A stretch of 41,372 nucleotides of DNA from an uncultured Prevotella sp. (GTDB lineage: Bacteria > Bacteroidota > Bacteroidia > Bacteroidales > Bacteroidaceae), in assembly GCA_900315545.1 (NCBI GenBank), contig OMZM01000020.1, positions 1-41,372 on the forward strand, written 5' to 3'. Numbering within the stretch: position 1 is the stretch's first letter; the number at the start of each line of letters is the position of its first letter. A program made the translations under genes and the position numbers. Shown one piece after another: positions 1 to 41,372 of this stretch. Under the pieces are notes generated by a model. That model searched no databases. It saw only the letters and a program-made list of their open reading frames with translations, and was not told where the DNA came from.

Positions 1-180
1 GAAATCAAGTCCGTTTCATTCCAAAACACCACCTAATAGACTGTATTTCAATTAATTCAAAGAGCGATTAGTCCACTTTAACGGGACAGTAGTGATATTT
101 AATATATGTTTTCTTTGATAGATTATGTCATTTCGGTAGTCATTTTTTGCACGCTTGATTAATCGCAGACTACTGCGTGA

Positions 181-255
181 GTGCCGTCGGAAGCCGCTTC
201 GACGATTTGCGCACTAAAATACGCCTGTTTTTCGCGTGCATTCGTATTCGTCTGA
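181..255 (+). repeat. PSEA element, copy 1 (short conserved peptide frame)
   Basis: A 75-base frame opens at GTG directly after a TGA stop and reads VPSEAASTICALKYACFSRA and four more residues before TGA. Its DNA core TGCCGTCGGAAGCCG recurs at 19124-19138 in the opposite orientation, where the frame reads MPSEAVARISYGKYASIRHA. The shared pattern is xPSEAxxxIxxxKYA. Each copy lies about 120-135 bases from a 22-bp array. I read it as part of a dispersed intergenic repeat, or less likely as a microprotein. There is no evidence of translation. Confidence 0.5.
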
Positions 256-270
256 CAGTCAGAACGTTAG

Positions 271-446
271 CAAGAAACATAGCCTTTGTGTGCAAGAAAT
301 ACGAGTGTTAAAAATGTCAAAGAGCATGTTTGACATTGTCAAACACACTGTTTGAGAAGGTAAAACATAGTGTTTGAGGGTATCTGACGGTATATTTCGC
401 AAGGCGAAAAACGCGAAACGGGCGGCTCAAAGATACTCTTTGACAA
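271..446. repeat. 22-bp periodic dyad array, locus 1
   Basis: Eight units begin at 271, 293, 315, 337, 359, 381, 403 and 425, exactly 22 bases apart. The best are TGTCAAAGAGCATGTTTGAC (315), TGTCAAACACACTGTTTGAG (337) and GCTCAAAGATACTCTTTGAC (425). The units at 271, 293, 381 and 403 are degenerate. Each good unit is a dyad, TCAAA-N7-TTTGA. The array ends about 185 bases before the -33 box of the promoter at 631. Unit and period match locus 2 at 18871-19025. A tandem operator array or a selfish intergenic repeat are both possible. Confidence 0.75.
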
Positions 447-630
447 TTTTAACAATTATATCCGACCGTTGATTTTACAAATTTTTGCAGTCCGAAAGAA
501 ATGTTTGCATCTCTTTGAAGAGGTTTTCCTTGTCAAAATTTTTCATATTTCCGTAACAAATCACACCCTCTTTCTGTCAGTCAGCCGACTGTCGTTTTGC
601 CGTCGTCAGTCCGAAAAAACAACAATAAAT

Positions 631-661
631 TTTGTTTTTTGCACACTAAATCGTAACTTTG
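631..661 (+). promoter_or_regulatory. Promoter for the GNAT/aroF genes
   Basis: TTTG at 631-634 and TAACTTTG at 654-661 are 19 bases apart and match the Bacteroidetes -33/-7 pattern (TTTG ... TAnnTTTG). The expected start of transcription leaves only about 10-15 bases of leader before the ATG at 681. Confidence 0.75.
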
Positions 662-680
662 CAGAAAAGTATGAAGCAAC

Positions 681-968
681 ATGATGGAAACAAGGCTCAA
701 CATTGAAGAAAACAAGGGCACGGTAACGGCATACGAAGACGGTACAGCCGTAGGCGACCTTACGTTCAAGATACGCAGCGAAGGCATCATCGTCATCAAC
801 CACACTCTGGCTTTCGAGGGCAACGAGGGCAAGGGCATAGGCGCAACACTGATGGAGGCTGCCGTCAGATATGCACTGGAGAACGACAAGAAAATCGTTC
901 CGCTATGCTCATACGCACGCCACTATCTGGAGCGCAAGCCTGGTCTGAAAAGTCTGATTTCCGACTGA
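681..968 (+). CDS. Small GNAT-like N-acetyltransferase
   Basis: This 95-residue protein resembles the short GCN5-related acetyltransferase-like family (YjdJ/NATD1 type). Residues about 17-45 give the beta strands (GDLTFKI, IIVINHTLAFEG). Residues 47-57 hold the acetyl-CoA loop and following helix (NEGKGIGATLME). The tail IVPLCSYARHYLERKP carries the Cys-xx-Ala typical of this subfamily. It is about half the length of a full GNAT domain, as is usual here. Two ATGs sit at 681 and 684; either could be used. It has its own strong promoter with a very short leader. The next gene starts 36 bases after its stop, so the two are probably co-transcribed. The acetyl acceptor is unknown. Confidence 0.8.
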   Translation: MMETRLNIEENKGTVTAYEDGTAVGDLTFKIRSEGIIVINHTLAFEGNEGKGIGATLMEAAVRYALENDKKIVPLCSYARHYLERKPGLKSLISD

Positions 969-1003
969 AAGAAACAACATACATTACCGACGAGAAAGAA
1001 TAC

Positions 1004-2059
1004 ATGGACATAAAACCCATAAACACACCGAGCGAACCAGGCAAGCCGACAGTCATTGCCGGACCGTGCGCCGCCGAAGACGAACAGCAGATTATGGTCG
1101 TGGCACGCAGGCTGGCTGCTATGGGGATAAGAATCATGCGGGCAGGAGTGTGGAAACCACGCACCAAGCCAGGCTCCTTCGAGGGACGCGGCGACGTGGC
1201 ACTCGACTGGCTGGTACGTGCAAAGGCGGAAACGGGACTCGCAATAGCCACAGAAGTGGCTACGCCGAGCCATGTGGAGAAATGCCTGAAGCACGGCATC
1301 GACGTGATGTGGATAGGTGCACGCACCACGACCAACCCCTTTGCCATGCAGGCTCTGGCTGACTCAATGCGCGGAACAGACATCACCGTAATGGTGAAAA
1401 ACCCAGTCAGCCCTGACGTCGACCTGTGGATAGGCGCGCTGGAACGGCTGAACAACGCTGGCATAACACGCATGGCTGCCATACACAGAGGCTTCCAGAT
1501 ATTTGGAGACAAGACCTACAGGAACGCACCGATGTGGAACATACCGATAGAACTGCGGCGACGCATACCGCAGATACCTATCATAGGCGACCCGAGCCAT
1601 ATAGGCGGACGCAGGGACATGGTGGAAATACTGTCGCAAGAGGCTCTCGACATGGGCTTCGACGGACTGATGATAGAATGCCACCCTGCACCGGAAAAGG
1701 CTCTGAGCGATGCTGCTCAGCAACTGACGCCCGACGCTCTTGACGACATGCTGGGCAGGCTGATAGTCAGAGACAGATGCAACAAGGGAGAGGAACTGAC
1801 TGCCATGAGACACGAGATAGACCAGCTCGACGACCAGCTGATAAGCATACTGACGCAGAGAATGGCTGTGTCGAGAAAGATTGGCAGCTACAAGAAACAG
1901 GAAAACATGACCGTGCTGCAGTCTGCACGATATAACGACATTCTCGAACGGCGTCTGAAACAGTGCGAGAAAGAACTCTCGCCAACGTTCATGCGACACA
2001 TTTTCGAGAACATACACGAGGAAAGTATCAGACAACAACTGCAAATAATAAATACTTAA
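1004..2059 (+). CDS. aroF: Bifunctional DAHP synthase / chorismate mutase
   Basis: A 351-residue fusion of type I-beta 3-deoxy-7-phosphoheptulonate synthase with an AroQ-class chorismate mutase. It joins the first step of the shikimate pathway to the chorismate-to-prephenate step for Phe/Tyr. The synthase part shows GPCAAEDE near residue 19, KPRTKPGSFEG near 48, DPSHIGGRRD near 200 and IECHP near 224. The mutase part, roughly residues 262-351, begins MRHEIDQLDDQLISILTQRM, the usual helix with an Arg near its start. I chose the ATG at 1004 because the family begins near this point. An upstream in-frame ATG at 905 would overlap the preceding gene by 64 bases and add a tail with no homology. Such fusions are typical of Bacteroidetes and let the mutase domain feed back on the synthase. 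Confidence 0.93.
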   Translation: MDIKPINTPSEPGKPTVIAGPCAAEDEQQIMVVARRLAAMGIRIMRAGVWKPRTKPGSFEGRGDVALDWLVRAKAETGLAIATEVATPSHVEKCLKHGIDVMWIGARTTTNPFAMQALADSMRGTDITVMVKNPVSPDVDLWIGALERLNNAGITRMAAIHRGFQIFGDKTYRNAPMWNIPIELRRRIPQIPIIGDPSHIGGRRDMVEILSQEALDMGFDGLMIECHPAPEKALSDAAQQLTPDALDDMLGRLIVRDRCNKGEELTAMRHEIDQLDDQLISILTQRMAVSRKIGSYKKQENMTVLQSARYNDILERRLKQCEKELSPTFMRHIFENIHEESIRQQLQIINT

Positions 2060-2112
2060 CTATGATGTTCAAATAATCATAGTAACCCAACCACCCAACC
2101 AATTGCTACCAC

Positions 2113-3057
2113 ATGGGCATACTGTCGCTTATACTTACCATATTTACAGTAGTTGAACTGAACTGCGAAAACATGTTCGACTGCCAGCACGACAGTCTGA
2201 AAAACGACACCGAATGGACCGTTGACGGCGAAAACCACTGGACCTTCAAACGCTACTGGCGCAAACTGAACCGCACGGCACAGACCATCATCGCCTGCGG
2301 AGGCGACGGTACGGACTGGATGCTGCCCGATCTCGTGGCACTGTGCGAAGTAGAAAACGACACGACCATGCGCGACCTGACACAGCGCTCGCTGCTTAGA
2401 AAGGCACGATACGAATATGTCATGACATCATCGCCCGACATGCGAGGCATAGACGTGGCACTGCTATACTCACCATTTTCATTCAGACTGATAAACAGTC
2501 ATGCCCTGCGCATAGAACCTTTGCCGAACATGCGTCCGACACGCGACATACTATACGCATCAGGACAGATTATTTCAGGCGACACTCTGCACGTCTTCGT
2601 TGTTCACGCACCAAGCCGCAGCGGCGGAGAAAAGGCTACGCAGCCATACAGAATGGCAGTGGCTAATCGCCTGTCTGACGCAGTTGACTCCATACGGACT
2701 ATCTCGCCGACGGCAAAAATAATTGCATTGGGCGACTTCAATGACTATGTCGGCGACGCACCTCTGCTGGAAATAGAAAGACACGACATGACCGACGTAT
2801 CTGCAAATGCAACAGGCAGACACGGCACGAAAGGCACTTACCGATACAGGGGACGGTGGGAAAGTTTAGACCACATATTCGTCAGCAACGAGATGGCTGG
2901 CATGCTTACCGAATGTTTCATACTGGACGAACGCTTCCTGTTAGAAAAAGACAAAACCTTCGGAGGCTACAAGCCCCGAAGGAATTATCTCGGGAACCAT
3001 TACAACAATGGTTTCAGCGACCATTTGCCGCTCGTTGCACGGTTCAAAATACAGTAA
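2113..3057 (+). CDS. Endonuclease/exonuclease/phosphatase family protein
   Basis: A 314-residue protein of the EEP (DNase I-like) fold. Recognisable motifs in order are ELNCENMFD near residue 15 (metal-binding Asn/Glu region), PDLVALCEVEN near 72 (catalytic Glu), RGIDVALLY near 110, VVHAPSR near 163, GDFND near 206, SLDHIFVS near 254 and a terminal GFSDHLPLVARF with the catalytic Asp-His pair near 303. A hydrophobic N-terminus (MGILSLILTIFTVV) suggests export or anchoring. All catalytic positions are present, so it should be an active metal-dependent hydrolase, but the substrate (nucleic acid or phosphoester) cannot be told from sequence. A weak 8-bp dyad at 2059-2083 separates it from the upstream gene. 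There is no separate promoter with a clear consensus. Confidence 0.85.
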   Translation: MGILSLILTIFTVVELNCENMFDCQHDSLKNDTEWTVDGENHWTFKRYWRKLNRTAQTIIACGGDGTDWMLPDLVALCEVENDTTMRDLTQRSLLRKARYEYVMTSSPDMRGIDVALLYSPFSFRLINSHALRIEPLPNMRPTRDILYASGQIISGDTLHVFVVHAPSRSGGEKATQPYRMAVANRLSDAVDSIRTISPTAKIIALGDFNDYVGDAPLLEIERHDMTDVSANATGRHGTKGTYRYRGRWESLDHIFVSNEMAGMLTECFILDERFLLEKDKTFGGYKPRRNYLGNHYNNGFSDHLPLVARFKIQ

Positions 3058-3075
3058 AAGGTACAGAAAAAGGCA

Positions 3076-3846
3076 TCATACACCTTCTCCCACATCGGCA
3101 TTGTCATCGCCGTCGGTACCAAACAGTCCATTCATAAGACCACCGACAAACGTGTCGTACAACTCCTTGAAGAATCCCTGTGGCAGAAACTTCTTCAGAT
3201 TGTCCATCTGCGAGTCGATGACTTCCTTAGTTTTCTTCTCTACATACTGGGCAACGACTTCCTTGTTTGCCGTATACACATTACCAAAAACACCCACTGC
3301 AACAACGTTGTCGTGGTTGTCGTAGTCGAATTTGGTAACTGAGAACAGTTTATAATCGTATGTCGTAAAGGCATCATCATAGAAATTTTCCACTACTCCA
3401 GCTAAGAGTTTTTGCGCAAACGTTCTGCCTACACCGCCTGTAAGTTTGTTCATCTCGTCCTTCACGACATCGTTAGCCAGCACTGTCAGCGCCTCTTTGT
3501 GGGCTTCTTTCTTAGGACAAGTGAAATACAGGGCAGCCACCAGTGCCGCAATAATAAGCAAGACAAACGTCAGGACACCGTAACGACTCCACCATGAACG
3601 CTTTACGCCCTGCACAGCCGGTGGCTCCGGAACTGTAGTTTTAAGCTCATGGGCATCGCCTTGTGCTGCACTTGCAGCCTTGCGACTGATAATAATGGCA
3701 CGAACGACATCAATGTCGCCTGCCTTTTTCCAATCTTCAAGACCTTCATACCACACCAACGTCTCCGACGTTATGTTCATTGTTGCAAGCTGGTCGAGGC
3801 TGAATGGACCGCGACGCTCACCGTTTTCGATGATATAATACTCCAT
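3076..3846 (-). CDS. GYF_2 (DUF4339) domain membrane protein
   Basis: A 256-residue protein. Residues about 2-52 form a GYF_2/DUF4339 domain: YYIIENGERRGPFSLDQL followed by LVWYEGLEDWKKAGDI, the usual G-P-F/W-Y-x-G-x-x-x-W pattern. A Ser/Ala/Pro-rich linker precedes one transmembrane helix at about 88-108 (VLTFVLLIIAALVAALYFTC). The remaining part, roughly 110-256, is a soluble domain I do not recognise, ending in an acidic tail. GYF_2 domains in bacteria are thought to bind proline-rich peptides or partner membrane proteins. I take the ATG at 3846. A GTG two codons upstream (3852) is possible. It has its own promoter and faces the upstream gene tail to tail with an 18-base gap. Confidence 0.8.
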   Translation of the reverse strand: MEYYIIENGERRGPFSLDQLATMNITSETLVWYEGLEDWKKAGDIDVVRAIIISRKAASAAQGDAHELKTTVPEPPAVQGVKRSWWSRYGVLTFVLLIIAALVAALYFTCPKKEAHKEALTVLANDVVKDEMNKLTGGVGRTFAQKLLAGVVENFYDDAFTTYDYKLFSVTKFDYDNHDNVVAVGVFGNVYTANKEVVAQYVEKKTKEVIDSQMDNLKKFLPQGFFKELYDTFVGGLMNGLFGTDGDDNADVGEGV

Positions 3847-3878
3847 TTGCACAATTATTAAATATTATAATACGGTGG

Positions 3879-3909
3879 CAAAAATAGTGTTTTTGAAATA
3901 AAAAACAAA
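3879..3909 (-). promoter_or_regulatory. Promoter for the GYF_2 gene
   Basis: On the minus strand the -7 box TATTTTTG lies at 3886-3879 and TTTG lies at 3909-3906, with a 19-base spacer, matching the Bacteroidetes consensus. The leader would be about 25-30 bases. Confidence 0.65.
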
Positions 3910-4047
3910 AATATCTGATAAAATTTGTTCATATTATGCATATAAAAAGCATCTTTTGAATTGAAAATTCAGAATATGGAAATACTGTCCAGACTTAAGG
4001 TATGCAACCTGTTATCTTAATTTTGTTTAAATAGACATATAATATTT

Positions 4048-4077
4048 TTTGTGTTTGGAGATTTATTTGTATATTTG
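4048..4077 (+). promoter_or_regulatory. Promoter for ffh-folD
   Basis: TTTG at 4048-4051 and TATATTTG at 4070-4077 (18-base spacer) fit the Bacteroidetes promoter. The divergent promoter for the GYF_2 gene is about 140 bases away; the stretch between is very AT-rich with no other signal. Confidence 0.6.
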
Positions 4078-4137
4078 CATGATAAATTGAAATACTATAA
4101 AAAGGCTGCATTGCCGAAATAAAAATATTTCCGAAAA

Positions 4138-5505
4138 ATGTTTGAGAATCTAAGTGATAGACTTGAGAAAAGTTTTAAGATATTAAAAGGTGAAGGCAAA
4201 ATTACCGAAATAAATGTTGCCGAAACCCTGAAAGACGTCAGGAGAGCCCTGCTCGATGCCGATGTCAACTACAAGGTTGCCAAGAGTTTTACCGACACTG
4301 TTAAGGAGAAAGCACTCGGTATGAACGTACTTACTGCCATCAAGCCTGGACAGTTGATGGTGAAACTGGTACACGACGAACTGGCAGAACTGATGGGCGG
4401 CGAAATAGCAGACATCAAACTGGAAAGCCATCCGGCGATAATCCTGATGTCGGGTCTGCAAGGTTCTGGTAAGACTACTTTCTCTGGTAAGTTGGCTAAC
4501 ATGCTGAAGAAGAAACAGCGCAAGCATCCTATGCTCGTAGCCTGCGACGTCTATCGTCCAGCTGCTATAGAACAGCTGAAAGTAGTTGCATCGCAGATTG
4601 ACGTACCAGTGTACAGCGAAGAGGGTAATAAAGATGTTGTGAGCATTGCACAACATGCCATAAACGAAGCAAAGCAGAAAGGCATAGACGTCGTAATCGT
4701 CGACACAGCAGGCCGACTGGCTGTAGACGAGGAGATGATGCAGGAGATTACCAGACTGAAAGAATCTCTGAATCCTGACGAGACACTGTTCGTCGTTGAC
4801 TCAATGACTGGACAGGATGCCGTAAATACTGCAAAAGAATTTAACGACAGGCTTGATTTCGACGGCGTGGTGCTTACGAAACTCGACGGCGACACACGTG
4901 GTGGTGCTGCACTTTCTATCAGAACGGTAGTAAACAAGCCAATAAAGTTTGTAGGAACAGGCGAGAAAATGGAAGCTATAGATGCTTTCCACCCTTCACG
5001 CATGGCAGACCGCATTCTTGGCATGGGAGATATCGTTTCGCTTGTTGAACGCGCTCAGGAACAGTTTGACGAGGAAGAAGCAAAGAAACTGCAGAAGAAA
5101 ATACAGAAAAACCAATTCGACTTCAATGACTTTTATAACCAGATACAGCAAATAAAGAAGATGGGTAACCTGAAAGACCTGGCATCCATGATTCCCGGTG
5201 TTGGCAAGGCTATAAAAGACGTTGACATCGATGACAATGCTTTCAAGAACATTGAGGCAATAATACAAAGTATGACTCCAAAAGAACGTACAAATCCGGA
5301 AGTACTGAACTTGAGTCGCAAGCAGCGCATAGCTAAAGGTTCGGGCACCAAGATTGACGAGGTAAACAGGCTGATAAAGCAGTTTGACCAGACACGCAAG
5401 ATGATGAAAATGGTTACAGGCGGCTCGAAAATGGGAATGATGAACAAGATGATGGGTATGAAAGGTGGAATGCCTATGATGCCTGGAATGCCAAAAATGA
5501 AATAA
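4138..5505 (+). CDS. ffh: Signal recognition particle protein Ffh (SRP54)
   Basis: A full-length 455-residue SRP GTPase that binds the 4.5S RNA and delivers nascent membrane and secreted proteins to FtsY. The N domain occupies about 1-90. The G domain shows the P-loop GLQGSGKTT at 106-114, DVYRPAA near 138, DTAGR near 188 and TKLDGD near 246. The M domain after about 300 is methionine-rich and ends in a run of Met/Gly ([19 protein letters not shown]), the flexible signal-sequence and RNA-binding part. The ATG follows a clear promoter. folD starts only 8 bases after the stop, so the two are co-transcribed. Confidence 0.97.
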
Positions 5506-5513
5506 TACAAAAC

Positions 5514-6392
5514 ATGCAGATAATTGACGGAAAAGCTACAGCAGCACAAATAAAGGCTGAAATAGCAGAAGAAGTAAAAAACATAGTGGCACAGGGAGGC
5601 AAACAGCCTCATCTGGCAGCCATACTGGTAGGACACGACGGTGGTTCTGAAACATACATGAAGAACAAGGTTCTAGCTTGTGAGGCATGCGGTTTCAAAT
5701 CATCGCTCATCCGCTTTGACGAAGATGTTACAGAAGAAGAACTGCTGAAATGTGTGGAAAAACTCAACAACGACGATGACGTTGACGGATATATCATCCA
5801 GCTCCCATTGCCAAAGCACATCGACGAGCAGAAAATCATCATGGCTGTAGACTACAGGAAGGATGTTGACGGTTTCCACCCTATAAACGTAGGACGCATG
5901 TCGATAGGACTGCCGTGCTTCATTTCAGCTACACCACTGGGAATAATAACACTCTTGCAGAGATACGGAATAGAGACTTCGGGCAAGAAATGTGTTATTC
6001 TTGGACGTTCAAACATAGTCGGCAAGCCAATGGCGCAGCTGATGATGCAGAAGAACTACGGCAATGCAACGGTAACCGTATGCCACAGCCGCTCGACTAC
6101 TCTGAAAGAAGAGTGCATGGCGGCAGACATCATCATTGCAGCAATCGGACAGCCTGAATTTGTAACGGCAGACATGGTTAAGCCTGGTGCTGTCGTTATA
6201 GACGTAGGCACAACACGCGTTCCAGATGCAACTCGTAAAAGCGGCTTCCGCCTGTGCGGCGATGTCAAGTACGACGAGGTAGCGCCAAAATGTTCTTATA
6301 TAACTCCTGTACCAGGCGGAGTCGGTCCGATGACAATATGTTCACTGATGAAGAACACATTGGCAGCAGGCAAGAAAGAATATTATAAATAG
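5514..6392 (+). CDS. folD: Methylenetetrahydrofolate dehydrogenase / cyclohydrolase
   Basis: A 292-residue bifunctional enzyme that interconverts 5,10-methylene-THF, 5,10-methenyl-THF and 10-formyl-THF in one-carbon metabolism. The N-terminal part has SETYMKNK with the catalytic Tyr48 and Lys52, and the signature [11 protein letters not shown] near 104 followed by DVDGFHP near 125. The Rossmann part has [16 protein letters not shown] near residue 160, VIDVGTTRV near 228 and the C-terminal [11 protein letters not shown] signature near 262. Length and motifs are complete. It lies directly behind ffh with an 8-base gap. Confidence 0.97.
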
Positions 6393-6416
6393 TATATAAC
6401 TCAACATAGATATAAA

Positions 6417-6597
6417 ATGACGGCAGAGGAATACTACAATCTCGGTAACGAATACCGTAAGAAAGGCGACTATCAGAATGCCCTTAACAACTATATGGAG
6501 GCCATAGAGCTTGACCCTGAGAGTCCGGCTGTTATTGCAAAGGAGTTTGTAGAAAACATACTGAACTACTATTGCAAACAGATGTATAATCCTTGAT
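6417..6597 (+). pseudogene. Short TPR protein, apparently frameshifted
   Basis: From the ATG at 6417 the frame reads MTAEEYYNLGNEYRKKGDYQ and continues as one tetratricopeptide unit with ALNNYMEAIELDPESPAV. It then runs into an AAAA tract at 6539-6542, after which the original frame gives KGVCRKHTELLLQTDV and stops at 6590 (57 residues). Skipping one A gives KEFVENILNYYCKQMYNP and a stop at 6597, an amphipathic tail that looks far more like a TPR capping helix. From memory, small single-TPR proteins of this kind precede 2-oxoacid:ferredoxin oxidoreductase genes in related genomes. Either a one-base insertion disabled the gene or the read contains an error. The upstream TPR part is well supported. 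Confidence 0.6.
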
Positions 6598-6744
6598 GTG
6601 CCAATGAGATAATATCGCATGACAGGTCAGCTATGACCCAAGTGTAAGAATAATAAAACTTTCAATAATAATAAAAACAGAAAAGCGTTTGCGACCAAGC
6701 GAACATCGCATTCGCCAACTGCGTTATCTTAAACAAAAAATATT

Positions 6745-6978
6745 ATGAGTAAAATCAAAGGAGCAATTGTGGTCAACACAGAACGCTGCAAAGGTTGTTC
6801 ACTCTGCGTGATAGCCTGCCCGCAAGACGTCATCGAATTGGCTGCAAAGAAAGTAAATGTTTCTGGTTACCCATACGTTGAGCCTGTTCATCAGGAGAAC
6901 TGTGTGGGCTGTACATCGTGTGCAGTCGTATGTCCAGACGGATGTATAACTGTTTATCGTAAAAAAATGGAGGATTAA
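6745..6978 (+). CDS. vorD: 2-oxoacid:ferredoxin oxidoreductase, ferredoxin-like delta subunit
   Basis: A 77-residue 2[4Fe-4S] ferredoxin subunit with two complete CxxCxxCxxxCP motifs: Cys15/18/21/25 (CKGCSLCVIACP) and Cys53/56/59/63 (CVGCTSCAVVCP). It takes electrons from the thiamine-pyrophosphate centre of the complex to external ferredoxin. Its stop is 5 bases before the next ATG, and the order delta-alpha-beta-gamma is that of four-subunit VOR/KGOR complexes. No consensus promoter is visible in the 147 bases upstream, so it may be transcribed from further up. The symbol vorD is tentative, because korD would be equally defensible. Confidence 0.9.
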   Translation: MSKIKGAIVVNTERCKGCSLCVIACPQDVIELAAKKVNVSGYPYVEPVHQENCVGCTSCAVVCPDGCITVYRKKMED

Positions 6979-6983
6979 ACGCA

Positions 6984-8069
6984 ATGGCAGAACAAGAAGT
7001 AAAATTGATGAAAGGCAACGAAGCGATAGCTCACGCTGCCATTAGATGTGGTTGCGATGGATATTTCGGTTATCCAATCACTCCACAAAGTGAAGTTCTT
7101 GAAACTCTTGCAGAGTTGAAACCTTGGGAGACAACAGGAATGGTTGTGCTTCAGGCAGAAAGCGAAACATCGTCTATCAACATGATTTACGGTGCTGCTG
7201 GTGCTGGAAAGCGCGCATTTACCTCTTCGTCAAGTCCTGGTATCGCCCTCATGCAGGAAGGTATCGCATACATGGCTGGTGCAGAACTGCCTGGCGTGTT
7301 TGTAAACGTTCAGCGTGGTGGTCCTGGTCTGGGTACTATCCAGCCTTCACAGGGCGACTATTTCCAGGCTACACGCGGTGGTGGTAACGGTGACTACTAT
7401 GTCATTACGCTTTGTCCTAACTCTGTTCAGGAAATGGCAGACTTCATGGACTTGGCTTTCGAGCTGGCATTCAAGTATCGCAACCCAGCAATGATTCTTT
7501 CTGACGGTGTCATTGGACAGATGATGGAAAAGGTTATCCTTCCTCCTCAAAAACCACGTCGTACGGAAGAAGAGATTAAGAAAGAGTGTCCATGGGCTAC
7601 ATTCGGACGCACACCAGACCGTGATCCTAACATCATCACTTCGCTTGAACTGAAGTCTGAGGTTATGGAGCAGCGTAACATACATCTACAGAAGAAATAT
7701 CAGACAATCCGCGACAACGAAGTTCGCTACGACACACAGCACTGCGAAGATGCAGACTACGTTATCGTATCGTTTGGCAGCGCCTCTCGTATTTCTGAGA
7801 AAGCGATAGAACTGGCACGCGAGCAAGGATTGAAGGTTGGACTCTTCCGTCCTATTACAGTATGGCCTTTCCCATCAAAGGAAATAGCAGCTATGGCACG
7901 TGGAAAGAAAGGCGTGCTTGTTGTTGAGATTAATGCCGGACAGATGGTTGAAGATGTTCGCTTAGCCATCAACGGTGAAGTACCTGTAGAGCATTTCGGA
8001 CGTCTGGGTGGTATGGTGCCAGAACCAGAGGAAATAGTTAACGCATTGAAAACTAAATTGGTGAAATAA
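6984..8069 (+). CDS. vorB: 2-oxoacid:ferredoxin oxidoreductase alpha subunit (VorB/KorA type)
   Basis: A 361-residue alpha subunit. Residues about 9-190 are the pyrimidine-binding domain (KGNEAIAHAAIRCGCDGYFGYPITPQSE, then SSSSPGIALMQEGIAYMAGAELPGV and NVQRGGPGLGTIQPSQGDYFQA). Residues about 250-355 form the transketolase C-terminal-like domain (DADYVIVSFGSASRISEKAI). With the other three genes it oxidatively decarboxylates a 2-oxoacid to the acyl-CoA, reducing ferredoxin. The enzyme normally runs either way, so in an anaerobe it can also make 2-oxoacids reductively. Automated naming usually says 3-methyl-2-oxobutanoate dehydrogenase VorB. 2-oxoglutarate is just as plausible a substrate. The next gene starts one base after the stop. 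Confidence 0.92.
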   Translation: MAEQEVKLMKGNEAIAHAAIRCGCDGYFGYPITPQSEVLETLAELKPWETTGMVVLQAESETSSINMIYGAAGAGKRAFTSSSSPGIALMQEGIAYMAGAELPGVFVNVQRGGPGLGTIQPSQGDYFQATRGGGNGDYYVITLCPNSVQEMADFMDLAFELAFKYRNPAMILSDGVIGQMMEKVILPPQKPRRTEEEIKKECPWATFGRTPDRDPNIITSLELKSEVMEQRNIHLQKKYQTIRDNEVRYDTQHCEDADYVIVSFGSASRISEKAIELAREQGLKVGLFRPITVWPFPSKEIAAMARGKKGVLVVEINAGQMVEDVRLAINGEVPVEHFGRLGGMVPEPEEIVNALKTKLVK

Positions 8070-8070
8070 G

Positions 8071-8841
8071 ATGGAAGAAAATAAGATAATAGCACCTGAG
8101 AACATGGTGTATAAGAAACCGACACTGATGAATGACACGCCAATGCACTATTGTCCTGGCTGTTCTCACGGTGTAGTTCATAAATTAGTAGCTGAAGTAA
8201 TAGAAGAAATGGGTATGCAAGAGAAGTCTGTAGGTGTATCTCCTGTAGGTTGTTCAGTGTTTGCATATCGCTATATAGACATCGACTGGCAGGAAGCTGC
8301 ACACGGACGCGCTCCAGCAGTAGCTACAGCTATTAAGCGTCTGTGGCCAGACCGTCTTGTCTTCACTTATCAGGGCGACGGCGACTTGGCATGTATCGGT
8401 ACAGCAGAGTCAGTACACGCTCTCAACAGAGGAGAAAACATTGTTATCATATTCATTAACAATGCCATTTACGGTATGACAGGTGGTCAGATGGCTCCAA
8501 CAACTCTGCTTGGACAGAAGACCGCAACATGTCCTTACGGACGTCAGCCGGACCTTCATGGATACCCATTGAAGATAACAGAAATGGCTGCCATGATGCA
8601 GGGTACATGCTACGTTACACGTCAGAGCGTAGAAAGCGTAGGCTCTATCCGCAAGGCTAAAGCTGCCATCCGCAAGGCTTTCGAAGCTTCTATGGCAGGA
8701 AAGGGCTCAAGTCTTGTTGAAATCGTCAGCACATGTAACAGTGGATGGAAACTGACACCAGCAAAGGCTAACGAGTGGATGAAGGAAAACATGTTCCCAT
8801 TCTACGAAAAGGGAGACCTGAAGGATACTACCAATGAATAA
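8071..8841 (+). CDS. 2-oxoacid:ferredoxin oxidoreductase beta subunit (TPP-binding)
   Basis: A 256-residue thiamine-pyrophosphate-binding subunit (VorA/KorB type). Visible are YCPGCSHG near residue 27, VGCSVFAYRYIDID near 59, the TPP/Mg motif GDGDLACIGTAE followed by NIVIIFINNAIYGMTGGQMA near residues 110-145 (GDG...NN pattern), and ATCPYGRQPDLHGYP near 160. It forms the catalytic centre together with the alpha subunit. One base separates it from the alpha gene, so translational coupling is likely. Confidence 0.92.
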   Translation: MEENKIIAPENMVYKKPTLMNDTPMHYCPGCSHGVVHKLVAEVIEEMGMQEKSVGVSPVGCSVFAYRYIDIDWQEAAHGRAPAVATAIKRLWPDRLVFTYQGDGDLACIGTAESVHALNRGENIVIIFINNAIYGMTGGQMAPTTLLGQKTATCPYGRQPDLHGYPLKITEMAAMMQGTCYVTRQSVESVGSIRKAKAAIRKAFEASMAGKGSSLVEIVSTCNSGWKLTPAKANEWMKENMFPFYEKGDLKDTTNE

Positions 8842-8846
8842 CTAAA

Positions 8847-8852
8847 AAGGAG
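8847..8852 (+). promoter_or_regulatory. Shine-Dalgarno AAGGAG before the gamma subunit
   Basis: AAGGAG lies 7 bases before the ATG at 8860. A canonical Shine-Dalgarno is unusual among the genes of this window, most of which have only A-rich leaders. Confidence 0.6.
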
Positions 8853-8859
8853 TAATACA

Positions 8860-9402
8860 ATGCAAAAAGAAATAATTATATCAGGTTTCGGTGGTCAGGG
8901 TGTACTCTCTATGGGTAAGATCCTTGCATACTCGGGACTTATGGAAGACAAAGAAGTAACTTGGATGCCGGCATACGGACCAGAGCAGCGCGGTGGTACA
9001 TGTAACGTTACCGTAATCGTTAGCGACGACCGTGTTTCATCGCCTATCCTCAGTAAGTACGATGTTGCTATCGTTCTCAATCAGCCTTCACTCGACAAGT
9101 TTGAGCCAAAACTCAAGCCAGGTGGAATTCTGATATATGACGGATTTGGTGTTATCAATCCACCGACACGCAAAGACATCGAAGTTTACAGAATTGATGC
9201 AGTTGGCAAGGCTGCCGAACTGAACAATTCAAAAGTATTCAACATGATTGTACTCGGCGGACTGCTGAAAGTTTGTCCTGTTGTTACACTCAATGGACTT
9301 GAGAAAGCACTCTACAAGACATTGCCTGAGCGACACCACAAACTTATTCCGCTGAACATGCAGGCTGTTGAAGAAGGCTCAAAGATTATTGAACGCATGT
9401 AA
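8860..9402 (+). CDS. 2-oxoacid:ferredoxin oxidoreductase gamma subunit
   Basis: A 180-residue gamma subunit of the 2-oxoacid:acceptor oxidoreductase family (VorC/KorC type), involved in CoA binding in the complex. It begins IIISGFGGQGVLSMGKILAY, the glycine-rich family signature, and continues TWMPAYGPEQRGGTCNVTVIVSD, which is highly characteristic. The length is normal. It is the last gene of the operon; a strong hairpin terminator follows 24 bases after the stop. Confidence 0.93.
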   Translation: MQKEIIISGFGGQGVLSMGKILAYSGLMEDKEVTWMPAYGPEQRGGTCNVTVIVSDDRVSSPILSKYDVAIVLNQPSLDKFEPKLKPGGILIYDGFGVINPPTRKDIEVYRIDAVGKAAELNNSKVFNMIVLGGLLKVCPVVTLNGLEKALYKTLPERHHKLIPLNMQAVEEGSKIIERM

Positions 9403-9425
9403 TAATTGTTCATAATTAAATAAAA

Positions 9426-9471
9426 AAGCCGATTGCATTTCCATATCAGGCACTGCAATCGGCTTATTTTT
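9426..9471 (+). terminator. Intrinsic terminator of the oxidoreductase operon
   Basis: A perfect 12-bp stem, AAGCCGATTGCA (9426-9437) with TGCAATCGGCTT (9454-9465), encloses a 16-base loop and is followed by ATTTTTC. Confidence 0.85.
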
Positions 9472-9502
9472 CATTGCTTACACTACTACAGATAGTACTA
9501 AA

Positions 9503-10852
9503 ATGACACTCAATACAACATTTTCTGCATTTTATAAATACATCTTCCTGCTGTTTTTCATAGTGGCAACTGTAATGAGTAGCCATGCTGCCAATCTGTC
9601 AAACAATATTGTTTACGCTACAAACGATGCAGAAAGCATTATGACAACGCATAATGACAGCGCTGCTAATGCCATGAAACATTGGGGAATGTCGGTCTAC
9701 GGTAATCCTGGCATACTGATGGCAACCAATGCAGAACAGAAGATGTACATGAAAAGCAAGATGAGTGTCAGCATGAATGCAGAAATACTACACTCTGCCC
9801 TACCCTCAGACAGCAGTGCTTTTGATGAAGACTATAACTATCCGACAATTGGATTTGGAGTAAAAGTTGCACTCAACCACGCCATAAAACTACACAAGCC
9901 ACAAAGCGAGGCTTTTGGAATGGCAGAAGAAGTTGACTACAAAACAAAACTTGGCAATACTGTCAGTTTCTACGGAACATTCGCGCGACCGTTCCTCAAA
10001 ACAAAACGCTGGCAGGCTGACTACACCATGAATGTCGGTATTGCATATTCTCACAGGAAATATAACAATGTAAATGCTATCGACAATGAACTGATAGGAG
10101 CAAGATGGCTTATATTCTTCGGTGCCGGTTTACATGCCACATGGCATTTTCATCCTGAATGGGGACTAAAATTCGGGTTGGACTATTGGCACCTTAGCAA
10201 CGGAGCCATGAGCAGACCAAATAAAGGGGCAAACATCATCGGACCATCATTGGGATTCATATATACACCTTACTACAGAGAAACAATAAAGCCTATAAAC
10301 AGGAAACCGGAGGACAACAAATATGTATATGTTGAAGTAACAGGCGGTATAGGAGTAAAATCACTCTACGAGGACTGGGCACGAACTCAGTTCGACACAC
10401 CAAAAGATGACCCTGAGTACAGGAAAGATCAATTTGCCACCTATGCCACCATGTCGCTGCAAGCCGACCTGATGTGCAGATATGCACGCCGATGGGCAAG
10501 TGGCGCCGGAGTGGATGTTTTCTACGGAACATATTACAAGCGACTGAGAACCATCGACGAAATTTATGGACACAATGCAGGGCACAGTCCTATATCTGTC
10601 GGAATAGCTGCCAAACACGAGATTTTCTACCATAATTTCTCTTTTGCTGTTGCCGTCGGATACTACATCTATCGCGAAATGGGACACAAGGCATACCTCA
10701 ATGATGCACCTTACTATGAACGCGTGGGATTGCACTACACCATTCCGAAACTTGCCAACCTTAAACTTGGTATCAACGTCAAGGCACATAAGGGCAAGGC
10801 TGACTTCACGGAGATAGTATTCGGAATGCCTATAAAGATAAAACGACTCTAA
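9503..10852 (+). CDS. PagL-like acyloxyacyl hydrolase / outer-membrane protein
   Basis: A 449-residue exported protein with an N-terminal signal (hydrophobic stretch at about 13-28, AHA-like end). It is rich in alternating aromatic strands typical of beta barrels. The segment YWHLSNGAMSRPNKGANIIG near residues 228-247 matches the lipid A deacylase PagL/acyloxyacyl hydrolase signature, with His230 and Ser232 as the expected catalytic pair. The glutamate of the P. aeruginosa triad lies 14 residues after the histidine. Here that position is Asn244, so activity is uncertain. A second half from about 270 looks like further strands ending in KIKRL. No promoter matches the consensus in the 38 bases after the preceding terminator. 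The alternative is a generic outer-membrane barrel. Confidence 0.7.
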   Translation: MTLNTTFSAFYKYIFLLFFIVATVMSSHAANLSNNIVYATNDAESIMTTHNDSAANAMKHWGMSVYGNPGILMATNAEQKMYMKSKMSVSMNAEILHSALPSDSSAFDEDYNYPTIGFGVKVALNHAIKLHKPQSEAFGMAEEVDYKTKLGNTVSFYGTFARPFLKTKRWQADYTMNVGIAYSHRKYNNVNAIDNELIGARWLIFFGAGLHATWHFHPEWGLKFGLDYWHLSNGAMSRPNKGANIIGPSLGFIYTPYYRETIKPINRKPEDNKYVYVEVTGGIGVKSLYEDWARTQFDTPKDDPEYRKDQFATYATMSLQADLMCRYARRWASGAGVDVFYGTYYKRLRTIDEIYGHNAGHSPISVGIAAKHEIFYHNFSFAVAVGYYIYREMGHKAYLNDAPYYERVGLHYTIPKLANLKLGINVKAHKGKADFTEIVFGMPIKIKRL

Positions 10853-10914
10853 TACATACAAACAATTCAGAATTGGAATAATAAAATTGCCTGTATAAAC
10901 AACAGTCAATATAC

Positions 10915-10955
10915 AATTAAGGATTAAAGAAACCGATGTTCTTTAATCCTTAATT
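10915..10955. terminator. Perfect bidirectional hairpin between convergent operons
   Basis: Seventeen paired bases: AATTAAGGATTAAAGAA (10915-10931) and its complement at 10939-10955, with a 7-base loop. A- and T-rich flanks on both sides let it serve both the PagL-like gene and the minus-strand operon ending at 10968. Confidence 0.8.
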
Positions 10956-10967
10956 ATATAAATACTG

Positions 10968-12773
10968 TCATTTAAGAAGTATTGCTTTGGCTGTTTTATT
11001 ATCCATATCAGGCATTGTCATACCAACACGCGCTCCGATATATGTAGGGTCGCAGACAATATAACGTTCACCATTTAGTTCCACGTAGTCACCCGAAACG
11101 TCCATATTGAAGCGAACAGCCATTGCAAGATGTCCCGGATAATATATCAATACTGTTTTCAAACCAAGAAGATCACGTACCAACCTTGACAGTAGTATGC
11201 TTCTGTCTTCGCAGTCTGCGTATGGATAGAAAAGAGTTTCCTCTGCAAAGAAAGCGCGGTCATATCCCCATACAACGTCATCATACTCGTAGATGAATGC
11301 TGTTTGTACCCAGTTGAGCAGTCTTTCGACAGCCTCTTGTTCGCTAAGTCCAAATAATTTCTCTTTCATTTGTGGATATAGCATCTGCTTTACTTCCTCC
11401 TGAATAGGTACATTGCCATTCACAGCCCACCGTGTCATTATATTGTCGCCATCTATTGACGATGGATAACTGGCGTAAAAGTCTATCAGATTTTTGTTTA
11501 CGCTTACCTCAAAATCCCAATCATTATAACGTCGCGACTGTAAAGATCTCAAATCAGTAGGACTGTCTGCCAACATGGGCTCTTGGTTTATCCATAAAGA
11601 CAACTGCTGTTCGTTTGGATATTTGGCTTCACATAGCTTTATCTGATTTATATCGCCACCATATACATAATATTCGTTGTTGTCAAGAATATAGTAACTC
11701 TGTCCATATATAATATGATTTGACGCATAAAGCATATACAACTTGTCGTTGCTTATTGCCAACCTCATCATATATCCCGTTTGTTGGAACAGATATCCCA
11801 TCAGCAATGTAGCTTCATTGTGAGTTTGAAAACAAGCCTTCGATAAAGCATCAAGCATCTGAAGATAAGCCCAATCGCTCAGTTGATAGTGTATTCTTAG
11901 TTCCAGACAATCCCTTATAGTATTATTGAAATCAGAACTTGCAAGTTTTTCAAAAACATCAGCCACTCCATCTTCCGTTACGCTTGTCAGCGAGAATACT
12001 TCCTTACCGTTAAATCTGACTTGCATTGGTGTGCCATAAAACGTAAACTCCACATATTCCACACTATCCTCTAATTGCTCCTTTATTGGGTTTGCAGGAA
12101 TTGGTTGCGGTTTGGGCATAGGCAGTGTAAGTACACGTCCTTCTATTTTTATTGGTTCACTTTTTATTACGGGCAGGTCGTCTATCTTTGGAATAACTAC
12201 CGGAGGGACTTCTTCTATCACGGGCTTTGGTCGTGGAGGTTCTGCTCCAAACTCTTTCCAAGCATTTCTCATAAAATCTGCATATTCCCGTATTGCCTGC
12301 TGTCGGAATTGATCATATTTCTGGGTAGCCTCTCTCTGAAACGCAATATATTGCTCATCAAAACTTTGACTTGCGACAGCAACTTCACGCGTAACCGTTG
12401 CAGGATCACTGTATCGTCTTGACGTAAGTTCACCATTTCCTTTGACACGTGCCTTTATATAAGAAAGATACTGACCTGTAAGTTTCATTACAGCATTATT
12501 CCTATCTTTCATCATATTGGTAATGCTTCCTTGTCCAGGTGTCTTTAACGTATATTTCTTGCTTCCACGTTCATCCAACAGTTCAACTTTCGAGTTGTAA
12601 GGTATATTTATCACACTTTGCGGCGATAGTTTTTCGCGTAGTTTCAACTCACGATTTGAGTCATCCTTTACCGCCGTAACTTTTCCCGTAATGCTTATTA
12701 CAGTATATTGCTGTCCAAACACCGGTATCATCATATAGAACAGAAATATTGGAAGAAGAAATAATCTTTTCAT
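10968..12773 (-). CDS. Exported transglutaminase-like protein with FecR/SH3-like N-terminus
   Basis: A 601-residue protein starting MKRLFLLPIFLFYMMIPVFGQ, a clear signal peptide. A TTG 42 bases upstream is less likely. Residues about 22-85 resemble a FecR-like beta domain (TVISITGKVTAV to TLKTPGQGSI). Next come a charged helical stretch and a Pro/Lys-rich linker (about 175-235), then a large alpha/beta region. The C-terminus has a transglutaminase/cysteine-protease triad: Cys521 in YPYADCEDRS, His548 in YYPGHLAMAV and Asp575 in YIVCDPTY. This DCEDRS...GHxA...CDPTY pattern is known in transglutaminase-like proteases. It is the last gene of the seven-gene caspase cluster, 34 bases after the CHASE2 gene. 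The substrate is unknown; it may process or crosslink an envelope protein. Confidence 0.75.
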   Translation of the reverse strand: MKRLFLLPIFLFYMMIPVFGQQYTVISITGKVTAVKDDSNRELKLREKLSPQSVINIPYNSKVELLDERGSKKYTLKTPGQGSITNMMKDRNNAVMKLTGQYLSYIKARVKGNGELTSRRYSDPATVTREVAVASQSFDEQYIAFQREATQKYDQFRQQAIREYADFMRNAWKEFGAEPPRPKPVIEEVPPVVIPKIDDLPVIKSEPIKIEGRVLTLPMPKPQPIPANPIKEQLEDSVEYVEFTFYGTPMQVRFNGKEVFSLTSVTEDGVADVFEKLASSDFNNTIRDCLELRIHYQLSDWAYLQMLDALSKACFQTHNEATLLMGYLFQQTGYMMRLAISNDKLYMLYASNHIIYGQSYYILDNNEYYVYGGDINQIKLCEAKYPNEQQLSLWINQEPMLADSPTDLRSLQSRRYNDWDFEVSVNKNLIDFYASYPSSIDGDNIMTRWAVNGNVPIQEEVKQMLYPQMKEKLFGLSEQEAVERLLNWVQTAFIYEYDDVVWGYDRAFFAEETLFYPYADCEDRSILLSRLVRDLLGLKTVLIYYPGHLAMAVRFNMDVSGDYVELNGERYIVCDPTYIGARVGMTMPDMDNKTAKAILLK

Positions 12774-12807
12774 TTCAGTATACATATAATTTATTTCGCT
12801 GTTATAA

Positions 12808-13944
12808 TTATCCAAAGCAACGTCTTAGTGTCAATCCATAGAACTCTCCTGCTCCTCCAATAAATGGTATTGCAGCCATAGCCCAACCAAGATTTATACT
12901 AATGTCTGTTGTCATAAAAATAAGGAAAGTCAGCCATACCAAGAACGCCGACCATATAAACAGGACTATACCCACAACAAAAGTTGAGGTAAGGAAGAAT
13001 CTCATCCATTCCGACTTATTACTTTTCGCCCATTTCATATAGCCTTTACGCCACAGATATGTAACAAGAACTATTATAAACGATATAATTGCCGTCAACC
13101 ATCCTGGCAGATGGCGTACCTCTGTCTGTTCAAGCAAAGTCTGTATCGAATACGCAAGCAACTTGACGCCTGCCATCTCGCCCAATGGAGTGTAGTGCAT
13201 GTCAGCAAGTTCATTCATCGCGCCAAACAACACAACATGGTCCTTTATTAAATCCTTATAGTATCTTATAGAATCACTCGGAACAATACGAAATTCCGTT
13301 GGGCGGAAATTCACGGAAACATCCGTCTTGCCATTATCAATAAGTTTGCCTTCTGAATACAACTTTGCCACTTCATATACAAGCGAGGTGCGTTCCTCGC
13401 CCATATACGGGCGTCTGAGGCTTACTTTACGCTTTAGTCCTCCGTACAGAGTACGCTCAAAATTAGTAAATCCTTCCTTCGCACCTGTAAATCCAGAGAA
13501 GAAGGAATGTATCTCATTTGTATAGCCTATTGTATCATTTACATAGTCAAGCATACGGTATGAATAGACTGCATTCGGGTATTTGTCTGCAAGTTCCATC
13601 AGTTTCATATCGCTTATGGAGTCTTGTTTAAGTCCTTCATATACGACATCTACTCCCACAGCCTTAGGCGACAAAGCCATAATCTCCTCGTATGCATCTG
13701 CAATTTGAGAACGCTCAGACAAGTCTGTCATGTCGACAATGGTTATGACACGACTTGTGTCAACCCTGCCATATTCCTGCTGCACATGATAATATATGTC
13801 AGTCAGCGAGAAGTCAGACATGGTGTGGGCTATCGGGCTCAGAAACGTCATGTTCAGAGCCAGTGAAGCCAACAGTCCCATTGCAAAGAATGCAAAGAGC
13901 ACGATAGTACAATGTCGCAAGAACTTTTTGACAGTCTCACTCAT
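12808..13944 (-). CDS. CHASE2-domain membrane protein without an output domain
   Basis: A 378-residue membrane protein. One N-terminal helix (about 12-32, IVLFAFFAMGLLASLALN) leads to a periplasmic CHASE2 sensor: TSRVITIVDMTDLSERSQIADAYEEI with ALSPKAVGVDVVYEG at about 63-105, and DHVVLFGAMNELADMHYTPLGEMAGVKLLAYSIQTLL at about 235-275. Three or four C-terminal helices follow (LTAIISFIIVLVTYLW, FFLTSTFVVGIVLFIWSAFLVWLTFLIFM, AMAAIPFIGGAGEFYGL). CHASE2 usually feeds a kinase, cyclase or other cytoplasmic domain. Here the protein ends after the helices, so any signal must pass to a partner. It lies between the caspase and transglutaminase genes, 33 bases after the caspase stop. Confidence 0.85.
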   Translation of the reverse strand: MSETVKKFLRHCTIVLFAFFAMGLLASLALNMTFLSPIAHTMSDFSLTDIYYHVQQEYGRVDTSRVITIVDMTDLSERSQIADAYEEIMALSPKAVGVDVVYEGLKQDSISDMKLMELADKYPNAVYSYRMLDYVNDTIGYTNEIHSFFSGFTGAKEGFTNFERTLYGGLKRKVSLRRPYMGEERTSLVYEVAKLYSEGKLIDNGKTDVSVNFRPTEFRIVPSDSIRYYKDLIKDHVVLFGAMNELADMHYTPLGEMAGVKLLAYSIQTLLEQTEVRHLPGWLTAIISFIIVLVTYLWRKGYMKWAKSNKSEWMRFFLTSTFVVGIVLFIWSAFLVWLTFLIFMTTDISINLGWAMAAIPFIGGAGEFYGLTLRRCFG

Positions 13945-13977
13945 ATCGTATGCCTATATATATAAAATGTACAATAT

Positions 13978-15495
13978 TTAGAATTGCATGTTACGCCATT
14001 CTACTATCTGTCCTGAAGCCACCGTTGCCGGAGTTTGCTTCTTGCGCATCTTCAGCTGCATTGCACGCTGCGAAACATTATAGCCAATGTTGTCAGACAG
14101 TCGTCCGAAAGTGATGAATCCTTCAGTTTCCTTTAATTCTTTCAGCAGATAGTATGTAAACAGTCCATGTCCTTCCTCTGGCAGTCCCTGAGCCGTTTCA
14201 TTACCCTGTGCCGCAGAGAACACTACGAGTGAGCCTTCGCCGAGTGATGTCTCCTCAGCCTCTATCTCTACACCACGCAGACCTTCCGACACTCCTTCGT
14301 TATCGCGGTTGACTCCGCTGAAGCATGCATCGAGGAATACTGATGTCTGTGCAAAAGCCAGTTCGCCCAGCTTGCTGTAGAATTCATCGAGGGCTATGCC
14401 GCGTTTTGGATTTGTTCCTCGAACGTCAGTCGGCAGTATATATGCCTTGTTCTTATTCTTAATGTCTGGCACACCATGTCCTGCATAGTAAACTATGAGT
14501 TTCTTATACTCACGGTTAGGAATGGTTGAAGCCCAGTCTTCCAGTTCTTCCTCCAGAATCATTTGCTTTGTAGCATCTTCTGCGATGTGGATGTTTTCAG
14601 CCGGCAAGCCCAGTGTCTTCTTACAGTACTCAGCAAACACGCGTGCATCATGAATAGCGTATGGCACGTCTGCTACGAAACGATAGTTCTGGTTTCCGAT
14701 AATAAGCGCGTATGTTTCGTTTCTTGTATAATATCCTTGCGGTATCATCTTGTCTACATCTGACGTAGCAAAGTCGTAGTCGACGGCTGTAGCCTTGCTC
14801 TTTCCGAGACATTTCTCCACTGAGACCATCGACAGACCGTATTCCTTGCTGTTTCTCACGTTTACGTAAGAAGGCAGTGTGCGTATTTCTCCGTTATACA
14901 GTGTATGGCGCAGTGCACCGTTTACCATTACCTCGTTTGCGAATACATAGTGTCCGAGTATAGACGTAGGTCCTGTTTCCACAGATTGCAGGTTCGTACA
15001 TGAAGCATACGCCTTGTCGCCAACACGGCAACGGTCAGGTATCTTTACCGAAGGCAACTGCGAGCAGTTTGCAAATGCTATTGCACCAATTTCGCGCAAC
15101 TGTACGGGCAGGGAAATATTGCGCAGTCGTGAACAGTTAAGAAACGCTCCCCACTTTATTTCCTGCAAGTCTGTTGTCTGGAACACTACTTCCTGAAGGT
15201 TTGTACAGTTTGCGAATGCACACGAACCGACCTTTGATATAGCCGGACCTATGACTACTTTCTTTACGTTAAGTTTCTTTTTTGTCCATGGAGCAATGTT
15301 GTTTTTCACGTCATAGTCCATGATGCTCACAAGTTCTCCTCTTTTGTTTATATTAGTGATTGTAAGAGTGTATCCGTCGAATGTCCACTTTGCGTCCATA
15401 CCACAATTTCCTACTACTCTCAAAACGGTAGACTGTGCTGAAGCATTTGACATGAAAAGCACTGTCAATATCAATGCAACGAAATATCTTTTCAT
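13978..15495 (-). CDS. Exported BspA-LRR / caspase (C14) fusion
   Basis: A 505-residue protein with signal peptide MKRYFVALILTVLFMSNASA. Four BspA-type LRR_5 repeats occupy about 93-190 (AFANCTNLQEVVF, AFLNCSRLRNISLP, AFANCSQLPSVKIP, AYASCTNLQSV). A caspase domain covers about 258-485: TYALIIGNQNY opens it, His340 lies in LIVYYAGHGVPD and Cys391 in TSVFLDACFSG, the classical C14 dyad, followed by VVFSAAQGNETA and HGLFTYYLL. Both catalytic residues are intact, so it should be active, outside the cytoplasm. BspA repeats usually mediate protein binding or adhesion. It is fifth in a seven-gene minus-strand cluster. An 18-base gap separates it from the gene before. Its substrate and any activation trigger are unknown. 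Confidence 0.88.
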   Translation of the reverse strand: MKRYFVALILTVLFMSNASAQSTVLRVVGNCGMDAKWTFDGYTLTITNINKRGELVSIMDYDVKNNIAPWTKKKLNVKKVVIGPAISKVGSCAFANCTNLQEVVFQTTDLQEIKWGAFLNCSRLRNISLPVQLREIGAIAFANCSQLPSVKIPDRCRVGDKAYASCTNLQSVETGPTSILGHYVFANEVMVNGALRHTLYNGEIRTLPSYVNVRNSKEYGLSMVSVEKCLGKSKATAVDYDFATSDVDKMIPQGYYTRNETYALIIGNQNYRFVADVPYAIHDARVFAEYCKKTLGLPAENIHIAEDATKQMILEEELEDWASTIPNREYKKLIVYYAGHGVPDIKNKNKAYILPTDVRGTNPKRGIALDEFYSKLGELAFAQTSVFLDACFSGVNRDNEGVSEGLRGVEIEAEETSLGEGSLVVFSAAQGNETAQGLPEEGHGLFTYYLLKELKETEGFITFGRLSDNIGYNVSQRAMQLKMRKKQTPATVASGQIVEWRNMQF

Positions 15496-15512
15496 AGTTG
15501 TCTGTTTTTATA

Positions 15513-16445
15513 TTATAATCTGAATTGAATGTAAATGCGGTTGAGTGAAGACTTAAACTTATAGGTTTTCTCACCAAAATCGTCTGTCGAGATAGCCTTG
15601 TATTTTATGTTTGCCACACGGTGCTCATAGCCGAGACCGATAAACTTCCATACAACGCTGAAGCCGAAACTGCTCGTCGTTCCGTGTCCCCAGTTTATCT
15701 TGGTATTGTCAGCCATGTCCTCGTAGTAGTTGTTTCCCTCCGTGTTTAGGTCTGCCTTTTCTTCGTTCACCATGTAAAGACCAGACACATGGTATCCGAA
15801 GTGGTAATACATATAGAATTGCAGATAGTGCGCGTCCTTAGAGCTCAGTCCTGTCAGAGGGTTGAAGGTTATGGAAGGACCGAGATTCATGCCATAGTTG
15901 AACTCGTATTTCTCAAGGTTCCACGGAATATAGTAATCATCTCCGTTCTTTACCGAGCTGTCGTATGCCTTTCCGTTTGCATCTGCTTCCATGTCGAAAT
16001 GGTTGACGTTGAGGTCTACCCATGTATAGTCGATGTTGAACTGCAGCATGTTTGAAATGGCTTTCTTGTGCAGTCTGTAACTGCGACCCGACTGCAATGA
16101 CAGTCCCCAGCTGCTCTTGTAGTCTGGCACGTTGCGTCCGTCATATCCGAGTGCGATGTTTTCCTGCGGCATAAGCTGTGCTGAGCAGTACGACAGGTTT
16201 AGATACGAACGGCGTGCCCAGATGTCGTCTATATGTTTTTCCATTGTGTGACGACTGTTGACATCTTGCAGTTCGTTTATGATATCATTTACAGACATCA
16301 CATCGGTGGAGTCGTCCTGCAACTCTAACTTTACTGTAGAATTGTCGACTGCGGCTGCATTGTCGACAACATAGGTACTGTCTTCTTGGGCTGATGCCGT
16401 TATTGCGAGCATGCAAGCCACGAAAAAGGGAATGTGTCTCTTCAT
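15513..16445 (-). CDS. Putative outer-membrane beta-barrel protein
   Basis: A 310-residue protein with signal peptide MKRHIPFFVACMLAITASAQ. After an acidic, probably unstructured stretch (about 21-75), residues about 80-310 alternate polar and aromatic residues in likely beta strands (YLNLSYCSAQL, WGLSLQSGRSYRL, LQFYMYYHFGYHVSGLYMV, FGFSVVWKFIGLGYEHRV). It ends in RIYIQFRL, compatible with a barrel-closing strand. I do not recognise a family. Within the cluster it could be the outer-membrane partner that anchors or exposes the caspase. It starts 37 bases after the stop of the DUF4384 gene. Confidence 0.6.
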   Translation of the reverse strand: MKRHIPFFVACMLAITASAQEDSTYVVDNAAAVDNSTVKLELQDDSTDVMSVNDIINELQDVNSRHTMEKHIDDIWARRSYLNLSYCSAQLMPQENIALGYDGRNVPDYKSSWGLSLQSGRSYRLHKKAISNMLQFNIDYTWVDLNVNHFDMEADANGKAYDSSVKNGDDYYIPWNLEKYEFNYGMNLGPSITFNPLTGLSSKDAHYLQFYMYYHFGYHVSGLYMVNEEKADLNTEGNNYYEDMADNTKINWGHGTTSSFGFSVVWKFIGLGYEHRVANIKYKAISTDDFGEKTYKFKSSLNRIYIQFRL

Positions 16446-16482
16446 ATTTTACGTTTTACTTGTTAATAATCTTATTTGTTTA

Positions 16483-17376
16483 CTATTTCGCTGTTGGTGT
16501 GTTTTTTATTTTTATCCACTTTTTGTCTACCACCATTTCCTTGTCTGCACGCTGGCATTTCAGCAGCCATTTCTGAAAATCGTGCGTGCTCAGCGTATTC
16601 GGCTGACGTGCATTGACTGTTATGTCGTTGCACTTTGTGAATGGGTTTGGCGAGTAAATCACCACTATCTGGTCGTTCTCCTGTGGATGTTTTGTCTTCA
16701 TGCGGTAATATGTCGCAGCAGCATCTATTGCCTTGTCGAACAGCACATATTCCTTTCCGCCTCTCACGTAGAAACGTCCGCCAGTGTCTTTCGGATATGG
16801 CAGCAGGCACGAGGTTTCGTCGTCGCCTTCTATAAGATAGACGGCAAGATATCCGTCTGACGGAGCGCGGAACGTCATGTATATGCGGTCGTTGTTGTCA
16901 AACGTCATCGTAGGCAAACGCTTGTCTGCCACGTCCTTCATTATGCTCCATTTTATGTCGGCTTTTGCCTGTACTATCTCACGTGCAGTGCCCCACACTT
17001 CTGCCTTGAAGGTCAGTTTTCCGCCACTGTAGTCTACGCTTATCAGCGGCTCGGTGGTGTCGCCGAGCCAGTCGCCCTTTGCCATTGCCACAGTATTTTC
17101 CCAGAAATACGAGGCTGTAGACTCGCCGTTGGTTTCTACATTGGTATCGATTACGTCTGACGTAATCATTTCTCCAAACTCGCTCTTTATGGCTTGTGCC
17201 TTTGCCAGCTCTATGCACTTGTGGCGCGCTTCCCTAAGGGTTATGTTGTCGTTCTCGCCTACAACGTATGAATATTCGCCATGCACATGGGCTGTGCGCT
17301 GTGCCGACACTGTGGCAGAAACAAGCGCGAGGAGGGTGAGGAGTATGTTTTTGCGCATATTCTTCATATTTTTCAT
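16483..17376 (-). CDS. Exported DUF4384 protein
   Basis: A 297-residue protein with a signal peptide (KNILLTLLALVSATVSAQ). The start could be any of three in-frame ATGs at 17376, 17367 and 17358. The N-terminal part (about 28-140) has VHGEYSYVVGENDNITLREA followed by a helix rich in Ala/Lys (KCIELAKAQAIKSEFGEM), resembling FlgT-N/LPP20-type domains and the two genes upstream. The C-terminal part (about 165-260) matches DUF4384: IYMTFRAPSDGYLAVYLIEG, then CLLPYPKD and GRFYVRGGKEYVLFDKA. DUF4384 is often fused to, or found beside, bacterial caspases, as here. Its role is unknown. Confidence 0.8.
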   Translation of the reverse strand: MKNMKNMRKNILLTLLALVSATVSAQRTAHVHGEYSYVVGENDNITLREARHKCIELAKAQAIKSEFGEMITSDVIDTNVETNGESTASYFWENTVAMAKGDWLGDTTEPLISVDYSGGKLTFKAEVWGTAREIVQAKADIKWSIMKDVADKRLPTMTFDNNDRIYMTFRAPSDGYLAVYLIEGDDETSCLLPYPKDTGGRFYVRGGKEYVLFDKAIDAAATYYRMKTKHPQENDQIVVIYSPNPFTKCNDITVNARQPNTLSTHDFQKWLLKCQRADKEMVVDKKWIKIKNTPTAK

Positions 17377-17392
17377 CAGTATTTCTATGAGA

Positions 17393-17914
17393 TTAATCCG
17401 TTACGATGAACAGCGACATCACCTCCACCGTATTGTCTTTATTCTCACGATACAGCGTTACGGTCGGCACGAGTGCCTTCACCTGCTGTTCGGTCGACGA
17501 CGTGTAGGATGCGTCGAACTGTGTCTCCGAATGGGCTTCACTGCTTTCCGTGTTGGTCATGTTTATGTTCGACGTGCCGGCAACGTGCGATTCTCTCATC
17601 GTGGCATACTGTGCCGAAGCATTGCTCTGTGCCTTTCTGACGGCAATGTTTACTGAGTTAGCCGTGCCGCGACCTTCTATCGTATATGCCACAGTGCCCG
17701 ATGCGCCGAGCTTGCCGTAGTATTCTTCCAGTGCCTTGTCTACGGTTTGCATTTTGCCGTAGACCTTCCAGCCCTCCTTGTTGAGCCGTTTTGTCATCCT
17801 GCGGCATTCCTTTTGCAGTTCCTTGCCTGAGATGTCTGACGATGACGCGCAGGCACTGCCTGGAAGAAGCGTGAGAAACAGATACAGAAATGCTGCTGCA
17901 AATGTCTTTACCAT
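17393..17914 (-). CDS. Short exported protein, paralogue of the preceding gene
   Basis: A 173-residue protein with an N-terminal signal (TFAAAFLYLFLTLLPGSACA). The cysteine lies in GSAC, which is not a good lipobox, so signal peptidase I cleavage is likelier. Residues about 32-70 (ELQKECRRMTKRLNKEGWKV followed by VDKALEEYYGKL) align with the previous gene's EAKKLKKDGWLTAPGALPVE and KQLDRSY. Residues about 87-110 (NSVNIAVRKAQSNASAQYA) align with its AAKMQAIELAKQQIASQI region. It lacks a catalytic motif. The reading frame overlaps the upstream gene by 7 bases (ATG within the end of that gene), indicating translational coupling. Confidence 0.7.
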   Translation of the reverse strand: MVKTFAAAFLYLFLTLLPGSACASSSDISGKELQKECRRMTKRLNKEGWKVYGKMQTVDKALEEYYGKLGASGTVAYTIEGRGTANSVNIAVRKAQSNASAQYATMRESHVAGTSNINMTNTESSEAHSETQFDASYTSSTEQQVKALVPTVTLYRENKDNTVEVMSLFIVTD

Positions 17915-18576
17915 CCTAACAATTCGTCTAACTTGTTCTTCAATCCTTCGTCCTCAAGTTGTGCCCTTGCAGCCCTCTTTGCCATCTCTCTGGCTTTGCT
18001 GCTGCTGTATGCCAGTCGTACGAGCACTTCCTTGTTTTTGTTGTTCAGTGTCCTGTACACTTCCACTACCGGCATCATGCGTCCGAGTCCCTGCGAGATA
18101 AGGCTCTTGGCTGCCGTGATGCTCTTTGTTACAGATGCTGCCTCGCCTGCCGAAAGCTGATTGTTGGCTACGTTAGACTCCACGAGTGCCGTCAGTTCTG
18201 TCTGTATCTGCGATGCTATCTGCTGCTTTGCCAGTTCGATTGCCTGCATCTTTGCAGCGTCATAGTTTTCGCCGATGCTCATGCCCTCGCCCATCATGTA
18301 GACTGGCAGGAAGTCGTCGTCCATTTCCATCTGCATCCTGTAAGAGCGGTCAAGCTGCTTTTCCACAGGCAGTGCGCCGGGAGCGGTCAGCCAGCCATCT
18401 TTCTTCAGCTTCTTGGCTTCTGCGCGTGCCGACTTTGTGGCTTTCTGATTGAGTTCCGACTCTGTCAGTTTCTTCATTGCCTTGTAGTCCTTGATTCTTT
18501 CAGTCTGCGACTGAGCATTGACGGGTGTTATAAATCCGAATAGAACAACACCTAAGATTAAATAAATTCTCTTCAT
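17908..18576 (-). CDS. First gene of the caspase cluster, exported helical protein
   Basis: A 222-residue protein starting MKRIYLILGVVLFGFITPVNAQ, a good signal peptide. An in-frame ATG at 18600 is possible but adds a polar stretch. The body is alpha-helical: AEAKKLKKDGWLTAPGALPV and EKQLDRSYRMQME, then YDAAKMQAIELAKQQIASQI, then a C-terminal basic helix (SSKAREMAKRAARAQLEDEG). The Ala-rich helix preceded by a small beta region resembles LPP20/FlgT-N-type proteins. It is the leading gene of the minus-strand cluster, with a TATATTTG box about 115 bases upstream. No enzymatic motif is visible. It is related to the next gene. Confidence 0.7.
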   Translation of the reverse strand: MKRIYLILGVVLFGFITPVNAQSQTERIKDYKAMKKLTESELNQKATKSARAEAKKLKKDGWLTAPGALPVEKQLDRSYRMQMEMDDDFLPVYMMGEGMSIGENYDAAKMQAIELAKQQIASQIQTELTALVESNVANNQLSAGEAASVTKSITAAKSLISQGLGRMMPVVEVYRTLNNKNKEVLVRLAYSSSKAREMAKRAARAQLEDEGLKNKLDELLGW

Positions 18577-18690
18577 AGCTCTGTTGGTTTTATTATTCAT
18601 ATTGTTTTCTGTTCTTCCTCAGGTTCATTTCTGAATATTGCGGACGGTAAATTTGCATACCAAGCGCAAACACAATTAAAAAATATTTTG

Positions 18691-18698
18691 CAAATATA
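18691..18698 (-). promoter_or_regulatory. Likely -7 box for the caspase cluster
   Basis: TATATTTG on the minus strand matches TAnnTTTG. No good TTTG lies at the expected -33 position (about 18718), where the sequence is a run of G. The promoter may therefore be weak or depend on an activator. Confidence 0.45.
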
Positions 18699-18870
18699 AA
18701 CATTATCTACGTATTCTCCCCCCGTTTTAGTTAAAGGTTGTTAACTCGTGTTTTTTCGTTTAAATTTAGTGAATTTATTTTGACAGAGAAAAAGGTGCAA
18801 AATAGAGAAAAAAGTGCCTCTTTGAGGGTTGGTAACAGCAATTTTATGGGTCGGGGTTGGGTGCCGAAAT

Positions 18871-19025
18871 TGTCAAAGAGTATGTTTGAGGCTTGCTATT
18901 TTCTGTTTTTCGGCGTGTGAAAGAGTATGTTTGAGAGTGTCAAACAGTGTGTTTGAGGTTGTCAAAGAGTGTGTTTGACATAGAAAAAGGGTGTATTTGA
19001 GTAGAAAAAACAGTATAAATTTCTA
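18871..19025. repeat. 22-bp periodic dyad array, locus 2
   Basis: Units start at 18871, 18893 (degenerate, 23 bases), 18916, 18938, 18960, 18982 and 19004 (degenerate). The best are TGTCAAAGAGTATGTTTGAG (18871), TGTCAAACAGTGTGTTTGAG (18938) and TGTCAAAGAGTGTGTTTGAC (18960). It has the same TCAAA-N7-TTTGA dyad and the same period as at 271-446. A further weak relative ends in CTCTTTGAG near 18826. The array lies about 170-330 bases upstream of the caspase-cluster promoter box. Confidence 0.75.
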
Positions 19026-19049
19026 TTCCGAGAACTGTAATTTCAGGCA

Positions 19050-19139
19050 TCATGCTGACTGACAACCACTTAGGACAACTGCATGCCGAATACTCGCGTA
19101 TTTGCCATAAGAAATTCGCGCAACGGCTTCCGACGGCAT
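19050..19139 (-). repeat. PSEA element, copy 2
   Basis: On the minus strand an ATG at 19139 opens a 29-residue frame, MPSEAVARISYGKYASIRHA and on, ending at 19050. The DNA core TGCCGTCGGAAGCCG (19138-19124) is identical to copy 1 at 182-196. It lies about 100-135 bases from the array at 18871-19025, matching the spacing at locus 1, but the whole unit is inverted. Confidence 0.5.
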
Positions 19140-19201
19140 TCTCGCGACGGTTTGCAGACGCAGATATGTTAAAAATTCACAACAGTAAGTACGCCCTGCT
19201 G

Positions 19202-19732
19202 TCAGATTTCCATTACCTGTATGCCTCCGTAGGGCGTCTGGTGGTCGAAGCAGTTGTCCTTCGCGAACAGACCGGCATATATTCCGCCACAGATAAGCAC
19301 TCCGGCATGGGCAAAGATGGCAACGCTGGCATAGTCTTTCTGCCTGAGTTCGTCGAGGAAACAAGCCACACGGCGGTAAATATCATCAAAGCACTCGCCG
19401 TTGGTGGTACGCTCGTTCATGTAGTCTTCATACCACTCCTGCAGGTGCGGGTCGTCTATCTCGTCGTAGCGGCGCATCTCCCAGTCGCCCATGTTCATCT
19501 CCTTCAGTCGGTCGTCCTTATGCGGATTGTCGTAGCCGCAAGCCTCTGCCAGCCTCACGGCACGCGAGAGCGGCGACGAGAAGACGGCATCGAAGGGCTC
19601 CAGCCGGCGCAGGTTTTCTGCCGTGGCGCGAGCCTCGTCGGCAAAAGTGTCGGCAAGCGGCACGTCGCTCCAACCGTAGCATGTGCCCGGAGCAACGCCC
19701 ACGCGCGTATGTCTTATCATTACTACTTTCAT
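19202..19732 (-). CDS. cobC: Alpha-ribazole phosphatase (histidine phosphatase family)
   Basis: A 176-residue histidine phosphatase. It begins KVVMIRHTRV, where the His of the RHT motif is phosphorylated. SSPLSRAVRLAEA near residue 52, KEMNMGDWE near 77 and FAHAGVL near 140 give the second conserved Arg, the acid and the second His. In the nucleotide-loop pathway it removes the 5'-phosphate from alpha-ribazole phosphate or adenosylcobalamin phosphate. It is the fourth gene of cobUTSC, 4 bases after cobS. Confidence 0.88.
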   Translation of the reverse strand: MKVVMIRHTRVGVAPGTCYGWSDVPLADTFADEARATAENLRRLEPFDAVFSSPLSRAVRLAEACGYDNPHKDDRLKEMNMGDWEMRRYDEIDDPHLQEWYEDYMNERTTNGECFDDIYRRVACFLDELRQKDYASVAIFAHAGVLICGGIYAGLFAKDNCFDHQTPYGGIQVMEI

Positions 19733-19736
19733 AATT

Positions 19737-20519
19737 CTATGCTATGTTGATTGCAAGATATACACTCAGTTCCACCAGCAGGAACATTGCTCCGCAGCAG
19801 TCGCCCGTATAGCCGCGCAACTTGTGCCACATCAGCCGGTAGAGCATGTACATCACAATGCACGGAACGAACACCACCCACTGCCAGTTGTGTGGCACGC
19901 CCACTGCCAGGACGAAGAGCAACGCCGGCAGAAGCCCCTGCACGGTCAGCAGTATAGCCGACAGCGTGGATATCTGACGGTAGACCACGCGGGCCTTTGC
20001 CTGCTCTTCGGTGCGCGCGTATGGCATCATCTGCACTATCTGCGACGACAGCATCTTGGCAAAGGGGTCGGCAGCAAGAATGAGAAACACTGCCTTCGTG
20101 GGCGACAGACCGACAAGCGACATAAACAGCAGCGCGAAATAGGCTATCAGCCCGACAACGCCGTAAGTGCCGATGTGCGAGTCTTTCATTATGTCGAGTA
20201 TGCGCTGGCGGTCGGTTCCTCCGCCAAAACCGTCGCAGAAGTCTGCCAGACCGTCTTCGTGCAGCGCTCCCGTTGTCAGCAGGCGCGCTATGATGGCAAG
20301 CAAAACGGCTATGGTGTATGGCAGGAAGAGATGCGACACATAGAGCGTCAGCGCCATGATGCCACCCGTAAGCCAGCCTGCCAGAGGCCAGAATTCCACC
20401 ACTGCCTTGTATGACTCGCGCGGAGGCTGATAGACTCGCCACAGCGGCAGCCGCGTGAAAAACATCAGCGCTGCCCACGCATTGTTGCCTATGTCAGAAA
20501 TACTTGGTAATTTTTGCAT
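19737..20519 (-). CDS. cobS: Adenosylcobinamide-GDP ribazoletransferase (cobalamin synthase)
   Basis: A 260-residue integral membrane enzyme that joins adenosylcobinamide-GDP to alpha-ribazole(-phosphate). The N-terminal ALMFFTRLPLWR, GALHEDGLADFCDGFGGG near residue 85 and ILDIMKDSHIGTYGVVGL near 107 are family signatures, with the acidic residues of the first two implicated in Mg and substrate binding. Six or more hydrophobic helices follow. I take the ATG at 20519. It overlaps the end of cobT by 26 bases; a TTG two codons further up is less likely. Confidence 0.93.
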   Translation of the reverse strand: MQKLPSISDIGNNAWAALMFFTRLPLWRVYQPPRESYKAVVEFWPLAGWLTGGIMALTLYVSHLFLPYTIAVLLAIIARLLTTGALHEDGLADFCDGFGGGTDRQRILDIMKDSHIGTYGVVGLIAYFALLFMSLVGLSPTKAVFLILAADPFAKMLSSQIVQMMPYARTEEQAKARVVYRQISTLSAILLTVQGLLPALLFVLAVGVPHNWQWVVFVPCIVMYMLYRLMWHKLRGYTGDCCGAMFLLVELSVYLAINIA

Positions 20520-21561
20520 TGTCAAAGTTGTTCATTTCGTTTACCATGCGCACGGCACTTTCTATTATCGGGTATGAACAGAGTGCTCCGGTGCCCTCGC
20601 CCAGCCGCAGACCGAGATGCAGCAGCGGCTCAGCATGCATCAGCGACAGCATCGTGCGATGACCGCTCTCGTCGCCACAGTGTCCGAACACCATGTATTC
20701 GCGCACTGCCGGACAGAGCTGTATGGCTGCCAGCGCACATGCAGACATGATAAATCCGTCGACCATGACTGTCATTCCGCGCTCTGCCGCACGCAGCATG
20801 GCACCGATGGCACCCACCATCTCGAAACCGCCGAACTCTCTTATTATGTCTTTTGCCGTAGGATTGGCATTGCTTTTTCTGAAGCGCTCCACACTCCTGC
20901 GCAGGACATCGCGCTTGCGAAGCAGTCCCTCGTCGTTCAGACCAGCACCCACGCCGATGCAGTCGTCAAGGGGCAGACCGCCGAAAAGCGACATCCAGAT
21001 GCTCGAAGGACTGGTGTTGGCTATGCCCATCTCACCCATGCAAACAATGTTGCACCCCTGCCCGTCGGCATTGTCCCTGTCGTCGGCACACTCGTCGACA
21101 AGCATCGAGCCAGTCGTAAGCGCACGCTCATACTCATCAACAGACATCGCCGACTCGTAAAGGAAATTGCACGTGCCGTTGGCTATCTTGCAGTTGCGTA
21201 TCTTGTCGTATGCACTGAGGTCGTAGTCTACGCCCATGTCGACGATGCGCAGGTCGAACCCATGCTGACGGCAGAACATGTTGACACCGCCACCGCCACG
21301 CGTGAAGTTTATCATCTGCTGCCACGTTACGTCGCGCGGCGACACGCTGACACCCTCGCGCTCTATGCCGTGATCGCCACCGAACAGTATGTGGCACGGA
21401 TGATGAAGTTCGGGCGAAAGCGTCTGCTGTATCAGGCAAATCTGCTCTGCCAGTGTTTCCAGCCGTCCCAGCGACCCTTTGGGCTTGTTCAGGTTGTCTA
21501 TCTTGCTCCTTATGTCATCGCGCATTGTCAGCGACAATCGTTCTATCTTGAAGTCTTTCAT
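20494..21561 (-). CDS. cobT: Nicotinate-nucleotide--dimethylbenzimidazole phosphoribosyltransferase
   Basis: A 355-residue enzyme that transfers phosphoribose from nicotinate mononucleotide to the lower-ligand base, giving alpha-ribazole phosphate. Motifs in order are LNKPKGSLGRLE near 24, FGGDHGIEREGVSVSPRDVT near 60, FTRGGGGVNMFC near 88, GEMGIANTSPSS near 176 and, near the C-terminus, GLRLGEGTGALC, where Glu is the catalytic base. Length is normal. The ATG at 21561 is preceded by an in-frame GTG, which could also start. It lies between cobU and cobS and overlaps cobS by 26 bases. Confidence 0.95.
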   Translation of the reverse strand: MKDFKIERLSLTMRDDIRSKIDNLNKPKGSLGRLETLAEQICLIQQTLSPELHHPCHILFGGDHGIEREGVSVSPRDVTWQQMINFTRGGGGVNMFCRQHGFDLRIVDMGVDYDLSAYDKIRNCKIANGTCNFLYESAMSVDEYERALTTGSMLVDECADDRDNADGQGCNIVCMGEMGIANTSPSSIWMSLFGGLPLDDCIGVGAGLNDEGLLRKRDVLRRSVERFRKSNANPTAKDIIREFGGFEMVGAIGAMLRAAERGMTVMVDGFIMSACALAAIQLCPAVREYMVFGHCGDESGHRTMLSLMHAEPLLHLGLRLGEGTGALCSYPIIESAVRMVNEMNNFDNAKITKYF

Positions 21562-21611
21562 CACTTATATATACCTTATTAATATATATTTACATTGTAA
21601 TTAAAATATTT

Positions 21612-22142
21612 TCACTTTATCTTCACTGGTATTCCGCTCACCATCAGCACAACCTCGTCGGCACAACCGGCAACATACTGATTCATCCAACCCTGCAAGT
21701 CGGTAAACCGACGCTGCACCACGCTGTCGCTGACTCCGCCACTGCCAATCTCGTTGGAAACGAAAATAAACGTCGCATCCTGGTTGGTAAACCTGTCAAA
21801 CTCATCCTTCAGCGCACAAAGAGCCTCATCCACCGACGGCTGCTCCCACTCCTTAGCACCCTGAGTGAAGAAGAAATTGGTGCACCAGAGCGTTATGCAG
21901 TCGATGACCACAACCCTGCCGTCGAGATTATGGCGGCTAAGATGTTTCTCCTCTTCTATGTTTGTCCACGCCTCGCCGCGTCGCTGCTGATGTATAAGCA
22001 CGCGCTGGCGAAACTCATCGTCCCAGATATGAGCCGTAGCAAGATACACTGGATGCCCCGACAGGCTCAGCGCAAGACGCTCAGCATACTGGCTCTTGCC
22101 TGAACGCTGGCCACCCGTGATTAGTATGATTCGCTTTTTCAT
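21612..22142 (-). CDS. cobU: Adenosylcobinamide kinase / guanylyltransferase
   Basis: A 176-residue bifunctional enzyme that phosphorylates adenosylcobinamide and then attaches GMP. The P-loop ITGGQRSGKSQ occupies about residues 8-18, and HQQRRGEAW near 51-59 carries the histidine guanylated in the family. VVVIDCITLWCTNFF near 77 is the Walker B region, and FVSNEIGSGGVS near 126 is characteristic. It is the first gene of cobUTSC. The promoter -7 box ends only 5 bases before the ATG, so the message should have almost no leader. I see no cobalamin riboswitch. Confidence 0.95.
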   Translation of the reverse strand: MKKRIILITGGQRSGKSQYAERLALSLSGHPVYLATAHIWDDEFRQRVLIHQQRRGEAWTNIEEEKHLSRHNLDGRVVVIDCITLWCTNFFFTQGAKEWEQPSVDEALCALKDEFDRFTNQDATFIFVSNEIGSGGVSDSVVQRRFTDLQGWMNQYVAGCADEVVLMVSGIPVKIK

Positions 22143-22146
22143 ACTG

Positions 22147-22177
22147 CAAAATTAAGTATAATGCCTTATACAACAAA
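22147..22177 (-). promoter_or_regulatory. Promoter for cobUTSC
   Basis: On the minus strand TTTG is at 22177-22174 and TAATTTTG at 22154-22147, a 19-base spacer. The box sits directly in front of the cobU ATG (22142), implying a leaderless or near-leaderless transcript. Confidence 0.65.
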
Positions 22178-22255
22178 CAAATCAGTCGATAAATGCTAAA
22201 AAATTGTGCTTTTTCCCCTTTTTTATTCACTTTCAGTCATTTTTTTTTGTTTTTA

Positions 22256-22287
22256 TTTGGTGGAATAAAGTTTTTTTCCTTACTTTG
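22256..22287 (+). promoter_or_regulatory. Promoter for the OmpA-family gene
   Basis: TTTG at 22256-22259 and TTACTTTG at 22280-22287 are spaced 20 bases. The -7 box differs from TAnnTTTG in one base. The leader of about 65 bases is extremely A/T-rich and unstructured, which suits a highly expressed outer-membrane protein. Confidence 0.6.
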
Positions 22288-22357
22288 CAGCGAGTTTATT
22301 AGGTAAAAACTTTTAAATACTTATAATTATAATTTAATTTTTTAAACATCAAAAAAC

Positions 22358-23488
22358 ATGAAAAAGTTAGTTACATTGTTCGCTGCCGCAGCTATGGCAG
22401 TTACTGTATCAGCTCAGACTGTTACAGAAAGTAAGGCTTTCGACAACATTTATGTTGGTGTTAATGGTGGTGTTGCTACTTATACAACAGGCAACCGCTG
22501 GATGAGCAACCTTATGCCTAACTTCGGTGTACGCGTAGGTCGCTACTTCACTCCTGTATTCGGTCTCGCAGTAGAAGGCAATGCTTATCTGAAGAACCGC
22601 ATTAAGCACAACACTCCAATTCCATTCAACAAGACTAATCGCGTAGGTTACTGGCAGAACAGCACTACTATCAAGTCTACAAATGTTAGCTTGCTCGGAA
22701 CTGTAAACCTCTGCAACCTCTTCGCTGGTTACAAAGGTGAGCCACGTACATTCGAAGTTACAGCTCTCTATGGTCTCGGATGGGAACACACATTCGGAAC
22801 AGCTCCTGAAGTAGAAAGACAGGGTGTACCTGCAGGCGTTGGTGCAAAGCAGCACTGGAACCGCATGACTTCTAAGGCTGGTCTCGACTTCGCTCTCAAC
22901 CTTGGTAAGGCTAAGGCTGTTCAGGTTTACCTCGAGCCTTCTATCACATGGGCTTTCAACCACGAGCGCGACGTAAACGAGCCTACATACAACATCCACA
23001 ACTCATTTGTACAGCTCAACGCTGGTGTTGTTTACAAGTTCAAGAACTCTAACGGTACTCACAACTTCACAATCGCTCAGCTCCGCGACCAGGCAGAAAT
23101 CGACGCACTGAACGCAACTATCAACGATCTCCGCAACCGCAAGCCAGAAGTACGCGAAGTTGTTAAGGAAGTTGTTAAGGAAGTTCCAGCAGCAGCTAAG
23201 GTTGTTTCTGTTGAAAACATGGTATTCGTAACATTCGCTCAGGGCAAGTCTAATCTTACAGCTGAAGCTAAGAAGGCTCTCGACGAGGTTAAGGCTGGTG
23301 CACACGTTGATATCGTAGGTACAGCTTCTCCAGAAGGTTCTAAGGCTATCAACGACAAGCTCTCTCAGGCTCGTGCAGACGTAGTTGCTAACTACCTGAA
23401 GGGTCGTGGCGTTATTATTGACAAGGCTAAGGGTGAAGGTGTTAAGGGTGTAACTTCTAACCGTCTTGCTGTTGTTTACGTAAAATAA
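22358..23488 (+). CDS. OmpA-family major outer-membrane protein
   Basis: A 376-residue porin-like protein. The signal peptide is MKKLVTLFAAAAMAVTVSAQ. Residues about 30-235 form an eight-stranded-type barrel (FDNIYVGVNGGVATY, MPNFGVRVGRYFTPVFGLAV, FVQLNAGVVYKFK). A helical linker (about 243-275) contains KPEVREVVKEVVKEV. A peptidoglycan-binding OmpA C-terminal domain covers about 285-376, with TASPEGSKAINDKLSQARAD and the following VVANYLKGRGV. Codon use is visibly skewed (CTC for Leu, GGT/GCT, AAC, CGC), as expected for an abundant protein. A strong terminator follows. It belongs with the OmpA-like major porins of Bacteroidales (OprF-like). Confidence 0.93.
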   Translation: MKKLVTLFAAAAMAVTVSAQTVTESKAFDNIYVGVNGGVATYTTGNRWMSNLMPNFGVRVGRYFTPVFGLAVEGNAYLKNRIKHNTPIPFNKTNRVGYWQNSTTIKSTNVSLLGTVNLCNLFAGYKGEPRTFEVTALYGLGWEHTFGTAPEVERQGVPAGVGAKQHWNRMTSKAGLDFALNLGKAKAVQVYLEPSITWAFNHERDVNEPTYNIHNSFVQLNAGVVYKFKNSNGTHNFTIAQLRDQAEIDALNATINDLRNRKPEVREVVKEVVKEVPAAAKVVSVENMVFVTFAQGKSNLTAEAKKALDEVKAGAHVDIVGTASPEGSKAINDKLSQARADVVANYLKGRGVIIDKAKGEGVKGVTSNRLAVVYVK

Positions 23489-23537
23489 ATAATAGTAAAA
23501 GGTTAATAAGAAGATAATTCCTTATTACACTATAACA

Positions 23538-23571
23538 TAATCCCCGATACTCCCACGAGTGTCGGGGATTA
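23538..23571 (+). terminator. Intrinsic terminator of the OmpA-family gene
   Basis: AATCCCCGATACTC (23539-23552) pairs with GAGTGTCGGGGATT (23557-23570) with one wobble pair and a CCAC loop, 50 bases after the stop. The following T-run is short (ATTCTAAT). Confidence 0.75.
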
Positions 23572-23615
23572 TTCTAATAAAAACATCTAAACATAAGAAA
23601 TAAGTCATAGTCAGA

Positions 23616-24374
23616 ATGAAAGAATTTGAGAAATCGAAGGTAGGCACATACGATTTCACTGCCATGCCTTTCCACTGCGACTTCAACAATCATCTGCGCA
23701 TAGACCATCTTGGCAACGACATGCTTAACGCTGCCGACTTCCACAGCGATGCACGCGGCTTTGGAATGAACTACCTGAACACTATAAACAAGACGTGGGT
23801 ACTCTCGCGCTTCGCAATAGAGATTGTAGAGATGCCAAAAAGCTACGAAAAAATACAAGTGGAGACATGGGTGGAAAGTGCTGTACGCTTCTTCACAAAA
23901 CGCAACTTTGCCGTGAAAGACAACAACGGGAAATATCTCGCCTATGGCAAGAGCATCTGGGCTATGATAGACACAGAAACACGCCAACCGACAGACCTGT
24001 TAGCTATACACGACGGACTACTGAAAGAATATGTAGACAAAGACAAACCATGCCCGATTGAGCCATGCTCGCGTGTTGGAATAGAAGAAAACACAACACT
24101 ATGGCAGACCGTTACTGCACGATACAGCGATATAGACATGAACGGACACGTCAACTCAATAAAATATCTTGAGCATGCAGTGAATCTTTGGGACGTGGAA
24201 TGGTATAAGCAACATTTCCTGAAACGCGTGGAGATAGCCTATGTAGCCGAAAGCCACTGCAACGACAACCTTCATTACTATGTGGAGGAACGACAGGAAA
24301 ACGATTTCTACATAAAAATATGCACCGACAACAACGAAGTGTGCCGGTGCAATGTGAAGTTCGTAAATAAATAA
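23616..24374 (+). CDS. Acyl-ACP thioesterase
   Basis: A 252-residue FatA/FatB-type thioesterase (double hot-dog) that releases free fatty acids from acyl carrier protein. The first hot-dog begins near HCDFNNHLRIDHLGNDMLNA and includes WVLSRFAIEIVEMP and ETWVESAVRFFTKRNF. The second has YSDIDMNGHVNSIKYLEHAV near residue 170, with the Asp/Asn/His set of the family. Length is typical of Bacteroidetes homologues. It stands alone between a terminator and a convergent gene, ending 5 bases before it. No consensus promoter is seen in the short upstream gap. Confidence 0.9.
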   Translation: MKEFEKSKVGTYDFTAMPFHCDFNNHLRIDHLGNDMLNAADFHSDARGFGMNYLNTINKTWVLSRFAIEIVEMPKSYEKIQVETWVESAVRFFTKRNFAVKDNNGKYLAYGKSIWAMIDTETRQPTDLLAIHDGLLKEYVDKDKPCPIEPCSRVGIEENTTLWQTVTARYSDIDMNGHVNSIKYLEHAVNLWDVEWYKQHFLKRVEIAYVAESHCNDNLHYYVEERQENDFYIKICTDNNEVCRCNVKFVNK

Positions 24375-24378
24375 CAAA

Positions 24379-25137
24379 TCACTTTCTTACGATTACAGAG
24401 CCGCTTGCCTGATGCGTTGCAAGGACAAGCACCTCAGCTATCTGTACATGTTCTGGCGCTGAAGCAGCATAGAAAGCCACATCGCCGATATCGTCGCCCG
24501 TCAACGGCTTGATGCCTTTATATACGCTGTCGGCTTTCGACTGGTCGCCATGAAAGCGTGTAACACTGAAGTTTGTCTCTACAAGTCCTGGTTTGATATT
24601 TGTTACGCGCACCGCACTTTCTGCAACGTCAATACGCAAACCGTCTGACAACGTCTTGACGGCAGCCTTCGTGGCACAATACACATTGCCGTTAGCGTAT
24701 GCTGCATCGCCGGCAACTGAGCCAATATTGATAATATGTCCCTTGTTTCGGCTTACCATTCCGGGAACTATCATTCGCGTCATGTTAAGTAGACCCTTCA
24801 CGTTGGTATCAATCATAATGTCCCAGTCCTCAAAACTGCCTTCATACTCCTTATCAAGACCAAGAGCCAAACCTGCATTATTGACAAGCACATCTATTTC
24901 TGCCCATCTGTCTTCCAAAGAATCGACAGCAGCAGCGCATTCCGCACGGTTGCGGACATCAAAGCAAAGTGTCTTAACTTCTGCGCCAAGTTTAGTTAAT
25001 TCAGCCTTAATATTCTCCAACAGTTCCGGTTTGCGCCCCGTAAGTATAAGGTCATATCCTCCTTGCGCAAACTTTCTGGCGCATCCAAGTCCGATACCGC
25101 TTGTCGCACCAGTAATCATTGCTATCTTTTTTGTCAT
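24379..25137 (-). CDS. Short-chain dehydrogenase/reductase
   Basis: A 252-residue SDR oxidoreductase, most like YdfG-type 3-hydroxy-acid/serine dehydrogenases. The cofactor motif TGATSGIG is at residues 9-16, the Arg at 35 (LTGRKPE) favours NADP, NNAG is at 86-89, and the catalytic set is Asn112, Ser140, Tyr153 and Lys157 (NIGSVAG, YCATKAA). The fingerprint is complete, so it should be active. It faces the thioesterase gene tail to tail and is divergent from the C10 protease gene. A CAAAAGTA box (minus-strand TACTTTTG) at 25172-25179 may be its -7 element, but no matching -33 is evident. Confidence 0.92.
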   Translation of the reverse strand: MTKKIAMITGATSGIGLGCARKFAQGGYDLILTGRKPELLENIKAELTKLGAEVKTLCFDVRNRAECAAAVDSLEDRWAEIDVLVNNAGLALGLDKEYEGSFEDWDIMIDTNVKGLLNMTRMIVPGMVSRNKGHIINIGSVAGDAAYANGNVYCATKAAVKTLSDGLRIDVAESAVRVTNIKPGLVETNFSVTRFHGDQSKADSVYKGIKPLTGDDIGDVAFYAASAPEHVQIAEVLVLATHQASGSVIVRK

Positions 25138-25199
25138 GGTTTATATTATTATTGTTAGTGTTTTACTGCCACAAAAGTACAAATAATTTAGCAATTATA

Positions 25200-25230
25200 T
25201 TGCATTTATGACTTTATATTTGTAACTTTG
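25200..25230 (+). promoter_or_regulatory. Promoter for the C10 protease gene
   Basis: TTG at 25200-25202 and TAACTTTG at 25223-25230 with a 20-base spacer match the consensus. The leader is about 20-25 bases. Confidence 0.65.
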
Positions 25231-25257
25231 CACATCTTTTAATAATGATATACTACA

Positions 25258-25299
25258 ATGAAAACACTATTTACCATAATGAAAACACTATTTACCATA
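25258..25299 (+). repeat. Exact 21-bp tandem duplication at the start codon
   Basis: The 21 bases from ATG at 25258 to 25278 are repeated exactly at 25279-25299. Both copies encode MKTLFTI in frame, so two equivalent start codons precede the signal peptide. Confidence 0.95.
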
Positions 25300-28200
25300 T
25301 TATCACTCCTTCTTTGCAATCATGTTTTTGCAAACCCTATTGACAACAGAAAAGCAGAACAAATAGCCATGTCGTTTGTTGCAGACAAAACAAACAGTAA
25401 TAAATCCATTGCCACGCAGCAAACACGACTCACACAAATACTTGAGCCAAAGAGTAAACAGAGTGGCAAGAGTCTGCTGCATGTTTTCAACCGAAACGAC
25501 AACAACGGCTATATCATAGTTGCAGCCGATGATAAAGTAAGTCCAATTATTGCATATTCAGACGCTGAAACTCTCGACTTAGACGACATGCCGGACAATT
25601 TGAGAAGCTGGCTCGAATATATGTGCGAACAAATGACTGACATTATTGACAACAATGCACTTCCACTGAACATTCCTGCACACGCAATTCAACAGGAAAT
25701 TACACCAATGATAAAGACGCAATGGGGTCAGGGGAGTCCATACAACAGCCTCTGTCCTACCAATGGCAATGGAAACAAATGCCTTACGGGTTGTGTAGCT
25801 ACTGCTATGGCGCAAATAATGAACTATCATAAATACCCAGAGAAAGGGTTTGGCAGTAATACATATACATGCAACATAGATGACGTACCGACGACATTAA
25901 GTGCAAACTTTGGTAGCACAACATATCAATGGTCTGACATGGAAACGAGTTACGATGACAATAGCAGTATCAACGCCTGCAACGCAGTAGGTACACTGAT
26001 GCTACACTGTGGCATTGCAACAGATATGGCATATGGAACGTCATCAAGCAGCACAACGATAAAGAAAGTAAAGACATCTCTCGTACAGTATTTTGGTTAT
26101 TCTCCGGCGACTTATACTAATTACGGTTTACAGCCTAAGTTTGAAAACATCTACTATGACGTGTTAAACAGCCTGTCAGAAGGCTGTCCTGTACTGTATG
26201 GAGGTCAGAATAAGGAAATGACTTCGGGACATGCGTTTGTCTGCGACGGGTTCAAAGAGGGGCTTTTTCACATGAATTGGGGTGCTGACGGCAAAGGAGA
26301 CGGCTATTTTGCATTGTCGCTTCTAAACCCATTCTACAGAGATTACACCTACAATCCAGACCTGCTTCTGTACATCAAGCCATCGCAGTATATAGATGAT
26401 AATATGTTTCAATACGATTTTAAAGACGGTGAGGCTACCATTGTGGGCAACAGCAGCGTCAACGAGACAGTAACCATTCCTGCATATATCAACTACAACG
26501 GTATATCCTACCCTATCGTTCGCATATATAAAGATGCTTTATACTACAATAAGAATATTAAAAAGATAATTATAGACGACTCTGAGCAACCACTTATAGT
26601 AGACAAAAATGCTCTGCCAAACGATATTACATCGCTATATATTGGCAGAAACATTGAAGACACTGACATTTTCAGCAACAATCCATATCTTAAAGAACTG
26701 ACTTTCGGACCGAATTTCACTACTATCAATAGCCGAATGTTCTACAACTGTACTGCCATTGAATGCATTTCAACACAGAATGTGCAGACAATAGGCGACA
26801 AAGCTTTTGCCAACTGCCATCAACTTAACAATATTACTTTTGGCGATAAGGTTTCAAGTCTGGGCAGTTCAGCTTTTCAAAATACATCTATCGAGTATAT
26901 TGATGCTAAAAACCTAGTATTAATAGGAGACAGCGCATTCAAGGATTGCACATCGCTCAAGCAGGTAAATCTTGGCAATAAAGTCAGAAGAATTGGCAAT
27001 TACGCCTTTTCCCACAATGGTAATCTGAAAGAAATGACTCTGCCCAACTCACTTGAAAAGTTGGGTTGCAACTGCTTTGAAGAGTGTGTTAATTTGGAGA
27101 AAATAGTATTTGGTAGTGGTTTAAAGGCTATCAAAGACCGCACTTTCAGCCACTGCGCCTTATTAAGTAACATTGTTTTGCCTGCTACGCTGAACGACTT
27201 AGGAGAAAACACATTTGAATATTGCTGCAACATCGAATCTATTACCTTGCCTGACGGTATTGCAGAAATAGGCGAAGAGTGCTTTTTGGAGTGTACTGGT
27301 CTAAAGGAAATAAACTTGCCTGGCAATCTTACAGAAGTAAAAAAGCGAGCCTTTTTCAACTGTTCGTCATTGCAAAGGATAACCCTCCCCAATACGCTGA
27401 CCAACATCGGTTATGGCAGTTTCAGAAACTGCAAGTCCATCATGGAGATAGACTTTTCTGATAATCTTATCAACATAGATACAAAAGCCTTTGCCGGATG
27501 CGAAAGCATCGAAAAAATATCGCTGCCATCCAGTATTGAGAGCATGAAGGAAGCAATTTTCAAGGACTGTACAGGTCTGAAAGAAATAAACATTCCAGAA
27601 AAGATAGATTATATACCTTACGAGACTTTCTCTGGCTGTAAAAGCCTGCAACATGTCATTACAAAGGAGAACCAACTTAACAGCATTGGTGGAATGGCAT
27701 TCTATAATTGTTCATCGCTGAAAATTATTCCGGACATAAACAACCTTAGCATAATAGATATTCAAGCATTCTATGGCTGCGAGAGCCTGAAGGAAATAAA
27801 TCTCTCAAAGACTATAAAACGTCTGGAAGCCAACACTTTCACTAATTGCAAAGGGATAGAGTCTGTAGACATACCAGACAATGTAATGAGTATTGAGGAA
27901 GCATGCTTTCAGGGCTGTGAATCACTGCGCAAAGTGCATTTGCCAAAGAGTGTAAGAGCACTGACATGGCAGGTTTTCGGAGGTTGCACAAGCCTTGAAG
28001 AAATAAACTTCCACGACGGAATAACCGAAATATACGACGAGGCTTTCTGTCCTAACACAAACACAGACAGCAACGACGGCATTGCAATAACAGAGCTGAA
28101 ACTACCAGAATCACTTGAAGTATTGGGAACAGATGCATTTAGAGACTGCCACAGGCTGAAAACATTAGACTTACCGTTATCGTTTATAAGAAACGACCGC

Positions 28201-28641
28201 TTCATATATGAGAGTGCTTTTGCCTCATGCGAAAACATACGCACCATCTTTGTACATTGGGACAAGAGCAACAAGGAAAAGTTTGACAAATCACGGCTAT
28301 ATATCGACTTTGATGACGATGTTTTCATGAAAGCGACTTTGTTTGTCCCTGTCGGCTCACTGGAAATGTATCAGCAACACGACTACTGGAAACGGTTTAA
28401 GAATATTATGGAATATGACGTGGCAAATATCAGCCATGACCCTGTCAGAGAAGTTGACTTGCGGTTGTCCGGCGACTATCTATTGGTAAACACTAACACA
28501 AAGAACGTAAAGGTTTACGTCTACGACAGCAGTGGCAATAAGGTTGGCGAGAGCAACGGCTGCAATGATTCTATAAAACTTAAACTCAACAATGTCTACA
28601 TTATTAAGTATAATGGTAAGAGTTTTAAGGTTAGATTATGA
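25258..28641 (+). CDS. Secreted C10 (streptopain-type) protease with BspA repeats
   Basis: A 1127-residue protein. A signal peptide (MKTLFTI twice, then LSLLLCNHVFA) is followed by a Spi/SpeB-type propeptide (about 28-120). The C10 domain spans about 150-375, with catalytic Cys179 in KCLTGCVATAMAQIMNYH, His325 in MTSGHAFVCDGF and HMNWGADGKGDGYF near 338. From about 490 to 1005 there are some 22 BspA-type LRR_5 repeats of about 23 residues (A/CF-x-x-C-x-x-L-x-x-I-x-L-P). The last 75 residues form a beta-rich tail ending VYIIKYNGKSFKVRL, like a type 9 secretion C-terminal domain. It is probably cleaved on export and shown on the cell surface, where it may cut host or microbial proteins. The repeats would hold it to a surface. 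The start may be 25258 or 25279. Confidence 0.92.
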   Translation: MKTLFTIMKTLFTILSLLLCNHVFANPIDNRKAEQIAMSFVADKTNSNKSIATQQTRLTQILEPKSKQSGKSLLHVFNRNDNNGYIIVAADDKVSPIIAYSDAETLDLDDMPDNLRSWLEYMCEQMTDIIDNNALPLNIPAHAIQQEITPMIKTQWGQGSPYNSLCPTNGNGNKCLTGCVATAMAQIMNYHKYPEKGFGSNTYTCNIDDVPTTLSANFGSTTYQWSDMETSYDDNSSINACNAVGTLMLHCGIATDMAYGTSSSSTTIKKVKTSLVQYFGYSPATYTNYGLQPKFENIYYDVLNSLSEGCPVLYGGQNKEMTSGHAFVCDGFKEGLFHMNWGADGKGDGYFALSLLNPFYRDYTYNPDLLLYIKPSQYIDDNMFQYDFKDGEATIVGNSSVNETVTIPAYINYNGISYPIVRIYKDALYYNKNIKKIIIDDSEQPLIVDKNALPNDITSLYIGRNIEDTDIFSNNPYLKELTFGPNFTTINSRMFYNCTAIECISTQNVQTIGDKAFANCHQLNNITFGDKVSSLGSSAFQNTSIEYIDAKNLVLIGDSAFKDCTSLKQVNLGNKVRRIGNYAFSHNGNLKEMTLPNSLEKLGCNCFEECVNLEKIVFGSGLKAIKDRTFSHCALLSNIVLPATLNDLGENTFEYCCNIESITLPDGIAEIGEECFLECTGLKEINLPGNLTEVKKRAFFNCSSLQRITLPNTLTNIGYGSFRNCKSIMEIDFSDNLINIDTKAFAGCESIEKISLPSSIESMKEAIFKDCTGLKEINIPEKIDYIPYETFSGCKSLQHVITKENQLNSIGGMAFYNCSSLKIIPDINNLSIIDIQAFYGCESLKEINLSKTIKRLEANTFTNCKGIESVDIPDNVMSIEEACFQGCESLRKVHLPKSVRALTWQVFGGCTSLEEINFHDGITEIYDEAFCPNTNTDSNDGIAITELKLPESLEVLGTDAFRDCHRLKTLDLPLSFIRNDRFIYESAFASCENIRTIFVHWDKSNKEKFDKSRLYIDFDDDVFMKATLFVPVGSLEMYQQHDYWKRFKNIMEYDVANISHDPVREVDLRLSGDYLLVNTNTKNVKVYVYDSSGNKVGESNGCNDSIKLKLNNVYIIKYNGKSFKVRL

Positions 28642-28650
28642 CATAACATA

Positions 28651-28689
28651 TAAATAGAAGAGAGAACTCAACATTCTCTCTTCTATTTA
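28651..28689. terminator. Bidirectional hairpin between convergent genes
   Basis: TAAATAGAAGAGAGAA (28651-28666) pairs perfectly with 28674-28689 around a 7-base loop. It lies 10 bases after the C10 gene stop and 19 bases before the end of the opposing gene. Confidence 0.75.
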
Positions 28690-28708
28690 TCTATCAATTT
28701 ATAGTAAC

Positions 28709-29800
28709 TCACTGTTTCATGTCGAGCAGTATCTGTACAATCCTTTCAGCCGACCGCCCGTCCCAACGGTCAGGAAGCGTGCTTTTCTTCCAGTCGCCAC
28801 CAACCATTTTTCCTACCGCAGTCATAAGTTGTTCTGCATCTTCTCCGACAAGCACATTGCTGCCTTTCCTGACTGTTTCGATATGTTCGGTATAGCTGTT
28901 CAGCGTTATGCACGGCACATTGTTGAACGTTGCTTCCTCTGCCACATTGCCGGAATCTGTTACTATTCCCATAGCGTGTGAGGTAAGATAACCAAATTCG
29001 AGATATGGCAAAGGATCCGTCATTACCAGTCCTTTGCATCCTGTCATTATTTCTCCTACCACCTTGCGCGCCATGCCTCGCAAAGGTGCAATAACAGGAA
29101 TATCCTGCGCCTTCAGCAACAGTCCCTTCAGCATTTTCTCAAGATTGCTTCGGTCGGCTATCAATGCGCGCCTGTTGAGTGTAAAGACAATGTATTGCCT
29201 TTCTTCTATGGACATTTCGTCCAATATCTGCGGGCGTTTAAATCGCGGCATGTTGAAACGGAGCGTGTCCATGAGTATGTTTCCCACCATATACACCTTC
29301 GACTGGTGTGCTCCTTCTCTGCTCACGATGCTGTTGGAGCCTATTCCCGCCGTAAAAAGCAAGTCGCTGAGTCCGTCAATGACGAGTCTGTTTACTTCCT
29401 TCGGCATGTTTATATCGAACGAGCGTGTGCCTGCCACCAGGTGTGCGAGCTTCACTCCCTGTTTCTTGGCAACTATTGCTGCTGCCATTGTCGAGGCGAG
29501 GTCGTCGACAACGATAACCACATCGGTATGATTATCTTTCAGGTATCGTTCAAATGCATATATGACACTGCCCGTTATCTCATTAAGACTGTCGCTGTTG
29601 ACATCCAGATACACGTCTGGCTTGGGCATCTGCAAATCGTCGAACAGACTCTGTTCTATAGTCTTGTCGTCCTCACATCCTGTATAGATGAGCGAGTAGC
29701 TTATGTTTCGCCCCTGAGCCTTTGCCTTTTCAACAGCCCTGATGATGGGAGCAACTTTTATGAAATTAGGTCTTGCTCCGGCAACTATACAAATCTTCAT
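28709..29800 (-). CDS. Divergent WecB-like UDP-GlcNAc 2-epimerase homologue
   Basis: A 363-residue GT-B-fold protein of the UDP-N-acetylglucosamine 2-epimerase family. Family features are GARPNFIKVAPIIRA at the N-terminus, DDLASTMAAAIVAKKQGVKL near 99, HLVAGTRSFDINMPKEVNRL near 120 and SGNVAEEATFNNVPCIT near 285. Several positions conserved in E. coli WecB are changed: the Glu of H-V-E-A-G-L-R is Val122, the His of T-x-H-R-R is Asn209, the Glu of R-P-E-I-I-K is Asn, and T-G-Q-H is TGCE. It may have another substrate or activity. Its start overlaps the SPFH gene stop by 4 bases (ATGA), so it is translationally coupled. The usual annotation of sugar epimerisation should be held loosely. Confidence 0.75.
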   Translation of the reverse strand: MKICIVAGARPNFIKVAPIIRAVEKAKAQGRNISYSLIYTGCEDDKTIEQSLFDDLQMPKPDVYLDVNSDSLNEITGSVIYAFERYLKDNHTDVVIVVDDLASTMAAAIVAKKQGVKLAHLVAGTRSFDINMPKEVNRLVIDGLSDLLFTAGIGSNSIVSREGAHQSKVYMVGNILMDTLRFNMPRFKRPQILDEMSIEERQYIVFTLNRRALIADRSNLEKMLKGLLLKAQDIPVIAPLRGMARKVVGEIMTGCKGLVMTDPLPYLEFGYLTSHAMGIVTDSGNVAEEATFNNVPCITLNSYTEHIETVRKGSNVLVGEDAEQLMTAVGKMVGGDWKKSTLPDRWDGRSAERIVQILLDMKQ

Positions 29801-30750
29801 TCGCCCTTAAACAGTTCTTTTATTCCTCCCAGCGAGCCCATGACGTTAGTCGCCTCGTATGGCAGGTATATTGTCTTCGACTTGTCGCCCTTAGCCAGTT
29901 CCTCCATCATGGCTATATATTTCTGAGCCAGCAGATAGTTGGCTGGATTTGTACTCTTTCCTACGGCTTCAGTAATCTTCTCTATGGCAACAGCCTCAGC
30001 CTCAGCTTTTCTTATGCGTGCCTGTGCTTCACCTTCCGCACGCAGTATTTCCTGCTGCTTCTGTGCTTCGGCGCGGTTTATCGTTGCTGCCTTTTCTCCT
30101 TCCGACTGAAGTATCTGCGACTGCTTTTCTCCTTCCGAAGTCAGAATCTGCGCACGCTTGTTACGCTCTGCCTGCATCTGTTTCTCCATTGCGGTAAGTA
30201 CGCTCTCTGGGGGCATGATGTCCTGAAGTTCTACTCGGTTAACCTTTATACCCCACTTGTTTGTAGCATCGTCGAGCACGGCACGCAGCTTTGTGTTTAT
30301 AGTGTCGCGCGACGTCAGCGTCTGGTCGAGTTCCAGTTCGCCAATGATGTTACGCAGTGTTGTCTGCGTAAGTTTCTCAATGGCATTTGGCAGGTTGTTG
30401 ATTTCGTACACAGCCTTGAACGGATCGACGATTTGGAAATACAGAAGTGCGTTTATCTGCATCTGGATGTTATCTTTCGTGATAACGTTCTGTCGGTCGA
30501 AGTCATACACTTGCTCGCGCAGGTCGATAGTGTTAGAGTATATATATCTGCCTCTGTTGAGCGTAACGAGCGGTTTAGCCGAGTCTATAAACGGTATGAT
30601 TATGTTTATGCCTGGCTTTAGCGTGGCATAGTATTTGCCAAGTCGCTCTATTATCATTGTTTCCGACTGAGGTATTATTACCAGTGTCTTTTTCAAAAAG
30701 ATGATAGCCAAAACTACGATGGCTATAAGTATATAAGTTGTTACTGACAT
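29797..30750 (-). CDS. SPFH/Band 7 (stomatin-like) membrane protein
   Basis: A 317-residue paraslipin/QmcA-type protein. An N-terminal helix (TYILIAIVVLAIIFLKK) anchors it. The PHB domain runs from about 25 to 200 (VIIPQSETMIIERLGKYYAT, INIIIPFIDSAKPLV, TITLRNIIGELELDQTLTSR-like region). A charged coiled coil follows (EGEKQSQILQSEGEKAATIN, AEAQKQQEILRAEGEAQARI). Such proteins oligomerise into membrane microdomains and often pair with NfeD. The nfeD gene is directly upstream, separated by 36 bases. The downstream epimerase-like gene overlaps by 4 bases. Confidence 0.93.
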   Translation of the reverse strand: MSVTTYILIAIVVLAIIFLKKTLVIIPQSETMIIERLGKYYATLKPGINIIIPFIDSAKPLVTLNRGRYIYSNTIDLREQVYDFDRQNVITKDNIQMQINALLYFQIVDPFKAVYEINNLPNAIEKLTQTTLRNIIGELELDQTLTSRDTINTKLRAVLDDATNKWGIKVNRVELQDIMPPESVLTAMEKQMQAERNKRAQILTSEGEKQSQILQSEGEKAATINRAEAQKQQEILRAEGEAQARIRKAEAEAVAIEKITEAVGKSTNPANYLLAQKYIAMMEELAKGDKSKTIYLPYEATNVMGSLGGIKELFKGE

Positions 30751-30786
30751 AATATAAATGTTTTGTTATTGTTGTTTATTGTTTAT

Positions 30787-31239
30787 CTATCCCGCAGTTT
30801 CCACCGTAACGATGATGCTTTCCATGCTCACTATGCACACCTTTGTGCCCTTTGCTATTTCCTCGCCGTTGCTGCTCTGTGCCTTCCAGTCGTCGCCGTC
30901 TACGGCTACACGTCCATAGCCTCCAGCCACGATTGTTTCGGTTACTACACCTATTCTTCCTATAAGTGCTTCCACATTGCTCAGCCTGCTGTCTTCGTTT
31001 CTATGCAGCCACTTCAGGGCCGCAGGACGCACGAAGAACAGGCTCAACACCGACACCGCTACGCCTACTATTATCTGCATAACGATGCTGCCACCACATG
31101 CTGCCACTATCGATGCTGCCACGCTTCCGATGGCAAAGCACAGTATGAACAGGTCGCCGGAGGTAAGTTCCAGCAACAGGCACACTATGCCTACAAGCAG
31201 CCACAGCAGCCAGAGATTTGCCATTATATATGCTATCAT
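30787..31239 (-). CDS. NfeD-family membrane protein
   Basis: A 150-residue short NfeD protein. Three or four helices lie at the N-terminus (LWLLWLLVGIVCLLLELTSG, LFILCFAIGSVAASIVAACG, IVMQIIVGVAVSVLSLFFV). An OB-fold domain begins about residue 86 (ALIGRIGVVTETIVAGGYGRV to VSMESIIVTVE). It lacks the long N-terminal ClpP-like protease of full-length NfeD. It typically partners the SPFH protein encoded next. Two ATG choices exist (31239, 31224). It follows the M48 gene by 47 bases. Confidence 0.92.
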   Translation of the reverse strand: MIAYIMANLWLLWLLVGIVCLLLELTSGDLFILCFAIGSVAASIVAACGGSIVMQIIVGVAVSVLSLFFVRPAALKWLHRNEDSRLSNVEALIGRIGVVTETIVAGGYGRVAVDGDDWKAQSSNGEEIAKGTKVCIVSMESIIVTVETAG

Positions 31240-31286
31240 AATTATATAAGTATTATTGTTTTCGTGTATTGTCTGCCCTGTTTTGT

Positions 31287-32161
31287 TTATTTCTTGCTTC
31301 CTACGTGGAATGTCTTTGTCGTCTTTGTTGGCGATGAAGACTTAGCTGCACTTGAACTTTTCTGCGTTCCGACACTGCCGCCGTTATACACCTTCATTGC
31401 CGCAGGCATCCACTGCTGTATATGCTGTATGCGTTTTGCATCAGACGGGTGGTCGCTGAAAATATCGTTGCCTCCACCCAGAAAGCGACAGCCACCTGCG
31501 GGTCGTATCCTGCCATAGCCGCGAATATCAGTCCCATATAGTCTGCCTCGCTCTCGTGGTCGCGCGAATATTTCAGGTTGCGGAACTGAAATCCCTGCTG
31601 CACTACTGCCGACAGTATCGACGATGTGTTTGAGCCCATACCGAGTGCTCCAAGCACCGTGCCGCCTATCTGCATGCCGTATTGCTGCTTTATCTGCTTG
31701 CTCATCTGTTCTGCCGAGTGCTTGGCTACGGCATGTGCTATCTCGTGTCCGAGAACTATTGCGAGCGATGCCTCGTTCTGCGTTACGGGCAGCAGTCCTT
31801 CGTAGACAACTATCTTTCCGCCAGGCATGCAGAAAGCGTTTACGTTTTTGTCGGCAACAAGATTGAATTCCCACTTGAAGTTGCTTATCTCGTCTGCCAT
31901 GTTGTTCTGGCGCAGATATGTCTCTACGGCGCTTGCCAGCTTCTTTCCCACACGGCTTACCATCTGCGCATTCTTTGCATCAGATGAACGTTTGGCTGTA
32001 TTCATAAACTTAGTGTATTCATGTTCGCTCAGGCTAAGTATCTCAGCATCGGAAACCATCAGGTTCTGCTTTCTGCCAGAAACGGGCACCGTGCGTGTCG
32101 TGCCGCATGAAGACACGAGCATTGCCACAAGCACTACAAGTAAAAAACTCGTCTTTTTCAT
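31287..32161 (-). pseudogene. M48 metalloprotease lipoprotein with a 3' frameshift
   Basis: A periplasmic M48 peptidase (BepA/YcaL-like). Signal MKKTSFLLVVLVAMLVSSC has a lipobox ending at Cys19. HEIAH at 139-143 with the metal ligand Glu205 in DHESEADYMG completes the zinc site. After GYDPQVAVAF near 31478-31490 the frame shifts. The reading frame in use continues to 31394 with a novel tail (VEATIFSATTRLMQNAYSIY). The family-like tail GGGNDIFSDHPSDAKRIQHI, then QQWMPAAMKVY, and a Ser/Lys-rich end is in another frame, ending at 31287. A deletion of roughly 20-25 bases (3k+1) would explain this, because the residues usually between FW and SDHPSD are also short. The active site is intact, so the truncated protein (255 residues) could retain some function. 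The start is the ATG at 32161. Confidence 0.8.
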
Positions 32162-32216
32162 ATTCACAAACATTGTTTTTATTGTTTACTTTTATATCTA
32201 TACATTTTATCGCCTA

Positions 32217-32247
32217 CAAAGTTACAAAGAAACAAACAAAATGCAAA
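32217..32247 (-). promoter_or_regulatory. Promoter for the M48-nfeD-SPFH-epimerase operon
   Basis: Minus-strand TTTG at 32247-32244 and TAACTTTG at 32224-32217 with a 19-base spacer, a full match to the consensus. The leader is about 50 bases. Confidence 0.75.
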
Positions 32248-32385
32248 AGGAAAACTTGTTTTTATTTTCATTGCCGAAATTACGGAGGCTGACACTTTGG
32301 CATGATATGCTTCGGCAAACCATTCACAATGCTACAAATCGGGCACAGATACCTTTCCATGTGCGGGCTCACGATTACAGGATTT

Positions 32386-32473
32386 TTACAAGTACTCTGT
32401 AATTCCATTACAAGCTATCTGTCACGGCATTACAAACTATCTGTCACGGCGTTACAGAGTATCTGTAATCCGA
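32386..32473. repeat. 22-bp periodic array, locus 3
   Basis: Four units begin at 32386, 32408, 32430 and 32452, exactly 22 bases apart. They read TTACAAGTACTCTGTAATTC, TTACAAGCTATCTGTCACGG, TTACAAACTATCTGTCACGG and TTACAGAGTATCTGTAATCC (first 20 bases each). The last contains the perfect palindrome TTACAGA-GTA-TCTGTAA. The unit differs from loci 1 and 2, but the period and dyad design are the same. The array ends about 98 bases upstream of the -33 box of the TonB-receptor promoter. A short hairpin (ACGACTGTTTTTCGGTCGT) follows. Confidence 0.8.
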
Positions 32474-32570
32474 CGACTGTTTTTCGGTCGTTTCCCGAAT
32501 GTCAGTCTCGCGTCGGCGCAATATCATGCCAAAGCGTTATCTGCACTGCAAAAATCACAAATAATAGGTA

Positions 32571-32601
32571 TTGTGGAGACACACGAAACTTTATACCTTT
32601 G
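32571..32601 (+). promoter_or_regulatory. Promoter for the TonB-receptor operon
   Basis: TTG at 32571-32573 and TACCTTTG at 32594-32601, a 20-base spacer, fit the consensus. The leader would be about 38 bases to the TTG start at 32646. Confidence 0.7.
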
Positions 32602-32645
32602 CCGCACAAAAAGAAGGACTATCAAACCAAACATAAACACAGAAA

Positions 32646-35216
32646 TTGAAATCGCACAGATACATCTTATCTATATACAGACACATAGCGGCAGCAATAC
32701 TACTATTGGCATGCAGTACCGATATTCTGGCTCAAAACAATGGCGAAAACATTTCCCGCACTGACACGCTCGAGGAAGTCGTGGTTACATCGCGCGAAGG
32801 AAAGCGTACTACGAGCACGTCTATCATATCGCGCAGCGCCATAGAGCACCTGCAGCCTTCCACTTTCGCCGACCTGCTTGCCTTGCTGCCCGGCGGAAGC
32901 ACTGCTCTGCCTAACCTTACGAATGCCAACACCATACATCTGCGTCAGGCAGGCACCGGCGGCAGCGACTACGACATATCGTCGCTCGGAACTGTGTTTG
33001 TAACCGACGGAATACCGATGAGCCAGAATGCAAACATGCAGTTTGTGAAACAGGCTTCCAGCGGTATCTACGGCGACCCTGACGCCGGCAGAAACCACGT
33101 GAACAGTGGCGTTGACATGAGGCAGATACCTACCGACAACATCGAGAGCGTGGAAATAATTCGAGGCATTGCTCCTGTGGAGTATGGCGACCTGACGAGT
33201 GGTGTCGTACTCATACAGCGCAAACTCAAGGCAACGCCCTACGAGGCACGCTTCAAGGCTGACTCATACAGCAAACTGCTGTATGTGGGCAAGGGATTTG
33301 AATGGAAAAAGCTGACGGCTGTTGTCGGCATCGACTGGCTGGATGCAAAAGCCGACCCGAGAAACTCGCTGAACAACTACAAGCGACTGACCGTGTCGGC
33401 ACGATTGCAGAGCAGGTGGAAGATTGGCAACTTCATGTTGCGATGGCGCTCAAACACTGACTACACCGGCTCTTTCGACAACGACAAGCACGACGCTGAA
33501 ATACTGAAACAGAAAGACGACAGCTATCACTCGGAATACAACCGAATATCGATGAGCCACTCTTTCCTGCTCACACCACGCACCACTTCCGTCCTGAAAA
33601 GCATAAACCTTGACATAGCTGCAAACTACGAGCGCAACACCATCGAGCAGCAGAAAAGCATAAGCATATCGCGCGACATTGCCGTATCGACCGTTCTTGG
33701 CGACGGAGAGCACGACGGACTCTACCTGCCGTATCACTACAACGCAAGCGTGGAAGTGGACGGAAGACCGCTAAATATTTACTCAAAGATAAAGTCGCTG
33801 CTTGAGACCGACTTGCTGAAGACACACCACCTTATTAATATAGGTGCTGAATGGAAGATGGAAAAGAACTATGGGCACGGACAGGTGTACGACCCTACCC
33901 TGCCGCTGATGCCTGGCACGCCATACCGCCCACGCAACTACAGGGATATACCGGCACAGCAGCAACTAAGCATATACATGCAAGACGACGCCGACATGAA
34001 CATTGGGAAACACCAGCTGCGCATGTCGCTTGGCTTGAGAGCCTCCACGCTGCTGAACCTGAACGGTAAATACAAAATGAGCGGACACTACTATCTCGAC
34101 CCGAGAGCAAACCTGCAGTGGCGACTGCCTGCAATAGCCGTCGGACAGAAACAACTTTCTATCGACATCAACGGAGGCTGGGGACGACAGACAAAGTTCC
34201 CTACGCTGATGCAGATATATCCAGACAAGATATACAACGATATTATTGAATTAAACTATTTCAATATAAACCCGGACCTGCGACACCTGCACATGCGTAC
34301 ATATATGCTGGATGCCACCAACTACGGTCTCAGTCCAGCGCACAACGACAAATGGGAAATCAGGCTTGGTGTCTACTGCGACGGAAATCAATTCTCAGTA
34401 ACATATTTCAAGGAACGCATGACGACAGGTTTCCGCACGTCGTCGGTAGCAAGACCATTCAGCTACCGCGACTACAACGAAGCCGCCATCGCCGGCAGCA
34501 TGCTGACTGCACCGCCGGAACTGACTGACATTCCCTACGAAGACAAAACCATATTGGGTCTGTACAGCCGTACTACCAACGGCAGCAAACTGATAAAAGA
34601 AGGTATAGAATGGCAACTGTCTACAAAGCGCTACAACGCGATAAAGACAAGGTTTACCGTCAACGGCGCATGGTTTAGGACTACATACTCGAACAGCGAA
34701 CCCATGTTCCGCACAAACACAAGTGCTATCGTAGAGGGAAAGCCCGTAAACCAACTGTATATAGGATACTACGACAACAGCAGCGGCACCATACGCGAGC
34801 AACTGAACACCAACGTAATGGCTGACACATACATCAAACGACTGGGACTGACATTCTCGCTTACCGCCGAGATGACATGGTTCTACTCCACAAAGAATAT
34901 GGCAGAGAACGGCATGCCGACTGCATACATGGCTACCGACGGCAATATCTACCCATATTCGGAAGCCGACAGGTCTGACACCTATCTGCAATGGCTCATA
35001 AACACATACGGTTCAACGCAATTTGTGAAACAGAAGACACCTTTCTGGGCTTTCGTCAACCTGAAAGTTACAAAGGATTTCGGCTCGTTTATGAAACTTG
35101 CACTGTTCATAGACAGGATGATTGACTTCATGCCCGACTATAAGACCGTGTCAGGACTGACCGTGCGACGCACATCCAAGCCATACTTCGGAATGGAAAT
35201 AAACTTCAAACTATAA
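32646..35216 (+). CDS. TonB-dependent receptor (TTG start)
   Basis: An 856-residue outer-membrane transporter. Signal-like N-terminus (KSHRYILSIYRHIAAAILLL then ILAQ). TonB-box-like LEEVVVTSREGKR lies near residue 42. The plug domain covers about 45-190 (STFADLLALLPGGSTALPNL, GTVFVTDGIPMS, NIESVEIIRGIAPVEYGDLT, SGVVLIQRK). The barrel runs to the terminal strand YFGMEINFKL. No carboxypeptidase-like N-terminal extension typical of SusC is visible, and no SusD gene is next door. No ATG is available before residue 125 or so, and an in-frame TAA lies 10 bases upstream, so the TTG at 32646 is the likely start. It heads a five-gene operon with a DUF4876 lipoprotein and a DUF6850 barrel. The ligand is unknown. 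Confidence 0.88.
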   Translation: MKSHRYILSIYRHIAAAILLLACSTDILAQNNGENISRTDTLEEVVVTSREGKRTTSTSIISRSAIEHLQPSTFADLLALLPGGSTALPNLTNANTIHLRQAGTGGSDYDISSLGTVFVTDGIPMSQNANMQFVKQASSGIYGDPDAGRNHVNSGVDMRQIPTDNIESVEIIRGIAPVEYGDLTSGVVLIQRKLKATPYEARFKADSYSKLLYVGKGFEWKKLTAVVGIDWLDAKADPRNSLNNYKRLTVSARLQSRWKIGNFMLRWRSNTDYTGSFDNDKHDAEILKQKDDSYHSEYNRISMSHSFLLTPRTTSVLKSINLDIAANYERNTIEQQKSISISRDIAVSTVLGDGEHDGLYLPYHYNASVEVDGRPLNIYSKIKSLLETDLLKTHHLINIGAEWKMEKNYGHGQVYDPTLPLMPGTPYRPRNYRDIPAQQQLSIYMQDDADMNIGKHQLRMSLGLRASTLLNLNGKYKMSGHYYLDPRANLQWRLPAIAVGQKQLSIDINGGWGRQTKFPTLMQIYPDKIYNDIIELNYFNINPDLRHLHMRTYMLDATNYGLSPAHNDKWEIRLGVYCDGNQFSVTYFKERMTTGFRTSSVARPFSYRDYNEAAIAGSMLTAPPELTDIPYEDKTILGLYSRTTNGSKLIKEGIEWQLSTKRYNAIKTRFTVNGAWFRTTYSNSEPMFRTNTSAIVEGKPVNQLYIGYYDNSSGTIREQLNTNVMADTYIKRLGLTFSLTAEMTWFYSTKNMAENGMPTAYMATDGNIYPYSEADRSDTYLQWLINTYGSTQFVKQKTPFWAFVNLKVTKDFGSFMKLALFIDRMIDFMPDYKTVSGLTVRRTSKPYFGMEINFKL

Positions 35217-35248
35217 AACAAGAACATAATAAATAAAACAGAAATAAC

Positions 35249-36511
35249 ATGAAAACATTACACCTATTGATTGCAATACTTGCTGCCGTTGTATTCACTG
35301 CATGCAGCAGCAACGACGAAGACGCGCCTGCAACTACGTCAGATATCACCGTCATATTGCAATTGCCGGAAGTAGCCAACCCAATCGTTAAATCAGCTAC
35401 GGCAAGCATCGTCGATGTAAACACTATGCAACAGACAGCTGTCGATGCACCTATCGTGGGAGGGAACAGAACTGTACTACAGCTGAAAAAGAACAATCTT
35501 TACAGCATCACGGTACACGCCACCATCGAATACGAAGCAAACGGAAAGACCATAGAGGCGGAAATAATGGGACAAAAGGAGAATATACAGGTTACCGACA
35601 ATACCCTCACGATAGAAATGCCTATGTTCTTTACCGAAGAACAGCATGAGGGCGAAAACGACAACCCACACAACGGACTGCTGCTTGCCGAGATTTTCTG
35701 TGCCGGCACATCCACACCAATGGGAACATACTATTATGCCGACAAGTATTTCGTCATATACAACAACACCGACAAAACCATCTATGCCGACAGCCTGTTG
35801 CTTCTCGAAAGCGATTTCCTGACAACGATGAAGGAAGAATACATCCCTGACATCATGAGCGACTACATGGCTGTAAGTGCTATATATATGATACCTGGCT
35901 CGGGACATGACCATCCGATAGCGCCGGGAGGCAGAATGCTGCTTGTGGACAATGCTCTCGACCATACACGTGCTAATCCTAACTCATGGGATGAAACACT
36001 TGCCGACTTCGAATGGTATGACGAATCGACCAACCCACAGTTCAGCGACGTCGACAACCCAAACGTACCTAATCTTGAACGCATATACTCAAAGACTCAA
36101 ACCATGTGGAGCCCCCACACACAAGGCTTCAAATCCTATGCCATAGCCACGATGAAGACCGACAAGATGTCATTCCTCATAGACTATATGTACAACTACG
36201 AGGCACACATCGTAGGTGCAACAGGCGAAGGATACATCACGGGAATGTGTTTCAAGATGCCAAACGAGTGGATTGTAGATGCCGTAAACATGAGTGCACA
36301 GCAAGACTATCAATGGATAGTAACATCGCCGAAACTTGACAGAGGATTTACCTTTAGTTCTCTCTTTGCCTTCGACGACAGCCGATTCAACAAGAGTGTG
36401 CGACGCAAAGTCATCAGCAGAGTCAACGACAGAGCAATACTCATGGACACAAACAACTCTACCGAAGATTTTGAGCCTCGCGTAACGGCAGACCCATACC
36501 ACGTTTTCTAA
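35249..36511 (+). CDS. DUF4876 lipoprotein
   Basis: A 420-residue lipoprotein. Signal LLIAILAAVVFTACSSNDED has the lipobox FTAC with lipidated Cys19, followed by SNDEDA, which fits surface export in Bacteroidetes. An N-terminal Ig-like part (about 30-130) is followed by the DUF4876 body (NGLLLAEIFCAGTSTPMGTY, YYADKYFVIYNNTDKTIYAD, SDFLTTMKEEYIP, then PIAPGGRMLLVDNALDH). It resembles lamin-tail-like beta sandwiches. It lies 32 bases after the TonB receptor and is probably its surface partner. Function is unknown. Confidence 0.82.
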   Translation: MKTLHLLIAILAAVVFTACSSNDEDAPATTSDITVILQLPEVANPIVKSATASIVDVNTMQQTAVDAPIVGGNRTVLQLKKNNLYSITVHATIEYEANGKTIEAEIMGQKENIQVTDNTLTIEMPMFFTEEQHEGENDNPHNGLLLAEIFCAGTSTPMGTYYYADKYFVIYNNTDKTIYADSLLLLESDFLTTMKEEYIPDIMSDYMAVSAIYMIPGSGHDHPIAPGGRMLLVDNALDHTRANPNSWDETLADFEWYDESTNPQFSDVDNPNVPNLERIYSKTQTMWSPHTQGFKSYAIATMKTDKMSFLIDYMYNYEAHIVGATGEGYITGMCFKMPNEWIVDAVNMSAQQDYQWIVTSPKLDRGFTFSSLFAFDDSRFNKSVRRKVISRVNDRAILMDTNNSTEDFEPRVTADPYHVF

Positions 36512-36537
36512 CACACCGCATTTAGCCTCTGACGACA

Positions 36538-38148
36538 ATGAAACATACGCACAAGACACTTATGCATATAGTCTGCATGATGTTTGCATACACTGCCCAA
36601 GCACAAGACAGCCTGCAAACATTGCCGAACAGCAACCCTGCTTTGTACCATAGCAAACAAAACACGGAACTGTCTGTAGGCTATTTCTCTGCATCTTCAT
36701 CAAGAGAGCGCATAACACAACTTGGCGATGGAGGTCGTACACTGGATATCGAGGCTTCGTCATATCGTCGTCTCGGCGATACCGACAATGTATGGGGATA
36801 TGCAGCCTATTCTAACAGGCGACGCGACAACGTGAGGTGGAACGAAAATTCTGACTTCTTGCGTCTCTATCCTTATGTATTGGGCGACGCACGTGGCGGC
36901 AATTTACATGGAGAACAATATGTATTGTACGGAGGTTACAACAAAACCGTCAGGCTGGGCAGTACCGATGCAGATTCCACTCTCGGCAAAATGCAGGATT
37001 TGGGAGAACACTTAACTCGCCAACAGCGACATGCTACAAGTCTGAAATATGGCTTTGAGCTTGGCTATAGGGCTCTTTCTGAATATCGTCAGCAAGACCC
37101 GCGACCCAACAACACTACGGCTTTCATTCACGGCAAGGCAGGACTTGGTTTTCAGTTCAGCAATTCGCAGGTTGCTTTGGCTTTGAATGCTGGCAAGTAT
37201 AAGCAGACTTGCGAGTTTGTATACATGAATGAGCTCGGCTCACAGATTGAGTATCACATCACTGGAGTAGGTAATGATTTCACAAGATTTGCAGGTTCCA
37301 ACAACAATACATTCTATAAAGGCTATGTTTTTGGTGGTCAGGTGGATTACATGTATCGCTTGTCTTCTGATAATGCACTTTCGTTTTCCGCTTGCACAGA
37401 GCATGGTTCCTACGAGAAAATATTGTCGGACCTGAACCGACTGCCACTGAACCGACTGAACGTAAATCGTTTCACTGGCGAAATTTCATGGCAACACAGC
37501 GACAAGACTGCCATACAAATGCGCATAGAAGCTTACGACCGCAACGGCTTTGACAATGTTTTCGGCGATGCCACAGGCAATATCTACCCGAAGATTGGCA
37601 GCAGACGACAGTATGAAGGCAACTCCATGACCGCCTCGCTGTCGGCTTTGCAACGCTTTATACTAAACAACGGTACGTCAACTGCCAACGGTAGGACCAC
37701 ATTGGCGCTTTTACCTTCTGTCGCATACAACTCTTTCGAGGGTAAACATCTTGGCAGTGGGAACTTCATGCGTTACAAAAATATCATCTACGGCATAGAT
37801 GTGAACGCTGTTTTCAGTTTGCGCAGGTCGAAATTTACGGCTCGTGCGGGGCTGCATCGTCGCAACTGCATGAAGCATGAAGCAGATGTGGCAGAGTCAA
37901 AAAATACAGACGTAGCAGAATCCGTACTTATTGCAGACAATTACCTGTCGTCTGGTGAAACAATGCTGACCGTCAGTCTGCGATACGACTATCGTCTTGG
38001 CAATGGCTACGGCTTGTTCGTAGAGGTTATGTGGACACATAATCCTACGCTCGCCCTTATGATGCCTCGTAACGACAGTCAACATGTCATGCAGATTGAG
38101 ACATGTGCCGACAATGTGTTTGGCGCAAAAATTGGAATAACTTTATAA
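36538..38148 (+). CDS. DUF6850-type outer-membrane beta-barrel protein
   Basis: A 536-residue exported protein with a hydrophobic N-terminus (KTLMHIVCMMFAYTAQAQ). Long runs of alternating strands make a large barrel (DNVWGYAAYSNRRRDNVRWN, YVLYGGYNKTVRLG, LKYGFELGYRALSEYRQQDP, FGGQVDYMYRL, LTVSLRYDYRLGNGYGLFVE) with a final strand NVFGAKIGITL. From memory, this family often sits beside DUF4876 genes. It starts 26 bases after the DUF4876 stop. Likely an outer-membrane component of the same system. Confidence 0.72.
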   Translation: MKHTHKTLMHIVCMMFAYTAQAQDSLQTLPNSNPALYHSKQNTELSVGYFSASSSRERITQLGDGGRTLDIEASSYRRLGDTDNVWGYAAYSNRRRDNVRWNENSDFLRLYPYVLGDARGGNLHGEQYVLYGGYNKTVRLGSTDADSTLGKMQDLGEHLTRQQRHATSLKYGFELGYRALSEYRQQDPRPNNTTAFIHGKAGLGFQFSNSQVALALNAGKYKQTCEFVYMNELGSQIEYHITGVGNDFTRFAGSNNNTFYKGYVFGGQVDYMYRLSSDNALSFSACTEHGSYEKILSDLNRLPLNRLNVNRFTGEISWQHSDKTAIQMRIEAYDRNGFDNVFGDATGNIYPKIGSRRQYEGNSMTASLSALQRFILNNGTSTANGRTTLALLPSVAYNSFEGKHLGSGNFMRYKNIIYGIDVNAVFSLRRSKFTARAGLHRRNCMKHEADVAESKNTDVAESVLIADNYLSSGETMLTVSLRYDYRLGNGYGLFVEVMWTHNPTLALMMPRNDSQHVMQIETCADNVFGAKIGITL

Positions 38149-38173
38149 ATAAATACCAATAATAATTATGACA

Positions 38174-39997
38174 ATGAAAAAAATTTACATTATTTTTGCA
38201 CTTGCAGTGATTGCTCTCTCTGCGAGCGCACAGAAGTACAAAACGATGAGAAAGGCTGACGCTGCTACACTGCCGAAGCCTGTCGTGAAGCTGGCTACTG
38301 ACATCACAGCCAACAGTTTCACTGCTAACTGGGAGCCCGTAGAGGGTGCTGAAGGCTACGTTGCTACTGTCTACCGCAAGGATGTGGCAGATGCCGACGG
38401 CGAATACACACTTGTTGACGAAGACTTTGCCGGTCTGACGGAAGGTTCAATCATTGAGCCGGCAGGCGGCGACGAGGAGTATGTAGACCTCAGTCCGTTC
38501 ACTTCTACTCCCGGATGGGGTGCATGGGCATTCCCAAACTTTATTCCGAGCATGGTTGCCGGCAAGATCTACTCGCCAGAGATAGACCTCAGCCACAACG
38601 ACGGCAAATACAAAATCATCATCACGACCTACAGCAATGACGGCGACGAGATACTTATCGAAAGTCATGGAAAGGGCGATACGGTAAAGAAGACTTACAC
38701 AACTCACGTTGAAGGCGGTACATCAGGCATGTCTACCACAGAGATTGAGTTCGACAATGGCTGCGAACATCTCTTCTTCTCAGTAATAAACATCACCGCC
38801 GAGCCTGGTACTGCCGACTATTTCGACCGCATACAGGTGGTGCAGGAACTGAAAAAGGATGACGTAGTCTATACATGCGTGGCTCTGAACGAGAGCATTG
38901 ACGCAAAAACAGAGTGGGACGAGGACGTTACATCGTGCAAGTTCTACAACGTTACCCGCTGTGCCGGAGATGCCACTACGCTGTATTACGACATCTTTGC
39001 GTCGGCATATAACTTCGGATATGACGATCAGGGAAAAATGACATACAACTATGTTTACTCGCCATATTCTGACTTTGTGAAGGTTGACCTTATCAACAAG
39101 ACTTCTGAAATAGTTGACAAGAATGACAACACATCTGGCAACACTGGAGACGATGATGACAAACCTGGCGACGACAACATAGACCCGGATGCTCCGCAGG
39201 TTGTTGACGGCATGCTGACTCTCGGCGAATGGAACGGCGAACAGGCTGACGATACAGCCTACGACGGCTTCAACACGCAGAACTCACCGCTTATTTTCAC
39301 TTACCGCCACAGTGGCTCGCAGACTATTTACCTGCCAGAGCAACTGAAAAACATCAAGGACAAGCAGATTACGAGCATCAGTTTCAAGTGCTTTGCAGAA
39401 GCCTACGTAACTACAGACTACACAAGCACGATGAAACTCTATATCAAGGAAGTTGACGACGAGGCTTTCTACTACAATCCAGAAAGCGAATACTACGAAT
39501 GGTTTGACTTCAATGCCGAAGAGCCTGCTACTACGCTGGATGCCGTGCTCGACTTCCAGAATGCAACAATCAACTACGAAGACATTGAAATTAAGTTCGA
39601 CCTGAGCGAGAATCCATACACCTACACAGGAAAGACTCTGCTGCTGACTATCGTAAACGATGCCGACACATATATCGACTCCAACGAACTCGTGCGTTTC
39701 TACATGACAAAGGGAAAGGCTGGCGATGCTTACCGCACATCGGTATTTGCATCCGACAGCAACGACTTCTTCTGGAACGTGGCACAAAACCACCGTATCA
39801 CAGCTGTTGAAAACGAATATCAGTGGCGCGATGCACCTGCTGTTCAGTTTGCCGTTGAGTCTCCTTTCGTCAACAACATCGGCATGACAACAGTGCAGAA
39901 CAACGACAATGCATGGTACAACCTGCAGGGTCAGCGCGTGGAAAAACCGCAGCACGGCATATACATACACGCCGGCAAGAAAGTTGTTTTGAAGTAA
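38174..39997 (+). CDS. Secreted multidomain protein with FN3-like and choice-of-anchor-like domains
   Basis: A 607-residue protein from the ATG at 38174 (an ATG two codons up is also possible), with signal KKIYIIFALAVIALSASAQ. Residues about 35-85 look like a fibronectin III strand set (KLATDITANSFTANWEPVEG, YVATVYRK). Residues about 85-230 resemble a cleaved-adhesin/choice-of-anchor jelly roll (SPFTSTPGWGAWAFPNF, KIYSPEIDLSHNDGKY, FFSVINITAEPGTADYFDRI). An acidic linker (about 315-340) then leads to a beta-sandwich shared with the next gene. The C-terminus WYNLQGQRVEKPQHGIYIHA, then GKKVVLK, is a Prevotella-type T9SS-like end. No enzyme motif is seen. Confidence 0.72.
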   Translation: MKKIYIIFALAVIALSASAQKYKTMRKADAATLPKPVVKLATDITANSFTANWEPVEGAEGYVATVYRKDVADADGEYTLVDEDFAGLTEGSIIEPAGGDEEYVDLSPFTSTPGWGAWAFPNFIPSMVAGKIYSPEIDLSHNDGKYKIIITTYSNDGDEILIESHGKGDTVKKTYTTHVEGGTSGMSTTEIEFDNGCEHLFFSVINITAEPGTADYFDRIQVVQELKKDDVVYTCVALNESIDAKTEWDEDVTSCKFYNVTRCAGDATTLYYDIFASAYNFGYDDQGKMTYNYVYSPYSDFVKVDLINKTSEIVDKNDNTSGNTGDDDDKPGDDNIDPDAPQVVDGMLTLGEWNGEQADDTAYDGFNTQNSPLIFTYRHSGSQTIYLPEQLKNIKDKQITSISFKCFAEAYVTTDYTSTMKLYIKEVDDEAFYYNPESEYYEWFDFNAEEPATTLDAVLDFQNATINYEDIEIKFDLSENPYTYTGKTLLLTIVNDADTYIDSNELVRFYMTKGKAGDAYRTSVFASDSNDFFWNVAQNHRITAVENEYQWRDAPAVQFAVESPFVNNIGMTTVQNNDNAWYNLQGQRVEKPQHGIYIHAGKKVVLK

Positions 39998-40039
39998 TTA
40001 GTAATCGGGAATTATATAAATAATAAAATATATACTAAC

Positions 40040-41323
40040 ATGAAAAAGACATTCTTATCATTCATAATGCTTGCATGCAGTTCTTTCCTTGCTGCACAGG
40101 CACAGACATTGTCCATAGGCGACTTCGACAGCATTGAGGAATGGGGCGAATATGGCGGTAATTTATATAACGGCAGTTCATGGGAATGCGTGCCTATCAA
40201 TTTAGTTTATACCAACAGCGGTACGCAAATCATTCTTACTAAGGAAGAACTGGCAGACATGGCAGGCAAGAACATCACTGCTTTCCGCTTCACGCCATAC
40301 GATGGAGGCTCATATCAGGAGATTACATACAACGTGAAGGTGTATCTTGCGGAAACAAACCGCACTACTTTCTACAAGAACAGCAGCAATCAGCGCTACC
40401 TATATTTCGACGTCAGCCGCTGCGAGAAACTGTATGACGACGTGCAGATTCACGATGGATACACATACGCATACTGCGATGGTGCGCCGATAGAACTGAC
40501 GTTCGACACTCCTTTCTATTATTCAGGCAACAACAACCTCGTGGTTACCATCATAGCAGAGGATGCTGATGACACGACTCCCGGCATCGACTACGTCAAC
40601 TTCTATCAGACAGACCTCACAAAGAGAGCTATCACGTTCAGCAGCAACAAAGAAACGTTCAGCAACGTATTGGCTGGCGACCGTTATGCTGCCAAGTCTG
40701 GCGTGAGCATTGAAAATGCGCCGATATGCCAGTTCAGCTATACCGACGGCACACCTATGGCTGAGTCTTGGTTCTCATACGTTCCGACGGAAGACGAAGA
40801 CTTGCAGATTGAGGGTTACGAGGCTTATCAGGTTGAGACTGTCGACGGTTCTTATGCAAAGCTGACTCGCGTCGCTAAGGCTAAGAAAGGTACTCCTCTC
40901 ATCGTCTGCCAGTCGGTTTCGCCGACCGTTTCGCCTGCCGAAGGTGCACTCGACAATGTAAGCAACAACTTGCTGAAGGTGTCTGACGGTACTGTCAGCG
41001 GTGGCGACAACATCTATGCCCTGGCAAAGAAAGAAGGCACTGTTGGCTTCTACAGAGTGAAGAACACCGTTACCATACCTGCCGGAAAGGTTTATCTGGA
41101 AGTCAGTGCAGGTGCCAACGAGGTTATCTTCATCGACGGAATGACCGACGGCATAGAGCAGATGAGCACTGAAAGCCATGTAAATACCGGCGACGATGCT
41201 TGGTACAACATGCAGGGACAGCGCGTAGAAAAACCTGTAAAGGGCATATACATTCACAACGGAAAGAAAACTGTAACCTTAATTCCGCAACACTATAATT
41301 TAACTTTATTTATAAGTTCCTGA
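40040..41323 (+). CDS. Secreted beta-sandwich protein, paralogue of the preceding gene
   Basis: A 427-residue protein with signal KTFLSFIMLACSSFLAAQAQ. Residues about 45-230 (NLVYTNSGTQIILTKEELAD, ITYNVKVYLAETNRTTFY, NNNLVVTIIAEDADD, NAPICQFSYTDG) match the second half of the preceding protein domain by domain. The C-terminal motif WYNMQGQRVEKPVKGIYIHN also matches. It then continues past the usual end with TVTLIPQHYNLTLFISS. A TAA only one reading frame away occurs at 41274 and again at 41280. The stop used here lies inside the terminator stem, so a small 3' indel is likely. The last gene of the operon, it is probably surface-displayed. Confidence 0.7.
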   Translation: MKKTFLSFIMLACSSFLAAQAQTLSIGDFDSIEEWGEYGGNLYNGSSWECVPINLVYTNSGTQIILTKEELADMAGKNITAFRFTPYDGGSYQEITYNVKVYLAETNRTTFYKNSSNQRYLYFDVSRCEKLYDDVQIHDGYTYAYCDGAPIELTFDTPFYYSGNNNLVVTIIAEDADDTTPGIDYVNFYQTDLTKRAITFSSNKETFSNVLAGDRYAAKSGVSIENAPICQFSYTDGTPMAESWFSYVPTEDEDLQIEGYEAYQVETVDGSYAKLTRVAKAKKGTPLIVCQSVSPTVSPAEGALDNVSNNLLKVSDGTVSGGDNIYALAKKEGTVGFYRVKNTVTIPAGKVYLEVSAGANEVIFIDGMTDGIEQMSTESHVNTGDDAWYNMQGQRVEKPVKGIYIHNGKKTVTLIPQHYNLTLFISS

Positions 41324-41350
41324 GCAACAAAAAGTTGCCCAGGATTTTGC
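41319..41350 (+). terminator. Likely terminator of the TonB-receptor operon
   Basis: CCTGAGCAAC (41319-41328) pairs with GTTGCCCAGG (41334-41343) with one mismatch and a 5-base loop, followed by ATTTTGCC. The stem contains the stop codon of the last gene. Confidence 0.6.
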
Positions 41351-41372
41351 CATGTCAGAATTTTCACTTATC

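Follow-up and report, generated by a model that had tools for sequence, protein, structure and literature searches.

Discussion of caspases in bacteria centres mostly on cytoplasmic enzymes of cell death or defence that have few natural substrates, and caspases of the envelope seldom come up. One point of comparison is the Lap system (LapD-LapG-LapA) with its Desulfovibrio counterpart DvhD-DvhG-DvhA (PMC13090378); another, the Trichodesmium CHASE2-metacaspase fusion, combines CHASE2 and a caspase-fold protease in one chain, with the caspase predicted to be cytoplasmic (available parts of PMC3501461 and PMC2853523). In the Burkholderia BiofilmReg operon, CHASE2 belongs to a histidine kinase, and the available part of PMC5192318 describes no protease there and states that the signals sensed by CHASE2 are not known. 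For the gene cluster presented here, no description came up in the open-access library searched.

The window, by which we mean the whole stretch of 41,372 nucleotides that was analysed, comes from a Prevotella-like gut bacterium, and all seven minus-strand ORFs that a sequence-only reading had placed at 10968..18600 are present there:

17908..18600, minus strand: g1, exported LPP20-like protein, 230 aa (ORF)
17393..17914, minus strand: g2, exported protein of 173 aa, related to g1 and smaller than it (ORF; same profile family as g1)
16483..17376, minus strand: g3, exported DUF4384 protein, 297 aa (Pfam DUF4384)
15513..16445, minus strand: g4, exported protein, putative outer-membrane barrel, 310 aa (ORF; position beside the LRR-caspase)
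13978..15495, minus strand: g5, exported BspA-LRR/C14 caspase, 505 aa (Pfam LRR_5 and Peptidase_C14)
14017..14712, minus strand: caspase domain of g5, residues 262-493 (Pfam stretch)
12808..13944, minus strand: g6, CHASE2 membrane protein with no cytoplasmic output domain, 378 aa (Pfam CHASE2)
10968..12773, minus strand: g7, exported protein of 601 aa (ATG start) that joins a retention-module-like domain to a LapG-like cysteine peptidase
12483..12710, minus strand: retention-module-like domain of g7, residues 22-97 (strands 23-97; 5ix9 match; NF033682)
12387..12410, minus strand: linker motif SDPATVTR of g7, residues 122-129, candidate cut after Arg129 (Arg conservation; low pLDDT)
11211..11213, minus strand: codon for the catalytic Cys in g7, numbered Cys521 in the 601-aa form and Cys535 in the 615-aa form (conservation)

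The tight spacing proposed earlier was borne out, with intergenic distances from g1 to g7 of -7, 16, 37, 17, 33 and -8 bases (thus -8 to 37), the last becoming 34 with the ATG start of g7. From TTG the g7 ORF covers 10968-12815 (615 aa); we prefer the ATG at 12773, the 601-aa product of which opens with a signal peptide. Five matches to the Bacteroidetes -33/-7 promoter occur in the window, none of them before g1. A PagL-like gene neighbours the cluster.

By a home-made rule for signal peptides, all seven cluster proteins and 71 of 76 caspase homologues pass, in keeping with the earlier statement that most of the proteins carry one, and the caspase and its partner proteins look exported. The description of g5 as a BspA-LRR/caspase with intact His340 and Cys391 likewise holds: LRR_5 scores 76.7 bits (2e-21) and Peptidase_C14 59.8 bits (4.3e-16, cut-off 21.4), this being the sole C14 match at E 0.001 in the genome; His340 lies in YAGHG and Cys391 in DACFSG, and the dyad is kept in 72 of 77 unique caspase homologues and 21 of 22 LRR-caspases. 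In its C14 domain and His-Cys dyad g5 thus resembles bacterial orthocaspases and metacaspases, from which it differs by its signal peptide, its BspA leucine-rich repeats and its envelope partners. The CHASE2 assignment of g6 is equally sound (63.3 bits, cut-off 26.3), and hydrophobic segments are confined to one N-terminal stretch (residues 8-38) and a C-terminal cluster (residues 276-352). The chain stops at residue 378, the last hydrophobic segment ending at about 352, and Pfam matches nothing besides CHASE2, no kinase, cyclase, GGDEF or other cytoplasmic output domain being found; g6 is a membrane protein whose sensor domain is predicted to be periplasmic, and it lacks an output in the cytoplasm.

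Of the label "exported transglutaminase-like Cys-His-Asp protein" given earlier to g7, the triad and the signal peptide survive, whereas the transglutaminase part is not supported. Transglut_core scores 17.0 bits, below its cut-off of 23, and the predicted fold, which is of the LapG-type BTLCP kind, appears closest to the periplasmic protease LapG, the rows of which carry the best Z (9.2-10.1). The first ten Foldseek rows are LapG and putative proteases, with 3kd4 (a putative protease) first by E and LapG second; no match has E < 0.001, and the PDB structure rows mostly span residues 440-601, residues 170-440, for which we claim no new fold, being barely covered. The Cys is conserved together with His548 and Asp575, and all 99 unique homologues that match over at least 200 residues have the triad with Asp and Glu flanking the Cys, a count whose Asp/Glu part is biased because one of the two scan patterns contained DCE. 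Closeness in fold to LapG points to LapG-like proteolysis rather than to crosslinking. That g7 is instead a transglutaminase crosslinking envelope proteins strikes us as improbable, given both the protease-filled Foldseek ranking and the D-C-E around the nucleophile, which is arranged as in DvhG. PDB sequence searches with g7, CHASE2 or the retention-like domain gave no relevant match.

The N-terminal domain of g7, which had been overlooked, is the part conserved next to CHASE2. Its model has strands over residues 23-97 and matches the retention-module structure 5ix9 (Foldseek E 0.1, prob 1.00), and g7 matches the NF033682 HMM at E 0.05, below cut-off; on this predicted fold and the sub-threshold HMM matches, we liken the domain to the retention module found in LapA-type adhesins. 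Reading it as FecR was dropped, as there is no Pfam FecR match and hhalign gives a probability of 1.2% against 24 Bacteroidales FecR domains; PF04773 does not match g7, and it is not among the 25 families listed, out of 30, for 16 relatives. A linker follows, which is predicted to be disordered: pLDDT is under 50 over residues 115-133, where the SDPATVTR motif lies. Its Arg is kept in 64 of 72 unique family members in an alignment of mutually related linkers, three of them added by eye; eight have no aligned Arg, and among these are two unique LapG-fused linkers that read SDPATITM. DP occurs in the linker of roughly every second family member (D 40/76, P 32/76). Orthocaspases cleave after Arg-type (basic) residues, and the linker Arg, Arg129 in g7, is a candidate caspase-family cleavage site.

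The cluster shares with Lap an inner-membrane sensor and a LapG-fold cysteine protease; a putative retention module, followed by a helix and a conserved linker motif, may be a further common feature. In contrast to Lap (PMC13090378), the sensor is a CHASE2 protein lacking a cytoplasmic domain rather than a c-di-GMP receptor, the fusion partner of the retention-like domain is the protease or a short protein rather than a giant adhesin, type I secretion genes are missing from the cluster, and an exported caspase-fold protease is added. Pfam finds no LapD/DvhD-type c-di-GMP receptor domain among the seven proteins, g6 having no cytoplasmic domain, and neither type I secretion genes nor a giant adhesin among the seven genes and the PagL-like neighbour. 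With the Trichodesmium fusion the cluster has in common a CHASE2 sensor linked to a caspase-fold protease, which here is exported and encoded by a separate gene (compare the available parts of PMC3501461 and PMC2853523); with Burkholderia BiofilmReg it shares a CHASE2 membrane protein adjoining an exported protein, LysM-FecR in the available part of PMC5192318, although FecR was not recognised in the window cluster.

That the seven genes stay together, as had been proposed, is true only in part. Outside the window, 14 loci carry the full set again (15 with the window), in four gene orders; 12 of these 14 are MAG or 'uncultured' records. A fixed seven-gene block had to be rejected, since the caspase unit also occurs apart from the CHASE2 unit: the cluster is two units that join and part. 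Unit 1 is (LPP20-like)-DUF4384-g4-LRR/caspase and unit 2 is LPP20-like-CHASE2-g7. Among the 13 listed genomes of the family with a full-length LRR-caspase, five have the caspase unit without CHASE2 or g7 nearby (L279-L283). In a survey of 251 genomes of the family seeded on CHASE2 only, 31 of 33 CHASE2 genes have, directly downstream, a gene for an exported protein that carries the N-terminal domain of g7; a caspase gene is interposed in one of the other two, and the second ends at a contig edge. An exported CHAT protease, a caspase relative, then follows in 17 of the 33, and six (L180, L182, L191, L193, L194, L195) showed no protease gene next to the pair while keeping the linker Arg. L168, L170 and L185 have a LapG-like gene and no caspase in the stretch. 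Among cultured commensals, Prevotella sp. P5-50 (L073) carries CHASE2 together with the LapG-like gene. The caspase places listed for the 251 genomes, with up to 6 candidates per genome scored, number at least 60; 26 of the 60 have a g7-type gene no more than 10 kb away, where about 0.8 would be expected for genomes of 2.8 Mb, and the association is thus not due to chance. Of the suggested signal-to-proteolysis or crosslinking circuit, then, the proteolytic half is strengthened, CHASE2 being linked to proteases well beyond this genome, and crosslinking loses ground to the LapG-like fold. We do not extend the pairing with a retention-like domain to the longer CHASE2 proteins (about 700-870 aa) that other members of the phylum have; in 14 chosen loci, L269 has an upstream retention-like gene (judged by eye) and L273 a retention-like profile match four genes away. 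One distant genome combines the retention-like domain with a C14 caspase and an outer-membrane barrel in a single protein.

While the gene linkage is observed directly, from it we infer, at somewhat less than even confidence, an envelope proteolytic switch built from the two joined units, in which CHASE2 would gate caspase-family cleavage of the retention-module-like protein and so free the LapG-like protease. The retention-module-like domain would dock on g6; a periplasmic signal would activate the caspase-family protease or give it access; and the protease would cut the linker after the conserved Arg, which in the window would detach the LapG-like part of g7 from the retention-like one. The freed enzyme could then act on an envelope target, perhaps the adjacent LPP20-like, DUF4384 and barrel proteins. 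The logic would be that of LapD-LapG-LapA, with CHASE2 in place of LapD and the c-di-GMP arm absent. It is conceivable, if doubtful, that this reflects a Bacteroidota-wide mode of envelope signalling, in which an output-less CHASE2 is constantly paired with a retention-like protein and an exported C14 or CHAT protease provides the readout by cutting one conserved Arg in a disordered linker, i.e. a periplasmic caspase pathway with a built-in substrate, of which the window would hold a caspase-to-LapG cascade. The linked parts are a caspase-fold protease (C14/CHAT), a receptor and a protein that has a conserved candidate cut site, each bearing an export signal or membrane segments; CHASE2 gains a recurring partner to work with, and it becomes testable whether periplasmic caspases run a signal-gated cascade and whether the Lap principle is broader than c-di-GMP control of adhesins.

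Alternatively, two independent envelope units may simply share one locus: CHASE2 and the retention-like domain would control the fused LapG-like protease, which, in the manner of Lap systems, would itself cleave either the linker or a protein at the surface, while the caspase unit would respond to the same stress with other substrates. The lone caspase units (L279-L283), the CHASE2/LapG-like units without a caspase in the stretch (L045, L168, L170) and the DP motif at the position of LapG sites are consistent with this possibility. Yet the two units keep joining, in different orders, caspases and g7-type genes lie close far above chance, and some CHASE2 pairs have CHAT or C14 attached where no LapG-like gene is detected; we regard independence as a minority prospect.

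Caspase-fold proteases are also known effectors, and the cluster could be read as a device for self-killing triggered at the envelope, or for defence against phages, in which the caspase would be the executioner, the more so as PADLOC's caspase model matches (E 2e-14) and a gene for a TIR protein follows the LRR-caspase in L037. We nevertheless give this little credence, because the enzymes look exported and because, among the eight proteins scanned, PADLOC matches only the caspase and no defence partner. Quite unlikely, too, is that the CHASE2/retention-like pair is a receptor signalling to transcription via sigma/anti-sigma genes. L076, L092 and L284 do have a sigma-like gene and a small partner gene next to caspase or g7-type genes, and the one sigma-like gene scanned, that of L284, matches Sigma70_r4_2 at E 1.3e-4, below cut-off; however, the two such gene clusters occur in five and six loci only, and neither in the window cluster.

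As to the remaining partners, g4 is the gene directly upstream of the LRR-caspase in the loci displayed, whether they have the full set or the caspase unit alone. Neither g4 nor three scanned homologues match a Pfam family over cut-off; its "barrel" label was the earlier reader's and stays putative, backed indirectly by OMP_b-brl genes and domains in related loci. The WD40 label first given to a gene cluster "C2" was dropped, two members scanned from CHAT loci being OmpA-plus-barrel proteins and "C2" having merged two families. The relatedness claimed for the exported g1 and g2 is upheld, in that a profile started from either matches the same number of ORFs (73) and both labels land on the same genes in compared loci. 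LPP20 Pfam matches neither of them nor six other members of their cluster A3, and the PDB profile match has E 0.47. The AF2 model of g1 (pLDDT 87.9) ranks Tip-alpha structures first in Foldseek (best E 0.0055) and matches LPP20 5ok8_B with prob 0.93, E 0.14 and TM 0.57 of the target, fold matches to 5ok8 having E 0.13-0.14. The DUF4384 label of g3 stands at 27.5 bits against a cut-off of 27. In 80 g7-seeded loci, the g1/g2 family was found in 55 and DUF4384 genes in 40.

The envelope gene cluster is a real, recurring system and, as far as the open-access literature searched extends, an undescribed one (no description appeared among the matches listed). Its gene linkage and domain content are established at the level of sequence, and periplasmic proteolysis by the system is likely. 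The seven open reading frames that the sequence-only reading had proposed were confirmed in the window, where they and the features that touch on them are as follows.

10968-18600, minus strand: seven-gene cluster encoding two LPP20-like exported proteins (g1, g2), a DUF4384 protein (g3), a putative barrel (g4), a BspA-LRR/C14 caspase (g5), a CHASE2 membrane protein (g6) and a protein (g7) whose N-terminal domain, likened to the retention module of LapA-type adhesins, is fused to a LapG-like cysteine peptidase
9503-10852, opposite strand, convergent and directly beyond the cluster end: gene whose product carries a PagL (lipid A deacylase) domain
18866-19002, intergenic, upstream of g1: a 26-nt repeat present five times at spacings of 45, 22, 22 and 22, with 69-85% similarity to the reference copy; possibly regulatory
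25258-28641: large open reading frame (1127 aa) with g5-like BspA-LRR stretches; because these genomes have many such stretches, an LRR by itself says little

Within the cluster, DUF4384, LRR_5 with Peptidase_C14, and CHASE2 pass the Pfam cut-off, and the Transglut_core match of g7 falls under it. The g5 caspase is the sole C14 match in the source genome (2.29 Mb, 92% complete). Signal peptides had been noticed on most of the cluster proteins, and all seven indeed pass our home-made rule, which in g6 marks just the first membrane segment. The rule is likewise passed by homologues of the caspases (71/76), g7-type proteins (94/100), retention-like proteins (62/64) and CHAT proteins (19/19), and by 347 of 862 other genes of >200 aa in the same loci, a comparison set that may itself include many exported proteins. 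In g6, one N-terminal and several C-terminal segments are hydrophobic, and the sequence could not accommodate a cytoplasmic output domain.

A g7-seeded scan of genome contigs returned at least 583 confirmed relatives, the best 80 of which were kept for locus counts, so that this sample leans towards the window. Among these 80 loci, the g1/g2 family was present in 55, g3 and a C14 caspase of the g5 type in 40 each, the retention-like domain in 32, CHASE2 in 30 and g4 in 13; wherever CHASE2 was held (30/30), the gene after it was g7-type or retention-like, the domain itself being undetected in that gene in one locus (L136). All six families (g1/g2, g3, g4, LRR-caspase, CHASE2 and g7) occur together in 17 of the 133 annotated loci (the window plus L037-L136 and L167-L198), or in 15, window included, when L064/L169 and L079/L172, each pair on equally long contigs, are taken as duplicates.

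Gene order in the full-set loci
g1-g2-g3-g4-caspase-CHASE2-g7: window, L058, L060, L167
g2-g3-g4-caspase-g1-CHASE2-g7: L057, L059, L087
g1-CHASE2-g7-g3-g4-caspase: L082, L090, L112; L184 with an extra gene
g1-LapG-like-CHASE2-g7-g2-g3-g4-caspase: L064, L079, L088, L101

That the set is kept despite its rearranged order argues for a functional tie rather than mere inheritance.

CHASE2 of the g6 kind was found in 29 of 251 family genomes, as 33 genes (34 rows, two of them pieces of one gene), and all 32 non-window loci were retrieved. The next same-strand gene bears the retention-like domain in 31 of the 33, the exceptions being L190, where a caspase lies in between, and L192, which ends at the contig edge. 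An exported CHAT protease comes next in 17/33 (in L171 after a BspA-LRR gene); four CHAT proteins were checked in Pfam, three giving strong TPR matches, and the rest were called by a custom profile. Many CHAT loci carry, upstream of CHASE2, a member of a family in which both proteins scanned proved to be of the OmpA-plus-barrel type. C14 lies within the stretch in 6/33 loci and a LapG-like gene without a caspase in three (L168, L170, L185), and neither was found in the stretch in six. In a CHASE2 tree of 70 sequences, in which the tree tool flagged long branches, the LapG-linked types fall in one supported set of 38, alongside two CHAT rows and one unassigned row, and partner labels change 16 times versus 38.8 in shuffles; the nearest named rows are Prevotella or Prevotellaceae, some labelled as ruminant-derived. 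A very divergent CHASE2-like protein (L046 15625-16794; profile E 3e-10) stands behind g1-like, g3 and LapG-like genes, with a C14 caspase upstream.

Full-length LRR-caspases were found in at least 13 of the 251 family genomes. They adjoin CHASE2 and g7 in five and g7 without CHASE2 in one (L285); in another genome (G303) a g7-type gene lies ~8 kb away, one locus ends at the contig, and in five (L279-L283) g3-g4-caspase stands alone. Among 60 listed caspase places, a lower bound since at most six candidates per genome were scored, 26 have one of 115 g7-type places no more than 10 kb away (251 family genomes; ~0.8 expected). G001 is the only genome of 60 relatives with another full-length LRR-caspase among the matches listed, and a TIR protein comes after it. 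At L037 8244-14144, the genes after an LRR-caspase encode a TIR protein and one of 772 aa, in place of CHASE2 and g7. In L061, L081 and L100, CHASE2 is preceded by three to five genes of the caspase type, of which the contig end truncates some; all of the caspases lacking His or Cys (LP or HS; 5/77 unique) are in these loci. A sigma-factor-like gene and a small partner gene adjoin caspase or g7-type genes in L076, L092 and L284, and a second, shorter C14 family (~288 aa) occurs near g1-family and LapG-like genes in L092 and L109.

Behind the strands of the retention-like domain come a helix and then a linker motif, SDPATVTR in the window, that lies inside g7 residues 115-133, the sole g7 stretch with pLDDT <50. 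In an alignment of 76 retention-like proteins (72 unique), its Arg (Arg129 in g7) is conserved in 64/72 unique proteins; position 125 is A/G in 66/76 and 127 V/I in 69/76. Orthocaspases cleave after basic residues (PMC6426788), and LapG sites come after the retention module, a helix and a DP motif (PMC13090378); by analogy, the linker could be cut by either a caspase-family protease or the LapG-like domain. Conservation of the Arg in 28/30 unique short partners, which have no LapG-like domain, favours the caspase-family protease. The Arg is also conserved in six CHASE2 pairs with no protease found alongside, and its conservation may come partly from shared descent. Cutting at this Arg by a caspase-family protease is an inference, and the cascade that such a cut would start is a testable proposal.

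Beyond the family, Pfam placed CHASE2 in 109 of 296 phylum genomes. Six of 20 hand-chosen phylum regions retrieved held a short CHASE2 (one from the same class, five from the same phylum), directly followed by a retention-profile protein in four (L261-L264); L259 and L260 resemble this arrangement, judged by eye. In L260 and L262 a caspase is encoded three genes downstream of the retention-like one, and in L261 (4758-6704) a 648-aa protein directly after CHASE2 combines a retention-like domain with C14 (60.3 bits) and OMP_b-brl_2 (28.2 bits, cut-off 27).
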